This document shows positions 1-64,000 of a stretch of DNA of 64,000 nucleotides, in pieces (within the stretch, counting starts at the first letter, position 1; each line of letters begins with the position of its first letter). Source of the stretch: Erythrobacter sp. CCH5-A1 (GTDB lineage: Bacteria > Pseudomonadota > Alphaproteobacteria > Sphingomonadales > Sphingomonadaceae); NCBI RefSeq assembly GCF_001557115.1, contig NZ_LSKQ01000125.1, positions 1-64,000 on the forward strand, read 5' to 3'. The notes under the pieces were generated by a model that worked only from the letters and a program-made list of their open reading frames with translations, was not told the DNA's origin and did no database searches. Position numbers and translations under genes: made by a program.

Positions 1-231
1 CTCCCCCCCGCCCCGCAGGACGAGCTCGACGCGATGATCGCCCACTTCGAGAAGCTGCTGGAACCGCGCGGCTATTTCTTCCCCCCCTCGCGTGCCGAAG
101 CGACGCGGCGGACCTTGCGCGGGCTGCTGACCAAACCGGGCTGGAACCACCTCGAAGTGCGCACATTGCGCGGGATCCTGAGCAGCCTCGAACGTCCGCC
201 GGAAGAGCAAGAACCGGTCACATCGCCGTAG
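1..231 (+). CDS. trmJ: TrmJ-type tRNA 2'-O-methyltransferase, C-terminal end (partial)
   Basis: The frame is open from the first base, so the gene starts outside the window; only about 76 C-terminal residues and the TAG stop are seen. The tail (MIAHFEKLLEPRGYFFPP, later TRRTLRGLLTKPGW and EVRTLRGILSSLE) matches the C-terminal extension of bacterial TrmJ/TrmH-family SPOUT RNA methyltransferases, which methylate the ribose of tRNA position 32. The SAM-binding knot lies upstream and cannot be checked. An FkbM gene follows 61 bp later on the same strand. Confidence 0.8.
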   Translation, partial: LPPAPQDELDAMIAHFEKLLEPRGYFFPPSRAEATRRTLRGLLTKPGWNHLEVRTLRGILSSLERPPEEQEPVTSP

Positions 232-292
232 CAAATTTGCCGCAATATTTCGATAGGCCGAAGAAAAGGCGCCATCGGGACAAACAGAAAAG

Positions 293-1222
293 ATGCGGAT
301 TGTGGAACCCGTGGCAACGCCTGAACGGGCGCTCGACCTGCAGGCCTGGCCCGAACATTCCGCTGCACGGATGGCCCGCGATTTCCTGCTGTGGCGGCAT
401 CTGCGCGTGATCCGCGCCCGGACGATGCGCCACGTCTACCTGCTCGCCGGCAGGCTGCGCAAGGGCAGCGGGCCGCAGGCTTCGCGCTCGGTTTACGGGG
501 TGCGGATGCAGAGCAACTGGGCCGATCGCACCTTCGCCTATTGCCAGTACGGCACCTATGGCCCCTATCTTGCCGACCTTCTCGCCAGCATCGACCGCCC
601 CTTCGCCTTTCTCGATATCGGCGCGAACCAGGGTCTGTTCTCGCTGATCGCGGCCAGAAATCCGCTGTGCGAGCGGATCGTCGCGCTGGAGCCCGTGCCT
701 GATACGCACCGCCTGCTCGCCGCCAATCTCGCACTGGCCGGGCTCGAGGGCCGCGCCGCAGCCCTCAATGTCGGGTTGTCGGACACGGCGGGCACGCACA
801 CCATAACCATCAATCCGGTCCACAGCGGCCAGGCGAGCCTTGAGGCGCACATGGCCGAGCGCAGCGATTGCCGAAGCATTGCGATCGAACTGGTGACGAT
901 GGCCGAACTGGGCGCGCACCTTCCCGCCGGCCTGCCGCTGTTCGTGAAGATCGATGTCGAGGGGCACGAGCCGATCATCATCGAGGAACTGCTCGCTTCG
1001 CGCCACGCGGCCGATGTGATCGGCATCTTTTACGAGCACGACAACCGCTGGACCGACAATGCCACGATCTGCCGCGCGCTTTACCGGGCGGGCTTTGCCA
1101 AGTTGAAGCGCTACGGACGTGGCAAGCATTTCGATGTGCTCGCCGGCCCCTCCCCGGTTCCGCTCGAGCGGATCCCGGCTTTCGAGCAGGGCATCGCCGA
1201 GGGCCAGCGCCAGCGTGCCTGA
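293..1222 (+). CDS. FkbM family methyltransferase
   Basis: A 309-aa SAM-dependent methyltransferase of the FkbM family. The SAM-binding motif I, DIGANQG, lies at about residues 108-114, followed by an acidic ALEPVPDT strand end near 131-138; the family hallmark KIDVEGHE is at 219-226. The fold is Rossmann-like and no signal peptide or membrane segment is seen. FkbM enzymes O-methylate varied small molecules or sugars; the substrate here cannot be inferred. The ATG at 293 is the first in frame. It stands alone between trmJ and the rpsD promoter. Confidence 0.85.
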   Translation: MRIVEPVATPERALDLQAWPEHSAARMARDFLLWRHLRVIRARTMRHVYLLAGRLRKGSGPQASRSVYGVRMQSNWADRTFAYCQYGTYGPYLADLLASIDRPFAFLDIGANQGLFSLIAARNPLCERIVALEPVPDTHRLLAANLALAGLEGRAAALNVGLSDTAGTHTITINPVHSGQASLEAHMAERSDCRSIAIELVTMAELGAHLPAGLPLFVKIDVEGHEPIIIEELLASRHAADVIGIFYEHDNRWTDNATICRALYRAGFAKLKRYGRGKHFDVLAGPSPVPLERIPAFEQGIAEGQRQRA

Positions 1223-1255
1223 GGCCGCCCGGTGCGCGCGCGGGCGTTTGCGCGC

Positions 1256-1283
1256 TTGACGTACCCTGCGTTCCTGCTATGCG
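1256..1283 (+). promoter_or_regulatory. Predicted sigma70-type promoter of rpsD
   Basis: TTGACG (1256-1261) and TATGCG (1278-1283) are separated by 16 bp, directly upstream of rpsD and outside the FkbM coding region. Seen in sequence; use as a promoter is inferred. Confidence 0.55.
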
Positions 1284-1289
1284 CGCGCC

Positions 1290-1411
1290 TTCGCAAATGG
1301 GCCCTGCACCCCGGTGAAGCAGGCGCCGCATCACGGTTTACTCTCGTGATGGAGCGATTCCGGGTTGAAGCCCGCCGCAGTGGCGGGTCAGCACATTGAA
1401 GGATACGACTT
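1290..1411 (+). promoter_or_regulatory. Structured 5' leader of rpsD
   Basis: About 120 nt of untranslated leader precede rpsD. Two short perfect hairpins are visible: ATCACG (1330-1335) with CGTGAT (1345-1350), and CCCGCC (1371-1376) with GGCGGG (1382-1387). A GAAGGA ribosome-binding site follows just before the ATG. S4 is a known autoregulator of its own operon in several bacteria, so a control role is possible but unproven. Confidence 0.4.
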
Positions 1412-2026
1412 ATGTCGAAGCGCAAGAGCGCCAAGCACAAGCTTGACCGCCGCATGGGCGAGAACATCTGGGGCCGCCCGAATTCCCCGGTGAACAAGCG
1501 TTCCTACGGCCCCGGCCAGCACGGCCAGCGCCGCAAGGGCAAGATGAGCGACTATGGCCTGCAGCTGCGCGCCAAGCAGAAGCTCAAGGGCTATTACGGC
1601 GACGTCACCGAAAAGCAGTTCAAGCGCAACTATCTCGAAGCCTCGCGCATGAAGGGCGACACCAGCCAGAACCTGATCGGCCTGCTCGAGCAGCGTCTCG
1701 ACATGGTGGTCTACCGCGCCAAGTTTGCGCCGACCATCTTCGCCGCGCGCCAGATCGTCAGCCACGGCCACATCTATGTGAACGGCCAGAAGTGCAACAT
1801 CGCCTCGCGCCGCGTGAACGTCGGCGACGTCGTCAGCCTCGGTGCCAAGGCCAAGGAAATGGCGCTGGTGATCGAAGCCCAGAGCCTCGCCGAGCGTGAC
1901 ATCCCCGACTACGTCATGCCCGACGGCACCGACAAGGTGACCTTCACCCGCGTGCCGAAGCTCGACGAAGTGCCCTACCCGGTGACGATGGAACCGAACC
2001 TGGTGGTCGAGTTCTACTCGCGCTGA
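1412..2026 (+). CDS. rpsD: 30S ribosomal protein S4
   Basis: A 204-aa protein of the normal S4 length. It opens with [20 protein letters not shown], typical of alphaproteobacterial S4, has the S4 RNA-binding domain around residues 94-155 ([20 protein letters not shown] then HIYVNGQK), and ends in VVEFYSR. S4 binds 16S rRNA early in 30S assembly. The GAAGGA site lies about 8 nt before the ATG. It is monocistronic here, with its own promoter, leader and strong terminator, rather than part of the alpha operon. Confidence 0.98.
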
Positions 2027-2052
2027 TCCGGCCTGGCGCCGCACGGCACAGC

Positions 2053-2087
2053 AAGAGGGCGATCCTGCGGGGTCGCCCTTTTCTTTT
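2053..2087 (+). terminator. Rho-independent terminator of rpsD
   Basis: AAGAGGGCGA (2053-2062) pairs with TCGCCCTTTT (2073-2082), 10-nt loop, followed by TTCTTTT. It begins 27 bp after the rpsD stop codon. Confidence 0.85.
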
Positions 2088-2110
2088 GCCGGCCCTCGCC
2101 CTTGCGCTTT

Positions 2111-2410
2111 CTACAGCCTCGCAAGTTCCTCTGCCTGCCCGGCAAGCCAATCGGCCATGTTCGAGCAGGCGGGTTCACGGCCCGGAAAAGCCGTGGCTTC
2201 ATTGCGACGGATATGGGCCGCACTCGTCAGTTCCGTCAGCAGCGCAGGTGGCGCGGGCGGCCGATGACGGAAAAAGGCAGCTGCATTTTCGACCGCCGCC
2301 CGCAGCGCGTCAAAATAATCGGGGTCGATCTCCCGACGGCTGTGGATCGACAAGATTGCACTCAGAGCTGCAGATTGCACTGCGGATAGCGCGATCTCCC
2401 GGTCGTCCAC
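2111..2410 (-). CDS. Hypothetical protein, 99 aa, downstream of chorismate mutase
   Basis: I do not recognise a family. The frame starts with GTG four bases after the chorismate mutase stop, so the two genes are almost certainly translated from one transcript. The protein is mostly helical and Ala-rich (VQSAALSAILSI, FDALRAAVENAAAFF), with no signal peptide, membrane segment or cysteine cluster. The rpsD terminator lies just beyond its 3' end on the other strand. Support comes from operon spacing and codon bias, not homology. Confidence 0.55.
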   Translation of the reverse strand: MDDREIALSAVQSAALSAILSIHSRREIDPDYFDALRAAVENAAAFFRHRPPAPPALLTELTSAAHIRRNEATAFPGREPACSNMADWLAGQAEELARL

Positions 2411-2414
2411 TTAT

Positions 2415-2735
2415 TCAGCCCCGCACCCGGTCCCACTCGCCGAATTCATAGGCGATCGAGCCCTCGACGAGGCGTTCCCAGATATCGGCGACGACATCGC
2501 CGGGGATGCCGTGTGCCTCGGCCTCCGCGACGGCGGCGGCGATCACGCTGGCCTTCCTCGCCTCGTCCCGCACCGCATCGCGCGACGGCTTGATCCGCGC
2601 GGCGGCGCGCATGTAGCCGAACCGCTTGGCCAGCAGCGCTACCAGCTCGCGGTCGAGCGCGTCGACCCCGGCGCGGACTTCGGGCATGGTCTCACACGAT
2701 TGCGGATCTTTGACGGTATTTTGCATCCGCGCCAT
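2415..2735 (-). CDS. Chorismate mutase, AroQ fold (PchB-like)
   Basis: A compact all-helical AroQ-type protein of about 106 aa. The stretch VRAGVDALDRELVALLAKR followed by AAARIK aligns closely with PchB, placing the conserved active-site residues at about R21, R38 and K49. The family converts chorismate to prephenate; PchB also has isochorismate-pyruvate lyase activity, and which one applies cannot be told. The open frame extends further upstream, but that part crosses a terminator (2814-2850), so an ATG at 2735 (GGGGA upstream) or 2726 is the likely start. Confidence 0.8.
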   Translation of the reverse strand: MARMQNTVKDPQSCETMPEVRAGVDALDRELVALLAKRFGYMRAAARIKPSRDAVRDEARKASVIAAAVAEAEAHGIPGDVVADIWERLVEGSIAYEFGEWDRVRG

Positions 2736-2813
2736 TTGGCGACTGATTTCCCCGGTGTCGAGCCATGTTGCGCATCGCGGGGCAGATGCGCTGGCGAAGT
2801 GTCGCCCGGCCAG

Positions 2814-2850
2814 GAAAGGGCCGGGATCGGCGGCAGCCAATCCCGGCCCC
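2814..2850 (-). terminator. Rho-independent terminator after the 43-aa Cys-rich gene
   Basis: On the minus strand GGGCCGGGAT (2849-2840) pairs perfectly with ATCCCGGCCC (2827-2818) over a 12-nt loop and is followed by TTT. It separates the Cys-rich genes from chorismate mutase. Confidence 0.75.
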
Positions 2851-2861
2851 GTTGTGCCTTA

Positions 2862-2993
2862 TCAGCAGCAGGGCAGCCCGCAGCACACGCCCAGCGCACA
2901 GCAGGCGTTGGCCACAGCGCCCGGACCGGCGGCCATGGCAGCCGAGGACGAGAGGAGGGCAACAACAGCGGAAATCTTGGCAATCAGCTTCAT
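2862..2993 (-). CDS. 43-aa Cys-rich secreted peptide
   Basis: A short frame with a good ribosome-binding site (GGAG, 7 nt before the ATG). It begins with a textbook signal peptide (MKLIAKISAVVALLSSSAAM, cleavage probably after AMA near residue 21), leaving a mature peptide of about 22 residues with six cysteines in three CC pairs (ACCALGVCCGLPCC). A terminator follows at 2814-2850. It lies 34 bp downstream of another secreted Cys-rich protein, probably co-transcribed. Metal binding or disulfide-knot function is guesswork; I know no family. Confidence 0.65.
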   Translation of the reverse strand: MKLIAKISAVVALLSSSAAMAAGPGAVANACCALGVCCGLPCC

Positions 2994-3027
2994 TTCAATT
3001 CTCCAAATTCGTGTTTAAGTTCAGATG

Positions 3028-3354
3028 TCAGGCCCGGGCAGCGGCGCGCGGCGGCGGGGTGGCCGGGCGCAGCTTGGCTGAACGGTGGGGCGCTATCGCC
3101 GCGGCGGGGTCAGGCGTGAACCGGGTCGGCACCGCCTCGGCGACGGTGTCCGGCAGCACCGCCAGGGCGCATCCCGTCTGGCACTGGGTGAAATCGGGGC
3201 AATCCGCGCAGCAATCATCCGGGCAGGCCGGATCCTCCGGCGAATCGCTCGCGGCAAGGGTCATCGCGGCGTTGCCCGCGCTCGCCGGGGCCGACAGCGG
3301 CGCGAGCAAGCTGAGCGACAAGAGAGCAGAGAGGATCAACAGCACGAAACGCAT
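3028..3354 (-). CDS. Secreted Cys-rich hypothetical protein
   Basis: A 108-aa protein starting with a signal peptide (MRFVLLILSALLSLSLLAPL, then SAPASA, cleavage around residue 26). The mature part carries a cysteine cluster, ACPDDCCADCPDFTQCQTGC, seven cysteines within 20 residues at about 43-62, then a Pro/Ala-rich tail. The spacing suggests metal ligation in the periplasm, but no family is recognised. It sits 57 bp after tgt and 34 bp before the 43-aa Cys-rich peptide on the same strand. Confidence 0.6.
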   Translation of the reverse strand: MRFVLLILSALLSLSLLAPLSAPASAGNAAMTLAASDSPEDPACPDDCCADCPDFTQCQTGCALAVLPDTVAEAVPTRFTPDPAAAIAPHRSAKLRPATPPPRAAARA

Positions 3355-3411
3355 AGCCCGTCATTCGCGTCTTTCGCCGCATAAGTTACGCCGCCACGGA
3401 ATTACGCACAG

Positions 3412-4626
<1,215 letters not shown>

Positions 4627-4648
4627 TCAGCCGTGTGGCTGCGACGGC

Positions 4649-5206
4649 TTAGAACTTGATGCCGACGCCCACGGTGCCGCGCAGCGTGTCGAACGCGATG
4701 GTATCGACGTTGGCGCGCAGAACGACGCTGCTCACCGGAACTTCCACGCCGACGCCGACGAGGTAGTCACCTGCGGTGGTGTCGAGATCGAAGTCGTTCT
4801 CGTCGAAATCGGGATCGTTGATCAGTTCGCCGGCGTCGAGGTCAACCCACTGGTAGCCGCCGCGGGCATAGATCTTGCTGCCGCCCTTGGTCTTGAGGCC
4901 AAGGCGCGCCGAGAGGCCGTATTCGGCATCGATCGGGCCCGAACCGAAGTTCGCGTTGCCTTCAGCACCGATGAACAGGGTCTCGCCGATCGGGAAATCG
5001 ACCGCAGCAAAGCCGCCGTAGATCTCGCCGCTGTCGTCAATGTCGAAGCCTTCGATGCCGGTATCGTCGATGTCGACGCCGAGATCGTGGAGGCCGACCT
5101 GCGCGCCGATGGTGACTTCGGGCTTGGCCGAATCTTGGGCCTGCGCGGCCGACGGCAGAATGACCGCGCCGAACGCTGCGATCGTCGCGAATGCGATCTT
5201 TTTCAT
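4649..5206 (-). CDS. Outer-membrane beta-barrel protein (paralogue 1)
   Basis: A 185-aa secreted protein with a signal peptide (MKKIAFATIAAFGAVILPSA, AQA cleavage near residue 23) and alternating amphipathic strands ending in VGVGIKF; the terminal Phe is the BAM-recognition signature of outer-membrane barrels. An acidic insert (DDTGIEGFDIDDSGE) lies near residues 45-60. It resembles small opacity/porin-like proteins. It is a close paralogue of the gene at 5419-5997: the last ~30 residues are identical. It has its own terminator and an upstream tandem-repeat site. Confidence 0.85.
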   Translation of the reverse strand: MKKIAFATIAAFGAVILPSAAQAQDSAKPEVTIGAQVGLHDLGVDIDDTGIEGFDIDDSGEIYGGFAAVDFPIGETLFIGAEGNANFGSGPIDAEYGLSARLGLKTKGGSKIYARGGYQWVDLDAGELINDPDFDENDFDLDTTAGDYLVGVGVEVPVSSVVLRANVDTIAFDTLRGTVGVGIKF

Positions 5207-5313
5207 CTGGTTTTTCCTTTGCTTGAACCGGCCGCAGGGGATGCGGCGGGTTGCCCAAGCAATTAGGAATCAGGCAATTGCTCCGCAATGAACGAAGATT
5301 CAGGTTTCCGTTC

Positions 5314-5343
5314 ATGTCCGCCGATCGACAGATTGCGTCCGAC
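5314..5343 (-). promoter_or_regulatory. Tandem direct-repeat operator upstream of barrel gene 1
   Basis: ATGTCCGCC (5314-5322) and GCGTCCGAC (5335-5343, plus-strand spelling) are direct repeats with a 21-bp period, about 108 bp upstream of the start at 5206. The same layout precedes paralogue 2. Nine-bp direct repeats spaced by 12 bp match the geometry of LytTR-domain regulator sites; the regulator itself is not identified. Confidence 0.5.
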
Positions 5344-5375
5344 GAACAGCGGTTTCGTATCGACCAGTGCAATGT

Positions 5376-5410
5376 GCCGGAGGGTCGTGGCAGCGACCCT
5401 CCGGCTTTTT
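5376..5410. terminator. Hairpin downstream of barrel gene 2
   Basis: GCCGGAGGGTCG (5376-5387) pairs perfectly with CGACCCTCCGGC (5394-5405). The TTTTT tract lies on the plus-strand side (5406-5410), the wrong side for the minus-strand gene ending at 5419. It may still end or protect that transcript, or stop plus-strand transcription. Confidence 0.5.
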
Positions 5411-5418
5411 GGCAGGCG

Positions 5419-5997
5419 TCAGAATTTGATGCCGACGCCGACGGTCCCGCGCAGGGTATCGAAGGCGATGGTGTCGACGTTGGCGCGCAGCACCACGCTG
5501 CTCACCGGCACTTCCACGCCGAGGCCGACGAGGTAGTCGCCGCCGACGTCAGGCGTGTCGATGTCGTTCTCGTCGAGGAAATCCTCGCTGACCCCGGTCA
5601 GGTTCTCGATGTCGAGGTCGACCCACTGGTAGCCGCCGCGGGCGTAGATCTTGCTGCCGCCCTGGGTGCGGAAGCCGAGCCGGCCGGCCGCACCATATTC
5701 GGCTTCGATCGGGCCGCTGCCGAAGTGGAAGTTGCCCTCGACCCCTGCAAACATGCTTTCGCCCAGCGGGAAGTCGGCCGCGATGAAGCCGCCGTAGATT
5801 TCGGCGGTGTCATCGATGTCGAGATCATCGAACTCGCCATCATCGGCATCGAGATCGCCGAGATCGACCCCGAGATCGTGGAGGCCGACCGAGGCGCCGA
5901 TGGTGATGTCGGGCTTGGCGCTGTCCTGCGCATGGGCAGCAGCGGGAAGCGCAACCGCGCAGCTTGCGACAAGCGAGGTGAAGACGAACTTCTTCAT
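5419..5997 (-). CDS. Outer-membrane beta-barrel protein (paralogue 2)
   Basis: A 192-aa barrel protein with a signal peptide (MKKFVFTSLVASCAVALPAA, cleavage after AHA) and the same C-terminus, VGVGIKF, as paralogue 1. The acidic insert after strand 1 is longer here (DLGDLDADDGEFDDLDIDD, residues ~46-64), which might bind cations. The two genes are a tandem duplication: strands containing YARGGYQWVDLD and VLRANVDTIAFDTLRG are shared. Its promoter region holds tandem direct repeats at 6104-6133. The function is unknown beyond outer-membrane location. Confidence 0.85.
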   Translation of the reverse strand: MKKFVFTSLVASCAVALPAAAHAQDSAKPDITIGASVGLHDLGVDLGDLDADDGEFDDLDIDDTAEIYGGFIAADFPLGESMFAGVEGNFHFGSGPIEAEYGAAGRLGFRTQGGSKIYARGGYQWVDLDIENLTGVSEDFLDENDIDTPDVGGDYLVGLGVEVPVSSVVLRANVDTIAFDTLRGTVGVGIKF

Positions 5998-6103
5998 GGC
6001 TTTTTTCCGTCCTTGTAAGATCCGCCGCGGGAGGTGCGACGTCGGACGGGGGCTAGGAAGCTCGGCTTGTCTGCGAAATGAACAAAGCTAGTCGAATACT
6101 TTA

Positions 6104-6133
6104 ATGTCCGACTGATGGTGCATCATGTCCGAC
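6104..6133 (-). promoter_or_regulatory. Tandem direct-repeat operator upstream of barrel gene 2
   Basis: Two perfect copies of ATGTCCGAC (6104-6112 and 6125-6133) with a 21-bp period, each followed by a near-identical YRATG, about 107 bp upstream of the start at 5997. Spacing, distance and core match the site before paralogue 1. The two promoter regions also share an ATGAAC-AAG block between repeats and gene. Confidence 0.55.
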
Positions 6134-6158
6134 CAATGAAATCAAAGACTAACATGGG

Positions 6159-6929
6159 TTACTCGCGCAACCGCCATCCGGTCCGGAAGATCACCGCGAT
6201 GATGATGGTGCAGACCGTCAGGAAGCCGAGGGTCAGCCCGAGCGATACCGCAATCGGCACGTCCGACACGCCGTAGAAGGCATAGCGCAGCCCGCTCACC
6301 AGAAAGGCAATCGGGTTGGCGAGCGCGATGGCGTCCCAAGGCGCGGGCAAGTCGCGGATCGAGTAGAAGGTGCCGCCAAGGAAGGTCAGCGGGGTCAGGA
6401 TCAGCATCGGGATGATGCCGAGCTTCTCGAAGCTGTCGGCCCAGATGCCGAGGATGAAGCCGAACAGCGCGAAGCTTGCCGCGACCAGCATGATGTAGAC
6501 CGCCGCCAGCAGCGGATGGGCGATCTCGTAAGGGACAAACAGCCGCGCGGTGGCGAGGATGATCGCCGCTAGGATCAGCCCCTTGGTGGCCGCCGCGCCG
6601 ACAAAACCGGTGAGCGTCTCGGCCACCCCCACGGGGGCGGAGAGCAGCTCATAGATCGTGCCGGTGAAGCGCGGCATGTAGATACCGAAGCTCGCATTGC
6701 TGGTGGTCTCGCCCAGCAGGGTGAGCATCAGCAGGCCGGGGATGATGAAGGCGCCGTAGGGCACGCCGCCGACCGGCTCCATCCGCGCGCCGATGACGCT
6801 GCCGAACACCACGAAATAGAGCGAAGTGGTCAGCACCGGCGAGAGGATCGACTGGAAAGCGGTGCGGAAAGCGCGGGCCATCTCGCGCTGGTAGATGGCA
6901 AAAGCGCTGCGAGGACTGAAGTGCATCAC
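6159..6929 (-). CDS. ABC-2 type transporter permease
   Basis: A 256-aa membrane protein with about six hydrophobic segments and the ABC2 permease layout: an N-terminal amphipathic helix ([14 protein letters not shown]), then TM segments including [35 protein letters not shown] and [24 protein letters not shown] stretches, ending near [18 protein letters not shown]. It overlaps the stop of the ATP-binding subunit by 4 bp, so the two form one half-transporter pair. Similar exporters carry drugs, lipids or polysaccharides; the cargo is not evident. Confidence 0.88.
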
Positions 6930-7870
6930 GCCGCCTCCGCCTGCTTGCCGAGCAGGCCGACGAAGATGTCCTCGAGCGAGCTGTCGTGAATGTCGAGACT
7001 GGTGAAGGCGATCCCTGCGCGGGTCAGCGCCTGAGTGAGCTGCGCGACCTCGGCCCGGCCCTTGCCCTGCCCGTTCCCGCCGCGATAGGTGAACCGGGTG
7101 CCGCCCTCGGACAGTTCGAGCGCGAAGTCCGCCAGTGCCTCGGGCAGCTGCGCCAGCGGCGCTGCCAGATCGATCACCGCCTCGGTGGTGCCGAGCCGCT
7201 CCATCATCGCGCGCTTTTCATCGACCATCAGAATGCGTCCGCCCTGGATGATGCCAACCCGGTCGGCCATTTCCTCGGCTTCCTCGATATAGTGGGTGGT
7301 GAGGATGATGGTGACGCCGCGTTCCTTGAGGGCCGCGATCTGCTCCCACATGCCCTTGCGCAGTTCCACGTCCACCCCGGCGGTGGGTTCATCGAGGAAC
7401 AGCAGCTCAGGCTCGTGCGCCAGCGCCTTGGCGATCAGCACGCGGCGCTTCATCCCGCCGGACAGCGCGCGGATCTGGGCGTCCTTCTTGTCCCAGAGGG
7501 AAAGGCCTTTCAGAATATCCTCGAGCCGCGCGGGATCGTAGGGGTTGCCGAAAAGGCCCTGCGAATAGGCGACCGCGCGCCACACGGTCTCGAACATGTC
7601 GGTCGCCAGTTCCTGCGGGACGAGGCCGATCCGCGCTCGCGCCGCGCGCCAGTCATTCGACAGGTCTTTCCCGAAGGCGGTGATGGTCCCGCCCGAGGGC
7701 CGGACCAGCCCGCACACCGCGCCGATCAGCGTGGTCTTGCCTGCCCCGTTGGGCCCGAGCAGTGCGAAGATCTCGCCCTGCCGGATATCGAGATCGACCG
7801 AATCGAGCGCGCGCGGGCCGTTCCTGTAGGTCTTGGTCAGACCGCGGATCGACAGGATGGGTTCATGCAT
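6926..7870 (-). CDS. ABC transporter ATP-binding protein
   Basis: A 314-aa nucleotide-binding subunit. Walker A is GPNGAGKTT at residues 39-47, the signature is LSGGMKRR, Walker B is [13 protein letters not shown], and the H-loop follows in [10 protein letters not shown]. The ~80 residues after the core form a DrrA/CcmA-like C-terminal extension. It starts 9 bp after queA ends and overlaps its permease by 4 bp, so it is probably in the queA operon although functionally unrelated. It energises the permease at the inner membrane. Confidence 0.93.
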
Positions 7871-7879
7871 TGCTACCGA

Positions 7880-8917
7880 TTAAGGGAGCAGCAGCGAGGA
7901 GTCACCATAGGAATAGAAGCGGTACTCTTGCGCGATGGCATGGGCATAGGCCGCCATCATCCGCTCGCGGCCCATCAGCGCGCTGACCAGCATCATCAGG
8001 GTCGACTTGGGCAGGTGAAAATTGGTCATTAGCCCGTCGACCGCCTTGAGCCTGTAGCCCGGCGTGATGAAGATCGCGGTGTCGCCCGCGAAGGGCCGGA
8101 TGATGCCCTGCTCGTCCACCGCGCTCTCGAGCAGCCGCAGGACCGTGGTGCCGACAGCGATGATCCGGCCGCCGGCAGCACGCGAGGCGTTGAGCCGGTC
8201 GGCGGTTTCCTGCGAGATGCGCCCGAATTCGGCGTGCATCCGGTGGTCGTCGGTGTCCTCGGCCTTGACCGGCAGGAAGGTGCCCGCGCCGACGTGCAGC
8301 GTCAGCATCGCTCGCCCGATCCCGGCGGCGTCGATGGCGTCGACCAGGCGCTGCGTGAAGTGCAGCGAGGCGGTGGGCGCCGCGACCGCCCCTTGCTCGC
8401 GCGCGAACATGGTCTGGTAGTCCTCGAGGTCCTGCACATCGACCCCGCGTTTCGACGCGATGTAGGGCGGCAGCGGCATGGTGCCGGCACGGTCGAGCAG
8501 AACCTCGACGGGCTCCTCGCCTTCGAAGAACAGGGTCAGCGACCCGTCGGCGTGGCGCTCCTCGGCGATTGCGGTCACGCCGCCGCCGAAGACCAGCTGG
8601 TCGCCGATCTTCACCCGCTTGGCGTTCCTGAGGAAGGCCTGCCAGCGGCGCAGGTCGATACGCTTGTGGAGCGTCGCGCCGATCCGGGCCTCGCCTTCGG
8701 CCCGGCGGCCTTCAAGCTGGGCGGGGATGACGCGCGTGTCGTTGAAAACGAGCACATCGCCGGGGGCAAGCAGGCTCGGCAGATCGCGCACGCCCCGGTC
8801 TTCGAACGGCGCATCGCTCCCACGCACCACCAGCATCCGCGCCGCATCGCGCGGGCGCACCGGGCGCAGCGCGATCCGCTCTTGCGGCAATTCGAAATCG
8901 AACAGGTCAACCTTCAT
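7880..8917 (-). CDS. queA: tRNA preQ1(34) S-adenosylmethionine ribosyltransferase-isomerase
   Basis: A 345-aa protein of the usual QueA length. Signatures: [15 protein letters not shown] at the start, [26 protein letters not shown] near the middle, GTTVLRLLE and the C-terminal [17 protein letters not shown]. QueA transfers and rearranges the ribosyl part of SAM onto preQ1 in tRNA, giving epoxyqueuosine, one step after Tgt. It lies 42 bp downstream of a cyclophilin gene and 9 bp upstream of an ABC transporter. Confidence 0.97.
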
Positions 8918-8959
8918 GGCGCGCGCCCCTAGCCGGAAGGCACGGGCGGCGGAAGGGGC

Positions 8960-9700
8960 TTACTTGGCCGAACCGGCCTTCAGCATGTCCAGGGTAACCG
9001 GAGCCTCATCAGCCGCCGGAGCGGGCGGCGGCGGCGGCGCCTTGTTGTCGGCCGCGATCGAGGCCTGGACGATATAGGTCGGGCTCTGCGGCGGCTCACC
9101 GCGGTTGATCGCGTCGACCGCTTCCATGTTCTCGATCACCCGCCCGAAATTGGTGTATTTCTTGTCGAGGCTGAAGCGGGGGTAGAAGACGATGAAGAAC
9201 TGGCTGTTGGCGCTGTCATCATCGGCCGCACGCGCCATCGACAGGGTGCCGCGCACGTGCGGCATGGGGTTGAACTCGGCCTTGAGGTCGGGAAGCTCGC
9301 TGCCGCCCTGACCGGTCCCGGTGGGATCGCCGCCCTGCGCCATGAAGCCTTCGATCACGCGGTGGAACACCACGCCATCGTAGAAGCCGGCGCGCGTGAG
9401 GGTCTTGATGCGCTCGACATGCCCCGGCGCCCAGTCGGCCATCAGGCGGATCTTGACGCGCTGGCCGTTCGACAGGTCGAGCACCCACACGTTCTCGGGA
9501 TCGACTGCGGAGTCGTAATTGATCGGGGCGTAGGTGCGGGCGAGCGGGCGCTGCTCCATCGCCTTCTGCTCTTCCTTCGACTTGTCGTCGCCGAAGGCCA
9601 CCGGGGGCGTATCGTCCTTCCGCTTCTGCGCGAAGGCCGCGCCGGGGGCGAGGAGAAGGGCGAATGCGGCAAGAGCAGTGGCAAGCTTGGCTGTGTTCAT
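8960..9700 (-). CDS. Peptidyl-prolyl cis-trans isomerase, cyclophilin type, exported
   Basis: A 246-aa cyclophilin with an N-terminal signal peptide (MNTAKLATALAAFALLLAPG, AFA cleavage near residue 24), so it acts in the periplasm. The catalytic core is clear: FYDGVVFHRVIEGFMAQGGD, GTGQGG, GTLSMARAADDDSANSQFFI and the later YTNFGRVIENMEAVD. A Pro/Ala-rich tail (KAPPPPPAPAADEAP) follows the fold. It catalyses proline isomerisation in exported proteins. It lies between coaD and queA on the same strand, probably one transcription unit. Confidence 0.93.
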   Translation of the reverse strand: MNTAKLATALAAFALLLAPGAAFAQKRKDDTPPVAFGDDKSKEEQKAMEQRPLARTYAPINYDSAVDPENVWVLDLSNGQRVKIRLMADWAPGHVERIKTLTRAGFYDGVVFHRVIEGFMAQGGDPTGTGQGGSELPDLKAEFNPMPHVRGTLSMARAADDDSANSQFFIVFYPRFSLDKKYTNFGRVIENMEAVDAINRGEPPQSPTYIVQASIAADNKAPPPPPAPAADEAPVTLDMLKAGSAK

Positions 9701-9803
9701 GGTTCCATCCGGATTGTGACGCGCGTGTAGCCCTGCCGGTCTGACACTGCAATGAATGAAGCGGCCGCAGCCGGGGACGGAGTGACGAGGGCCCGGGGCG
9801 AAT

Positions 9804-10316
9804 TCAGTAATCGCCCTTCAGCCCCTGCTCGCGCACCCGGGCCATCACTTCCTCGCACACCGGCGGGCTGACGAACTTCGCGATGTCGCCGCCATAGACG
9901 GCGATCTCCTTGACCAGCTTCGACGCGATCGGCTGGAGCGAGACGTCCGCCATCAGGAACACGGTCTCGATCTCCTCGTCGAGCTGCTGGTTCATGCCCG
10001 CCATCTGGTATTCGTACTCGAAGTCGGCCACCGCCCTGAGGCCGCGGATGATGACACTGGCGCCCTGCTTCTGCGCGAACTTCACCAGCAGCGCGTTGAA
10101 CCCCACCACCTCGACATTGCCGAGCCCGAGGTTGGCGACCTCGCGCTCGACCATGCGGAACCGCTCCTCGGTGGAGAACATGGGATTCTTCGAAGGGTTG
10201 GTGGTGACCCCGATGATCAGCCAGTCGACCAGCTTGGAGCCGCGGCGGATGATGTCGGCATGGCCAAGCGTGATGGGATCGAAGGTCCCGGGATAGATCC
10301 CGACGCGGCGTGTCAT
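9804..10316 (-). CDS. coaD: Pantetheine-phosphate adenylyltransferase
   Basis: A 170-aa CoaD of standard size that makes dephospho-CoA from 4'-phosphopantetheine and ATP, the penultimate CoA step. The nucleotidyltransferase motif is GTFDPITLGHADII at residues ~10-23 (T/HxGH type); RGLRAVADFEYEYQMAGMN is the typical substrate-binding stretch, and ASKLVKEIAVYGGDI matches the ISSxxVKE region with Ala for the first Ser. It follows the AIM24 gene by 34 bp. Confidence 0.96.
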   Translation of the reverse strand: MTRRVGIYPGTFDPITLGHADIIRRGSKLVDWLIIGVTTNPSKNPMFSTEERFRMVEREVANLGLGNVEVVGFNALLVKFAQKQGASVIIRGLRAVADFEYEYQMAGMNQQLDEEIETVFLMADVSLQPIASKLVKEIAVYGGDIAKFVSPPVCEEVMARVREQGLKGDY

Positions 10317-10350
10317 GGTGTGCTCTCTCCCCTGCCCTGTCCGCGCGCCT

Positions 10351-11115
10351 TCAGGCGATCCGCGCCGAGGGCGTGACCCAGACGCTGCCTTGCCCGCGCA
10401 GCTTGTAGACGAAGCCCTCGCCCGAGCGCAGCGCGCTGCGCAGGCCCGACACCAGCGGGCCGATATTCACATCGAGGCTGGCCGAATACATAAGCATGAA
10501 ATCGCCATCGACCACGACTTCCTGCCCGTGCTTTACCGCCACCTCGTCGATCTCGTAGACCGGCACGGGGCTCTCGACTGCGAAGACCCCGGCCCCGGTG
10601 ATCTTGGGCTGGGCAAGGCCGTTGCCCGAGAACAGCCCCTGGATCGATGCGTGCATGTGGGTGGAGAGCGAAATCTCCGCCGCGCAGGCATAGAACGCCT
10701 TGTCGTCCAGCAGCAGCGCATCCTGCGGCCCGTCCATCGTGGCGAGGATGAAGTGGCGGCGCACCGGCTCGCACCAGATCGTGCCGGTGCCGGAATAGCG
10801 CGTCGCATGGGCAGATTCGCCGGTCGCGGCGGCGGCCGCGGCGCGGGCGAAGAAGCCCTTGTTCGCCTCGTGCTGGACCACGTCGATGCTGAGGCTGCCG
10901 TAGGAATATTGCAGCGCGCCCGGCTGGATCAGCACCGAGCCGTTATTGAGCTCGATCTCGAGCTGGTGCACCTCGGTGGGCTCGGCGATGTAGTGGAGTT
11001 GCCCTTCGACCCCGGTCGGCAGGCCGCGCGCGACCATCTTCTTCTCGACATAGCGATGCACCCGCATCGTCACGCCGCCGCGGCTTTCTTCCTGGATGCA
11101 CTGACGGAATGCCAT
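10351..11115 (-). CDS. AIM24 family protein
   Basis: A 254-aa protein of the AIM24/TIGR00266 type: beta-rich, with LEIELNNGSVLIQPGALQYSYGS-like opening strands and the pattern of Gly-rich beta turns ending in GEGFVYKLRGQGSVWVTP, which matches the family's C-terminal VYKFRGPGxV-type end. There is no signal peptide. The biochemical role is unknown. It lies between ispA (23 bp upstream) and coaD on the same strand. Confidence 0.7.
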   Translation of the reverse strand: MAFRQCIQEESRGGVTMRVHRYVEKKMVARGLPTGVEGQLHYIAEPTEVHQLEIELNNGSVLIQPGALQYSYGSLSIDVVQHEANKGFFARAAAAAATGESAHATRYSGTGTIWCEPVRRHFILATMDGPQDALLLDDKAFYACAAEISLSTHMHASIQGLFSGNGLAQPKITGAGVFAVESPVPVYEIDEVAVKHGQEVVVDGDFMLMYSASLDVNIGPLVSGLRSALRSGEGFVYKLRGQGSVWVTPSARIA

Positions 11116-11138
11116 CGACCCACTCCTCTTGTTGCAGA

Positions 11139-12050
11139 TTACCGATCGCGCTCGACGATGAAGCGGGCGAGCGCGCGCAGAATGTCGGCCTCGCTGCCAT
11201 AGGAGGCGAGCCGCAAAACGGCCTGATCGACCAGCGCGCGGGCCTGTTCGCGGGCCTTGTCGACCCCCATCAGCGTCACGAAGGTCTGCTTGCCTTGCGC
11301 GTCATCCTTGCGCAGCGCCTTGCCGGCTTTCGCGATATCGCCTTCGACATCGAGCAGGTCGTCGGCGATCTGGAAGGCAAGGCCGATGTCGCGGGCATAG
11401 GCCCTGAGATGCGCCCGCCCCTGCGGCGCGACCTTGCCGAGGATCGCCCCCATCTCGACCGCCGCGGCGAGCAGCGCGCCGGTCTTCAGCTGCTGGAGCT
11501 TGGTGATCGCCTGAAGATCGTAGACCACGCCCTCCTCGTCGGCGACCATGTCCATCATCTGGCCGCCCGCCATCCCGCTCATGCCGCTCGCCTGCCCGAG
11601 GGTAAGGATCAGTTCGGAGCGGGTGAAGGGGTCTTCGCTGGTGGCATCGTCGGCAAGTATTTCGAAGGCCAGCGCGTGGAGCGCGTCGCCTGCCAGCACG
11701 GCGGTCGCCTCGTCATAGGCCTTGTGCAAGGTGGGCTTGCCGTGGCGCAGGTCGTCATTGTCCATGCAGGGCAGATCATCGTGGATCAGCGAATAGACAT
11801 GGATCGCCTCGATCGCCGCCCCTGCCCTGAGCGCCGCATCGCGGCTGACGCCGAACAGCGCGGCGGTGCTCACCACCAGCAGCGGGCGCACCCGCTTGCC
11901 CCCGCCGATCGCGGCATAGCGCATCGCCTCGACCAGACGCGCGCTGGTGTCGTCGGGGACGGGCAGCAGCGCGTCGAACAGCGAATCGATCTCGGACTGG
12001 ACGCGTTTGATCTCGTCGCCGAGCGCGTTGCCGCTTGCCTCTGCCAGCAT
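11139..12050 (-). CDS. ispA: Farnesyl diphosphate synthase (polyprenyl synthetase)
   Basis: A 303-aa trans-isoprenyl diphosphate synthase. The first Asp-rich motif is LIHDDLPCMDNDDLRHGKPT and the second is AFQIADDLLDVEGD; GGKRVRPLL and QMMDMV are also typical. A short chain-length ahead of the first motif, together with xseB linkage, points to FPP synthase rather than a longer-chain enzyme. The ATG at 12050 is 5 bp after the xseB stop, with GAAGGG upstream; the frame is open further up but overlaps xseB. Confidence 0.93.
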   Translation of the reverse strand: MLAEASGNALGDEIKRVQSEIDSLFDALLPVPDDTSARLVEAMRYAAIGGGKRVRPLLVVSTAALFGVSRDAALRAGAAIEAIHVYSLIHDDLPCMDNDDLRHGKPTLHKAYDEATAVLAGDALHALAFEILADDATSEDPFTRSELILTLGQASGMSGMAGGQMMDMVADEEGVVYDLQAITKLQQLKTGALLAAAVEMGAILGKVAPQGRAHLRAYARDIGLAFQIADDLLDVEGDIAKAGKALRKDDAQGKQTFVTLMGVDKAREQARALVDQAVLRLASYGSEADILRALARFIVERDR

Positions 12051-12054
12051 CGCC

Positions 12055-12327
12055 TTACCCTTCCGCGTCGAAAGGCCGCGTGCCGGTCGCCCGGCCATCG
12101 GCAGCGGTGACGATCCGCTCGATCCGCGCCTGCGCCGCATCGAGCCGCTGCTGGCACGCCGCCCGCAGCGCCTCGCCGCGTTCATAGAGGCCGATCGACT
12201 GGTCGAGCGGCACGTCGCCGCGTTCGAGCTGCTGCACGATGGCCTCGAGCGCAGCGAGCGCCTGTTCGAAGCTCATGGCGGAAATGTCCGGCGCGCCTGC
12301 GGCCGGTGATGAAGTGCCCTCGTCCAT
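12055..12327 (-). CDS. xseB: Exodeoxyribonuclease VII small subunit
   Basis: A 90-aa helical protein with the XseB signature FEQALAALEAIVQQLERGDV followed by PLDQSIGLYERGEAL. It joins XseA to degrade single-stranded DNA; xseA is not in the window. The conserved core starts near residue 16, so a start at 12327 (MDEGTSSP) gives the usual short N-terminus. It heads the xseB-ispA pair, a very common bacterial arrangement. Confidence 0.93.
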   Translation of the reverse strand: MDEGTSSPAAGAPDISAMSFEQALAALEAIVQQLERGDVPLDQSIGLYERGEALRAACQQRLDAAQARIERIVTAADGRATGTRPFDAEG

Positions 12328-12412
12328 GGCGCGGAGCATTGACGGGGCGCGGCGGTGCGGTCAAGGCTGCGCGGACCGGGCGGGGACCAACCAACACAGG
12401 AATATCACCTTC

Positions 12413-12847
12413 ATGCTGCTCAAGTGGTTCATCGCCTACGGCGTCGCGGCCGTGGCCTTCCTCGCCTTCGACATCGTCTGGCTGCGCTGGGCGGCGGGCA
12501 ATCTCTACAAGCCGGTGATCGGCGAGATCATGGCCGAGAAGTTCAATGCCGGCGCGGCGGTGGCCTTCTACCTCATCTACATCGCCGGGATCTGCTGGTT
12601 CGCGATCCGCCCCGGCCTCGAGGGCGGCGGGGTGCAGGCTGCGATGCTCAACGGCATTCTGCTGGGCGCGCTGTGCTATGCGACCTTCGATCTGACCTCG
12701 CAGGCCGTGTTCAAGGTGTGGGCGACGCATGTGAGCGTGCTCGACATCCTGTGGGGCGCCTTCGTGACCGGCTCCGCGAGCGCGATCGCGTGTTGGGCGG
12801 TGCTCAAGTTCGCGCCCGCTGCCCCTGTCGTGCCGCCCGTCGGCTAA
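12413..12847 (+). CDS. DUF2177 family membrane protein
   Basis: A 144-aa integral membrane protein with four hydrophobic segments. It opens with WFIAYGVAAVAFLAFDIVWL, followed by a charged loop, FYLIYIAGICWFAI, GILLGALCYATFDLTSQAVF and VLDILWGAFVTGSASAIACW. The D-x-x-W and YATFDLT features match DUF2177. Function unknown. The ATG at 12413 has an AGGA site 9 nt upstream. It diverges from xseB and is followed within 17 bp by another membrane protein gene. Confidence 0.82.
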   Translation: MLLKWFIAYGVAAVAFLAFDIVWLRWAAGNLYKPVIGEIMAEKFNAGAAVAFYLIYIAGICWFAIRPGLEGGGVQAAMLNGILLGALCYATFDLTSQAVFKVWATHVSVLDILWGAFVTGSASAIACWAVLKFAPAAPVVPPVG

Positions 12848-12863
12848 GCTCGCAGGCCCCCCT

Positions 12864-13538
12864 GTGTTCATCGGCCACTTCGCCCCCGCCTTCGTTGCCG
12901 CTGCGGTCAGCGCCGAGCGGCCGCGGTTGGGGACGATGTTCGTGGCCGCGCAGCTGGTCGACTGGGGGTTCTTCACCCTCGCGCTGTTCGGGATCGAGGC
13001 GATGCGCATCGATCCGCAGGCGAGCGTGATGGTGCCCTACGACCTCTATTCCATGCCCTACACCCACAGCTTGCTGGGAGCGGGAATATGGGCGGCGGCG
13101 TTTCTCGGCCTGGTTGCCATCCATCGCCGCAGCCTGCGCCTCGGGGTGCTGGCGGGGCTGGTGGTGATCTCGCACTGGGTGCTCGATCTCGTCGTCCACG
13201 TCCCCGATCTGACGCTCGACGGAACGCCGCCCAAGCTCGGGCTGGGCCTGTGGAACATGCCGTGGGTGGCAATCCCGCTGGAGCTGGGGCTGACCTTCGG
13301 CGCCCTGGCCTTTTACCTCTCGCGCACCCGCGGGCCGGCCGGGCCGCCGCTGGTGCTGGCGGGGGCGCTGCTGGCGCTCCAGCTGGTCAACTGGTTCGCG
13401 CCCCACCCCGCCGAGGCCGGCCCCTTCGTCTATATCCAGGCGCTCCTCGCCTATGCGCTGCTGACCGGGCTTGCCGCGTGGGTCGGGGAGAATCGCTGGT
13501 TCCGGAGACGCGGCGGCTTGGCGTCCCCGGCACGGTGA
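12864..13538 (+). CDS. Multi-pass membrane protein with HS/D-type motifs (YdjM/DUF457-like)
   Basis: A 224-aa protein starting at GTG with about six hydrophobic segments. [16 protein letters not shown] at the start, YTHSLLGAG in the middle and [17 protein letters not shown] form the His/Asp pattern of membrane-bound metal-dependent hydrolase-like proteins (YdjM/DUF457 group), although the N-terminal metal motif is not complete. The family assignment is tentative. It lies 17 bp after the DUF2177 gene and upstream of purL. Confidence 0.6.
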
Positions 13539-13569
13539 TCTAGGGGGCCTCGCGCAAGGAGTCCCTCTC

Positions 13570-15806
<2,237 letters not shown>

Positions 15807-15807
<1 letters not shown>

Positions 15808-16217
15808 TGGCCGCCTCGGGCTATTCCGGCACGCCGCTGGCGAAGAAGCTCACCCTGCGGGACGGGATGCGGGTGTGGTTCGACGCCATGCCCGAACACG
15901 TGATCGACGAGATCGACGAATATGCGCTCGAACTGACCTTCGTCGCCGATCCCGCCGAAGGGATCGACGCCGCGCATGTCTTCGTGACCGAAAAGGCGGC
16001 GCTGGCAGCGCACCTCGCTGCGCTGCGCCACCAGATCGCCCCCGACGGTCAAATCTGGGTGAGCTGGCCCAAGAAGGCCTCGAAGGTCCACACCGACATC
16101 ACCGAGGACACGATCCGCGAGCTGTGCCTGCCGCTGGGCCTCGTCGACACCAAGGTCTGCGCCATCGACGAGACCTGGTCGGGCCTCAAGCTGGTGATCC
16201 GCAAGGAGCTGCGCTGA
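15807..16217 (+). CDS. DUF3052 family protein
   Basis: A 136-aa cytosolic protein whose ATG shares a base with the purL stop (TGATG), so translation is coupled. GYSGTPLAKKLTLRDGMRVW at the start and IWVSWPKKASKV, WSGLKLVIRKELR towards the end are typical of DUF3052. The function is not established. It ends 17 bp from the convergent Coq4-family gene. Confidence 0.85.
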
Positions 16218-16234
16218 GGCCGTAAGCCGATGCC

Positions 16235-17026
16235 TCAGGCCGCCTGCGCGCCGCCCAGCGTCAGCTGCTCGCGCGCCACACCCTCGCCTTCGAGGATCGC
16301 GAGGCACTGGCGGTAGACTTCCGGCCTGCCGATCCCGAGCCGCGCGCGGGCCGCGCCGATATCCTCGCGCATCAATGCGGCGATGTCCTGGTGGGCGATC
16401 TTGGCCGCAGCGCGGCCCAGCGCGCGGCCTTCCTTGATCGCGGCGTAGAGCGGGGCCTTGGTGCCGCTCACCTTCTTGATCTGGCGCGCGCCGGCATAGG
16501 CGATGAACAGAATCCCGCCATTGTGGTTCTGCTCGAAGGTGAAGCCCAAGAGGCTCGCCTCGCCCAGCGCGTCACGGCCATAGCCGGTGAGGACGTGGAA
16601 CAGGTCGTGCGTGTCGCGCAGCCGGTCGAAATACCACTGGGTCTGGTCCTGCGGCAGGCTTTCGGGCGGCGCCCACTTGTGGCTTTCCGCGACCAGCCCG
16701 GCGGCCGAAAGCCCCTCGCGCTTCATGAAGGCGATGTAATGCGCAGCGACCGTCTCCGGTCCGCAATCGGCCCAGCGGGCGTGATCGTCGAGCATGGCGG
16801 GAATATCGATGCCTTCGGCCATCATGCGCTGTCCTTCGGGCGAGCGGATGAAGGAATGCGCCTGCGCGTGGCTCTTCCTGCCCTTGGTCGCCTCGATGAT
16901 GTGGAACACCTGCTCGGTGTCCTCCTTGTCCTCGACCAGCTTGCCGAAATGGTGGAGCACCTTCAGCGGGCGGAAGCCTGCAGTCTTGCGGTCGGGAGCA
17001 ACCAGGGGAAGATCGGTGACGGCCAT
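16235..17026 (-). CDS. Coq4 family protein (copy 1)
   Basis: A 263-aa protein with the Coq4 metal motif HDxxHx11E: HDLFHVLTGYGRDALGE at residues 140-156. In eukaryotes Coq4 takes part in ubiquinone ring modification and needs this motif; the role of bacterial homologues is less clear, and some belong to secondary metabolism. The paralogue at 17828-18676 shares the core DTHD-FHVLTGYGRDALGEAS and a PLKVLHHFGKLVEDKEDT-like N-terminus. A 14-bp palindrome lies 50 bp upstream, in the region shared with the divergent nitroreductase. Confidence 0.88.
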   Translation of the reverse strand: MAVTDLPLVAPDRKTAGFRPLKVLHHFGKLVEDKEDTEQVFHIIEATKGRKSHAQAHSFIRSPEGQRMMAEGIDIPAMLDDHARWADCGPETVAAHYIAFMKREGLSAAGLVAESHKWAPPESLPQDQTQWYFDRLRDTHDLFHVLTGYGRDALGEASLLGFTFEQNHNGGILFIAYAGARQIKKVSGTKAPLYAAIKEGRALGRAAAKIAHQDIAALMREDIGAARARLGIGRPEVYRQCLAILEGEGVAREQLTLGGAQAA

Positions 17027-17075
17027 CGTGTAACGTCCTTGGCGCGAATCGCGAATGGGGTTCGTGCGAAGTTAC

Positions 17076-17089
17076 TTACATGAGTGTCA
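17076..17089. promoter_or_regulatory. Palindromic operator between Coq4 copy 1 and nitroreductase
   Basis: TTACATGAGTGTCA: half-sites TTACA and TGTCA around 4 bp, with outer GTTA/TTAAC symmetry. The same pattern lies upstream of Coq4 copy 2 at 18712-18725. The size and symmetry suit a TetR-family repressor, but no regulator gene is in the window. Confidence 0.5.
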
Positions 17090-17133
17090 GTTAACAGTCC
17101 ATGGCACCGCCGACCGAGGTTCCACCAAAGCCG

Positions 17134-17820
17134 ATGAACGCATCCGACGCCCTCCCCTACGCCCTTCAACCGCTATCCGATGCCGAAGCCATCGGCCGCG
17201 CCCGTGCGATCGCCGCGAAGCTGCGCGAGCGGCGCACCTGCCGCTGGTTCTCGGACGCGCCCGTTCCGCGCGAGGTCATCGAGGCGGCAATCGATGCGGC
17301 GGGAAGCGCGCCCTCCGGCGCGAACCACCAGCCCTGGCACTTCGCGGTGGTGTCCTCGCCCGAAACCAAGCGCGCGATCCGCGAAGCCGCCGAGGCCGAG
17401 GAGCGGCGCTTCTACGGCGCCGACGGGGATGAACCCAAGGCGGGCGACGAATGGCTCGCCGCGCTAAGCCCCCTCGGGACCGATGCCGAAAAACCCTTCC
17501 TCGAGACCGCGCCGTGGCTGATCGTGGTCTTCGCCCAGAGGAAGGGCGGGATCGAAGAGGACGGCGAGACGCAGAATTACTACGTCAATGAAAGCGTCGG
17601 CATCGCCTGCGGGCTGCTGCTGGCGACGCTGCATGAGGCGGGGGTGGCGACGCTCACCCACACGCCCTCGCCCATGGGCTTCCTGCGCCGCGTGTGCGGT
17701 CGGCCCGAGTGGGAGAAGCCGGTGATGATCGTCGTCGCCGGCCGTCCCGCCGTCGATGCGACCGTCCCCGCCTACGCATTGCGCAAGAAGCCGCTGACGC
17801 AGATCGCCAGCTGGCTCTGA
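17134..17820 (+). CDS. Nitroreductase family protein
   Basis: A 228-aa FMN-dependent nitroreductase-fold protein. [20 protein letters not shown] and [17 protein letters not shown] give the FMN-phosphate and dimer signatures; [20 protein letters not shown] is the second conserved helix, and the C-terminus has VAGRPA. An alternative ATG at 17101 lies almost on the upstream operator and has no ribosome-binding site, so 17134 is preferred. It may oxidise or reduce a quinone or phenol-like compound, given the flanking Coq4-type genes; that is inference. It ends 7 bp from the convergent Coq4 copy 2. Confidence 0.85.
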
Positions 17821-17827
17821 GCGTGCC

Positions 17828-18676
17828 TCAGGCCGCCAGCAGCTCCGGCTCGGCCTGGGTGCGGTTGGCGAGGAGGTTGTAGGGGTCGATGCCCTCGGCC
17901 TGCCAGACGCGATGGCATTCGCGATACATGACCGGCTGCGGGATGCGCAGCGCCGCGCGCACCTCCTCCAGCGGGCGTTCGAGCAGCTGGCGGATCGGCT
18001 GTTCGATCAGGGGCGGCGCGCCCTTGCCGATGCGATGCGCCTCGCGCACGGCGCCGAAGACGGGCGCCCTGGTGCCCTTGGCCATCTTCTTGATGTTGGC
18101 TGCACCCGCATAGCCGATCAGCAGGTGCCCCTGGCTGGGGTTCTGACCGTGGGTGAACAGCAGCACGCTCGCCTCGCCCAGCGCGTCGCGGCCATATCCT
18201 GTGAGCACGTGGAACATGTCATGCGTGTCGCGCGAGCGGTTGAGGTACCACTCGACGAGATCGGGGAAACGCGGGCGCCCGGAGCGTTCGCTTTCGGCAA
18301 CGAGGCCGGCGGCGGTCAGACCCTCGCTCTCCATGAAATCGCAATAGGCGTGCGCGAGGCTGCCCTTGGGCGTGCGGCGCAGCGCGGCGTGATCGTCGAG
18401 GATTTCGGGCAGGCGCGGCTCGCTCCGGCGCAGTTCCTCGCCGCGTTCGGACAGCGAGAGCGCGGCGATGCGCGGGAGGAAATCCTTCGAGGGCAGCGAT
18501 TCGAAGATCCGGAACACCGCCGCGGTGTCTTCCTTGTCCTTCATCAGCATCCGGAAGTTGCGCACCGCGCGCAGCGGACGATACTTGGCCTGCGGACGGT
18601 CGGGGTGCAGCAGCACCGTGCCGTCAGGGGCGAACATCTGCATGTAATCTTCGCGGGTCTTGCTGGTCATCGTCAT
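17828..18676 (-). CDS. Coq4 family protein (copy 2)
   Basis: A 282-aa paralogue of the gene at 16235-17026. The metal motif is HDMFHVLTGYGRDALGE at residues 152-168. It has a longer N-terminus (TREDYMQMFAPDGTVLLHPD) before the shared Pro-Leu-Arg-Ala/KDKEDT block. The start at 18676 has a GGAAGG site 5 nt upstream; codons further up cross the operator and are not likely used. The shared upstream palindrome suggests the two copies are co-regulated, perhaps as partners or for different quinone-like substrates. Confidence 0.88.
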   Translation of the reverse strand: MTMTSKTREDYMQMFAPDGTVLLHPDRPQAKYRPLRAVRNFRMLMKDKEDTAAVFRIFESLPSKDFLPRIAALSLSERGEELRRSEPRLPEILDDHAALRRTPKGSLAHAYCDFMESEGLTAAGLVAESERSGRPRFPDLVEWYLNRSRDTHDMFHVLTGYGRDALGEASVLLFTHGQNPSQGHLLIGYAGAANIKKMAKGTRAPVFGAVREAHRIGKGAPPLIEQPIRQLLERPLEEVRAALRIPQPVMYRECHRVWQAEGIDPYNLLANRTQAEPELLAA

Positions 18677-18711
18677 GCCATCCTTCCGACGCCGGGCTAG
18701 CGCAGGCTTGC

Positions 18712-18725
18712 TTACACGAATGTTA
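18712..18725 (-). promoter_or_regulatory. Palindromic operator upstream of Coq4 copy 2
   Basis: TTACACGAATGTTA: half-sites TTACA and TGTTA around 4 bp, 36 bp upstream of the ATG at 18676. With flanks it matches the site at 17076-17089 at most positions (CTTACAyGArTGTyArT). Confidence 0.5.
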
Positions 18726-18785
18726 ATAACTCGTTCGGTTCGCAAAATGAAACCCATTTCGCGATGAACCGTGCAAGCGGCGCGA

Positions 18786-19670
18786 TCAACCCTCGCGCCA
18801 CTCCGCCCGCGACACACCCAAAAGGGTGAGGACTGCGGTGAGATCCTCCGAATCCACCCGGCCGTTGGCCGCCGCGCGCGCCTTGGGCTTGGCGCGATAG
18901 GCAAAGCCGTAGGTCGCCGCTTCGATCATCGGGATGTCGTTGGCTCCATCACCCGTGGCGAGGGCATGCGCGCCCTCCCCCATCCCCGCCAACTCCTCGC
19001 GCAGCACCGCCGCCTTGACCGCGGAATCGGTGATCGGCCCCACCAACCCACCGGTCAGCTTGCCATTCTCGACTGCCAGACGGTTGCCGACCACGCGGTG
19101 AAAGCCGAGCATCTCGGCCACCGGATCGGCGAAGTGGTGGAAGCCACCGGTCACCAGCACCGTGCGGGTGCCCAGCGCGGCGAGCGTCGCCACAAGCGTC
19201 TTCGCGCCCCGGGTCGCGGTGATGCGTTCGGCAAGACACTGCGCGATCGCGCCTTCATCGAGCCCCGCCAGCAGCGCCACGCGCTCGCGCAGGGCGGCCT
19301 CGAAATCGAGCTCGCCCTGCATCGCGCGTTCGGTAATTGCGGCGATCTGCGGCTTGATCCCTGCATAGTCCGCCAGCTCGTCGATGCATTCCTGCCCGAT
19401 CATGGTCGAATCCATGTCGGAAACGAACAGGCGGGGGACTTCGATACTGCCATGTGCGACCAGCATCGCAGGCGCTGCAAAGGCGCTGTCGATCGCCGCC
19501 AGCACCGCAGCCTCCTCGCTGCCGTCCATGTGGAGTTCGAGCACGCCCGCATCGCCCTCCGGCAGTGCAGCCGCGGTCACCTGCACGCCCGCCTCGCCAA
19601 GCGCGGCGACAAGCGCATCGAGACGCGTTTCACATGTCTCAGTCTCTGCTATCAGCCGCGCAATGAGCAT
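18786..19670 (-). CDS. serB: Phosphoserine phosphatase
   Basis: A 294-aa HAD-superfamily phosphatase for the last step of serine synthesis. The nucleophile motif is FVSDMDSTMIGQECIDELAD, motif II is VLVTGGFHHFADPVAE and the terminal acidic motif is ATGDGANDIPMIEAA. An ~85-residue N-terminal ACT-like domain precedes the core. The start at 19670 gives a normal SerB; its first codons overlap the miaA start on the other strand by 8 bp, so each gene's ribosome-binding site lies inside the other. Confidence 0.95.
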   Translation of the reverse strand: MLIARLIAETETCETRLDALVAALGEAGVQVTAAALPEGDAGVLELHMDGSEEAAVLAAIDSAFAAPAMLVAHGSIEVPRLFVSDMDSTMIGQECIDELADYAGIKPQIAAITERAMQGELDFEAALRERVALLAGLDEGAIAQCLAERITATRGAKTLVATLAALGTRTVLVTGGFHHFADPVAEMLGFHRVVGNRLAVENGKLTGGLVGPITDSAVKAAVLREELAGMGEGAHALATGDGANDIPMIEAATYGFAYRAKPKARAAANGRVDSEDLTAVLTLLGVSRAEWREG

Positions 19671-20619
19671 TCCTGTCACTCCCGAAAATCCGCTCGCGCT
19701 CATTGCAGGGCCGACCGCCAGCGGCAAGAGCGCGGTTGCGCTCGCGCTCGCCCACCGCCTTGAAAACGATGGCCGCCGCACGGTGATCGTCAATGCCGAT
19801 AGCGCGCAGGTCTATGGCGACCTGCAGGTGCTGTCCGCCCGCCCGTCCGAAGACGAGATGGAGGGGATCGAGCACCGCCTGTTCGGCGCATGGGACGGTG
19901 CCGAGGCGTGCTCGGCCGCCCAGTGGGCCGCGCGCGCCAAGGCCGAAATCGCCGATATTCACGCCGCCGGCGCGGTGCCGATCCTCGTCGGCGGCACAGG
20001 GCTCTACCTCAAGGTGCTGCTCGAAGGGATCGCCCCCATCCCCGCCATCGACCCCGCGGTCCGCGACGCCGTGCGCGCGATGGCGCCGGGCGATGCCTAC
20101 AAGCTCCTCCAGATCGAGGACCCGGAGCGCGCGGCGATGCTCGATCCCGGGGACAGCCAGCGCATCGCCCGCGCGCTCGAGGTCAAGCGCGCGACCGGGG
20201 TGACGCTCGGCGACTGGCAGCTCGCCAAGGCGGGCGGGATTGCCGAGGAGGTGACGCTCCACCCCCTGATCGTCGAGCCCGAGCGCCAGTGGGTCTACGA
20301 CCGCTGCGATGCGCGTTTCGAGACGATGCTCGACAATGGCGCGATTGCCGAGGTCGAGGCGCTGCTCGCGCGCGGGCTCGATCCCGATCTGCCGGTGATG
20401 CGCGCCATCGGCGTGCCGGAGATCGCGGCGTGGCTGGCGGGCGAGATCGAGGCCGACGCGGTGGTCGCGAGCGGCAGTCAGGCCACCCGCAACTACGCCA
20501 AGCGCCAGTTCACCTGGTTCCGGCGTCAGCCACCCCCCGAATGGCCGCGGGTCCACCCCGATTGGGAATCCGAAAATATCGACATCGAGGCATGTTTTGC
20601 ATCTTTATTGCGCAAATAG
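19663..20619 (+). CDS. miaA: tRNA dimethylallyltransferase
   Basis: A 318-aa MiaA that isopentenylates A37 of UNN-reading tRNAs. The P-loop is LIAGPTASGKSAVAL at residues ~12-26; ADSAQVYGDLQVLSARP, VGGTGLYLKVLLEGI, MRAIGVPEIAAWLAGE and the C-terminal TRNYAKRQFTWFRRQ are all family motifs. It diverges from serB with an 8-bp head-to-head overlap. A possible leader peptide for ilvB starts inside its last codons in another frame. Confidence 0.96.
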   Translation: MSIPVTPENPLALIAGPTASGKSAVALALAHRLENDGRRTVIVNADSAQVYGDLQVLSARPSEDEMEGIEHRLFGAWDGAEACSAAQWAARAKAEIADIHAAGAVPILVGGTGLYLKVLLEGIAPIPAIDPAVRDAVRAMAPGDAYKLLQIEDPERAAMLDPGDSQRIARALEVKRATGVTLGDWQLAKAGGIAEEVTLHPLIVEPERQWVYDRCDARFETMLDNGAIAEVEALLARGLDPDLPVMRAIGVPEIAAWLAGEIEADAVVASGSQATRNYAKRQFTWFRRQPPPEWPRVHPDWESENIDIEACFASLLRK

Positions 20620-20648
20620 GTGTTGACTTATCAGATTATGACCTTTAG
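20592..20648 (+). CDS. Candidate Ile/Val/Leu leader peptide before ilvB
   Basis: An 18-codon frame, MFCIFIAQIGVDLSDYDL, overlapping the miaA 3' end in a different frame. It uses three Ile codons (ATC, ATT, ATA), one Val and two Leu. A strong terminator-like hairpin follows 14 nt after its stop and precedes ilvB. This fits transcription attenuation of acetolactate synthase genes, but there is no clear ribosome-binding site or antiterminator and the overlap with miaA could be chance. Confidence 0.3.
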   Translation: MFCIFIAQIGVDLSDYDL

Positions 20649-20661
20649 CGGCACTATCCGT

Positions 20662-20699
20662 CGGCCCGACGCGCACCCCCCGTGCGCCGGGCCGGTTTT
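20662..20699 (+). terminator. Terminator/attenuator hairpin between miaA and ilvB
   Basis: CGGCCCG (20662-20668) and GCGCAC (20671-20676) pair with GTGCGC (20682-20687) and CGGGCCG (20688-20694); a 2-nt bulge separates the two stems. GTTTT follows. It may terminate miaA, attenuate ilvBNC, or both. Confidence 0.75.
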
Positions 20700-20719
20700 C
20701 ATATTAAGACTTGCAAGTG

Positions 20720-22522
20720 ATGGAGTTCCCCGTGCCCGGTCAGCCGGACCCAGCCCCCTCGGACACCAGCCCGGCGATGAGCGGCGCGGCGATCCTCGTG
20801 CAGTGCCTGATCGAACAGGGCGTCGAGTTCGTGTTCGGCTATCCCGGCGGCGCGGTGCTGCCAATCTATGACGAGCTGTTCGGCGATGAACGCATCCGCC
20901 ACATCCTCGTCCGCCACGAAGCGGGCGCGGCGCATGCGGCCGAGGGCTATGCGCGCGCCACCGGCAAGCCCGGCGTGGTGCTCGTCACCAGCGGCCCGGG
21001 GGCGACCAATGCGGTCACCGGCATTGCCGATGCGTGGATGGATTCGATCCCGATGGTGGTCATCACCGGTCAGGTGCCGACCGCGCTGATCGGCACCGAC
21101 GCCTTCCAGGAAGCGGACACGGTCGGCATCACTCGCCACTGCACCAAGCACAATTACCTCGTGAAGGACCCGGCCGATCTTGCCGCGACGATCAAGGAAG
21201 CCTTCCTGATCGCCACCACCGGCCGGCCCGGCCCGGTGGTCGTCGACATTCCCAAGAACGTCCAGATCGCGATCCCCTCCGAACGCCGCGCGCTGACCCG
21301 CGCGGGCGCGCACCGCTATGCCCCGCAGACCGTCGCCCCGGCCGAACAGATCATCGAGGCGGTCGAAATGATCGCCGCGGCCGAGCGGCCGATCTTCTAC
21401 ACCGGCGGAGGCATCATCAATTCGGGGCCCGAGGCGAGCGCGCTGCTGCGCCGCTTGCAGGACATTACCGGCGCCCCCGTCACCTCGACCCTGATGGGTC
21501 TGGGCGCGTTCCCCTCGCAGCACCCCGACTGGCTCGGGATGCTCGGGATGCACGGCACCTACGAAGCCAACATGGCGATGAACCAGTGCGACGTGATGGT
21601 CTGCATCGGCGCGCGCTTCGATGACCGGGTGACCGGGCGGCTCGACGCCTTCTCGCCCAATTCGAAGAAGATTCACATCGATATCGACCGCTCCTCGATC
21701 AACAAGGTGGTGCCGGTCGATCTCGGCATCCTCGGCGATTGCGGGACGGTGCTGGCGCAGCTGGTCGAGGCGTGGGGGACGCGGCAGCCGCAGAACCTCG
21801 GCGAATGGAAGGCGCGGATCGCCGGCTGGCGCGCGCGCGAGTGCCTCGCCTATCCCGAACGCTCGACCAAGAACCCGGGCATGATCATGCCGCAGAAGGC
21901 GGTCGAGCGGCTCTATGCCCTCACCCACCAGAGGAAGCCGATCATCACGACCGAAGTCGGCCAGCACCAGATGTGGGCGGCGCAGTATTTCGGGTTCGAG
22001 GATCCCAACAAGTGGCTCACCAGCGGCGGGCTCGGCACGATGGGCTATGGCCTGCCTGCCGCGATCGGCGCGCAGCTGGGCCATCCGGACGCGCTGGTGA
22101 TCGACATCGCGGGCGAGGCCTCGATCCAGATGAACATCCAGGAACTCGGCACCGCGAGCCAGTATCGCCTGCCGGTCAAGATCTTCATCCTCAACAACGA
22201 ATACATGGGCATGGTCCGGCAGTGGCAGGAACTGACCTATGAGAGCCGATATTCGAACAGCTACTCCGACAGCCTCCCCGATTTCGTGAAGCTCGCCGAA
22301 GCCTATGGCTGGAAGGGCATCCGCATCACCGAGGAGCGCGATCTCGACGATGGCATCATGCGGATGCTCGACCACAAGGGCCCGGTGATCGTCGATTGCC
22401 TCGTCGCGCAGGACGCCAACTGCCTGCCGATGATCCCGAGCGGCGCCGCGCATACCGAAATGCTGCTCTACGGCGACAAGGTCGACGGCACGATGGACGA
22501 CGAAGCCAAGGCGCTGGTCTGA
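20720..22522 (+). CDS. ilvB: Acetolactate synthase large subunit, biosynthetic
   Basis: A 600-aa ThDP-dependent enzyme making acetolactate or acetohydroxybutyrate, the first common step of Ile/Val/Leu synthesis. FVFGYPGGAVLPIYDELF, RHEAGAAHAAEGYARATGKP with the catalytic Glu, and GPGATNAVTGIADA open the protein. The ThDP motif is GEASIQMNIQEL with NNEYMGMVRQWQ; the canonical GDGS is GEAS here, as is usual in this family. TTG (20711) and GTG (20717) are alternative starts. ilvN follows 10 bp later. Confidence 0.97.
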   Translation: MEFPVPGQPDPAPSDTSPAMSGAAILVQCLIEQGVEFVFGYPGGAVLPIYDELFGDERIRHILVRHEAGAAHAAEGYARATGKPGVVLVTSGPGATNAVTGIADAWMDSIPMVVITGQVPTALIGTDAFQEADTVGITRHCTKHNYLVKDPADLAATIKEAFLIATTGRPGPVVVDIPKNVQIAIPSERRALTRAGAHRYAPQTVAPAEQIIEAVEMIAAAERPIFYTGGGIINSGPEASALLRRLQDITGAPVTSTLMGLGAFPSQHPDWLGMLGMHGTYEANMAMNQCDVMVCIGARFDDRVTGRLDAFSPNSKKIHIDIDRSSINKVVPVDLGILGDCGTVLAQLVEAWGTRQPQNLGEWKARIAGWRARECLAYPERSTKNPGMIMPQKAVERLYALTHQRKPIITTEVGQHQMWAAQYFGFEDPNKWLTSGGLGTMGYGLPAAIGAQLGHPDALVIDIAGEASIQMNIQELGTASQYRLPVKIFILNNEYMGMVRQWQELTYESRYSNSYSDSLPDFVKLAEAYGWKGIRITEERDLDDGIMRMLDHKGPVIVDCLVAQDANCLPMIPSGAAHTEMLLYGDKVDGTMDDEAKALV

Positions 22523-22532
22523 GGACACCCCC

Positions 22533-23054
22533 ATGCCCATGAAAATCGCCGAAGCAGCATCAGAGCGCCACGTGCTCGCCGTCACCGTCGACAACGAGCC
22601 GGGGATCCTCGCCAAGATCACCGGCCTGTTCACCGCGCGCGGCTACAATATCGACAGCCTGACCGTCGCCGACATCACCGAGGATCACGCGGTCAGCCGC
22701 ATCACCATCGTCACCAACGGGCCTCCGTCGGTGATCGACCAGATCGAGGCGCAACTGGAGCGTCTGGTGCCGGTGCACAAGGTCACCGACCTCACCACCG
22801 CCGGGCCGCACGTCGAGCGCGAACTCGCGCTGATCAAGGTTGCGGGCACGGGCGAGAAGCGGGTCGAGGCGCTGCGCCTCGCCGACATCTTCCGCGCGCG
22901 GCCCGTGGATACCACAACCGAAAGCTTTATCTTCGAAATCACCGGCCCGCCCGACAAGGTCGACAGCTTCATCGCATTGATGCGCGAGCTGGGGCTGGTT
23001 GAAGTCGGCCGCACCGGGATCGTGGGCATGATGCGAGGGGCGCAGGGGGCCTGA
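22533..23054 (+). CDS. ilvN: Acetolactate synthase small (regulatory) subunit
   Basis: A 173-aa regulatory subunit with an N-terminal ACT domain (VLAVTVDNEPGILAKITGLF, then RGYNIDSLTVADITEDHAVS) and the C-terminal ALS_ss_C domain (DIFRARPVDTTTESFIFEITG, VGRTGIVGMMRG). It binds the IlvB catalytic subunit and confers valine feedback control. It is 10 bp downstream of ilvB and 2 bp upstream of an LprI-like gene, so it is translated as part of the ilv operon. Confidence 0.96.
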   Translation: MPMKIAEAASERHVLAVTVDNEPGILAKITGLFTARGYNIDSLTVADITEDHAVSRITIVTNGPPSVIDQIEAQLERLVPVHKVTDLTTAGPHVERELALIKVAGTGEKRVEALRLADIFRARPVDTTTESFIFEITGPPDKVDSFIALMRELGLVEVGRTGIVGMMRGAQGA

Positions 23055-23056
23055 AG

Positions 23057-24542
<1,486 letters not shown>

Positions 24543-24576
24543 CGCCACACCAGGGCCGATGTTCGAAGGCCCGCGC

Positions 24577-25158
24577 ATGAAACTGGTCTATGCCGCGATC
24601 GCCATCCTGTGGGTGGCGATCGTCGTGCATCTGGCGAGCACCCGCAAGGACGTCGACGATCTCGTCGTCACCGCCTCGCAGACCGAGGTGCAGGCCTTCG
24701 CGCGCGAAAAACTCGGCGCGATGCAGGCGCGCTCCTTCGCCCAAAGGCTCGAGCTGTGCGCGATCATCTTCGAGGACAGCGAGGGCAAGCTCCAGTCATC
24801 CGAGGTGCGCGCCGGGGACGAGGCGACGTGCGACCTCAGGTATTTCGACAAGCCCGGCATGGCCCCGCTCGCCAGCATTCACACCCACGGGTCGTTCGAT
24901 GAAGATTACGACAGCGAGGTGCCCTCGCTGATCGACTTGGAAAGCGACATCACGGACCAGATGGACGGCTATGTCGCAACCCCCGGCGGACGGCTGTGGC
25001 AGGTCGATTGGGAGCGCGAGCGCGCGGTTCTGGTGTGCGGCGCGGGCTGTCTGGCGCAGGACCCGACCTACCGCGCCTGCCCCGACGATACCGTGGCGGC
25101 GAGCTACACCGGCGCCGAGCTCGCCGCGCGCAGCCGCCGGCTGGTGCCGGACTGCTGA
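24577..25158 (+). CDS. DUF4329 (JAB-like) domain protein, membrane-anchored or exported
   Basis: A 193-aa protein with an N-terminal hydrophobic segment (LVYAAIAILWVAIVVHLA) followed by a DUF4329-type domain. The stretch SIHTHGSFDEDYDSEVPSLI, then DLESD, has the HxHG...PS..D arrangement of JAB/JAMM metallo-isopeptidases, and an upstream Glu is in reach, so a zinc peptidase fold is plausible. Four cysteines (CAII, CDLRY, CGAGC) may form disulfides outside the membrane. It follows ilvC by 34 bp. Function unknown. Confidence 0.65.
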   Translation: MKLVYAAIAILWVAIVVHLASTRKDVDDLVVTASQTEVQAFAREKLGAMQARSFAQRLELCAIIFEDSEGKLQSSEVRAGDEATCDLRYFDKPGMAPLASIHTHGSFDEDYDSEVPSLIDLESDITDQMDGYVATPGGRLWQVDWERERAVLVCGAGCLAQDPTYRACPDDTVAASYTGAELAARSRRLVPDC

Positions 25159-25229
25159 GACTTCGCGGATCGGCCGGAACCCTGTCGCCGCCCGTGGATT
25201 GGACTTTGCAACACAAGGAGAGACCCAAG

Positions 25230-25886
25230 ATGAAGCGTCACATCATCCCCGCCCTCGCACTCGCTACCGCCGGGCTCACCGCCTTCGCTCCTGCGCTCAC
25301 CGCGCAAGGCGCACCCCAGGTTCCGGGCGCCAAGGATCCCGCACGCGTCACCGCCGGGACCTATGCCGCCGATCCGAGCCACTCGCTGATCGGGTGGGAA
25401 GTCAGCCACTTCGGCTTCAATGACTACTACGGCATCTTCGGCGATGTCGCGGGAACTCTGGTGCTCAATCCGGCGAACCCCAGCGCCGCCAAGGTCGACG
25501 TGACGATCCCCGTCGCCAACGTCACCACCGCCAGCAAGGGCCTCACCGATCACCTGCTGCGCGCCGGCAAGGATGGCGCCAAGCCCGATTTCTTCGGCCC
25601 CGCGCCCGCGCCCGCTCGCTTCGTCTCGACCAGCGTCAAGGTCGATGCCAAGGACAAGACCAAGGCGATGATCACCGGCGATCTGACATTGAACGGCGTC
25701 ACCAAGCCCGTCACCTTCGAGGCCGAATTCATCGGCGCGGGCAGCAACCCGTTCAACAAGAAGGCCACCGTCGGCTTCGAGGCCGAGACCAGCATCAGGC
25801 GCTCGGACTTCGGGGTGAACTACGCCATCCCCTTCGTCAGCGACGAGGTCGAGCTCGACATCAGCGTCGCTTTCGAGAAGCAGTAA
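25230..25886 (+). CDS. YceI family periplasmic protein
   Basis: A 218-aa exported lipocalin-like barrel with a signal peptide (MKRHIIPALALATAGLTAFA, cleavage after LTA-Q near residue 26). YAADPSHSLIGWEVSHFGF, YGIFGDVAGTL, GDLTLNGVTKPVTFEAEF and IRRSDFGVNY are the YceI signatures. Family members bind polyisoprenoid or amphiphilic ligands and often sit near cytochrome or quinone genes. AAGGAGAGA precedes the ATG. It converges on the YHS-domain gene. Confidence 0.92.
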   Translation: MKRHIIPALALATAGLTAFAPALTAQGAPQVPGAKDPARVTAGTYAADPSHSLIGWEVSHFGFNDYYGIFGDVAGTLVLNPANPSAAKVDVTIPVANVTTASKGLTDHLLRAGKDGAKPDFFGPAPAPARFVSTSVKVDAKDKTKAMITGDLTLNGVTKPVTFEAEFIGAGSNPFNKKATVGFEAETSIRRSDFGVNYAIPFVSDEVELDISVAFEKQ

Positions 25887-25898
25887 TTCTGAAGGCGA

Positions 25899-25930
25899 CT
25901 GGCGGGCCGCAAAGGGGGGGAGCCCGCCAG
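25899..25930. terminator. Hairpin between convergent YceI and YHS genes
   Basis: CTGGCGGGC (25899-25907) pairs with GCCCGCCAG (25922-25930). There is no T tract on either side; it may limit read-through in both directions. Confidence 0.45.
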
Positions 25931-25949
25931 CCACCCATCATGGGGCCGG

Positions 25950-26447
25950 TCAGAAACCGAACCAGCCCGATCCGGAATAGGTCTTGCCCGCCGGGATCTT
26001 GGCCCAGTTGGGGCCGCCCTTGGCGATGAAGCCGGAAATGTCCTTGCGCCACTTGGCGCGGATGCCCTGATCGTAGTTCAGGTAAAGCTTGCCGCCGACG
26101 ATGTCGTAAGCGGTGGGATCGCCCGGCGCGAGATAGCCTTGCGCGATCGCCCAGGCGCAATGCCCGCCATATTGCGGCGCGTAGGCGGCCGGATTGGCCT
26201 TGAACGCGGCAGCGTTGGCGGCGTTGGCGAAGCGCCATTCGGCGCCCTTCCAGCTTACCTTGAACTGCGCGTTGCCCTTGGCCGGCACGCCGTTCCCGCG
26301 GAAATAGCTGACCGTGTCATAGCCGCCGACCGCAACCTTGTTGCTGGCTGCATAGATCCCGCCGTCGGCGAGAGCGGGGGCAGAGGCCGCGAAGGCCAGA
26401 GGCGTGGCGAGCGCGGCAAAGGCGAGAAGCAGGCGGTTGGGTTTCAT
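25950..26447 (-). CDS. YHS domain exported protein
   Basis: A 165-aa protein with a signal peptide (MKPNRLLLAFAALATPLAFA, then ASAPALA, cleavage near 28) and the YHS-type motif GGYDTVSYFRGNGVPAKGNA with WRFANAANAAAFKANPAAYA and YGGHCAWAIAQGYLAPGDPT. This is the usual form of secreted YHS proteins, thought to bind metal. It diverges from the hydroxy-acid dehydrogenase gene across a 141-bp intergenic stretch and converges with YceI. Confidence 0.88.
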   Translation of the reverse strand: MKPNRLLLAFAALATPLAFAASAPALADGGIYAASNKVAVGGYDTVSYFRGNGVPAKGNAQFKVSWKGAEWRFANAANAAAFKANPAAYAPQYGGHCAWAIAQGYLAPGDPTAYDIVGGKLYLNYDQGIRAKWRKDISGFIAKGGPNWAKIPAGKTYSGSGWFGF

Positions 26448-26588
26448 CGGGGTATCCTTGTGCCGGGGCCACCCGAAGGGATGGCACGTGACCGGTCTGT
26501 CCGTCTTTCGCGCGCTCACCTTCATTGGTGACAGGGGCGCACAAAAATCGTCGACTTGGCGAAGCGACTGCTTCAAAGCTTGCCCGTC

Positions 26589-27743
26589 ATGCGCCTTGCC
26601 GACTGTCACAACATCGACGATTTCCGCGCGCTCGCGAAGGCGCGCCTGCCCTTCCCCGTGTTCGACTACATCGACGGCGCCGCCGATGACGAGCTGACCA
26701 AGGCGAGGAACACTGCCGCTTTCGCCGCCGTCGATCTGGTGCCCGACGTGCTGGCGGGGGTCGAGACGATCGACACCTCCTGCACCATCCTCGGCCGCCG
26801 CTCCGCCCTGCCGCTGATGCTTTCGCCCACCGCGGTGCAGCGCGCCTTCCACTGGGAGGGCGAGCGGGCGGTGGCGCGTGCGGCGGAGAAATACGGGCTG
26901 TGGTTCGGCATCTCGAGCCTCGCCACCCGCTCCATCGAGGAGATCGCCGCGCTCACCAGTGGGCCCAAGCTGTTCCAGCTTTACGTCCACAAGGACAAGG
27001 GATTGAACGCGCACATGATCGAGCGCTGCCAGGCGGCGAAGTTCGATGCCCTGGCGCTGACGGTCGACACCATCGTTTCAGGCAAGCGCGAGCGGTGCCT
27101 CCGAAGCGGCTTCACCACCCCGCCGCGCTTCACCCCGGCGAGCGTCTGGAGCTACGCCACGCGGCCCAAGTGGACGCTCGATTACGTGCTGCGCGAGAAA
27201 TTCCGCCTCCCCAATCTCGACACCCATGTCACCGAAGGCAGCGGCAAGGCGGTGAGCATCGCCGAATATTTCAACACGATGCTCGACACCGCGATGGACT
27301 GGGACACGGCAGCGCGGATCCGGCAGGACTGGGGCGGCACTTTCGTCCTCAAGGGCATCATGAGCGCAGGCGACGCGCGGCGCGCGGTGGAGATCGGCGC
27401 CGATGCGATCATGATCTCGAACCACGGCGGGCGGCAGTTGGACGGCAGCCGGGCGCCTTTCGACCAGCTGCCCGAGATTGTCGATGCGGTCGGCGGCCGG
27501 ATCGAGATCATCTGCGACGGCGGCGTGCGGCGCGGCACCCATGTGCTGAAGGCCCTGTGCAGCGGGGCGAGCGCCGCCTCGGGCGGGCGTCTCTATCTTT
27601 ATGCGCTGGCGGCGGCCGGACAGGCGGGGGTCGAGCGCGCGCTCGGCATCCTCAAGGACGAGATCGAGCGCGGGATGCGGTTGATGGGGGTCACCGGCAT
27701 CGACCAGCTCACGCCCGATCGCATCCGCCATCGGCACTATTAG
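26589..27743 (+). CDS. FMN-dependent alpha-hydroxy-acid dehydrogenase (LldD-like)
   Basis: A 384-aa TIM-barrel flavoenzyme of the lactate/mandelate/glycolate oxidase family. FPVFDYIDGAADDE is the N-terminal signature, LPLMLSPTAVQRAFHWEGE binds FMN, ALTVDTIVSGKRERCLRSGF is the variable lid region, and ISNHGGRQLDGSRAPFDQLP holds the catalytic His and Arg; ICDGGVRRGTHVLKAL binds the FMN phosphate. A TTG at 26556 could add 11 residues; ATG 26589 fits the family better. The substrate is probably L-lactate or a related acid. Confidence 0.9.
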   Translation: MRLADCHNIDDFRALAKARLPFPVFDYIDGAADDELTKARNTAAFAAVDLVPDVLAGVETIDTSCTILGRRSALPLMLSPTAVQRAFHWEGERAVARAAEKYGLWFGISSLATRSIEEIAALTSGPKLFQLYVHKDKGLNAHMIERCQAAKFDALALTVDTIVSGKRERCLRSGFTTPPRFTPASVWSYATRPKWTLDYVLREKFRLPNLDTHVTEGSGKAVSIAEYFNTMLDTAMDWDTAARIRQDWGGTFVLKGIMSAGDARRAVEIGADAIMISNHGGRQLDGSRAPFDQLPEIVDAVGGRIEIICDGGVRRGTHVLKALCSGASAASGGRLYLYALAAAGQAGVERALGILKDEIERGMRLMGVTGIDQLTPDRIRHRHY

Positions 27744-27749
27744 GCACGC

Positions 27750-27767
27750 GTGTCATAAACCGGTAAC
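27750..27767 (+). promoter_or_regulatory. Candidate Pho box upstream of the I78-like lipoprotein
   Basis: GTGTCATAAACCGGTAAC: two 7-bp units with an 11-bp period (GTGTCAT, 4 bp, CGGTAAC), close to the Pho box CTGTCATAAATCTGTCAC. It lies 50 bp upstream of the ATG at 27817. The second unit is degenerate. Confidence 0.35.
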
Positions 27768-27816
27768 GCAAGGGGCGTTTGGGCGGGCACGCTTCGACAA
27801 CAGGGATCCGGCAGCC

Positions 27817-28281
27817 ATGACCACCGCGCGCGCCTTCGCTTTCGCTCTTCCCGCTCTGGCGCTCCTGCTCACCGCCTGCGGGAGCGAGCCCGAGCCGACC
27901 GGCAACGATGCCGACAGCTTTGCCGCGCGCATCGGCAAGGGCGAGGCGACGCCGGCGCCGGGCGCCGTTCCCGTCGCCAACGGCACCGTCGCGCCGACCG
28001 TGGCCGAGCCCCTGCCGGGGGCGGCACCCGGCGCCTATGCTCCGGGTACGCTGACCGATCCGGCCTCCAAGACCTGCGGCGCGCCGCTGATGGGCCCCTT
28101 CATCGGCAAGCTCGCCGATCAGGCCACGCGCGCCGAGATCGCCAAGGCACTGGGGCGCACCGACAACCTGCGCTTCGTCGCCTTCGGGGCGACCGCCAAC
28201 GTCAACCCCGACCCCACCAATCCGCGTCTCTCGATCATGCTCGATGCGCAGGGCATCATCCGCGACGCGCGCTGCGGATAG
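27817..28281 (+). CDS. Lipoprotein with a peptidase-inhibitor I78-like domain
   Basis: A 154-aa protein with a lipoprotein signal: FAFALPALALLLTACGSEPE, lipobox LLTAC with Cys at ~21. A Pro/Ala-rich linker (residues ~25-85) leads to a C-terminal domain with CGAPLMGPFIGKLADQATRA, RFVAFGAT, PRLSIMLDAQGIIRDARCG. The Cys pair, GK-A-D/TRA and D-G-I-I-x-x-x-x-CG layout match inhibitor I78 proteins, serine-protease inhibitors. It would sit in the outer or inner membrane facing the periplasm. Confidence 0.75.
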   Translation: MTTARAFAFALPALALLLTACGSEPEPTGNDADSFAARIGKGEATPAPGAVPVANGTVAPTVAEPLPGAAPGAYAPGTLTDPASKTCGAPLMGPFIGKLADQATRAEIAKALGRTDNLRFVAFGATANVNPDPTNPRLSIMLDAQGIIRDARCG

Positions 28282-28346
28282 GCGCGTCGGCAATGGGGCC
28301 AATCCCGGCTTGCGCTTGCGCGCAATAATCGGCAAAGGCTTGGGCC

Positions 28347-28400
28347 ATGACGGGACACGGACTTGCGCTGCGGCTTCGACTTATGCGCCCTTGGGCGTAG
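28347..28400 (+). CDS. Leucine leader peptide (attenuator) of leuA
   Basis: A 17-codon frame MTGHGLALRLRLMRPWA ending in TAG, 87 bp upstream of leuA. Four of seven consecutive codons are Leu (CTT, CTG, CTT, CTT at 28362-28382). Overlapping pairings surround it: GCGGCTTC (28370-28377, the Leu codons) with GAAGCCGC (28401-28408); GCCGC-GCGCC with GGCGC-GCGGC (28404-28428); and CCCTTGGGCG (28388-28397) with CGCCCAAGGG (28432-28441). Ribosome stalling at Leu codons would choose between them. Ribosome-mediated leu attenuation is known in proteobacteria; this instance is inferred. Confidence 0.75.
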   Translation: MTGHGLALRLRLMRPWA

Positions 28401-28487
28401 GAAGCCGCGCGCCTGAGGCGCCAGCGGCCCGCGCCCAAGGGTAACCGCCGCAAGCCTCCTTCCCCTTTCGCGACGAGCTTTTCAGTC
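28401..28487 (+). promoter_or_regulatory. leuA: leuA attenuator stem-loops
   Basis: GCCGC-GCGCC (28404-28413) pairs with GGCGC-GCGGC (28417-28428) around a TGA loop; the outer CCCTTGGGCG/CGCCCAAGGG stem encloses it. A T/C-rich run (28457-28467) follows before leuA. I could not decide which hairpin is the terminator. Confidence 0.55.
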
Positions 28488-30173
28488 ATGCCCATGCTCA
28501 AGCATCCTGCCGCCAAGTATCGCCCCTTCGGTCAGATCGACCTGCCCAACCGCCAGTGGCCCTCGCGCCTGATCGAACGCGCGCCGCGCTGGCTCTCGAC
28601 CGATCTGCGTGACGGCAACCAGTCGATCATCGACCCGATGGACGCGGTGAAGAAACGGCGCTTCTTCGATCTGCTGGTCGAGGTGGGCCTCAAGGAAATC
28701 GAGATCGGCTTCCCCAGCGCAGGCGCGACCGAGTTCGATTTCATCTCGGGCCTCGTGAAGTCCAATGCGGTCCCCGAGGACGTGATCGTGCAGGTACTGA
28801 CGCAGAGCCGCGAGGACCTGATCCGCACCTCCTTCGCCAGCCTCGAAGGCGCGCGGGCGGCGATCGTGCACCTCTACAATGCGGTCAGCCCCGCATGGCG
28901 CGACATCGTGTTCCGCATGAGCCGCGAGGAGGTGAAGGCCATCGCCGTCGCAGGCGCCAAGGTGATGCGCGACGAGGCGGCACGCTATCCCGGCACGGGC
29001 TGGCACTTCCAGTATTCGCCGGAGACCTTCTCCACCGCCGAACTCGATTTCTCCATCGAGGTGTGCGCCGCGGTGATGGAGGTGCTTCAGCCCACCCCCG
29101 AGCACCCGATCATCCTCAACCTGCCCGCCACGGTCGAGGCGGCGACGCCCAATATCTACGCCGACCAGATCGAGTATTTCTGCCGCCATCTGCCAAACCG
29201 TGAAAGCGCCGTCATCAGCCTCCACACCCACAACGACCGCGGCACCGGTGTTGCGGCAGCAGAGCTGGGGCTGATGGCGGGTGCCGACCGGGTCGAGGGC
29301 TGCCTGTTCGGCAATGGCGAGCGCACCGGCAATTGCTGCCTCGTGACGATGGCGCTCAATCTCTACACGCAGGGGATCGACCCAGAGCTCGACTTCTCGG
29401 ACATCGACCGGGTGATCGAGACCGTCACCTATTGCAACGACCTGCCCGTCCACCAGCGCCATCCCTATGGCGGGGAGCTGGTCTACACGGCTTTCTCCGG
29501 CAGCCATCAGGACGCGATCAAGAAGGGTTTTGAGGCGCGCGAGACACAGAATGACGAGCTGTGGCGCGTGCCCTACCTGCCCATCGACCCGGCAGATCTC
29601 GGGCGCAGCTACGAGGCGGTGATCCGCGTCAACTCGCAGTCCGGCAAGGGCGGCTTTGCCTGGGTGCTCGAGAAGGATCAGGGCCTGAAGCTACCCAAGA
29701 AGATGCAGGCGGACTTCTCGAAGCACGTCCAGCACATGGCCGACGAACTGGGCCGCGAACTGAACGCCGCCGACATCTGGGACGCCTTCCGCCGCGCCTA
29801 TCACGTCAAGATCCACCCCAAGCACTTCCAGCTTGTGCGCTACGAGGAAAGCCGCGCCGCCGACGGCACGCGCATCTTTGCGGGCACCATCGCGGTCGAG
29901 GGGGCCGAACAGTCTGTCTCAGGCCGCGGCAACGGCCTCATTTCATCAGTGATGGGCACCCTGCGCGAGGCCTTCGGAGTGGAACTCGAAGTCGTCGACT
30001 ACACCGAACACGCTCTGGGCGCCGGGACCGACGCGCGCGCGGCCGCCTATCTCGAATGCCGCAGCCCGGACGGGCGCACCATCTGGGGCTGCGGGATCGA
30101 CGAGGACATCGCCACGGCGAGCGTGCGTGCCGTGCTCAGTGCGGCCAATTCGGCGGTGGCCCGCTCCGGCTGA
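28488..30173 (+). CDS. leuA: 2-Isopropylmalate synthase
   Basis: A 561-aa LeuA of the long (type 2) subgroup, which condenses acetyl-CoA and 2-ketoisovalerate, the first leucine-specific step. Visible: LSTDLRDGNQSIIDPMD with the metal Asp/Arg, EIEIGFPSAGATEFDF, VISLHTHNDRGTG with the metal His pair, EGCLFGNGERTGNCCLV, and a C-terminal LeuA dimerisation (feedback) domain in the last ~120 residues. A second ATG lies two codons on. The upstream leader peptide indicates leucine-responsive attenuation. Confidence 0.97.
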   Translation: MPMLKHPAAKYRPFGQIDLPNRQWPSRLIERAPRWLSTDLRDGNQSIIDPMDAVKKRRFFDLLVEVGLKEIEIGFPSAGATEFDFISGLVKSNAVPEDVIVQVLTQSREDLIRTSFASLEGARAAIVHLYNAVSPAWRDIVFRMSREEVKAIAVAGAKVMRDEAARYPGTGWHFQYSPETFSTAELDFSIEVCAAVMEVLQPTPEHPIILNLPATVEAATPNIYADQIEYFCRHLPNRESAVISLHTHNDRGTGVAAAELGLMAGADRVEGCLFGNGERTGNCCLVTMALNLYTQGIDPELDFSDIDRVIETVTYCNDLPVHQRHPYGGELVYTAFSGSHQDAIKKGFEARETQNDELWRVPYLPIDPADLGRSYEAVIRVNSQSGKGGFAWVLEKDQGLKLPKKMQADFSKHVQHMADELGRELNAADIWDAFRRAYHVKIHPKHFQLVRYEESRAADGTRIFAGTIAVEGAEQSVSGRGNGLISSVMGTLREAFGVELEVVDYTEHALGAGTDARAAAYLECRSPDGRTIWGCGIDEDIATASVRAVLSAANSAVARSG

Positions 30174-30276
30174 TCGTGGGCCTGTCCGATTCCTTGCTGG
30201 AACGCGGGCGCGCCAGTGGTATCACTGCGCCGCGCGCCGCATGACGATGCGCGATACCTGTGGGGGGGGAACTGAT

Positions 30277-32211
30277 ATGCGTTCGATGATCTTCGTTGCC
30301 TTGCTGCTCGGCACCTCGCCGCTTGCGGCACAGATCGCCACGCCGGAACGGCCGGTGACCGATCCCAAGACGCTGACCTCCCCCGCCAACCCCGATGCGC
30401 GCGCCGTGCCTCTGGAGGATATCGGCAATTCGCGCGGGGTCGGCGGCGTCACGTGGAGCGCCGACGGGAAGCACGTCTTCCTCTCGACCAACCTCACCGG
30501 GCGCTACAACATCTGGCGCACCGATGCGGACGGCAGCTGGCCGCTGCAGATGACCCAGTCGGACGAATCGCAGAACGGCCTCGCCGCCTCGCCCGATGGC
30601 AAGTGGCTCTATTTCACCCAGGATAATGGCGGGGACGAGTATTACGATCTCTACCGCGTGCCCGCCAGCGGCGGCGCCGTCGAGCGGGTGACCAACACGC
30701 CCGATCTCAGCGAGCGCGGCATGGTCCCCGGCGGCGCGGACGGGCTGATCGCCTTCTCGATCAAGAAGAAGAGCGAAGCGCAAGGCAACCTCGCCGTGCT
30801 CGCGCCCGATGGCAGCGTCCGGGTGCTCACCGCCGAGGCCGATCCCGACTACGAATGGAGCCCGCGCGTCTGGGCCGATGGCGGCAAGACCATTTACGCG
30901 TTGCGCGACAAGGTCGATTCCACCACCACCGAAATCTGGCGGGTCGATGTCGCCTCCGGCAAGGCGACGAGGGTTCTGGGGCAGCCGAACACGATCTTCC
31001 GGCTCGCCGATGTCAGCCCCGACGGCAAGTGGCTCGCGGTCACCACCGACATGGATATCGGACGTCCGCGCGCCGGGCTCTACGATCTTGCCACGGGCCA
31101 GTGGAAATGGCTGAAGCCGATCGTGTGGGACCAGAACGCACTGCGCTTCACCCGCGACGGCAAGGCGCTGATCACCGAGGACAGCGACGATCTGCGCAGC
31201 ACACTGGTGCTGCACGATCTGGCGACCGGCACCGCGCGGCCGCTGAAATTGCCGCAAGGGATCAACTTCACATCGGCCAGCGAACCGCGCTCGCCCGACG
31301 GCACATCGCTGCTGGTGGTCAACATGGCCGCCAACGTCACGGGCGAATTGAACCGCTACGACCTTGCCACCGACACCGTGACCCCGATCACCCAGCTCGC
31401 GCTCGCGAGCGTCCGGCCCGAAGCGCTCGCCAGCTCGCAGCAGGTGACCTACACCAGCTTCGACGGCACCCGGATCAGCGCGCTCGTCACCATGCCCGCC
31501 AACCTCAAGCGCGACGGCAGCAACCCCGCGATCGTGCTCCCCCACGGCGGACCGACCGGCAAGACCGACGACTATTTCGACGATGTCGCCGCAGCCCTCG
31601 CGAGCCGGGGCTATATCATCATCGCCCCCAACTTCCGCGGCTCGACCGGCTACGGCAAGGACTTCCAGGCCGCCAATTACAACGATCTGGGCGGCGGCGA
31701 TCTCAAGGACGTGATCGCCGCCAAGCAGTTCCTCGTCGCCAGCGGCTATGTCGACCCCAAGCGCGTCGGCATCTTCGGCGGGTCCTACGGCGGGTTCATG
31801 ACGCTGATGGCGCTGGGCAAGACGCCCGACGAATTCGCCGCCGGGGTGCAGTGGTTCGGCATCATCAACTGGCGCACCATGTATCGCGACATGGACGAGG
31901 TGCTGAAGGCCTATCTGCGGAGCCTGATGGGCACCCCCGAGGAGAATCCCGAAGGCTACGACCGCGCCTCGCCGCTCACTTATATCGCTGAGGCCAAGGC
32001 ACCACTGCTCAGTCTTCAGGGCGAGAACGACATCCGCGTGCCGAGGGGCCAAGCGCAGGAGGTCGAGGACATCCTCAAGGCCAAGGGCCGCACGGTCGAA
32101 ACGGTATTCTACCCACTCGAGGGCCACGGCTTCAGAAAGCGCGAGAACCAGCTGGATTCATTGAAGCGCACGGTCGAATGGTTCGACCGCTACCTCAAGC
32201 CTGCTAAGTGA
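30277..32211 (+). CDS. S9 family prolyl-oligopeptidase-type peptidase, exported
   Basis: A 644-aa serine peptidase with a signal peptide (MRSMIFVALLLGTSPLAAQ, cleavage near 18). The N-terminal two-thirds is a WD40-like beta-propeller (WSADGKHVFLSTNLTGRYNI, SPDGKWLYFTQD, SPDGKWLAVTTD repeats); the alpha/beta-hydrolase part has the nucleophile in GIFGGSYGGFMTLM, the Asp in LQGENDIRVPRGQ and the His in PLEGHGFRKREN. It probably cleaves short peptides in the periplasm. GGGGGGGA precedes the ATG. The amidohydrolase gene overlaps its stop region. Confidence 0.93.
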   Translation: MRSMIFVALLLGTSPLAAQIATPERPVTDPKTLTSPANPDARAVPLEDIGNSRGVGGVTWSADGKHVFLSTNLTGRYNIWRTDADGSWPLQMTQSDESQNGLAASPDGKWLYFTQDNGGDEYYDLYRVPASGGAVERVTNTPDLSERGMVPGGADGLIAFSIKKKSEAQGNLAVLAPDGSVRVLTAEADPDYEWSPRVWADGGKTIYALRDKVDSTTTEIWRVDVASGKATRVLGQPNTIFRLADVSPDGKWLAVTTDMDIGRPRAGLYDLATGQWKWLKPIVWDQNALRFTRDGKALITEDSDDLRSTLVLHDLATGTARPLKLPQGINFTSASEPRSPDGTSLLVVNMAANVTGELNRYDLATDTVTPITQLALASVRPEALASSQQVTYTSFDGTRISALVTMPANLKRDGSNPAIVLPHGGPTGKTDDYFDDVAAALASRGYIIIAPNFRGSTGYGKDFQAANYNDLGGGDLKDVIAAKQFLVASGYVDPKRVGIFGGSYGGFMTLMALGKTPDEFAAGVQWFGIINWRTMYRDMDEVLKAYLRSLMGTPEENPEGYDRASPLTYIAEAKAPLLSLQGENDIRVPRGQAQEVEDILKAKGRTVETVFYPLEGHGFRKRENQLDSLKRTVEWFDRYLKPAK

Positions 32212-32222
32212 AGGCGGCGCGC

Positions 32223-33263
32223 ATGACCGAAGACATCCTCGAACCCGATCTGCCGATCATCGATCCGCACCATCACCTGTGGGACCTGCGCGCGCTGGTG
32301 GGGATGTTCCCTGAGCCCCACCACCCCTTCATCGCCGCCATCGCGCCGCACGCGCATTACACCTTCGACCAGCTCCACGCGCACATGACGAGCGGCCACA
32401 AGATCGTCGCCACGGTCTTCATGGAGTGCGGCGCCTTCTACAACGGCGCCTATGGCGATGCGCTGAAGGTGGTCGGCGAGGTCGAATATGTGAACGGCGT
32501 CGCGGCGCAATCGGCGAGCGGGCTTTACGGCCCGGCGCGCTACTGCGCAGCGATCGTGGGCCATGCCGACCTTTCGCGCGGGGCAGCTGCGGGAGCGGTG
32601 CTCGATGCGCTGCAAGCCGCCTCGCCGCGCTTCCGGGGCATCCGGCACGCCGCCGCTTGGGACGCCGACCCGCAGGTGCTGGGAGCGCCGTTCCACCATC
32701 CTGAAGGCCTCTACCGCGACGCCACCTTCCGCGAGGGTTTTGCTGAGCTCGGCAAGCGAGGCCTCACCTTCGATGCCTGGCTGCTCGAGCCGCAGCTGCC
32801 CGACGTGATCGACCTTGCGCGCGCCTTCCCCGATCAGCCGATCTGCCTCGACCATGTCGGCACGCCGGTGGGGCTCGGGAGCTACAAGGGCACCTTGCAC
32901 GAACGCTTCGACGAATGGCGCCGCAATATCCGCGAACTCGCCAAGTGCGAGAACGTCGTCGTCAAGCTCGGCGGCCTCGCCATGGCCTTCTGCGCCCTGC
33001 CCGAGGACGGCCCCAGTGCGGGCCATTCGTCGGAGCACCTCGCCGCCCTGTGGCGCCCCTATATCGAGACCTGCATCGAGGCTTTCGGCCCGGGCCGCGC
33101 GATGTTCGAGAGCAATTACCCGGTCGACTACTGGGGCGCGGACTATGCGGTGCTGTGGAACGCCTTCAAGCGCCTCGCCCGCTCGGCCAGCGCCGAGGAG
33201 AAGGTCGCGCTCTTCGCAGGCAACGCGGCGCGGTTCTACGGGATCGAGGACGTGCTCGCATAG
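32223..33263 (+). CDS. Amidohydrolase family protein (COG3618 type)
   Basis: A 346-aa metal-dependent hydrolase with a TIM-barrel amidohydrolase-2 layout: IIDPHHHLWDLRAL near the start (metal His pair), FRGIRHAAAWDADP, ICLDHVGTPVG, VVVKLGGLAMAF and MFESNYPVDYWGADY with the catalytic Asp near the end. Relatives include 2-pyrone-4,6-dicarboxylate lactonase and L-fuconolactonase; the substrate here is unknown. The ATG at 32223 has GAAGG 9 nt upstream; a GTG at 32208 overlaps the previous stop. A repeat element follows its 3' end. Confidence 0.88.
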   Translation: MTEDILEPDLPIIDPHHHLWDLRALVGMFPEPHHPFIAAIAPHAHYTFDQLHAHMTSGHKIVATVFMECGAFYNGAYGDALKVVGEVEYVNGVAAQSASGLYGPARYCAAIVGHADLSRGAAAGAVLDALQAASPRFRGIRHAAAWDADPQVLGAPFHHPEGLYRDATFREGFAELGKRGLTFDAWLLEPQLPDVIDLARAFPDQPICLDHVGTPVGLGSYKGTLHERFDEWRRNIRELAKCENVVVKLGGLAMAFCALPEDGPSAGHSSEHLAALWRPYIETCIEAFGPGRAMFESNYPVDYWGADYAVLWNAFKRLARSASAEEKVALFAGNAARFYGIEDVLA

Positions 33264-33339
33264 CGCACTTTCCTACAGCGCCCGGCACGAGGTATGGATG
33301 AGCTTGCACCTTTCGCGTGCCTGATCGGCGGCAAGGGAA

Positions 33340-33449
33340 GAAAACGCCGCGCACAGTGTCAACTTCGGTTTTTCGTCACATCCTTCTGATTATATGAGAT
33401 AATTCCTGTAGGAATGCGAAGTTTACAGTGTCAACTTTGTAAACTTCGC
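33340..33449 (+). repeat. Composite palindromic element, copy 1
   Basis: Three hairpins in a row: GAAAACGCCG (33340-33349) with CGGTTTTTC (33366-33374, imperfect) around AGTGTCAACTT; ATTCC-TGTA-GGAAT (33402-33415); and a perfect 12-bp arm GCGAAGTTTACA / TGTAAACTTCGC around GTGTCAACTT (33416-33449). Copy 2 at 57783-57891 is the same element in reverse. The 34-bp hairpin is identical in both; the spacer of ~28 bp is not conserved. The first hairpin, with its T tract, could terminate the amidohydrolase gene. Confidence 0.8.
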
Positions 33450-33538
33450 CGCCCCCCGGCTCTACACAAAAGACACTTGGCACACCCGGAACCGGCGCTA
33501 GAGACACGGGTTTGGACAAGAGTTTTAAGGAGAAACCG

Positions 33539-34543
33539 ATGCCCCTTCCCGTCCCCTTCGATCGCCTGCGCCTGCCGCTGATCGGATCGCCGCTGTTCAT
33601 CGTCTCCGGCCCCGAACTGGTTATCGCGCAGTGCAAGGCGGGGATCATCGGCAGCTTCCCGGCGCTGAACGCGCGGCCGCAGTCGCAGCTCGACGAATGG
33701 CTCCACCAGATCACCGAGGAACTCAGCCAGCACAACCGCGCGAACCCCGATCGCCCGGCCGCGCCCTATGCGGTCAACCAGATCGTCCACAAGACCAACG
33801 ACCGCATCGAGGCCGACATGGCGACCTGCGAGAAGTGGCAGGTGCCGATGGTCATCACCTCGCTGGGCGCGCGCGAGGAGGTCTATCAGGCGGTCAGGAA
33901 CTGGGGCGGGATCACGATGCACGACGTGATCAACAACCGCTTCGCGATGAAGGCGATCGAGAAGGGCGCGACCGGGCTTATCCCCGTCGCCGCAGGCGCG
34001 GGCGGCCATGCGGGGTCGCTCTCGCCCTTTGCCCTCATGCAGGAAATCCGCGAGTGGTTCGACGGCCTCGTCGCGCTCTCGGGCGCGGTCGGGCACGGGG
34101 CGACGATCCTTGCAGCCCAGGCCCTGCGCGCCGACTTCGCCTATTGCGGCAGCGCCTTCATCGCCACCCGCGAAGCGAACGCGACCGAGGCCTACAAGAA
34201 CGGCATCGTCGCAGGCTCGTCCGAGGGGATCGTCTACACCAACCTCTTCACCGGGGTGCACGGCAACTACCTCAGGTCTTCGATCGAGGCCGCGGGGATG
34301 GACCCCGACAACCTCCCCGAAAGCGACCCCAGCAAGATGAACTTCGGCAGCGGCGGCAACACAAAGGCGAAGGCCTGGAAGGACATCTGGGGCTCGGGCC
34401 AGGGGATCGGGACGATCAAGGAAGTCGGCACGGTCGAGGATCTCGTCGCCCGGTTCGAGCGCGAATATCACGCGGCCAAGGCGCGGCTGGCGGGCAATTC
34501 GGGCTACGCGTCGTGGGGTGCGATGGCCGAGGCGGCCGAGTAA
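33539..34543 (+). CDS. Nitronate monooxygenase-like flavoprotein
   Basis: A 334-aa TIM-barrel flavoprotein of the nitronate monooxygenase/2-nitropropane dioxygenase family. LPLIGSPLFIVSGPELVIAQ opens it; AGIIGSFPALNARPQSQLDEW, VITSLGAREEVYQAV, GLIPVAAGAGGHAGSLSPFA and AYCGSAFIATREANA are the FMN-binding and family motifs. Nitronate oxidation is the known reaction; many bacterial homologues are uncharacterised. AAGGAG lies 6 nt before the ATG at 33539. A repeat element with TGTAAAC half-sites lies ~90 bp upstream and could act as an operator. Confidence 0.9.
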   Translation: MPLPVPFDRLRLPLIGSPLFIVSGPELVIAQCKAGIIGSFPALNARPQSQLDEWLHQITEELSQHNRANPDRPAAPYAVNQIVHKTNDRIEADMATCEKWQVPMVITSLGAREEVYQAVRNWGGITMHDVINNRFAMKAIEKGATGLIPVAAGAGGHAGSLSPFALMQEIREWFDGLVALSGAVGHGATILAAQALRADFAYCGSAFIATREANATEAYKNGIVAGSSEGIVYTNLFTGVHGNYLRSSIEAAGMDPDNLPESDPSKMNFGSGGNTKAKAWKDIWGSGQGIGTIKEVGTVEDLVARFEREYHAAKARLAGNSGYASWGAMAEAAE

Positions 34544-34553
34544 GTGTCCTTCG

Positions 34554-34611
34554 TTCCCGTTCAGGCTTGCACGAACGGGAAGCGACGCTCAAGCGCCGCG
34601 CAGGCTTGAGC
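34554..34611. other. Two hairpins after the nitronate monooxygenase gene
   Basis: TTCCCGTTC (34554-34562) pairs with GAACGGGAA (34573-34581), and GCTCAAGC (34587-34594) with GCTTGAGC (34604-34611). They share a GCTTG in loop or arm. There is no T tract. They lie between convergent genes and may mark transcript ends. Confidence 0.4.
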
Positions 34612-34644
34612 GCGCGCCTTCCTGCCGGGGGCAGCACAGCGCGT

Positions 34645-35163
34645 TCAATCGGCGGCCCACAGCATCTCGGCCATCGCGTCGAGCTCGGCGAAGTCGAAGC
34701 CGGTGCCGAGCGGGTCGTTGCGATTGAGCACCACGCGGCGGCGCTCGGCGAGGAGCTGGCGGCGCAGTGCGGACTGGAGCAGGTGGAGCCGCATCAGCGC
34801 CTCCATCAGCGCGGCCTCGTCGTCATGCAGGCGCAGGTGGGCCCAGCGCGCCTCGATCCGGCCGACACGGGCGATCACCACCTCGTTGTAACGCGGGTGG
34901 GGCCCGCGGTGGAGCGGCATGCCGCTGCGGACCGAGGCGGCTTCGGTGGCGGGGAGCAGGAGCCCGTTGCGGCGGAAGTCGTCGAAGCCGACGTTGACGC
35001 GGCCCACCTCGGCGAACATCCGGCCGAAGCAGCGCTGCGAGAGAAGCTGGCGGGGGAGCAGATGGTGGCGCTGGAGGCCGGGGTTGTATTCCGGCGAGCC
35101 CCGCGCGTTGACCGAGCGGAAGGCGATGATCGTCAGGCTATGCGTTTGACCCCAGTTCCGCAT
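34645..35163 (-). CDS. AHH-type nuclease (HNH/Endonuclease VII fold)
   Basis: A 172-aa protein whose core fits the AHH nuclease pattern: QRHHLLPRQLLSQ, then NVGFDDFRRNGLLLP, then GMPLHRGPHPRYNEVVIARV. The paired His, the D...NG-LLP and the H-G-HP-YN blocks are the conserved catalytic and structural parts of this superfamily, common in polymorphic toxins but also in stand-alone proteins. There is no signal peptide or trafficking domain. It starts 2 bp after the unknown gene at 35166-36071, so the two are co-translated. Confidence 0.7.
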   Translation of the reverse strand: MRNWGQTHSLTIIAFRSVNARGSPEYNPGLQRHHLLPRQLLSQRCFGRMFAEVGRVNVGFDDFRRNGLLLPATEAASVRSGMPLHRGPHPRYNEVVIARVGRIEARWAHLRLHDDEAALMEALMRLHLLQSALRRQLLAERRRVVLNRNDPLGTGFDFAELDAMAEMLWAAD

Positions 35164-35165
35164 CC

Positions 35166-36071
35166 CTACTCACGCCACACGCTGATCAGGGCCCGGCTGC
35201 GTGAGGGGCGCAGCACGAGACGTGAACCGTCGGGGGCGATGATGCGGTCATCCTCGGCCAGCCCGCCGGCGAGCACGAGGTGGTTGACGAGCCGGATGCC
35301 GAGCCGCGTGGCGGCCACACGGTCGGCGCTGAGCGGGGGCTCGATCCGGAGCTCCTGCCCGATCCAGAAGGCAAGGCCGGCGCTCTCGATGGCGCCATCG
35401 GGGGTCTCGGCAAAGGCGGTCAGGCCGAGCGCCGGGAACGGGCCGCCATCGAGCCAGGCGCTGGTGACGGATTCGAAGAACCGGCGTCCGATCGCCGTGC
35501 CCGCAGGGCTCCAGCCCACCGCCTGCACGTCGGCGAACTGACGCACCATATCGCAGCCCAAAGCGATCAGCTCACGCATCACCGGTGGGCTGCCCGAACC
35601 TTCGGCGAGATGCGGACCGGGGCGCAGCACCATCGCCTCGTATTCCTCGGGCGATGGCAGGACGGGAAGATCGAAACGGTGCGCGAGGGCGGGGAAGGCG
35701 CTGGCTGCCCCTGGCGCGAGGCCGCTGAGGTCGAAGGTCAGTCCGTCGCGTAGCAGTTCGATCCAGTGAAGCTGTCCAGGCCACACCGGTTCGTCATGGG
35801 CCGGATCGTCATCGAGCGCCCCGGCGGCGCGTACATCACCGGCCACCGGATCATGGCTGACGCTGAGCGCGGGAAGGCGGCCAGCGAACGCCCTGACGGC
35901 ATGCCGGTCCGGCCGCTTGCCCTTCGCAAACAGCAGGTGCAGCTCGGCGGGATAAGCGCGCTGCGGCTGTGAAATTTGCTGGCTCCCTCCTAAGTGGCCC
36001 GAAAGATGCCATTTCCCCTGCCATCCATTTGGCGCGTTTGCGGAAACTCGTCGAGTCCCCAAACGGCACAC
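35166..36071 (-). CDS. Unrecognised protein upstream of the AHH nuclease
   Basis: An acidic, apparently cytosolic protein of 269-301 aa that I cannot assign. Segments include QLHWIELLRDGLTFDLSGLA, LPSPEEYEAMVLRPGPHL and LGIRLVNHLVLAGGL. The frame opens at a GTG (36071), but the only strong ribosome-binding site, AGGAGG, precedes an in-frame ATT at 35975, which would start the protein at ISQPQRAYPAELHLLF. Position directly before the nuclease would suit a partner or antidote; that is speculation. Confidence 0.55.
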   Translation of the reverse strand: MCRLGTRRVSANAPNGWQGKWHLSGHLGGSQQISQPQRAYPAELHLLFAKGKRPDRHAVRAFAGRLPALSVSHDPVAGDVRAAGALDDDPAHDEPVWPGQLHWIELLRDGLTFDLSGLAPGAASAFPALAHRFDLPVLPSPEEYEAMVLRPGPHLAEGSGSPPVMRELIALGCDMVRQFADVQAVGWSPAGTAIGRRFFESVTSAWLDGGPFPALGLTAFAETPDGAIESAGLAFWIGQELRIEPPLSADRVAATRLGIRLVNHLVLAGGLAEDDRIIAPDGSRLVLRPSRSRALISVWRE

Positions 36072-36093
36072 CTGTCCCGTTTTGGAGCAATCT

Positions 36094-36582
36094 CTAGAAC
36101 AGTCCGAGGCGCAGCCCTTCCGCTAGGGCGGCGCCGGTTTCGCGCGCCTGAACGAGCGCGGCGGGAGGCAGCGTCTTGGGGGCGGCAATGGCCTCGGGGG
36201 TCTGCGCACCGAGGTTCACGATCACCGGCGGCGCCACGCGCTTCAGCCGCCACCCGGTGACGATCCGGTCGATCTGGCGCTGCGCTCCCTCCCCGTCCGA
36301 TCCCGCCGCGATCAGGGTGGCGTAGGGCCGCCCCTCGATCCGCCCGAGGCACGGGTAATAGGCGCGGTCGAAGGCCTCCTTCATCAGCCCGCTCATACTG
36401 CCGAGGTTCTCGGGACACACGAAGAGATAGCCGTCTGCGCCAAGCAACATCGCGGGCTCGGCCTCGCCTGCACCGACCAGCCATGCCGCAGCCCCCGCCC
36501 CCTTCGCCGCCGCGCGGGCCAGCGCCTCGCTTGCGCCCGTGCGGCTGTGCCAGAGGATCATGAGGCGCGGTTCCCGGTCCAT
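36094..36582 (-). CDS. Flavodoxin-like/NAD(P)H-dependent FMN reductase-type protein
   Basis: A 162-aa Rossmann-like protein. LMILWHSRTGASEALARAAA is the FMN-phosphate-binding loop of flavodoxin folds (T-x-T-G-type, here SRTGAS), ADGYLFVCPENLGSMSGLMK is the second flavin contact and PYATLIAAGSDGEGAQRQID the third strand and turn. Its role is unknown. The start could also be the ATG at 36561. It is divergent from recJ and 22 bp upstream of the unknown gene. Confidence 0.75.
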   Translation of the reverse strand: MDREPRLMILWHSRTGASEALARAAAKGAGAAAWLVGAGEAEPAMLLGADGYLFVCPENLGSMSGLMKEAFDRAYYPCLGRIEGRPYATLIAAGSDGEGAQRQIDRIVTGWRLKRVAPPVIVNLGAQTPEAIAAPKTLPPAALVQARETGAALAEGLRLGLF

Positions 36583-36666
36583 TGCCGCCAAGGCTGGCCC
36601 GCACATCTGTCGATTGTCAACCGCGCGCACCTGTCGGCGGCGCGGCCTTTGCGCTATCGGCAGGCC

Positions 36667-38481
36667 ATGGCCACTCGCCCGCTCCCCTCATCTCCCGGTC
36701 TCGGCGCTCCGGTGCTGGGCGTTGCCGCCTCGCTTTCGGGCAAGGCGTGGCGCTGGCGCGGGGGGAACATGGAGCTGGGCGAGAACAATGTCACCGGCAT
36801 GGGCGGCCTCGACCATTCGATCCTCGACCAGTTGCTGCTGACCCGCGGCGTGGCCGAGGACGATCTCGCCCGCCATGCCGCGCCGACCTTGCGCGCTTTC
36901 CTCCCCGACCCTTCCACATTCCGCGACATGGACACCGCCGCCGCGCGCCTCGCCGATGCGGTCGCCACGCAGGAGCGGGTGACGATCTACGGCGACTACG
37001 ATGTCGACGGCGCGACCAGTGCCGCATTGCTTGTCGAGCTGCTGCGCCAGCTGGGGCTGGCGGCGGACTACTACATCCCCGACCGCCTGCTCGAAGGCTA
37101 CGGCCCCTCCGGAGAGGCGCTGGTCAAGCTTGCCCAGAGCGGATCGCAGCTGATCGTCACGGTCGATTGCGGCGCGATGGCGCACGAGGCGCTGGGAATG
37201 GCCAAGGCCGCGGGTGTCGATGTGATCGTAGTCGATCACCACAAGTGCTCGCCTGAGCTTCCCCCCGCCCATGCGCTGGTCAACCCCAACCGCCTCGACG
37301 AGAGCGATCTTGGCGCGGCCCACGGGCATCTCGCGGCGGTGGGCGTGGCCTTCCTGCTTGGCATCGCACTGGTCCGGACGCTGCGCGCGCGCGGCTGGTT
37401 CAAGGACCGGCGCGAGCCCGACCTCATCGGCCTGCTCGATCTGGTCGCGCTCGGCACGGTCGCCGATGTCGCCGCTCTCCACGGCCTCAACCGGGCCTTC
37501 GTGGCGCAGGGCCTGAAGGTCCTCGCCAGGCGCGAGCGGATCGGGATGGCGGCGCTGATGGACGCAAGCCGCCTCACCCGTGCACCGCAATGCAGCGACC
37601 TCGGCTTCGCGCTCGGGCCGCGGATCAATGCCGGCGGACGCATCGGCGAATCGACCCTCGGCGTGCGCTTGCTCACCACCACCGACCCCGAGGAAGCCCG
37701 CGCCATCGCCGCCCAGCTCTCGCAGCTGAACGAGGAGCGCCGCGCGATCGAGACACAGGTGCAGGAAGCCGCCGAGGCACAGCTGGCGGGCCAGCACAAC
37801 ATGGCGGTGCAGGTGCTCTCCGGCCACGGCTGGCATCCGGGTGTGATCGGCATCGTCGCCGGGCGGATCAAGGAGAAGACCGGTAAGCCTGCGGTCGTGA
37901 TCGCTTTGGACGAGGCACAGGGCAAGGGCTCCGGGCGCTCGATCAGCGGGGTCGATCTCGGTGCCGCAATCATCGCCGCGCGCGAGGCCGGGCTGCTGGT
38001 CGCGGGCGGTGGGCACGCGATGGCGGCGGGCCTCACGATCGAGCCTGCGCGCCTCGCCGACTTCGCGGGCTTCCTCGACGAGCGCCTCGCCCGCGATGTC
38101 GAGCGCGCGCGTGCCGGGGCGGCGATGCTGCTCGATCTCGCGCTGGCACCCGGAGGGCTCACCCCCGGACTGGTCGAAACGCTCGAGGCTGGCGGCCCCT
38201 ACGGCGTCGGCTGGCCTGCCCCGCGCATCGCGGTCGGCCCGGTGCGGATCGTCAAGGCGGACATCGTCGGCAAGGACCACGTGCGGATCATCGCGGCCGG
38301 CAACGACGGGCGGAGCTTCAAGGCGATCGCCTTCCGCGCGGCGGAGAGCGAGATGGGCCAAACACTCCTCCACCGCCACCAGGGCCGCCGCTTCCACCTC
38401 GCCGGGCGCGCTAAGATCGACGACTGGGGCAACCGCCCGGCCGCCGAACTGCAGCTCGAAGACGCCGCCTTCGCCGATTGA
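36667..38481 (+). CDS. recJ: Single-stranded-DNA-specific exonuclease RecJ
   Basis: A 604-aa DHH-family 5'-3' exonuclease for recombination and repair. Motifs I-III are VTIYGDYDVDGATSAALLVE, LIVTVDCGAMAHEAL and VIVVDHHKCSPE (the DHH); LGTVADVAALHGLNR follows, and the DHHA1 domain shows GRSISGVDLGAAI and VAGGGHAMAAGLTI. A C-terminal OB-like domain ends with the AELQLEDAAFAD type tail. The start at ATG 36667 gives a normal length. It is upstream of the tRNA-Glu gene. Confidence 0.97.
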   Translation: MATRPLPSSPGLGAPVLGVAASLSGKAWRWRGGNMELGENNVTGMGGLDHSILDQLLLTRGVAEDDLARHAAPTLRAFLPDPSTFRDMDTAAARLADAVATQERVTIYGDYDVDGATSAALLVELLRQLGLAADYYIPDRLLEGYGPSGEALVKLAQSGSQLIVTVDCGAMAHEALGMAKAAGVDVIVVDHHKCSPELPPAHALVNPNRLDESDLGAAHGHLAAVGVAFLLGIALVRTLRARGWFKDRREPDLIGLLDLVALGTVADVAALHGLNRAFVAQGLKVLARRERIGMAALMDASRLTRAPQCSDLGFALGPRINAGGRIGESTLGVRLLTTTDPEEARAIAAQLSQLNEERRAIETQVQEAAEAQLAGQHNMAVQVLSGHGWHPGVIGIVAGRIKEKTGKPAVVIALDEAQGKGSGRSISGVDLGAAIIAAREAGLLVAGGGHAMAAGLTIEPARLADFAGFLDERLARDVERARAGAAMLLDLALAPGGLTPGLVETLEAGGPYGVGWPAPRIAVGPVRIVKADIVGKDHVRIIAAGNDGRSFKAIAFRAAESEMGQTLLHRHQGRRFHLAGRAKIDDWGNRPAAELQLEDAAFAD

Positions 38482-38514
38482 GGCCCCCGCGCGATTTTTT
38501 CTCGCAAACGAGGC

Positions 38515-38543
38515 TTGACCGTCCCGAAACACCCCCCTAAAGG
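38515..38543 (+). promoter_or_regulatory. Predicted promoter of tRNA-Glu
   Basis: TTGACC (38515-38520) and TAAAGG (38538-38543) with 17-bp spacing, 20 bp before the mature tRNA 5' end. Confidence 0.6.
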
Positions 38544-38563
38544 CGCGCTCTCGCAATCGCGAC

Positions 38564-38638
38564 GGCCCCTTCGTCTAGCGGTTAGGACGCGGCCCTTTCA
38601 CGGCTGAAACACGGGTTCGATTCCCGTAGGGGTCACCA
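38564..38638 (+). tRNA. tRNA-Glu (anticodon TTC)
   Basis: The cloverleaf folds: acceptor GGCCCCT with AGGGGTC (one G-T pair), D arm GTCTAGCGGTTAGGAC, anticodon stem CGGCC/GGCTG with loop CTTTCAC (TTC at positions 34-36), T arm ACGGGTTCGATTCCCGT, discriminator A and an encoded CCA. It reads GAA/GAG. A promoter precedes it and a terminator follows at 38659. Confidence 0.97.
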
Positions 38639-38658
38639 CCTCGCAAGAGGCTGGAGAC

Positions 38659-38691
38659 AGGGCGGCAGGCTTCGTGCCTCGCCGCCCTTTT
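38659..38691 (+). terminator. Rho-independent terminator of tRNA-Glu
   Basis: GGGCGGC-AGGC (38660-38670) pairs with GCCT-(C)-GCCGCCC (38676-38687) over a short loop, followed by TTTT. Confidence 0.8.
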
Positions 38692-38767
38692 CGTTGCGCC
38701 GCGCCCTTGACTTGCGGCGCGCCTTGCGCCCTTCCCTCGCCCGCTGCCACGCTGTAAGGCGTGCGCC

Positions 38768-40021
38768 ATGGGCAGCGGCCAGAACATTCCCATCGCCGGT
38801 ATCCTGCTTGCGGCGGTGACCTTCGTGGCGCTGCTCCTGCTGGGGACCGACATCGTCATCGCCGTCGCCGTGCTGACCGTGTGGGTCGGCTCGCTGCTGG
38901 TCGCGGCCGGCCGCCCGCCCGAGCCGGCTAAGCCCAAGGCCAAGCCGCGCCTGACGCTCGAATCGATCAACGACCTGATCGAACATTCCTCGATCCCGCT
39001 CCTCATCACCGATCGCAACACCATCGCGCTCGCCAACCGCGCGGCCAGAAAGATGCTCGGGCCGCATGTGGTCGGCCAGGACGCGCGGGTGGCGCTGCGC
39101 CAGCCCGAGGCGATCTCATTGCTTGGCGAGACCCGCCAGGGCGAGGCGATCGTGCGCGGGCTCGTGCGGCGCGGGGACATCTGGCAGATCAGCCGCCAGA
39201 CGATCGACGACCGGTTGGCGATGCTCGAATTCATCAACCAGACCGCCGAGGCCGACATCAGCCGCGCGCACACCGATTTCGTCGCCAATGCGAGCCACGA
39301 GTTGCGCACGCCGCTCGCCGCGATCCTCGGCTATGTCGAGACCCTGCAGGAGGACGACGGGTCGATCGAGACGCCGGTCGCGAAAAAATTCCTCGGCATC
39401 ATCGAGCGCGAGGCCAAGCGGATGCAGGCGCTGGTGGGCGATCTGATGAGCCTCAGCCGGGTCGAGGCCGAAAAGCACGAATTGCCGACCGAGCGGATCG
39501 ACCTTGCGTCGCTGGTCGAGCGTGCCGCGCGCGATGCGGCCGGGCCCCAGCGCGGCGACCGGCTCGATATCGCTCTGGCCGCCGAACCGGTGGTGCTGGG
39601 CGATCTCCAGCAGCTCGAACAGGTGGTGCGCAACCTCGTCGACAATGCGCTCAAATACGGCGCGGCCGACCGGCCGGTGCATGTCGTGCTCGACCTTGCG
39701 CAGGGCGATTTGGCGCGGATCGCGGTCGTCGACGAGGGCGAAGGCATCGCGCCCGAACAGATTCCGCACCTCACCCGGCGCTTCTACCGCACCGATCCGG
39801 GCCGCAGCCGCGCCTCGGGGGGAACCGGGCTCGGCCTCGCGATCGTCAAGCACATCGTCGAGCGGCATCGCGGGCGGCTCGACATCACCAGCGAGCTCGG
39901 CAAGGGCACCCGCGTGGTGGTGCGCCTGCCGCTGGCCGAACCCGATCCGCCCGAGGAGACTCCCCCGCCCGAAGGCGAAGCCGAGGGCCCCCGGGCCGAG
40001 CAAACCCAACAAGCGTCATAG
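38768..40021 (+). CDS. phoR: Phosphate regulon sensor histidine kinase PhoR
   Basis: A 417-aa membrane kinase. Two close N-terminal hydrophobic segments (residues ~8-47) are followed by a Pro/Lys linker, a PAS-like domain (~65-150) and the HisKA box FVANASHELRTPLAAI with His 177. The ATPase domain has VRNLVDNALKYG, VVDEGEGI and GTGLGLAIVKHIV. The Pro/Glu-rich tail is variable. With PhoB (44404-45093) it forms the phosphate two-component system; here the kinase and regulator flank pst-phoU. Confidence 0.93.
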   Translation: MGSGQNIPIAGILLAAVTFVALLLLGTDIVIAVAVLTVWVGSLLVAAGRPPEPAKPKAKPRLTLESINDLIEHSSIPLLITDRNTIALANRAARKMLGPHVVGQDARVALRQPEAISLLGETRQGEAIVRGLVRRGDIWQISRQTIDDRLAMLEFINQTAEADISRAHTDFVANASHELRTPLAAILGYVETLQEDDGSIETPVAKKFLGIIEREAKRMQALVGDLMSLSRVEAEKHELPTERIDLASLVERAARDAAGPQRGDRLDIALAAEPVVLGDLQQLEQVVRNLVDNALKYGAADRPVHVVLDLAQGDLARIAVVDEGEGIAPEQIPHLTRRFYRTDPGRSRASGGTGLGLAIVKHIVERHRGRLDITSELGKGTRVVVRLPLAEPDPPEETPPPEGEAEGPRAEQTQQAS

Positions 40022-40030
40022 ACGTGTCTT
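40013..40030 (+). promoter_or_regulatory. Candidate Pho box upstream of pstC
   Basis: GCGTCAT (40013-40019), 4 bp, GTGTCTT (40024-40030): GTC-T units with an 11-bp period, matching the CTGTCAT-N4-CTGTCAT layout imperfectly. It overlaps the phoR stop and lies ~120 bp before pstC. Confidence 0.4.
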
Positions 40031-40148
40031 ATTTCTTCAACATGGCGCGGCCATGGCGTAAGGGCCGGTTGGCGCGGCGGGGGCCGGGTACGCACGTCTC
40101 GGCAATATCGACCATCGCGCACCCCTAGCAGGAAACACAGGGCCGTTC

Positions 40149-41534
40149 ATGTCGCCGATCACGCTGATCCTGATTGCATTGGGCCTCGGCCTGCTCGGCT
40201 GGCTGGCGGGCCGGGCGAAAGCATGGAGCTTCCAGTCGAGCGATCCTGCGCTGCGCCCGGCCTCGCGCCCGATCTATCACGCCTGGTTTGTCGCGCTGTG
40301 GGTGGTGCTGCCGGTGCTCGCCTTTGTGGCGGCCTGGTCGGTGATCGCGCCGAACCTTGTGCTGCAATCCGTGCTCGCCACGCCCGAGGCACAGGGTCTG
40401 ACCGGTCTCGGCTTCGAGCGTGACGCCTTTCTGGGCGAGGCCCGCGCGGTCGCGCTGGGGCAGGCGCCGGGAGTCTTCAACGACGAGGCCGAGCCGCTGA
40501 TCGCGCCGTTTCGCGAGGCTTTCGGATACTACAACACCATCGGCATCATCGTCACCGTGCTGATCGCTATCGCTGGAGGCATTATCGCCTTCCTGCGCCT
40601 TGCGCCGCAATTCGGCGCGCGCACCCGGGTCGAGCGGACGGTGATGATGATCCTGCTGCTGGCCTCGCTGGTCGCGATCCTCACTACGCTCGGCATCTTC
40701 GTGAGCCTCGTGTTCGAAACCATGCGGTTCTTCAGTTTCGTCTCGCCCGTCGATTTCCTGTTCGGCCTCAAGTGGGGGCCCGACACCCTGGCCGCGCCCG
40801 ATGCGGTCGACCCGTCGCGCTACGGCGCCGTGCCGCTGTTTTGGGGCACGATCTTCATCGGCGCGATCATCGCCATGGTGGTTGCGATCCCGCTGGGCCT
40901 GATGAGCGCGATCTACCTCACCCAATATGCCGACCCGCGCGTGCGCACCTGGATCAAGCCGCTGCTGGAATTGCTCGCGGGCGTGCCGACGGTGGTCTAC
41001 GGCTATTTCGCCGCGCTGACACTGGCGCCGATGATCCGCAACGCCGCCGTGGCGCTGGGCGCCGCCAACGCCTCGACCGAGAGCGCACTGGCCGCCGGGA
41101 TAGTGATGGGGGTGATGATCATCCCCTTCGTCTCGTCGATGGCGGACGATTCGATGGCCGCCGTGCCCGGCGCGATGCGTGACGGGAGCCTGGCGATGGG
41201 GGCGACCAAATCCGAGACGATCCAGCGCGTGCTGTTTCCGGCCGCTCTCCCCGGCATTGTCGCCGGCGTGATGCTAGCGGTCAGCCGCGCGATCGGCGAG
41301 ACGATGATCGTGGTGATGGCCGCCTCGCAGGCCGCCAACCTCACCGCCAACCCATTGGAGCCGATCTCGACCGTCACGGTCCAGATCGTCAACCTCCTGA
41401 CCGGCGAGCAGAGCACCGACCACCCGGCCACGCTCAGCGCCTATGCACTGGGCTTCGTGCTGTTCATGGTGACGCTCGCCCTCAACTTCATCGCCCTGCG
41501 CGTCGTCAAACGTTTCCGGGAGGCCTACGAATGA
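40149..41534 (+). CDS. pstC: Phosphate ABC transporter permease PstC
   Basis: A 461-aa inner-membrane permease of the long alphaproteobacterial type, with an extra N-terminal ~180-residue part (segments at ~3-21, 48-69, 130-150) before the core. The core has VSLVFETMRFFSFVSPVDFL, GLKWGP, PLLELLAGVPTVVYGYFAAL (the EAA-like loop contact) and RAIGETMIVVMAAS. It forms the channel with PstA. pstA overlaps its stop by 4 bp (ATGA). The periplasmic PstS is not encoded in this window. Confidence 0.95.
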   Translation: MSPITLILIALGLGLLGWLAGRAKAWSFQSSDPALRPASRPIYHAWFVALWVVLPVLAFVAAWSVIAPNLVLQSVLATPEAQGLTGLGFERDAFLGEARAVALGQAPGVFNDEAEPLIAPFREAFGYYNTIGIIVTVLIAIAGGIIAFLRLAPQFGARTRVERTVMMILLLASLVAILTTLGIFVSLVFETMRFFSFVSPVDFLFGLKWGPDTLAAPDAVDPSRYGAVPLFWGTIFIGAIIAMVVAIPLGLMSAIYLTQYADPRVRTWIKPLLELLAGVPTVVYGYFAALTLAPMIRNAAVALGAANASTESALAAGIVMGVMIIPFVSSMADDSMAAVPGAMRDGSLAMGATKSETIQRVLFPAALPGIVAGVMLAVSRAIGETMIVVMAASQAANLTANPLEPISTVTVQIVNLLTGEQSTDHPATLSAYALGFVLFMVTLALNFIALRVVKRFREAYE

Positions 41535-42823
41535 GCAGCATCCCCATGGGGACCGCCGAAGCGGCCGCCCCGCAGGCGCAACCCCTTGGCCCGACCCGCA
41601 CGGCCGCCTTCGAGGCGCGCCTTGCGAGGCGCTACCGGGCCGAGCGCAATTTCCGCTGGCTCGGCTTTGGCGCGGTGGCCTTCTCGGTCGCGGTGCTGGT
41701 GTTCCTGCTCGGCAACATGCTGGTCAACGGCATCGCCGGCTTCCAGCGCCCCGAACTTGCGGTGACGATCGACTTTCCCGCCAGCGGCATCACCGGCGAT
41801 GCCACCTCACTGACCGCGTCGACCGCCGGCCAGACGCTCGAGATGCAAGGGCTGCCCAAGATCGTGACCCTGTTCGCCGAGCAGCAGCTCGGGGCGGACG
41901 CCGCTAGGCAGATCGCGCCCGATGCCTGGCGCGATGTGGTCGCCGCGCTGGCCGATGACCCGGCGCTGATCGGCAAGAGCGAGACCTTCCACCTGCCGAC
42001 CACCTCGGCGCTCGGCGCTGCGCTGCAAGGCGAGGGCACGCCCGAGCTGCGCGCGCTCGCCAAGAAGCTTGCGGCCGAGGGTAAGCTGGCGCGCAACTGG
42101 GACTGGGGTTTCCTCGTCCGCTCGGACGCGACGACACCGCAGTCGGTCGGCATATGGGGCGCGCTCAAGGGCTCGATGCTGACCATGCTGGTGACGCTGG
42201 TACTGGCCTTCCCGATCGGCGTGCTCTCGGCGCTCTATCTCGAGGAATTCGCCCCGCGCGGACGCTGGACCGACATCATCGAGGTCTCGATCAGCAACCT
42301 CGCCGCCGTGCCCTCGATCATCTTCGGCCTGCTCGGCCTGTCGCTGTTCCTCGCCGCATTCCCCGACCTGCGTTCGGCGCCGATCATCGGCGGGATGACC
42401 TTGGCGCTGATGACCATGCCCGTGATCGTCATTTCGGGGCGCAATGCGATCAAGGCGGTGCCGCCCTCCATCCGCGACGGGGCGCTCGCCATCGGCGCCT
42501 CGCCGGTGCAGGTGGTGTTCCACCACGTGCTGCCGCTGGCGCTGCCGGGAATGCTGACCGGCACGATCATCGGCATGGCCCGCGCGCTGGGCGAGACCGC
42601 GCCGCTGCTGCTGATCGGCATGCGCATCTTCGTCGCCACCCCGCCCGAAGGCTTCTCCTCGCCCGCCACGGTCCTGCCGATGCAGATCTTCCTGTGGTCG
42701 GACGAGGTCGACCGCGGCTTTGTCGAGCGCACCTCTGCCGCCATCATCGTGCTGCTGGTGTTTCTGCTCGCCATGAACGGCCTTGCCATCTACCTCCGCA
42801 ACAAGTTCGAGAAACGCTGGTGA
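41531..42823 (+). CDS. pstA: Phosphate ABC transporter permease PstA
   Basis: A 430-aa permease, again longer than the E. coli protein: residues ~90-190 form a periplasmic insert ([36 protein letters not shown]) ahead of the transport core. [40 protein letters not shown] and [14 protein letters not shown] are the family motifs. It overlaps pstC by 4 bp and the pstB start by 4 bp. Confidence 0.95.
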
Positions 42824-43608
42824 CTGTGATCCATCCCAACATGGCTGACGAAGGCGCGAAAATCCGCGCGCGCGACGTCTGTGTCTTCTACGGCGAGAAA
42901 CGCGCGATCGACCATGTGTCGCTCGACATCTCGCCCGATTACGTGACCGCCTTCATCGGGCCCTCGGGCTGCGGCAAATCGACGTTCCTGCGGTGCTTCA
43001 ACCGCATGAACGACACGATCGGTGCGGCCAAGGTGACCGGCCTGATCGAGCTCGACGGCGAGGACATTCACGGGCAGTCGATGGACGTCGTCCAGCTGCG
43101 CGCACGGGTGGGCATGGTGTTCCAGAAGCCCAATCCCTTCCCCAAGTCGATCTACGAGAACATCGCCTACGGGCCCAAGATCCATGGCCTCGCCGAAAAG
43201 AAGGCCGATCTCGACGTGATCGTCGAACGCTCGCTGACCCGGGCGGGCCTGTGGGACGAAGTCAAGGACCGGCTCGACGATTCGGGCACCGCGCTCTCGG
43301 GCGGCCAGCAGCAGCGCCTGTGCATCGCGCGCGCGATTGCTGTCGATCCCGAGGTGATCCTGATGGACGAACCGGCCTCGGCCTTGGATCCCATCGCGAC
43401 CGCCAAGATCGAGGAGCTGATCGACGAGCTTTCGGGCCGCTACGCGATCGTGATCGTCACCCACTCGATGCAGCAGGCCGCACGCGTCAGCCAGCGCACC
43501 GCATTTTTCCACCTCGGCAAGATGGTCGAGTATGGTCCCACCTCGGAGATCTTTACCAATCCCATCGAGGAACGGACGAAAGATTACATTACAGGACGTT
43601 ACGGCTGA
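42820..43608 (+). CDS. pstB: Phosphate ABC transporter ATP-binding protein PstB
   Basis: A 255-262-aa nucleotide-binding subunit. [20 protein letters not shown] is the Walker A and PstB signature, [18 protein letters not shown] the Q-loop region, [14 protein letters not shown] the ABC signature, and [16 protein letters not shown]alker [14 protein letters not shown] holds the switch His. A GTG at 42820 overlaps the pstA stop (GTGA); an ATG at 42841 is an alternative. The phoU ATG overlaps its stop (TGATG). Confidence 0.97.
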
Positions 43609-44276
43609 TGGCTGAACACACCGTCAAGGCTTTCGACGAAGACATCACCCGCCTGCGCGGGCTGATCGCCGAAATGGGTGGCCTCGCCGAAGTCGCCATC
43701 GCGGAGAGCCTTGATGCGCTGGTGCGCGGAGACGAGGTGCTGGCCGAACAGGTGGTGGCCCGCGACAAGCGCATCGACGCGCTCGAGACCGAGGTCGACA
43801 AGCTCGCGGTCCGCATCATCGCCCTGCGCGCGCCGATGGCCGATGACCTGCGCGAAGTGATCGCCGCGCTCAAGATCGGCGGGGTGCTGGAGCGTATCGG
43901 CGACTACTCCAAGAACATCGCCAAGCGCACCGGCATGATCGAAGGCCGCGCCCGGTTCGAACCCCTCACCCTGCTACCCACCATGGGCGAGCTGGCGGGC
44001 GAGATGGTCCACGATGTGCTCACCGCCTATGCCGCGCGCGATCCCGACCTCGCGCGCGAGGTGATCGCCACCGACGTCAAGGTCGACGGCTTCTACAATT
44101 CGATTTTCCGCAATCTCGTCAGCTACATGGTCGAAAACCCTTCGACCATTTCGAGCGCGGCACAGCTGCTGTTCGTGGCCCGCAACATCGAGCGGATCGG
44201 CGATCATGCGACCAACGTGGCCGAAATGGTCCACTTCGCCGCGACCGGCGTCTACCCGCCCGAAGGCGACCGCTGA
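43608..44276 (+). CDS. phoU: Phosphate signalling protein PhoU
   Basis: A 222-aa all-helical protein with two PhoU repeats (TVKAFDEDITRLRGLIAEMG and the second from about residue 120). Metal-cluster ExxxD-type helices are present in VARDKRIDALETEVDKLAV and EVIATDVKVDGFYNSIFR. PhoU links PstB activity to PhoR and suppresses the Pho response when phosphate is sufficient. It is translationally coupled to pstB. Confidence 0.95.
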   Translation: MAEHTVKAFDEDITRLRGLIAEMGGLAEVAIAESLDALVRGDEVLAEQVVARDKRIDALETEVDKLAVRIIALRAPMADDLREVIAALKIGGVLERIGDYSKNIAKRTGMIEGRARFEPLTLLPTMGELAGEMVHDVLTAYAARDPDLAREVIATDVKVDGFYNSIFRNLVSYMVENPSTISSAAQLLFVARNIERIGDHATNVAEMVHFAATGVYPPEGDR

Positions 44277-44288
44277 GGCGGCTTTTTG

Positions 44289-44306
44289 CTGTAACGCTCC
44301 TGTTGA
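44289..44306 (+). promoter_or_regulatory. Candidate Pho box upstream of phoB
   Basis: CTGTAACGCTCCTGTTGA: two CTGT units 11 bp apart, the Pho-box spacing. It lies ~100 bp upstream of phoB, fitting autoregulation. Confidence 0.45.
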
Positions 44307-44403
44307 AAACTTGCCATGCGGGTTTTCATCAAACTGTAGTGGAAGTGAAACATAGGGGCGGCGAAGCGTCCTCGTGGGGGAGGCGCAAGGAGGCAACAGC
44401 CGC

Positions 44404-45093
44404 ATGTCCGCTGCCAAACTTCTGCTGGTCGAAGACGATCCGGCGCTGTCCGAACTGCTCGAATACCGCTTCCAGAACGAAGGCTACGCCGTGCGCTGCA
44501 CCGGCGATGGCGACGAGGCGCTGGTGCTCGCCTCGGAGGAAGTGCCCGATCTCATCATCCTCGACTGGATGATCGAGGGCACCAGCGGCATCGAAGTCTG
44601 CCGCCGCCTGCGCCGCGACAAGGACACCGCGCACGTCCCCATCATCATGCTGACCGCGCGCGAGGCCGAGGATGACCGCGTGCGGGGCCTGGAAACCGGC
44701 GCCGATGATTACCTGACCAAGCCATTTTCCCCGCGCGAGCTGCTTGCCCGGGTCGCGGCGGTGATGCGTCGCATCCGGCCGGCGCTGGCGGGTGAAACGA
44801 TCGAGGTCGGCGATCTCAGGCTCGACCCCGTCGCGCACAAGGTCCAGCGCCGCGGCCGCGCGCTCCAGTTGGGCCCGACCGAATACCGCCTTCTGAAATT
44901 CTTCATGGAGAGCCCGGGCCGGGTGTTCAGCCGCGGCCAGCTTCTGGACGGCGTGTGGGGCACGGGATCGGACATCGAGCTGCGCACGGTCGACGTTCAC
45001 ATCCGCCGCTTGCGCAAGGCGATCACCGTCGAAGCCGCCAAGGACCCGATCCGCACCGTGCGCTCGGCCGGTTACGCGCTCGAAGCGGTCTAA
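44404..45093 (+). CDS. phoB: Phosphate regulon response regulator PhoB
   Basis: A 229-aa OmpR-family regulator. The receiver has the acidic pair in LLLVEDDPAL, the phospho-acceptor Asp 54 in LIILDWMIEGTSG, and the conserved Lys in DDYLTKPFSPRELL. The C-terminal winged helix shows LGPTEYRLLKFFMESPGRVF and ELRTVDVHIRRLRKAI. The ATG at 44404 fits; an upstream start is possible. Its last 4 bp overlap the convergent extensin-like gene. Confidence 0.96.
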   Translation: MSAAKLLLVEDDPALSELLEYRFQNEGYAVRCTGDGDEALVLASEEVPDLIILDWMIEGTSGIEVCRRLRRDKDTAHVPIIMLTAREAEDDRVRGLETGADDYLTKPFSPRELLARVAAVMRRIRPALAGETIEVGDLRLDPVAHKVQRRGRALQLGPTEYRLLKFFMESPGRVFSRGQLLDGVWGTGSDIELRTVDVHIRRLRKAITVEAAKDPIRTVRSAGYALEAV

Positions 45094-45809
45094 CGGCACA
45101 CTCCCGCCCAGCGATCATCCTGATCCAAGTGGAAGTGGTCCGCATGGGCCGCGTTGTAATCGGGCGATAGCACGGTGGCGAAGCTCCCGCAGGCCCCTTC
45201 GCGCACGGCGCGCAGGAAGCGGGCCTTCGAACCATCGCCCTCCCAGTCCTTGAGCACGCTGATCCGGCGGCCGTCTTTGAGCACGAAGGCGGCGATGTCG
45301 ATCGCGTTGGCGGTGGCGTGCTCGCTCCACGGGCCCTCGCTGTCGCCATACATCCGGCGGCAGGAGAAGGCGCCAAGGTGCTCGATTCGCCTGATTTCGC
45401 TGCCGAGGATCTGCCGCGCCGCCGGGGCGACGCTGTCGCGGCGCCAGATTTCCAGTGCTGCGGCGACGGGGCAAGTGACGGGCGGCGTGTCGGGGGCGAG
45501 CGGAAAGGCGCCGAGCCGCGTGCGGTCGGACCGCGCGCAGGGGCCTTCGCCGGTCGGCTCGAGTGCGGTGAAGGCAATGTCGCTACGCTCGAGCACCGCC
45601 CGGCATTCGCCCACATCGCCCTTCAGCCGGGCAAGTTTGGCGCGCGTCGCCCAGCCCGGCGGGTCGTTGAGGTTCAGCGGCGCCCAGGGGTTGTGCTGCG
45701 GGTGCGACTGGAGCCACTGCCACCCGGCGATGGCCAGCATCAGCGGCACCAGCGCGGCGAGCGCGAGGCGGGCGGCGCGGTAGTGGCGGTTGGGCTTCTT
45801 GCGGGGCAT
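45090..45809 (-). CDS. Extensin-like C-terminal domain protein
   Basis: A 239-aa protein with an N-terminal membrane anchor (LALAALVPLMLAIAGWQWL) and the extensin-like domain: LGAFPLAPDTPPVTCPVAAA, then SCRRMYGDSEGPWSEHATAN followed by AIDIAAFVLKDGR and HADHFHLDQDDRWAGVCR. The H/D residues in SEHATANAIDIA and HADHFHLD resemble zinc-dependent D-Ala-type peptidases, suggesting a cell-wall role. It begins 10 bp after dnaE2 ends and may be read from the SOS transcript. The stop overlaps phoB by 4 bp. Confidence 0.85.
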   Translation of the reverse strand: MPRKKPNRHYRAARLALAALVPLMLAIAGWQWLQSHPQHNPWAPLNLNDPPGWATRAKLARLKGDVGECRAVLERSDIAFTALEPTGEGPCARSDRTRLGAFPLAPDTPPVTCPVAAALEIWRRDSVAPAARQILGSEIRRIEHLGAFSCRRMYGDSEGPWSEHATANAIDIAAFVLKDGRRISVLKDWEGDGSKARFLRAVREGACGSFATVLSPDYNAAHADHFHLDQDDRWAGVCR

Positions 45810-45819
45810 TACGGGAACT

Positions 45820-48800
45820 CTAGTGGAAATCCCGCGACTTGGGCAGGATTCTGTGATCGCGCGGGTGCCCGGTCACATTCGGGAGCGGGGCGAGCTCGTC
45901 GATCATGTCGCGCGGACGCGGCCCGCGCTCCGGCATCGGCTTGTTGACCTCGTCCGCACGGGCGAGCGGCGCGTCGAGCAGGTCGTCGGACAGGGCATGG
46001 AGCCGCATGGTCGCATCGGTCATGTGCGCGGCGATCACATGGATCACCTCGTCATCATACTCGACGCGGCCGCGCACCTCCATCAGCCGCGCGCCCATCA
46101 CCACCTTGCGCTGCTTCTCCTTGAGATCGGGCCAGACCACGAGGTTGATCACCCCGGTCTCGTCCTCGAGCGTGATGAAGGTCACCCCCTTGGCGCTACC
46201 GGGCCGCTGGCGGATCAGCACCACGCCGGCGACCTGCACCATGCTGCGGAATTTTCGCGAACGCAGATCGGCCGCGCGCACGAAGCCGCGCGCGGCGAGA
46301 TCGGCGCGCAGAAAGGCCATCGGGTGCGCCTTGAGGCTGAGGCGGGTGGTCTGGTAATCGGCGACCACCTCCTCGGAGAGCGGCATGGCTGGCAGGCGGA
46401 TGGCAGCGCGCTCCGCCCCCTCGTCACGCACCCCGGCGGCGCGGAACAGCGGGAGATCGGGTGCTGGGATGAGGCTGCGGGCATCCCACAAGGCCTGACG
46501 GCGCGAGAGGCCCAATGAGGTGAAGGCATCGGCGCTGGCGAGCCGCTCGATATGCGCCGGCGAAAGCCCGCCCCGGGCGCGCAGATCGGCGATATCGCGG
46601 AAAGGCCCCCCGCTCTCGCGCGCCGAAACCAGAGCGGCGGCGACGTGCTCGGGCAGGCCGTCGATCTGGCGCAGGCCAAGGCGCAGGGAAAAATGATTGG
46701 TTTCACGCAGAGGCGCAGAGAAGAAGGGAGGCGCAGAGGTGTCGTGTGTGCCGAAGGCACCTTCCTCTTCCGCCACACGGCCGTTCGACAAGGAGTGCGG
46801 CTGCGCCGCAAGCGCAACCTCTCCGCGCCTCCCTTTCTTCTCTGCGTCTCTGCGAGAAACCCCTTCTTCCTTTCTCTCCAAAGTGCAGTCCCACCCGCTC
46901 GCGTTCACATCGACCGGCAGCACCGCCACCCCGTGCTCGCGCGCATCGCGCACGATCTGCGCGGGCGCGTAGAAGCCCATCGGCTGCGAATTGAGCAGCG
47001 CGGCGGCGAAGGCGGCGGGGTAGTGGCACTTGAGCCAGCTCGACACATAGACCAGCTGCGCAAAGCTCGCCGCGTGGCTCTCGGGGAAGCCGTATTCGCC
47101 GAAGCCCCGGATCTGGTTGAAGCAGCGCTGCGCGAAGTCGCGGTCATAGCCGCGCGCGACCATGCGTTCGACCATCATGTCCTGAAGCTCGTCGACCATC
47201 CCGCGGCTGCGGAAGGTCGCCATCGCCTTGCGCAAGCGGTTGGCCTCGAGGCTGGAGAACTTGGCGGCATCGAGCGCGATCTTCATCGCCTGTTCCTGGA
47301 AGATCGGCACGCCCAGCGTCCGCCCGAGGATGCTGGTCAGTTCGTCGGGCGGCCCGTGTTCGGGCGCGGGGGCGGGGATGCGGACGGGTTCGGCCCCCCG
47401 GCGGCGCTTGAGATAGGGGTGCACCATGTCGCCCTGGATCGGCCCGGGGCGGACGATCGCGACCTGGATGACGAGGTCGTAGAACTCGCGCGGGCGCAGG
47501 CGCGGCAGCATGTTCATCTGCGCGCGGCTCTCGACCTGGAACACGCCGAGCGAATCGCCCTGGCGCAGCATGGCATAGGTCTCCGGGTCCTCGCGCGGGA
47601 CCGTGGCGAGCGTCAGGGGGCGGCCATGGTGCGCCCCCAGCAGATCGAGGCATTTGCGGATGCAGGTCAGCATCCCCAGCGCCAGCACATCGACCTTGAG
47701 GATGCCCAATGCGTCGATATCGTCCTTGTCCCACTCGATGAAGGAGCGTTCGGGCATGGCGCCGTTGCCGATGGGGACGGTTTCGGTCAGCGCGCCTTCG
47801 GTGAGGATGAAGCCGCCGACATGCTGGCCCAAGTGGCGCGGCATGCCGATCATCTGCTCGGTGAGCTTGAGCACGCGCCTCAAGTGCGGGTCGGTCACGT
47901 CGAGGCCGGTTTCGGCGGCGTGCTTCTCGTTGATCTCGCGCCCCCACCCGCCCCACACGGTGCGCGCCAGCGCAGAGGTGACGTCCTCGGAGAGGCCCAT
48001 CGCCTTGCCCACCTCGCGGATCGCCATGCGCGGGCGGTAGTGGATGACGGTCGCGCACAGCCCGGCGCGGTGGCGGCCATATTTGCGGTAGATGTACTGG
48101 ATCACCTCCTCGCGCCGCTCGTGCTCGAAATCGACGTCGATATCGGGCGGTTCCTTGCGCTCCTCGGAGATGAAGCGGTCGAACAGGAGCTGGTGCTTGG
48201 CCGGATCGACGCTGGTGATGCCGAGGACGTAGCACACAGCCGAATTGGCCGCGCTCCCCCGTCCCTGGCACAAAATCGGCGGATCGCACCCCCGCGCGAA
48301 ATCGACGATGTCCTTGATGGTGAGGAAGTAGCGGGCGAGATCGAGCTTGGCGATCAGCGCGAGCTCGCGCTCCAGCGTGGCGCGGACAGAATCGGGCACG
48401 CCCGAGGGGTAGCGCCGCCCTGCCCCCGCCCGGACCTCGCTTTCGAGAAAGGCCTGCGGGGTCTGGCCGTCGGGGTAGATCTCCTCGGGGTATTCGTAGC
48501 GCAGTTCCTCGAGGCTGAACCGGCAGCGGTCGGCCACCTCGCGGGCGGCGGCGATGGCGTGAGGCCAGCGGGCGAAGAGGCGCTGCATCTGCTCCGGCGA
48601 CCTGAGGTGCCGCTCGGCATTGGGGTGGAGCAGGTGGCCAGCCTTCGCCACGGTGGTCTTGTGCCGGATCGCGGTCATCACGTCCTGCAGCGCGCGGCGC
48701 TCGGGCGCGTGGTAATGAACGTCGTTGGTGGCGAGCAGGGTGAGGCCATGCGCGCGGGCGAGGCTGTCCAAACGCTCGATCCGGGCAATGTCATCGCCGC

Positions 48801-49473
48801 AGTAGAGGTAGCTTGCGGCGATGTGGCGCAGGGTCGGCAACTGGCGGACGAGGTGAGGGAGGAGGTCGGCGAACGGCAATTCCCTCACGTCATCCCGGCG
48901 CAGGCCGGGATCGCTGTCGGCAAGCGGTCCCGGATCAAGTCCGGGACGACGGAAAGGGATGACATTGCTCGGCACCGCGATGGTGAACGCCGCCTCGAGA
49001 TCATCGGGCGGCAGCAGGATCAGCTGCACACCCTCGGCATGGCCTGCGAGCAGCGCAAGATCGATCTCGCACACGCCCTTGTCCTGCCACTCTCCAGCGA
49101 GCGTCTGCATCCGGCCTGCGCTGATCAAGCGGCACAGGCGGCCATAGGCAGCGCGGTCCTCGGGGTAGGCGAGGAAGGCGAGTCCCTCGACCGTCTCGAT
49201 CCGGCAGCCGATCACGGGCTTGAGCTTGAGGGTCTTGGCCTCGGTGTGGATGCGCACCACCCCGGCCATCGAATTGACGTCCGCGATCCCCAGCGCGTCG
49301 TAGCCCAGCGCGTGGGCGGCAAGCACCAGATCGACCGCGTCGGACGCGCCGCGCAGAAAGCTGAAGCAGCTCGCGATCCCCAGCTCGACGAAGTCCGCGC
49401 GCGGCGGGGGCGCGATGCCCTCGGGATCGACCTGAAGCGTGCGCTTGTCGGGGGTGAGCGGGCCCTCGGGCAT
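45820..49473 (-). CDS. dnaE2: Error-prone DNA polymerase DnaE2 (ImuC) with two repeat-derived insertions
   Basis: A 1217-aa C-family polymerase for SOS mutagenesis. The PHP domain comes first (FVELGIASCFSFLRGASDAV), then polymerase motifs CQGRGSAANSAVCYVLGIT and PPDIDVDFEHERREEVIQYI with the catalytic Asp pair, VDVLALGMLTCIRKCLDL, then HhH and OB domains ending in the DnaE2 tail PRSRDFH-like KSRDFH. It is longer than usual because two palindromic repeats are inserted in frame: residues ~171-195 (48889-48963) and ~871-925 (46699-46861). It starts 1 bp after the UdgX-type gene. Confidence 0.95.
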   Translation of the reverse strand: MPEGPLTPDKRTLQVDPEGIAPPPRADFVELGIASCFSFLRGASDAVDLVLAAHALGYDALGIADVNSMAGVVRIHTEAKTLKLKPVIGCRIETVEGLAFLAYPEDRAAYGRLCRLISAGRMQTLAGEWQDKGVCEIDLALLAGHAEGVQLILLPPDDLEAAFTIAVPSNVIPFRRPGLDPGPLADSDPGLRRDDVRELPFADLLPHLVRQLPTLRHIAASYLYCGDDIARIERLDSLARAHGLTLLATNDVHYHAPERRALQDVMTAIRHKTTVAKAGHLLHPNAERHLRSPEQMQRLFARWPHAIAAAREVADRCRFSLEELRYEYPEEIYPDGQTPQAFLESEVRAGAGRRYPSGVPDSVRATLERELALIAKLDLARYFLTIKDIVDFARGCDPPILCQGRGSAANSAVCYVLGITSVDPAKHQLLFDRFISEERKEPPDIDVDFEHERREEVIQYIYRKYGRHRAGLCATVIHYRPRMAIREVGKAMGLSEDVTSALARTVWGGWGREINEKHAAETGLDVTDPHLRRVLKLTEQMIGMPRHLGQHVGGFILTEGALTETVPIGNGAMPERSFIEWDKDDIDALGILKVDVLALGMLTCIRKCLDLLGAHHGRPLTLATVPREDPETYAMLRQGDSLGVFQVESRAQMNMLPRLRPREFYDLVIQVAIVRPGPIQGDMVHPYLKRRRGAEPVRIPAPAPEHGPPDELTSILGRTLGVPIFQEQAMKIALDAAKFSSLEANRLRKAMATFRSRGMVDELQDMMVERMVARGYDRDFAQRCFNQIRGFGEYGFPESHAASFAQLVYVSSWLKCHYPAAFAAALLNSQPMGFYAPAQIVRDAREHGVAVLPVDVNASGWDCTLERKEEGVSRRDAEKKGRRGEVALAAQPHSLSNGRVAEEEGAFGTHDTSAPPFFSAPLRETNHFSLRLGLRQIDGLPEHVAAALVSARESGGPFRDIADLRARGGLSPAHIERLASADAFTSLGLSRRQALWDARSLIPAPDLPLFRAAGVRDEGAERAAIRLPAMPLSEEVVADYQTTRLSLKAHPMAFLRADLAARGFVRAADLRSRKFRSMVQVAGVVLIRQRPGSAKGVTFITLEDETGVINLVVWPDLKEKQRKVVMGARLMEVRGRVEYDDEVIHVIAAHMTDATMRLHALSDDLLDAPLARADEVNKPMPERGPRPRDMIDELAPLPNVTGHPRDHRILPKSRDFH
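46699..46861 (-). repeat. 163-bp inverted-repeat element inserted in frame in dnaE2
   Basis: Left arm 46699-46740 (GGTTTCACGCAGAGGCGCAG...) and right arm 46817-46861 (...CTCTGCGTCTCTGCGAGAAA) are inverted copies of ~42-45 bp with few mismatches. Inner short hairpins include GTGCC-GAA-GGCAC (46749-46760). It separates two blocks that are adjacent in normal DnaE2, ending CTLE and starting LRLGLRQI. The encoded ~54 residues (GVSRRDAEKKGRRGEVALAA... ) are low-complexity and unrelated to polymerases. Confidence 0.8.
48889..48963 (-). repeat. 75-bp palindromic element inserted in frame in dnaE2
   Basis: Terminal inverted repeats GTCATCCC (48889-48896) and GGGATGAC (48956-48963) bound exactly 75 bp (25 codons). 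Inside are hairpins ATCCCGGC/GCCGGGAT (48892-48911) and GTCCCGGA/TCCGGGAC (48927-48947). This resembles REP-type repeats common between genes in sphingomonads; here it encodes FRRPGLDPGPLADSDPGLRR in the N-terminal part of DnaE2. Confidence 0.75.
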
Positions 49474-49474
49474 G

Positions 49475-50923
49475 TCAGCCCGCCAGTTCGCCGAGCCGCT
49501 CGCGCACGCGCGCCAAGTCGGCCGTGAACAGCGCCGCCTGTTCCTCGCGTGCCGCCCCGTCGAGGCGCAGCAGGTAGGAGGGGTGGACGGTGACCCACAA
49601 CTCGGCGCCATCGTCCAGCATGATGGGCGCCCCGCGTGCCTGATTGACGCTGACCGTGCGGCCCAGCAGGCCCCTTGCCGCGCTCGCACCCAGCGCCAGC
49701 ACGAGGCGGGGCCGGACCAGCGCACGCTCGGCCTCGAGCCACCAGCGGCAGGTGTCGATCTCCTTCGCGCCCGGCGACTGGTGCAGACGGTGCTTCCCCT
49801 TCCAGATGAACTTGAAGTGCTTGACCGCGTTGGTCACGTAAGCCTGCGCGCGGTCGATCCCGGCGGCTTGCAGATGATCGCCCAGCAATTGCCCGGCCGG
49901 GCCGACGAAGGGTCGTCCCGCCAGATCCTCCTGATCGCCGGGCTGCTCGCCAACGATCATCAGAGCGGCTTGCGAAGGCCCCTCCCCCGCCACGGCGCGG
50001 GTACCGCAATCGGCAATCGGACAATCGCGGCAGGCGGCGGCCCCTTGCGCGATCTCGGCAAGGCTGGCGGGCCGCACCCGTTCTTCCCGTGCCCCCGCCG
50101 TCACCATCGCCGCCTCGCGCGCCTGCGCACCGGCGATGAGCTGCGGGATGAGCTCGGCCTCGGGCAGGTTCTTCCAGTATTTTTTGGGCATCTCCGAGAG
50201 CATCGCCCCGACCTTGATCCGTGCGGGGTTGAATATCGAAGCGTAGTAGGAGCGCCACAGGTCTTCGACCGGATCAGCCCCCGGCGCGTCGGAACGTCGC
50301 GCGGGCGGGCCTTCGCGCATGGTCTCGCCGTCCCAGTGGATGCTCCCGCGCGGAGTGAGGATCGACCAGCGCATGTTGGCGAAGCGGCGCATGAAGAAGG
50401 CCGCCTCGGCGCGGACGATGTGGTGATCGGGTTCGAACCAGGCGACGAAGTGCGGGGTGCCGTCCTCCTCGGCCACTTCGCGGAAGCGGACGAAGGCGTG
50501 CATCTTATGGGCGTCGCGCCGCACCGATTTGGCGAGCTCCTCGCAGCGGCGCACTTCGGGATCGGCCTTGTCCTCCATCAGGCGCGGATTGCTCTGCAAT
50601 CGCCACAATACGCGGTAGAGCAGCCCGAAACGTGCGGGATCGGAATGCAGCGCAGCGCTGCGGACGATGGTGAGAAAGCGCTGGCTGGCGCGCACGGGGC
50701 GCGGATCGGCGGGCGGCGGGGGAAGGCGTTTCTCGCCGCGGGAGGGGCCCTCGCTGGCGAACAGATCGCCCGTCCCGCCCGGCTCGATCCAGCTCACCCG
50801 GTCAGGCGGCACGTCGCACTGGATGAGCCCCCGCGCCCGCTCGCGCCAGAAGGCGAAATCGTCGGGCGCAGGCAGGTGGACAGCGTAGTGCGCGCCGAGG
50901 GAGACGTGCTGCATCGCGGTCAT
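49475..50923 (-). CDS. DUF4130 - UdgX-type uracil-DNA glycosylase fusion
   Basis: A 482-aa two-domain protein. Residues ~1-260 form the DUF4130/TIGR03915 domain found beside radical SAM TIGR03916 proteins. Residues ~285-482 form an UdgX-like family-4 uracil-DNA glycosylase: 4Fe-4S cysteines C298, C301, C306 and C392, motif A GEQPGDQED (325-333), the UdgX loop GKHRLHQSP with His 381 in the place of the covalent-linking His, and HPSYLLR. It probably binds or cross-links uracil-containing DNA. GGAGG, supplied by a repeat element, precedes the ATG at 50923. dnaE2 follows after 1 bp. Confidence 0.9.
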   Translation of the reverse strand: MTAMQHVSLGAHYAVHLPAPDDFAFWRERARGLIQCDVPPDRVSWIEPGGTGDLFASEGPSRGEKRLPPPPADPRPVRASQRFLTIVRSAALHSDPARFGLLYRVLWRLQSNPRLMEDKADPEVRRCEELAKSVRRDAHKMHAFVRFREVAEEDGTPHFVAWFEPDHHIVRAEAAFFMRRFANMRWSILTPRGSIHWDGETMREGPPARRSDAPGADPVEDLWRSYYASIFNPARIKVGAMLSEMPKKYWKNLPEAELIPQLIAGAQAREAAMVTAGAREERVRPASLAEIAQGAAACRDCPIADCGTRAVAGEGPSQAALMIVGEQPGDQEDLAGRPFVGPAGQLLGDHLQAAGIDRAQAYVTNAVKHFKFIWKGKHRLHQSPGAKEIDTCRWWLEAERALVRPRLVLALGASAARGLLGRTVSVNQARGAPIMLDDGAELWVTVHPSYLLRLDGAAREEQAALFTADLARVRERLGELAG

Positions 50924-50929
50924 GCTTTT

Positions 50930-51051
50930 CCCCTCCCGCCCGCGGGAGGGGCAGCGAGAGTTGGCAGCTTGCTGCCTACTCGCAGCGGGGTGGGCCTGCC
51001 GGCCCAGCGCTTCGCGCGCCCACCCCCAGCCCCTCCCGCAGGCGGGAGGGG
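50930..51051. repeat. BIME-like palindromic repeat between radical SAM and UdgX genes
   Basis: Two near-identical 22-bp palindromes, CCCCTCCCGCCCGCGGGAGG and so on (50930-50951 and 51030-51051), flank a core containing GGCAGCTTGCTGCC and a GGGGTGGGC/GCCCACCCC stem. It fills the whole gap between the two genes of the operon and provides the downstream gene's GGAGG ribosome-binding site. Confidence 0.75.
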
Positions 51052-51071
51052 AGATGAAAGCCTGCACCCCA

Positions 51072-52310
51072 TCAGAACAGCTCCAACTGCTCGGACTTGC
51101 GCACCAAGAGCCCGCGCAAGTCCGCCCGGTCGGTCAGCAAGGTCGGCCGCCAGTCCACCGTGCAGATGAAGGGCCGCACCTTGGCCACCGACACCGTCAG
51201 CCGCGCGACATCGTCGAGGCGCAGCGTCCGGTGCCGCCGCGAGGCGAGGATGCGCGCCACCGCCTTGGTGCCCAGCCCCGGGACCCGCAGCAGCAGCTCT
51301 TTCGGAGCGCGGTTGACGTCGACCGGGAAACTCTCGCGGAACTTCAAGGCCCAGGCGAGCTTGGGGTCGATATCGAGTGGCAGGTTGCCGTCCGCCTCCG
51401 CCGCATCGGCCACCTCCTGCGGCGCGAAGCCGTAGAAGCGCATCAGCCAGTCGGACTGGTAGAGTCGGTGCTCGCGCAGCAAGGGCGGGCGCTTCAGGGG
51501 CAGGACCGCGGAGGCATCGGGGATCGGCGAGAAGGCGCTGTAATAGACGCGCCTCAAACCGAAATCGCCATAGAGCCGGCTGGCCTTGCCGATGATCGCG
51601 CTGTCCGAGGCATCATCGGCGCCGACGATCATCTGGGTCGACTGGCCCGCAGGCGCAAAGCGCGGTGCGTGGCGGAAGCGCTTGCGCTCGTCCTTGGCCT
51701 CGATGATCCGCGCCTTGGTGCGCCCCATCGCACCCTCGATCTGCCCCGCATTCTTGTCGGGCGCGAGGCGGGTGAGGCCGGCGGTGGTGGGCAGCTCGAC
51801 ATTGATCGAAACGCGGTCGGCATAGAGGCCCGCGGCATGGATGATTTCCGCGTCCGCCTCGGGAATGGTCTTCAAGTGGATGTAGCCGCGAAAATCATGC
51901 TCCTCGCGCAGGATCCGGGCGACCTCGACCAACTGCTCCATCGTGTGGTTGGCGCTCTTCACGATCCCCGAGGACAGGAACAGCCCCTCGATATAGTTGC
52001 GGCGGTAGAAGTTGAGCGTGAGGTCGACCACCTCCTGCGGAGTGAAGCGCGCGCGCGGGGTGTTCGCGCTCTTGCGGTTGATGCAGTAGTGGCAATCGAA
52101 GATGCAGTGATTGGTCAGCAGGATCTTGAGCAGCGAAATGCAGCGGCCATCGGGGGCATAGGCGTGGCAGATGCCCATCCCCTCGGTCGAGCCGATTCCC
52201 TTGCCCCCCAGCGAATTCTTCTTCGCCGTGCCGGAGGACGCGCAGGAGGCATCATATTTCGCCGCATCAGCGAGGATTTCGAGACGCTGGCGTAAGGATT
52301 GTTGGGCCAT
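51072..52310 (-). CDS. Putative DNA modification/repair radical SAM protein (TIGR03916 type)
   Basis: A 412-aa radical SAM protein. The cluster ligands are C69, C73 and C76 in NHCIFDCHYCINR; an N-terminal Gly-rich stretch (KNSLGGKGIGSTEGMGICHA) and the barrel strand IHLKTIPEADAEII follow. The C-terminus has a helix-hairpin-helix DNA-binding motif, VNRAPKELLLRVPGLGTKAV. It is the usual partner of DUF4130 proteins and is predicted to act on damaged or modified DNA; the reaction is unknown. A LexA-controlled promoter lies just upstream. Confidence 0.9.
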   Translation of the reverse strand: MAQQSLRQRLEILADAAKYDASCASSGTAKKNSLGGKGIGSTEGMGICHAYAPDGRCISLLKILLTNHCIFDCHYCINRKSANTPRARFTPQEVVDLTLNFYRRNYIEGLFLSSGIVKSANHTMEQLVEVARILREEHDFRGYIHLKTIPEADAEIIHAAGLYADRVSINVELPTTAGLTRLAPDKNAGQIEGAMGRTKARIIEAKDERKRFRHAPRFAPAGQSTQMIVGADDASDSAIIGKASRLYGDFGLRRVYYSAFSPIPDASAVLPLKRPPLLREHRLYQSDWLMRFYGFAPQEVADAAEADGNLPLDIDPKLAWALKFRESFPVDVNRAPKELLLRVPGLGTKAVARILASRRHRTLRLDDVARLTVSVAKVRPFICTVDWRPTLLTDRADLRGLLVRKSEQLELF

Positions 52311-52335
52311 GGGAACGCGGGAACACCTTTCGTGT

Positions 52336-52368
52336 GTTCCTTATATGTTCCCAGACTTCGCCTGCCAA
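52336..52368 (-). promoter_or_regulatory. SOS promoter with LexA box for radical SAM-UdgX-dnaE2
   Basis: The LexA box GTTC-CTTATAT-GTTC (52336-52350) overlaps the -10. On the minus strand TTGGCA (52368-52363), 17 bp, TATAAG (52345-52340). GTTC-N7-GTTC is the alphaproteobacterial SOS box. Confidence 0.85.
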
Positions 52369-52403
52369 ATGCAAAGCTTGCAAGGGTGGCGCAGGTGCGG
52401 TGA

Positions 52404-52733
52404 CTAGATGCGCCGCAGCATCGGCATGTCGCCGCGCATCAGGCCGCCTTCGCACAGATAGTCGATCACGGCGGGATGCATTGCGCCTTCGAAAGCGACG
52501 CCGGCCATGCCGCCTTCGACCCACGCGATCGTCCCGAGCGGGGCGTTGATGCCGTTCACCTTCATCGTCACCCGGTCACCGATTTCGGCGAAGCCCGGCT
52601 TCGCGCGGATCTTGCAGCCGCCTTCGGACAGATCGACAAGATCGACGAACACCACCCGCGAGCGCACGCGGCTCTTCACCGTGAGGCTCATCGGCCGACG
52701 CTCGGACGAGCGGGGGATCGAATCGAGGTTCAT
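52404..52733 (-). CDS. PilZ domain protein
   Basis: A 109-aa stand-alone PilZ domain. The c-di-GMP-binding elements are partly visible: an Arg-rich N-terminus (RSSERRPMSLTVKSRVRSRV) in place of the RxxxR loop, and VDLVDLSEGGCKIRA for the D/NxSxxG motif. The remaining strands include VTMKVNGINAPLGTIAWVEG. It lies between imuB (57 bp) and the SOS promoter of the radical SAM gene on the same strand, so it may be read through from imuAB. A TTG at 52751 is an alternative start. Confidence 0.82.
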   Translation of the reverse strand: MNLDSIPRSSERRPMSLTVKSRVRSRVVFVDLVDLSEGGCKIRAKPGFAEIGDRVTMKVNGINAPLGTIAWVEGGMAGVAFEGAMHPAVIDYLCEGGLMRGDMPMLRRI

Positions 52734-52789
52734 GGGCGCAGATTCGCACAACTCGGTAAAGGAATGCTAAGCGGGCCGGTAAATGGACC

Positions 52790-54409
52790 TTAGGAAAACA
52801 GGCCCTGCAGGAACCAGTCGGGCAGGCCGCCGCGCCCGTCGCCGACAAGGCCTGCGCGGTAGATCCAGTAGCGCCGCCCCGCCTCGTCCTCGATCCGGTA
52901 ATAATCGCGCAGGCGCGTGGTCGAGCGTTCGCGCCACCATTCGGGCGCGATCCGTTCCGGCCCCTCGACCCGCACCACCTCGCGCACCGCGCCGCGCCAG
53001 CGGAAGCGCTGGGGCACGCCATCGGGCGCGGCATGGAGCACCGCGATCGGCTCTGCGCGGTCGAGCAGTTTCAGGGGGCGGGTGTGGAAGGCGAGCGGGT
53101 GCTGGCTGGCGGGCACGGGCGCGAGCGGCGGCTGCCAGCCTTGCGCACGTTCGGGGATGTGGCTGGCGCGGGCGACCGGGCGGGTGACCGCGCGCGGCCC
53201 GAGCCGCACGCTCAGCCGGTCGATGCAGGCGGCCAGCGCAGTGCCGTGATTTTCGGCTGCGGCATCGAGATCGGCCTGGGCAAGGCCGAGCGGCTCGCTC
53301 CAGCTGGCGCGCAGCTGCACCATCTCGATCCCGAACCCGGCGTCGACATCGTCGAGCCGCGCTGCGAACAGCCGGGTGATGTGGCCGGTCTCGCGCGTGG
53401 CGGCGGCGAGCTCGATGCGGCGTTGCAGGACCTCGCCATCGACCCGCCACAGCGCCAGTTCGAGCCGCCGCGCGCCCTCGCCCCGGGCTTCGAGCGCGCG
53501 GACCATGTCGGCGGCGAGATCGGCGAGCACGGTGTCGAGCGGGGTGCGGTGGCGCAGCGGCTCGATCAACCGGCGCTGGACCAGCGGCATGGGGCGGGCG
53601 ATGACCGGGAGCAGCGGCTCGGGCACCTTGCCCAGCAGCTGGTCGAGGCGCAGCAGCGGATTGGCGGCGGGCGAGTGGCGATTGCGGAAGCGGCGGCGCA
53701 GCGCGTCGCGCGCGGCGGCCTCACGCGCGAGGTCCTCCTCCCCCGCCCCGCTCACGCCGGCGAGTTCGCCGAGGCGCTTGATCCCGAGGCGGCGCAGCGC
53801 GGTGAGCACGTCGCCGTCGAGCCGGAGCGCCGCGACGGGCAGGTCGGCGAGCAGGCGCAGCGGATCATCCCCGGGAGCGAGGATCGCCGCGCCCCGTCCG
53901 TAATGCGACAGCGCCCAGGCTGCCCCGGCCGTGGGCGCAAGGGCTGCGCGCGCCGTCAGCCCGCGCGCGGCAAAGGCGGCGGCGACGTCCGCGAGCAGCC
54001 GCTCCTCGCCGCCGAACAGGTGCGCCGCGCCGGTGACGTCGACCAGCAGGCCGTCGGGCGGGTCGAGCGCGCTCCACGGCCCCCAGCGCTGCGCCCACAG
54101 GGCGAGCTTCTCGAGCGCGGCGAGATCGCCCGCCGGATCGGCCGGGACCGCGACGAGATCGGGGCACAGCGCGCGCGCGTCGGCGAGCAGCATGCCGGGG
54201 CGGGCACCCGCAGCGAGGCCTGCGTCATTGGCAGCGGTGATGCGCGGCCCGTGCGCGGTCTCGAGGATCAGCGCAGTCGGCGCCGCATCCGCCTCAGGCG
54301 TGGATGCGCGCCGCCAGCGATCGACCGACAGTCGGGCGAGCCAGATGGCGAGGATCCGGCGCGGCAAGAGGGTCGGGCTCGCGGGCGAGGCGCAGGGTTC
54401 CGGCGTCAT
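52790..54409 (-). CDS. imuB: ImuB, catalytically inactive Y-family polymerase homologue
   Basis: A 539-aa Y-family-like protein of the SOS mutasome. The N-terminal strand RRILAIWLARLSVDRWRR lacks the catalytic DxD of active Pol IV/V, and LDPPDGLLVDVTGAAHLFGG replaces the second acidic site, so it should not polymerise; in characterised bacteria ImuB links ImuA and DnaE2 to the beta clamp. The C-terminal ~150 residues match the ImuB tail (WWRERSTTRLRDYYRIEDEA). If the ATG at 54409 is used it overlaps imuA by 116 bp; a TTG at 54367 is an alternative. Confidence 0.93.
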   Translation of the reverse strand: MTPEPCASPASPTLLPRRILAIWLARLSVDRWRRASTPEADAAPTALILETAHGPRITAANDAGLAAGARPGMLLADARALCPDLVAVPADPAGDLAALEKLALWAQRWGPWSALDPPDGLLVDVTGAAHLFGGEERLLADVAAAFAARGLTARAALAPTAGAAWALSHYGRGAAILAPGDDPLRLLADLPVAALRLDGDVLTALRRLGIKRLGELAGVSGAGEEDLAREAAARDALRRRFRNRHSPAANPLLRLDQLLGKVPEPLLPVIARPMPLVQRRLIEPLRHRTPLDTVLADLAADMVRALEARGEGARRLELALWRVDGEVLQRRIELAAATRETGHITRLFAARLDDVDAGFGIEMVQLRASWSEPLGLAQADLDAAAENHGTALAACIDRLSVRLGPRAVTRPVARASHIPERAQGWQPPLAPVPASQHPLAFHTRPLKLLDRAEPIAVLHAAPDGVPQRFRWRGAVREVVRVEGPERIAPEWWRERSTTRLRDYYRIEDEAGRRYWIYRAGLVGDGRGGLPDWFLQGLFS

Positions 54410-55046
54410 CGCTGAGGCTCCATTGGCCGGGCGCGTGGGTGCGCGCGCGGAACAGTTCGGCGTGCCAGGTGGCTGGGCCGGGGGCAGCCGGGTCCCAGCG
54501 GCCCGGCGCGGACGGGGCGGCCGCTACCCGCCAGCGCATACGCGCCGAGGACAGGTCAGGCGCAGCGTCGAGGCGCACCAGCCACAGCCGCACGCCATGC
54601 TTTTCCGCCGTCAGGCTCAAGCGGCGCGAAGCGGTGAAGGACAGGGCGCGCGGGTTGCCCGCGATCTCGCCGATCACGCAGGCAAGATCACGGCACTTCA
54701 ATCCCTCTTCCAGCGCGAAGAGCGCGTCTTCGGGCGTGGCGGCGGCGACGTGGATCAGGCGATGGGCGAGGTCTTGCGGCAGCCCTGCAAGGCACGGCCG
54801 CCCGCCCTTCCTGATCGCGGCGCGATCCTGCACCCACAGCACCTGGCGCGTGTCCTCCCCCGCCACAGCGAACGCATCGCGCGCCAGCGCCAGCGCCAGC
54901 CCCGCGCCGCTCGCCTCCCCCCCTGGCGCAAAGACTTCCGAGTGGAACGGCTGCGCGGCAAGGCCGGGCCGCCAGCGCGGCTCGGGCTGGGCACGCGACA
55001 GAATGCGGGCGGGAGGGGGCTTGGGGAACATGCTGGAACGACTCAT
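54294..55046 (-). CDS. imuA: ImuA, SulA/RecA-like mutasome protein
   Basis: A 250-aa ImuA. The RecA-like core is reduced: VFAPGGEASGAGLALALARD replaces the P-loop, followed by VLWVQDRAAIRKGGRPCLAG, LACVIGEIAGNPRALSFTAS and the C-terminal WHAELFRARTHAPGQWSLSD typical of the family. It works with ImuB and DnaE2 in damage-induced mutagenesis. A LexA box ends 3 bp before the ATG at 55046; an internal ATG at 55031 is possible. The 3' end overlaps imuB. Confidence 0.9.
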   Translation of the reverse strand: MSRSSMFPKPPPARILSRAQPEPRWRPGLAAQPFHSEVFAPGGEASGAGLALALARDAFAVAGEDTRQVLWVQDRAAIRKGGRPCLAGLPQDLAHRLIHVAAATPEDALFALEEGLKCRDLACVIGEIAGNPRALSFTASRRLSLTAEKHGVRLWLVRLDAAPDLSSARMRWRVAAAPSAPGRWDPAAPGPATWHAELFRARTHAPGQWSLSDDAGTLRLAREPDPLAAPDPRHLARPTVGRSLAARIHA

Positions 55047-55048
55047 AT

Positions 55049-55083
55049 GTTCCTATTATGTTCCAACATCGCCGTGCTGGCAA
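55049..55083 (-). promoter_or_regulatory. SOS promoter with LexA box for imuAB
   Basis: LexA box GTTC-CTATTAT-GTTC (55049-55063). On the minus strand TTGCCA (55083-55078), 17 bp, CATAAT (55060-55055) lies within the box. The predicted transcript start falls on or next to the imuA ATG. Confidence 0.85.
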
Positions 55084-55147
55084 ATGCAAAGGGCGCGGGA
55101 AGCCCGAAAGCCTCCCGCGCCCCTCGAAGCGCACTGCGCGTGGCAAG

Positions 55148-56707
55148 TCAGTCGACCACCGGCCCCGGGAACTCGCCCATCTCCGGACCTTCATCCATGT
55201 CCTTGCCCGTCTGAAGGTTCGAGAAATGGATGCCGTAGAGGAAGTAGATCACCAGCCCCACGCCCAGATAGATCAGGAACAGGAGCAGCACGTGCATCGG
55301 CACGGTGGTGATGAGGTAGCCGCAGGACAGGATCCCGAGGATCGGCAGCACCGGGTAGAACGGCACCTTGAACCCGCGCGGCAGATCGGGCGCGGCGCGG
55401 CGCAGGTAGATGACCGAAAGACACACGATCGCGAACGCCGCCAGCGTGCCCACCGAGGTCGCATCGCCCAGCGTGTTGATGTCGATGAACCCGGCCGCGC
55501 AGGCGGTGATCAGGCCGACCAGCAGCGTGTTGATCCACGGCGTCTGGTACTTGGGGTGCACCTTCGAGAAGATGCGCGGCAGCAGACCGTCACGCGCCAT
55601 GGTGTAGAAAATGCGGGTCTGACCGTACATCAGCACCAGCACCACCGAAGTGAGGCCGATGATCGCACCGATCTTGATGGTCTTGGCGAGCCAGCCCCAT
55701 TGCGGGCCAAAGGCGTCGACCACCACCGCGACCGGATCGGGGACGTTCAAGGTGTTGTAGGGCACCAGCAGCGTCATGATCGCGGCGACCAGCATGTAGA
55801 TCACGGTGCAGACCACGAGGCTGCCGATGATGCCGAAGGGCATGTCCTTGGCCGGATCCTTGGCTTCCTGCCCGGCGGTCGAGACCGCCTCGAAGCCGAT
55901 ATAGGCGAAGAACACGATCGAGGCGGCGCGCATGATCCCGTCGACCCCGAACTGGCCGTCACCGGTGTTCTCGGGAATGAAGGGCGTCCAGTTGGTCGCC
56001 ACCAGTTCGGGCAGGTTCGACAGCACGATCAGCCCGCCGACCACGATGAAAGCGGTCAGCACGCTGACCTTGATCGCGACGATGATGTTGTTGACCTTGG
56101 CCGATTCCGACACGCCCAGCACCAGCAGCAGCGACAGCGCGATGCAGATGAGGAAGGCGGGGAGGTTGAAGATCGTCACCACCTGCTGGCCATCGACAAG
56201 CACCGGCGCCCCGTCGCGCACCAGCAGCTGGCCGGTCGGGCCGGTGAGGGCCGCGGGTATGGTAATCCCGAAATCCGCGAGCAGACTGACGACGTAGCCC
56301 GCCCAGCCTACCGCGACCACCGCAGCTGCGATCCCGTATTCGAGCAGCAGCAGCACGCCCATCGTCCAAGCCACGAACTCGCCGAGCGTGGTGTAGCCGT
56401 AGGTATAGGCCGAGCCCGAGACCGGCAGGGTCGAGCTGAGCTCGGCATAGCAAAGCCCTGCAAAGGCGCAGACGATCCCGGCGACCACGAAGCTCAGCAG
56501 CACCGCCGGCCCCGCATGCAGCGCCGCCGCGCTCCCGGTGCGCACAAAGATGCCCGCCCCGATAATGCAGCCGACGCCGAGGAGCAGCAGGTTCCACTTG
56601 CCCAGCGAGCGCTTGAGCTCGCTCGTCTCGGTCTCGCGCTGGACTTGCGCGATCGATTTCCTGGCGAACATCCGCTCGGCGAAGGAGCGGTTGGGTTTGG
56701 TGGCCAT
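55148..56707 (-). CDS. APC family amino-acid permease
   Basis: A 519-aa transporter with twelve or more hydrophobic segments. The N-terminal LGKWNLLLLGVGCIIGAGIF and VLLSFVVAGIVCAFAGLCYA are the APC substrate-binding TM1/TM2 (GxG in IGAGIF); SGSAYTYGYTTLGEFVAWTM and FFAYIGFEAVSTAGQEAKDP are also diagnostic. It resembles cationic/YhdG-type permeases; the specific amino acid cannot be named. The second ATG (56707) is the likely start. It stands alone upstream of the SOS cluster. Confidence 0.92.
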   Translation of the reverse strand: MATKPNRSFAERMFARKSIAQVQRETETSELKRSLGKWNLLLLGVGCIIGAGIFVRTGSAAALHAGPAVLLSFVVAGIVCAFAGLCYAELSSTLPVSGSAYTYGYTTLGEFVAWTMGVLLLLEYGIAAAVVAVGWAGYVVSLLADFGITIPAALTGPTGQLLVRDGAPVLVDGQQVVTIFNLPAFLICIALSLLLVLGVSESAKVNNIIVAIKVSVLTAFIVVGGLIVLSNLPELVATNWTPFIPENTGDGQFGVDGIMRAASIVFFAYIGFEAVSTAGQEAKDPAKDMPFGIIGSLVVCTVIYMLVAAIMTLLVPYNTLNVPDPVAVVVDAFGPQWGWLAKTIKIGAIIGLTSVVLVLMYGQTRIFYTMARDGLLPRIFSKVHPKYQTPWINTLLVGLITACAAGFIDINTLGDATSVGTLAAFAIVCLSVIYLRRAAPDLPRGFKVPFYPVLPILGILSCGYLITTVPMHVLLLFLIYLGVGLVIYFLYGIHFSNLQTGKDMDEGPEMGEFPGPVVD

Positions 56708-56901
56708 TAGCAGGTCCCCCTGCACGCCAGCGCGGCGCGCGGCTTTACCGGATCAAGAAACATCAGGATTAGGTCTCCCACTGATCGCGACGGATCCCCC
56801 CGCGCGGTCGTCAGGGCGTCACGCTAGCGCAACATGCACACAAGACAAGCGGCAAAGCGCGCTCTTTCCCCGAGGGCGCACAGTCGCTAGACCCTGCGGC
56901 C

Positions 56902-57774
56902 ATGTCCACGACCTTCCAGCTCGACACCAGCACAAGCCGCGCCAACCCCACGCCTGCCCCGATGCGGCGGCTCACCGTGCCCGCGATCCGGGCGCGCAAG
57001 ACCGACGGGGTGACGGGCGAGCCGCTGGTGATGCTCACCGCCTACACCGCCCGCCAGGCCCAGCTGCTCGATGCGCATTGCGACCTCTTGCTGGTGGGCG
57101 ATTCCCTCGGCCAGGTGATCTACGGCCTGCCCTCGACCGTGCCGGTCACGCTCGAGATGATGGCCAACCACGGCGCGGCGGTGGTGCGGGGTTCCTACCA
57201 TTCGGTCGTCGTGATCGACATGCCTTTCGGCAGCTACGAGGCTTCGCCCCAGCAGGCTTTCGAGAGCGCGGCCTTCCTGATGAAGCAGACGGGCGCTGCT
57301 GCGGTGAAGCTCGAAGGCGGAGCGGCAATGGCGCCGACGGTCGCCTTCCTCAACAGCCGCGGCATTCCGGTGATGGGGCACGTGGGCCTCACCCCGCAGG
57401 CGGTCAACGTGCTCGGCGGTTACGGAGCGCGCGGCCGCTCCGATGCCGAGGCCGAGAAGATCGTTTCCGACGCCAAAGCGCTGGACGAGGCCGGGGCCTT
57501 CGCCATCGTCATCGAAGGCGTGGTCGAGCCGATCGCCATCGCCGCCACCGAGGCCGTCTCCTGCCCCACCATCGGCATCGGCGCCTCGGCCCGGTGCGAC
57601 GGGCAGGTGCTGGTCACCGAAGACATGCTCGGCATGTTCGAGCGGGTGCCGCGCTTCGTGAAGCGTTATGAGGACATCGCAGGCGTGATCGACCGTACCG
57701 TGGCCCAATATGCCGAGGAAGTGCGCGCCCGCACCTTCCCCACGGCCGACCAGACCTACCAGCCCAAGGCCTGA
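56902..57774 (+). CDS. panB: 3-Methyl-2-oxobutanoate hydroxymethyltransferase
   Basis: A 290-aa PanB, the first step of pantothenate synthesis, turning 2-ketoisovalerate into ketopantoate. VMLTAYTARQAQLLDAHCDL with the metal Asp, LLVGDSLGQVIYG, VIDMPFGSYEASP, AVKLEGGAAMAPT, MGHVGLTPQAVN and CPTIGIGASARCDGQVLV are the family signatures. It uses the same 2-ketoisovalerate that LeuA consumes. A repeat element follows within 10 bp. coaD in the window acts later in the same route to CoA. Confidence 0.97.
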   Translation: MSTTFQLDTSTSRANPTPAPMRRLTVPAIRARKTDGVTGEPLVMLTAYTARQAQLLDAHCDLLLVGDSLGQVIYGLPSTVPVTLEMMANHGAAVVRGSYHSVVVIDMPFGSYEASPQQAFESAAFLMKQTGAAAVKLEGGAAMAPTVAFLNSRGIPVMGHVGLTPQAVNVLGGYGARGRSDAEAEKIVSDAKALDEAGAFAIVIEGVVEPIAIAATEAVSCPTIGIGASARCDGQVLVTEDMLGMFERVPRFVKRYEDIAGVIDRTVAQYAEEVRARTFPTADQTYQPKA

Positions 57775-57782
57775 ATTCGCCT

Positions 57783-57891
57783 GCGAAGTTTACAAAGTTG
57801 ACACTGTAAACTTCGCAATCCTACAGGATTTCTCTTTGCATTTCATTGTCTTGCATCGCAAAAGCGAAGTTGACACTGTGCATTCGCTTTT
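57783..57891 (-). repeat. Composite palindromic element, copy 2
   Basis: The inverse of the element at 33340-33449. It begins with the identical 34-bp hairpin (GCGAAGTTTACA...TGTAAACTTCGC, 57783-57816), then AATCC-TACA-GGATT (57817-57830), a 29-bp spacer, and AAAAGCGAA (57860-57868) with TTCGCTTTT (57883-57891) around GTTGACACTGTGCA. It fills the gap between convergent panB and the BASS gene, where the last hairpin, with T tracts on both strands, can act as a bidirectional terminator. Confidence 0.8.
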
Positions 57892-57957
57892 CGTGTCCGA
57901 TCCCTTGCGAGGCCGCTTTGGCTGACAGTCCGAACGAACCGCTTCGTCATAGCGCGC

Positions 57958-58956
57958 TCAGCCCCCTGTAGGAAAGGCCCCGCTCCGTCCCCCGCGCGCC
58001 AGACGCATCGCCAGCGGCGCGGCGAGCACCAGCTGGGCAAGGTGATAGAGCAGCAGCGGCGCGATCACGAAACCGGCGCTTGCGGGCGGGAACAGGATCG
58101 CCGCCAAGGGCGCGCCGACCGCGACGCTCTTCTGCGAGCCGGCAAAGAGGAACGCGATCCGGTCACCGCGCGGCAGGCCCAGCAGACGCCCCGTGCCCCA
58201 CGCCGCACCCAGTGCCAGCCCCAGCATCGCCAGCACCAGCACCACCAGCGCGGCCCAGTCGGTGCCGGAGAACATCGTCGCCAGCCCCTGCTCGACCGCG
58301 CCCGAAAAGGCGACATAGACCGCAATCCCGATCACCGACCGGTCGAGCCAGGCGGCGGTCGCCTTGTGGGCGATCAGATGGTCGATGAAACGGTCCTGCA
58401 CCGCCTGCCCGATGGCGAAGGGCAGGAGGAGGATCAGGAAAATCCGGCCGATCGCCTCCAGCCCCACATCCGCAGCGCCCACCCCGCCGACAAGCGCAAA
58501 CAGCGGCGCGCTCACCGCCACGCCCGCGATATTGATCAGCGCCGCGCCGACCACCGCGAGCGCGACATTGCCCTCGGCAAGGCTGGTGTAGGACGTCGCC
58601 GATTGCACGGTCGAAGGCAGGCAGCCGAGAAACACGAAGCCCAGCGCCACCAGCGGCGGCAGCACCGCGCCCGCGATCATGCCGAAGCCGAGCCCCAGCA
58701 ATGTCATCGCACCGAACACGAACAGCATCAGCGGCCCGAAATAGCGCCAATTGGCGAGGCCCTTGGCGATCTCGCTGCGGCGGATGCGCATGCCGTTGAC
58801 GAGGAACAGCACGAAAATCCCGACATTGGAGACCGTCGTCGCGGTCGCCCTCGCCTCGCCGGCCGCGGGCAGCACCAGCGCGAGCGCGGTCGCGATCACC
58901 AGAACGGCGATCATCGGGTCGCGCAGGAAGGGGAAGATTTGCAAAAGGCGGGACAT
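57958..58956 (-). CDS. Bile acid:sodium symporter family transporter (YfeH-like)
   Basis: A 332-aa membrane protein with about ten hydrophobic segments. FVFLGCLPSTVQSATSYTSL and EGNVALAVVGAALINIAGV form the first crossover, while FLFAGSQKSVAVGAPLAAIL is the second, with the Gln-Lys/Ser pair typical of SBF-like proteins. It probably carries an organic anion with sodium; the substrate is unknown. It starts 45 bp after the TPR gene ends, possibly the end of the prs operon. Confidence 0.9.
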   Translation of the reverse strand: MSRLLQIFPFLRDPMIAVLVIATALALVLPAAGEARATATTVSNVGIFVLFLVNGMRIRRSEIAKGLANWRYFGPLMLFVFGAMTLLGLGFGMIAGAVLPPLVALGFVFLGCLPSTVQSATSYTSLAEGNVALAVVGAALINIAGVAVSAPLFALVGGVGAADVGLEAIGRIFLILLLPFAIGQAVQDRFIDHLIAHKATAAWLDRSVIGIAVYVAFSGAVEQGLATMFSGTDWAALVVLVLAMLGLALGAAWGTGRLLGLPRGDRIAFLFAGSQKSVAVGAPLAAILFPPASAGFVIAPLLLYHLAQLVLAAPLAMRLARGGRSGAFPTGG

Positions 58957-59001
58957 TGATGCGGGCGTCCCTGCCCTCCCCGTCCGCTCTTGTCGAGCGC
59001 G

Positions 59002-60472
59002 CTATTTCGCCGTCAGGCTGCGCGGGCGCAGTTCGGCGAGCAGCGCGGCGAAGCGCTCTGCTGCGGCCGTGTCGCCCGCTTCGCGCGCGGCGCGCTCGCG
59101 CAAGGCGAGCAGCGCCGGATCGTGCCCGGCGCCCAGCGCCAGCGCATGATCGATCAGCAGCGCGGTGCGCCGCCAATCGCCGCGCGCCGCCTGCCATTCG
59201 GCGAGCCCGGCAAGCGCGCTCGCATTCTCGGTCTCGCCCGCGACCTGCCGGGCGAGCAGCATCTCGGCGGCCCCCCGGTTGCCATGGCGCGCGAAGGTCC
59301 ACACCGCCTTGCGGGTCAGCGGCCAGGGGCGCCGCGCCTCGGAGGCGAGCGCGTAGGACGTGAGCGCACCGCGCGGGTCGCCCGCGCCCAGCAGCGCATC
59401 GCCCGCCAATGCGGCGACATCGGCAGAGGCGGGAAATTTCTCGCGCAGCGCCGCCGCCTCGGCGCGGGCACCTGCGGCATTGCCGTTCCACAGCATCCGG
59501 CGAATGGCGTTGGCGGGCGGCGGCAACCCGTCACGCAGCGCGAGCAGCACAGGTTCGGCGCGGTAGGGCGCGTAGGCCCGCGCCAGCAGCGGCGCTGCCG
59601 CGGTGCGGTCGCCCAGACGCTCGTAGGCGCGCGCGACCAGCATCAGGAGATAGGGCGAGGCTTCGGGCAGGCTCGCCTCGGGTCCGAAGCGCCGGACCAG
59701 ATCGGCATCGCGCCCGCCTTCGAACAGGGCCCGGGCCAGCAACTCGCGCACCCGCGCATTGGCAGGCTGGCGCGCGGCGAGGGCTTCGAGGATCGCCGCC
59801 GCACTGTCGGCATTGCCCTCCTCGAGGCTGATGAGCGCATCGAGCAGCAGCGCCGCGGGCACGCCGCGCGTCGCCATCCCGCTCTTGCCGAGCAGGCTGC
59901 GGGCGATGGTGAACTGGCCGCCGCGCGCGGCCAGAACGGCCTGGATATAGGGCGCGCGGGCATCATCGGGCGCGGCCGCAGCGAGTGCGCGGGCGGCCTT
60001 GAGGCTGGCGCGCGCCTCGCCCCCATCGCCGAGCGTCGCGGCATAGTCGGCAAGGGTATCGGGGTCATCGGACACGGCCCGGCGCGCGGCTTCGAACCAC
60101 ACCAGCGAATCCGCCGCGCCGTGCGCGTCGCGCACCAGCAGCGCACGCAGGCGCAGCGCGGGGGCATAGTCGGGGCCGAAGGCGAGCGCGCGGTCGGCGG
60201 CCTCCAAGGCTGTCAGATGCTCGCCGCCGCGCAGCCGCAGCCGGGCGATGGCGAGCCACAGGTCAGGGCTTTCGGGCGCGAGGCTGCGCGCCTCGTCGAG
60301 CTTGCGCCCGGCATCGGCGAGCGCGCCCTTGGCCATGGCGCCGTCGGCCTCGGCGAGAAGGCGGGTGAAGGCAGCCCCGCCCTGCCCGATCGCGCGTCGC
60401 GGCGGTTGAGGGGGGCCTTGCGAACACCCCGCCAGAGCCAGCGCCACCACCGCCGCCAGCGCGGCAAGGGCG

Positions 60473-60489
<17 letters not shown>
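59002..60489 (-). CDS. TPR lipoprotein of the XrtA/PEP-CTERM system (PrsT-like)
   Basis: A 495-aa protein with a lipoprotein signal (MTFRPSALAALAAVVALALA, then GCSQ; lipobox LAGC) and tandem TPR-like helical pairs throughout (ADAGRKLDEARSLAPESPDL, ALEAADRALAFGPDYAPALR). Its start overlaps prsR by 17 bp, so it belongs to the prsK-prsR operon, and PrsT is the known TPR protein there; this one is much shorter than typical PrsT, so the name is tentative. Anchored in the envelope, it likely scaffolds assembly of exopolysaccharide or PEP-CTERM factors. Confidence 0.75.
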
Positions 60490-61836
<1,347 letters not shown>

Positions 61837-61837
<1 letters not shown>

Positions 61838-63957
61838 CACACGGCCTCCTGAATTGCTGGATCATCGCCTGCTCCGAGCAGGCGCACCGCTTCGGCAAGC
61901 GGCAGGACCACGGCAAAGCGCGTGCCGAGCCCCTCGCGGCTCTCGACCGACACGCGCCCGCCCATCGCCTTGATGAGCTCACGCGCTTCGAAGGCGCCGA
62001 TGCCGAAGCCGCCGGGCTTGGAGGAGACGAAGGGTTTGAACAGACCCGTGCGCACGAATTCCGGGCTCATGCCGTGGCCGGAATCGACCACCGCAATGCT
62101 GCCCGAAAGCCCCTCGGCGGTGACGTCGAGGAACACCGGCGCACCGGCCTGGCTTGCGTCGATGGCGTTCTGGACGAGGTGGATCAGCGCCTGTTCCAGC
62201 GCCTCGCGGTTGCCCATGACCCGCACCGGCACATTGCGGGTGAGGGCCACCTGATGCCCTCCGGCAAAACGCGCGGCGATCCCCTTGGCGAGCGCCACCA
62301 GCTCGATCTCGCCGCTCGCCGAAGCCTGCCCCGCCCCGTAGCGGCCAAGCCGGGCGAGCAGCGCGGAGAGCTTGTCGGCGGAATTGCGCAAGGTCACCAG
62401 CATGTCGGCGCGGAAGGCGGGATTGTCGGCGTGCTTCTCGGCATTGGCGGCGAGCAGCGACAATTGGCTGACGAGGTTCTTGATGTCGTGCATCACGAAG
62501 GCCATGCGGCGGTTGAATTCGTCGAACCGGCTCGCGTCCATCAGCGCCTGCTGCCCGGCCTGTTCGGCAAGGTAGCTCGCCAGCTGCTGGCCCGCGACGC
62601 GCAGGAGGTCGAAGTCCTCCCAGTCGAGCTGGCGCGGATTGCGCGGGCGGGCGAGGACGATCACGCCGACCAGGCGGTCGAAGTGGATCAGCGGCACCAG
62701 CGCCCAGGCGTCCTCGGCCTCCATCAGCCACTGGGGCACCTGCGCGCTCTCGCCGTGGTGGTCGATCCCGCCGCGCGCCTCGTCGAGGGCGAGCACCATG
62801 TTGTGCTGTTCGAGCAGGCCCGAGAGGGCAAATTCGCCCGCCACCGCAGGCACGGCAATGGTGGGCCAGTTCCAGCGCGCGGTGAGTTCGAGCTGGGCCT
62901 GTTCGTTGGGCATGAGCAAAAGGCCCGCAGGGCTCTCGGTGATGTCGGCCAGCGCCTTGACCACGCGCTCCTCGAGGCTCGCCCCGCCCGCAGTGCCGTG
63001 CCCGATCGTGCGGGTGAAGCGCAGCCATTCCTGGCGGTAGTCGTAGCGGTGCTGGAAGAGATGCTTGGTGGCCATCACCCGCACCCATCCGCGCAGGCGC
63101 GGCGATGGCAGTGCAAGGCACGCGGCAAGGATCGCGGCGACCACGAACACCGCCTGGCTCGCGCGCGCCACGTCGCCCCCTAGCAGCGCCAGCGATTTGG
63201 CGATCAGCACCATGCCGGCCAGATACCCGCCGATCAGCAGCAGCGAGAGCGTGCGGAAGGTGACCGCGCGCGACGGGCTGAACTGCACCCGGGGCCCGGC
63301 CGCATTCATCCCGAGCGCGAAGATCACCGCCATCCCGCCCGCAACCAGCCCGCGGGCATCGCTCAGCACCGCCGGCATCGCGCCGCCGAGATAGGCGAGG
63401 GTGTGCAGGTTGAGATCGTAGGCGAAGATCCCGGTCAGGGCCATGCCGGTCCAACGCAGCACCGGGCGCATGGCGCTCGCCGCGCCCGCATAGAGGTTGT
63501 GGAGCAGCATCAGCGCGCCGATCGCCACCAGCATGTCGATCAGCACCCGTGCCTCGAAGGCGGCCTGATCGACCTCGGCCGTGCCGCCGAGCGACAGTCC
63601 CATCCACAGCACCACCAGCTGCAGCAGCTGCACCAGCACGAGCGCGATGATCACCGGACGCACGGGCTTCAGGCTGTCGCTGCGGCCATCGGCGGCGAAC
63701 AGGCTGAAGATCGTCGCGATCAGAGCGAGATTGCGCGCCATCGCCGCGATCACTGCCGCGCCGTGATCGGGGCCGAGCGCTGCGGCAAGCGCGCACCATG
63801 CAGCGCTCGCCGCCGCGGCCGCCATCAGCCCGATCCGGTCAGGGCGCGCGCGCTCGCCGTGGCGCCATATCCACAGCAGCGCGCCCGCGCTCAGCACCGC
63901 GCCCGCGATCCAAGCGAGCAGGCCGGCCAGCGGCAGCATGGCCTCGGGCCAGATCAC
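61837..63957 (-). CDS. prsK: XrtA/PEP-CTERM system histidine kinase PrsK
   Basis: A 706-aa kinase with about eight N-terminal TM segments (to ~residue 280), a GAF domain (~310-460) and the kinase core: FVMHDIKNLVSQLSLLAANA carries the phospho-His, HLVQNAIDAS is the N box, VVDSGHGMSPEFV the G1 box and GGFGIGAFEARELIKAMGG the lid. It senses an unknown signal and phosphorylates PrsR. The GTG at 63957 has GGAGG 7 nt upstream and overlaps the previous stop (GTGA); a GTG at 63975 is possible. Confidence 0.93.
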
Positions 63958-64000
63958 CGCGCGCCCTCCGGCCACAGGATCACCCGCAAGGTCTGGAGCA
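63954..64000 (-). CDS. C-terminal end of a XrtA/PEP-CTERM sugar transferase (partial)
   Basis: Only the last 14 codons and the stop are inside the window: LQTLRVILWPEGAR, then TGA overlapping the prsK GTG. That tail, and its place directly before prsK, fit the TIGR03013-type sugar transferase that precedes prsK-prsR in PEP-CTERM loci. The bulk of the gene lies beyond the window, so the assignment rests mainly on context. Confidence 0.55.
   Translation of the reverse strand, partial: LQTLRVILWPEGAR

Follow-up and report, generated by a model that had tools for sequence, protein, structure and literature searches.

Results

The 64-kb stretch of DNA analysed here (the window) carries two copies of an element of ~180-195 bp on opposite strands. 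Copy 1 (33269..33449, minus strand) lies between an amidohydrolase gene (32208-33263, +) and a nitronate monooxygenase-family gene (33539-34543, +), and copy 2 (57783..57975, plus strand) between panB (56902-57774, +) and an SBF-like transporter gene (57958-58956, -). Both contain the 34-bp core GCGAAGTTTACA-N10-TGTAAACTTCGC, at 33416-33449 and, inverted, at 57783-57816, as an earlier note on this DNA had reported; at up to three mismatches the core has two matches in the window against a shuffle mean of 0.00. The conserved stretch extends to a third motif, GTTGACACTGT, and the 13-mer AAGTTGACACTGT repeats at the far arm of each copy, 72 bp away (33353-33365 and 33425-33437, minus strand; 57795-57807 and 57867-57879, plus strand), with six window matches at up to two mismatches against 0.23 expected. 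The element is bounded at one end by TTTCCTAC (33269-33276, +; 57968-57975, -), which occurs nowhere else in the 64-kb window. The earlier note had described a composite element of ~110 bp. Its composite nature stands, while the size has to be enlarged to the full extent up to TTTCCTAC. As described below, the earlier note had overlooked that one end is promoter-like, that the array holds an IHF-like box, that a spacing of 72-73 bp is kept throughout and that the family is linked to genes for the terminase small subunit (terS).

Each copy is built from short boxes. Copy 1 carries, on the minus strand, A3 (TTGACA, 33357..33362), the IHF-like box AATCAGAAGGATG with 8 of 9 consensus positions (33379..33391), the inverted box A2' (TGTAAA, 33422..33427), A2 (TTGACA, 33429..33434) and A1 (TTTACA, 33438..33443), while the promoter-like sequence TTTCCTAC-N16-TA at its end (33269..33294, +) is directed into the array. 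Copy 2 has, on the plus strand, A1 (TTTACA, 57789..57794), A2 (TTGACA, 57798..57803), the inverted A2' (TGTAAA, 57805..57810), the IHF-like box TTTCATTGTCTTG with 7 of 9 positions (57841..57853) and A3 (TTGACA, 57870..57875), and ends in the same promoter-like sequence directed into the array (57950..57975, -). The site of copy 1 is also filled in two other genomes, G001 (L064) and G002 (L049). No terS gene was found in the 64-kb window, and both copies are dispersed ones. At copy 2, the stop codon of the transporter gene is apparently supplied by the inserted element; in Erythrobacter oryzae the end of the transporter gene adjoins the panB stop.

The search for relatives that the earlier note had proposed uncovered a dispersed family extending beyond the two window copies. 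The exact core pattern matched only E. oryzae COR-2, at four places. A looser (class I) pattern was found in 10 of the 100 genomes of the Erythrobacter genus group, a count that, like the set of 46 copies below, was selected by an exact box pattern, and a sequence profile, applied to no more than 13 candidates in each genome so that copy numbers are lower bounds, gave matches in 29 of 298 genomes of the family. One common anatomy is seen in 46 copies (eight genomes and the window), although box conservation within this set is partly by construction owing to its selection. The array starts with CGAAG-TTGACA (A1) and AAG-TTGACA (A2), followed one to three bases on by the inverted TGTCAA (A2'). 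A spacer of drifting sequence and near-constant length then leads to CGAAG-TTGACA-CTT (A3), the distance from A2 to A3 being 72 or 73 bp or about seven helical turns. Among 31 copies of equal length a conserved block of ~99 bp with abrupt edges on both sides is visible. Read from the promoter-like end, the order is TTTCCTAC-N15/16-TA, A3, IHF-like box, A2', A2 and A1; as judged from sequence, A1, A2 and A3 are direct and A2' is inverted throughout the 46-copy set, although A2' is weak or absent in some copies (e.g. L104). The exact class I and class III array patterns had no matches in viral contigs, so no phage source was found, and no earlier description of the family was found among the papers listed by searches of open-licence PMC text.

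Arrays of a TTCACA class were also seen in E. oryzae (L069, L070, L139-L145), alongside the TTTACA/TTGACA class in the same genome. They have a common inner ATTCCTACAGGAAT-like palindrome, some of them occupy sites that hold the TTGACA class in G002, and no separate terS adjoins them among the loci seen. Two more dispersed repeat families were noted in G002 (L058:7083-7167 and 7190-7300), both with many copies in G078 and G070; the first is ~84 bp long and present at tens of places on both strands, the second ~110 bp long.

At the right end of the array, GTAGGA, mostly as TGTAGGAAA, lies 63-125 bp past A3 in 50 of 57 copies. The opposite strand of TGTAGGAAA is TTTCCTAC, whose hexamer TTTCCT is followed by a TA at a distance of 17 bp, or 18 bp in the two copies of the window, with T at +22 in 35/50 and A at +23 in 38/50 copies. 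This common motif has the geometry of a promoter reading into the array and suggests promoter activity. Near the expected start, a GCTCTTT..CATCGTC stretch is found in a good part of the copies, and C-rich tracts occur in many G002 copies. TTTCCTAC-N14/16-TA was also sought in 12 genomes against a reversed control, with a sample of the places read. It was clearly above the control in G001, G002, G078, G090, G052 and G347 and not above it in five genomes without the element; in the array-rich G381 it was not commoner than the control (8 vs 11). Further, TTTCCTAC precedes a gene of the GTA_holin_3TM family in G001 (PF11351, 3.5e-30), a family also seen in G003; it is likewise located ahead of the terS gene type terS-A (PHROG 4044, 8.4e-16). 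In G090 it stands ahead of an array in 12 of 18 fetched regions, which were chosen from 42 motif matches minus those at arrays already known, and one of these regions has a holin of the same sequence type.

Taking the IHF consensus to be WATCARNNNNTTR, we found 17 of 56 spacers to match it at 8-9 of 9 positions, where shuffled sequences gave 2.7 on average and 8 at most. The IHF-like box begins 24 bp before A3 in 28 of the 38 non-G090 copies with at least seven matching positions, and no such box was seen in the spacers of the G090 copies.

Paired changes in the hairpin stems had been read in the earlier note as a sign of RNA structure, a claim that could not be upheld. Among 18 E. oryzae-type copies, the inner ATTCC-TACA-GGAAT palindrome has complementary arms in 10, both window copies among them, and broken ones in eight. 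For A2:A2' no two-sided change was seen across the 46 copies. A1:A2' has one (six rows) in a single lineage consisting of the window and E. oryzae, where A2' is shifted by two bases so that the pair is not in true register. An Rfam search of the window at gathering score returned tRNA only and no family at the element. With no compensatory base changes in the stems, a structured regulatory RNA was rejected, and the suggestion of a regulatory RNA or terminator was not borne out as the main idea.

A comparison of orthologous sites was carried out for G002 and G078, in which 13 of 17 G002 sites are filled at the same place as judged by both flanks and a fourteenth as judged by one flank. The G078 loci were fetched by pattern or by BLAST to the G002 copies, and identities were compared by Fisher tests; A2' and the IHF box were not demanded by the pattern. 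Over the 13 orthologous pairs, 128/130 positions of A2' and 100/104 of the IHF core are identical, against 242/286 and 49/65 in the two spacer parts (together 291/351) and 1508/1781 in the left flank. Since boxes and IHF core are kept while the spacers drift at shared sites, these differences are not those of neutral decay and point to selection on the boxes. For an element that is composite, dispersed and selected, a multi-site protein-binding array is the best general class, in line with the multi-site operator that the earlier note had listed among its options.

Presence and absence were also compared, as the earlier note had suggested. The panB copy is missing in four relatives (G001, G002, G078 and G070), in which the aligned ends of the two genes are only 7-14 bp apart, indicating that copies are gained or lost; no clear target-site duplication could be read at this empty site. 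The L063 site is filled in G002 and E. oryzae and empty in G078 and G070, where the neighbouring gene content differs too. In G090 the copies are homogenised. Genes beside the element are functionally diverse (28 proteins scanned) and include no transposase among the 28. Based on simple script-made gene calls, the A3-side gene is directed into the element in 35 of 46 copies (binomial p 5e-4) while the A1-side gene has no orientation bias (21 vs 25). Regulation of nearby genes was rejected because the flanking genes scanned are diverse, and a transposon because there are no inverted ends and no transposase among the flanking proteins scanned.

In lambda-like and headful phages, cos or pac lies at the 3' end of terS. 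With terS-C, a solo terS paralogue, as query, all 30 element-bearing genomes match at ≤1e-12, four of them only as another terS type. Of the 26 terS-C loci, 23 have an array at the 3' end of the gene according to profile R1, and the other three (L319-L321) have one that was recognised by eye. The best matches (L298-L323) range from E 1.9e-22 to 0.0078, and all arrays overlap the stop or follow it within ~240 bp. None of the four terS loci of other types has an array by profile R1. In 24 of the 26 loci, TTCCTAC is found upstream, at 32-138 bp from the stretch that matches terS-C. The 3' end of terS-A carries a different array class, GAGACA-cat-GAGACA-ctgTCC, again with two hexamers 9 bp apart. 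Of the 17 best loci (L226-L242), 16 have this class and the seventeenth has a variant; 14 of the 16 arrays begin 27-45 bp past the stop, and the other two are located within an extended reading frame. Among all 30 fetched terS-A matches (L226-L255), 17 carry the terS-A-type array, and dispersed copies of this class exist as well. With arrays at terS 3' ends and TTTCCTAC upstream, the general unit is TTTCCTAC-terS-array, and the dispersed elements are TTTCCTAC-array.

The dispersed arrays of a genome are similar to the one beside its terS-C. Their mean identity to it is 0.775, against 0.659 (sd 0.015) after permutation, a value reached in none of 100,000 genome permutations, where several genomes give one copy and kinship among genomes is ignored by the statistics. 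The own terS-C module has a mean rank of 6.3 of 26 over 25 sets (13.5 expected). The two window copies have a mean identity of 0.97 to the E. oryzae terS-C array, which ranks 1 of 26. The test left out the terS-adjacent copies L055, L065, L079, L178 and L120 and genomes without a terS-C array (e.g. G114, G335, G074); L097, L099 and L100 entered in re-fetched form, and the terS-C modules of G326, G310, G228, G116 and G264 came from a window scan and not from the profile. Box variants are likewise common to dispersed and terS-C arrays, such as GGTGACA in G192, G374 and G331, exact GGAAGTTGACAAAGTTGACACTACGTCACCCC in G269, TGTAAACCT in G270 and the TTTACA/TGTAAA variant in E. oryzae and the window. 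The pairing of boxes fails in G044, G116 and G264 (one copy each) and is neutral in G310 and G381. Based on these sequence comparisons, arrays that are cognate to TerS are well supported.

All 37 scanned terS-C relatives match the PHROG 4044 terminase small subunit. For the AlphaFold model of one of them (P0001; pLDDT 83.8, pTM 0.72), the top structure in the PDB is the small terminase of phage Sf6, a weak match (probability 0.96, E 0.11), and BFVD yields a viral protein named as a small terminase (E 3.9e-5); a PDB sequence search with terS-C gave nothing relevant. Among the listed homologues, those that are named are mostly hypothetical proteins and once a helix-turn-helix protein. In the genus group, terS-like genes are found in 87 of 100 genomes vs 10 of 100 for the class I pattern.

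Several more terS-like genes (L256, L258, L259, L261, L263, L265, L268, L273, L274; 255-575 aa as read) have no evident 3'-end array. In G020, a genome unmatched by the class I pattern, a terS-C gene with a variant array and TTCCTAC was seen (L275), so the counts above understate the extent of the family. About 3 kb from terS-A in G078 there is a reading frame that looks by eye like a transposase gene (L207:5203-5901).

Lastly, the distribution of genes of gene transfer agents (GTAs) was analysed. GTA_TIM (PF13547) was found in none of 100 genomes and was replaced by DUF2460 and the GTA capsid gene as markers. The capsid gene is present in 24 of 30 element-bearing genomes vs none of eight controls, which were hand-chosen and seven of which are without a terS match; the six element-bearing genomes without a capsid match are G052, G090, G331, G326, G274 and G102. 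DUF2460 is found in 8 of 10 element genomes vs 38 of 90 others. The RcGTA-like cluster of E. oryzae opens with a gene for a TerS of PHROG 4044, a relative of the solo TerS, and continues with a large terminase and the capsid. No TTTCCTAC was seen ahead of the head-tail clusters of G001 and G078. A GTA-type holin gene with TTTCCTAC was seen in two genomes without a capsid match, G003 (L224), which also has no terS match, and G020 (L225; by similarity only).

Discussion

The order and polarity of the boxes repeat those of lambda cosB, where three sites for TerS (gpNu1) are arranged as R3-IHF-R2-R1 within ~120 bp, R2 is inverted relative to R3 and R1, and folding of the DNA by IHF allows a TerS dimer to dock on both R3 and R2, according to the available part of the source (PMC4669245). 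Here, A3, the IHF-like box, the inverted A2' and A2/A1 follow in the same way, and at terS loci the array adjoins terS as cosB does. We therefore take the element as a cosB/pac-like start site which, by analogy, probably works like cosB. The present system differs from cosB in that each genome has many copies dispersed over its chromosome and every copy ends in a promoter-like sequence, that the boxes are shorter and one direct box is extra, and that the TerS belongs to PHROG 4044, another family. Reading of the alignments brought up no cosN-like cut site. Like the pac site of P22-type phages, the array is a candidate packaging start that would be recognised by the packaging machinery. Pseudo-pac look-alikes on the chromosome start packaging in generalized transduction by headful phages, as described in the part of the source at hand (PMC11226127); unlike such degenerate sites, the arrays are full, conserved and under selection.

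On balance we favour, with moderate confidence, the reading that the copies scattered along the chromosome are cosB/pac-like arrays for solo TerS of the terS-C type, and that each has a promoter-like sequence of its own, of a kind shared with phage/GTA-type genes. The sequences themselves show the family and its constant architecture, box conservation at orthologous sites, the pairing of arrays with terS genes in position and sequence, and the common TTTCCTAC motif, whereas we infer promoter activity, binding of TerS and IHF, cutting and packaging at the arrays. Points against this reading are the six element-bearing genomes without a capsid match, the TTTCCTAC-bearing holin genes in two genomes without the capsid, the TTTCCTAC-TA count of G381, the genomes in which box pairing fails or is neutral, the missing IHF-like box in G090, the excess of terS-like genes over class I pattern matches, the TTCACA-class arrays of E. 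oryzae that have no separate terS beside them among the loci seen, the lack of exact arrays in viral contigs and the lack of a recognised cosN-like site. Once a GTA-linked regulon is switched on, the TTTCCTAC promoters would fire at terS and at the arrays. IHF would bend the spacer sharply and fold A3 onto A2'/A2/A1, and TerS oligomers could then dock on both arms and recruit the large terminase. Cutting nearby by the large terminase would begin headful packaging of the flanking chromosome, and with some twenty or more start sites packaging would be spread over the genome.

If solo TerS proteins had instead turned into transcription factors, the arrays would be operators or roadblocks on a short TTTCCTAC transcript and would play no role in packaging. 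The promoter-like motif with its 17-bp spacing, directed into the array (T in 35/50, A in 38/50), fits this, as does the GCTCTTT..CATCGTC stretch that a good share of copies carry around the expected start. Caulobacter GafY offers a precedent with 18 chromosomal sites besides the gafYZ and GTA promoters, 18/20 being common with IHF (PMC11150451, in the part available). However, because flanking genes are diverse in the 28 proteins scanned and A1-side orientation is unbiased (21 vs 25), no regulated target stands out, and the 3' end of terS is the place of cos or pac and not that of a promoter-operator, which makes a pure regulator network unlikely in our judgement. Far less probable still is a small RNA gene in which TTTCCTAC is the promoter of a C-rich RNA and A3 and A1/A2' form terminator hairpins. 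The A3-side gene directed into the element in 35/46 copies (p 5e-4) and the C-rich tracts in many G002 copies would agree with it, but there are no compensatory changes and no Rfam family above gathering score at the element, and boxes kept 72-73 bp apart, with drifting sequence and an IHF-like box in between, are a geometry of the DNA type. We regard such a gene as very improbable.

Recent copying of a non-autonomous repeat of the REPIN, BIME or MITE type, moved in trans, could also produce conserved copies. Empty sites at panB (four relatives) and at the L063 site (G078, G070) and the homogenised copies in G090 are in favour of mobility. In REP and BIME elements a GTAG or GTGG tetranucleotide stands at the foot of each palindrome; here, GTAG is found at the right end and not at the foot of the A1/A2' palindrome. 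GTAG is the tag of one REP superfamily, as far as the consulted part of the source goes (PMC3733652). On the other side, the ends (CGAAGTT.. and ..TGTAGGAAA) form no terminal inverted repeat, no convincing target duplication was seen, none of the 28 flanking proteins scanned is a transposase, and 13/17 G002 sites are filled in G078 by both flanks with boxes kept and spacers drifting. Overall, we consider a mobile repeat of this kind distinctly unlikely.

Turning back to the packaging arrays, a link to GTAs is likely, although not settled. In favour of a relation to RcGTA-type GTAs are the RcGTA-like capsid in most element-bearing genomes and the PHROG 4044 TerS in the E. oryzae cluster. Against it are the six element-bearing genomes without the capsid, the clusters of G001 and G078 with no TTTCCTAC ahead of them, the holin with TTTCCTAC in two genomes without the capsid, and terS-like genes that are far commoner than class I pattern matches (87 vs 10 of 100). 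The available portions of two sources (PMC6854486, PMC11841831) portray GTAs as devoid of a packaging initiation site, with a TerS that has no detectable DNA-binding domain, and Dinoroseobacter packaging as showing unexplained peaks. The candidate packaging sites and the putatively DNA-binding solo TerS found here would set the present system apart from GTAs as described there. Control of GTAs with IHF at about 20 chromosomal sites, as in the Caulobacter GafYZ/IHF regulon, would be a further likeness, while the GafYZ motifs (YBE, ZBE, -35 AATCAT) differ and TerS arrays are not mentioned in the available part of that report (PMC11150451).

In conclusion, we tentatively propose, as a possibility that the present data leave a little short of probable, that Erythrobacteraceae possess a GTA, or a GTA-linked packaging system, with dedicated start sites. 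These would consist of at least ~20 TerS-cognate, IHF-folded cosB-like arrays per genome with their own promoters, evolving in concert with solo DNA-binding TerS paralogues and possibly spreading or persisting through preferential packaging of nearby DNA. As GTAs have no known packaging site in the published views, to the extent that these were available, dedicated sites would be new. If true, TerS-cognate arrays would represent named and predictable packaging starts, and packaging preference could act as a selective force on chromosomal DNA.
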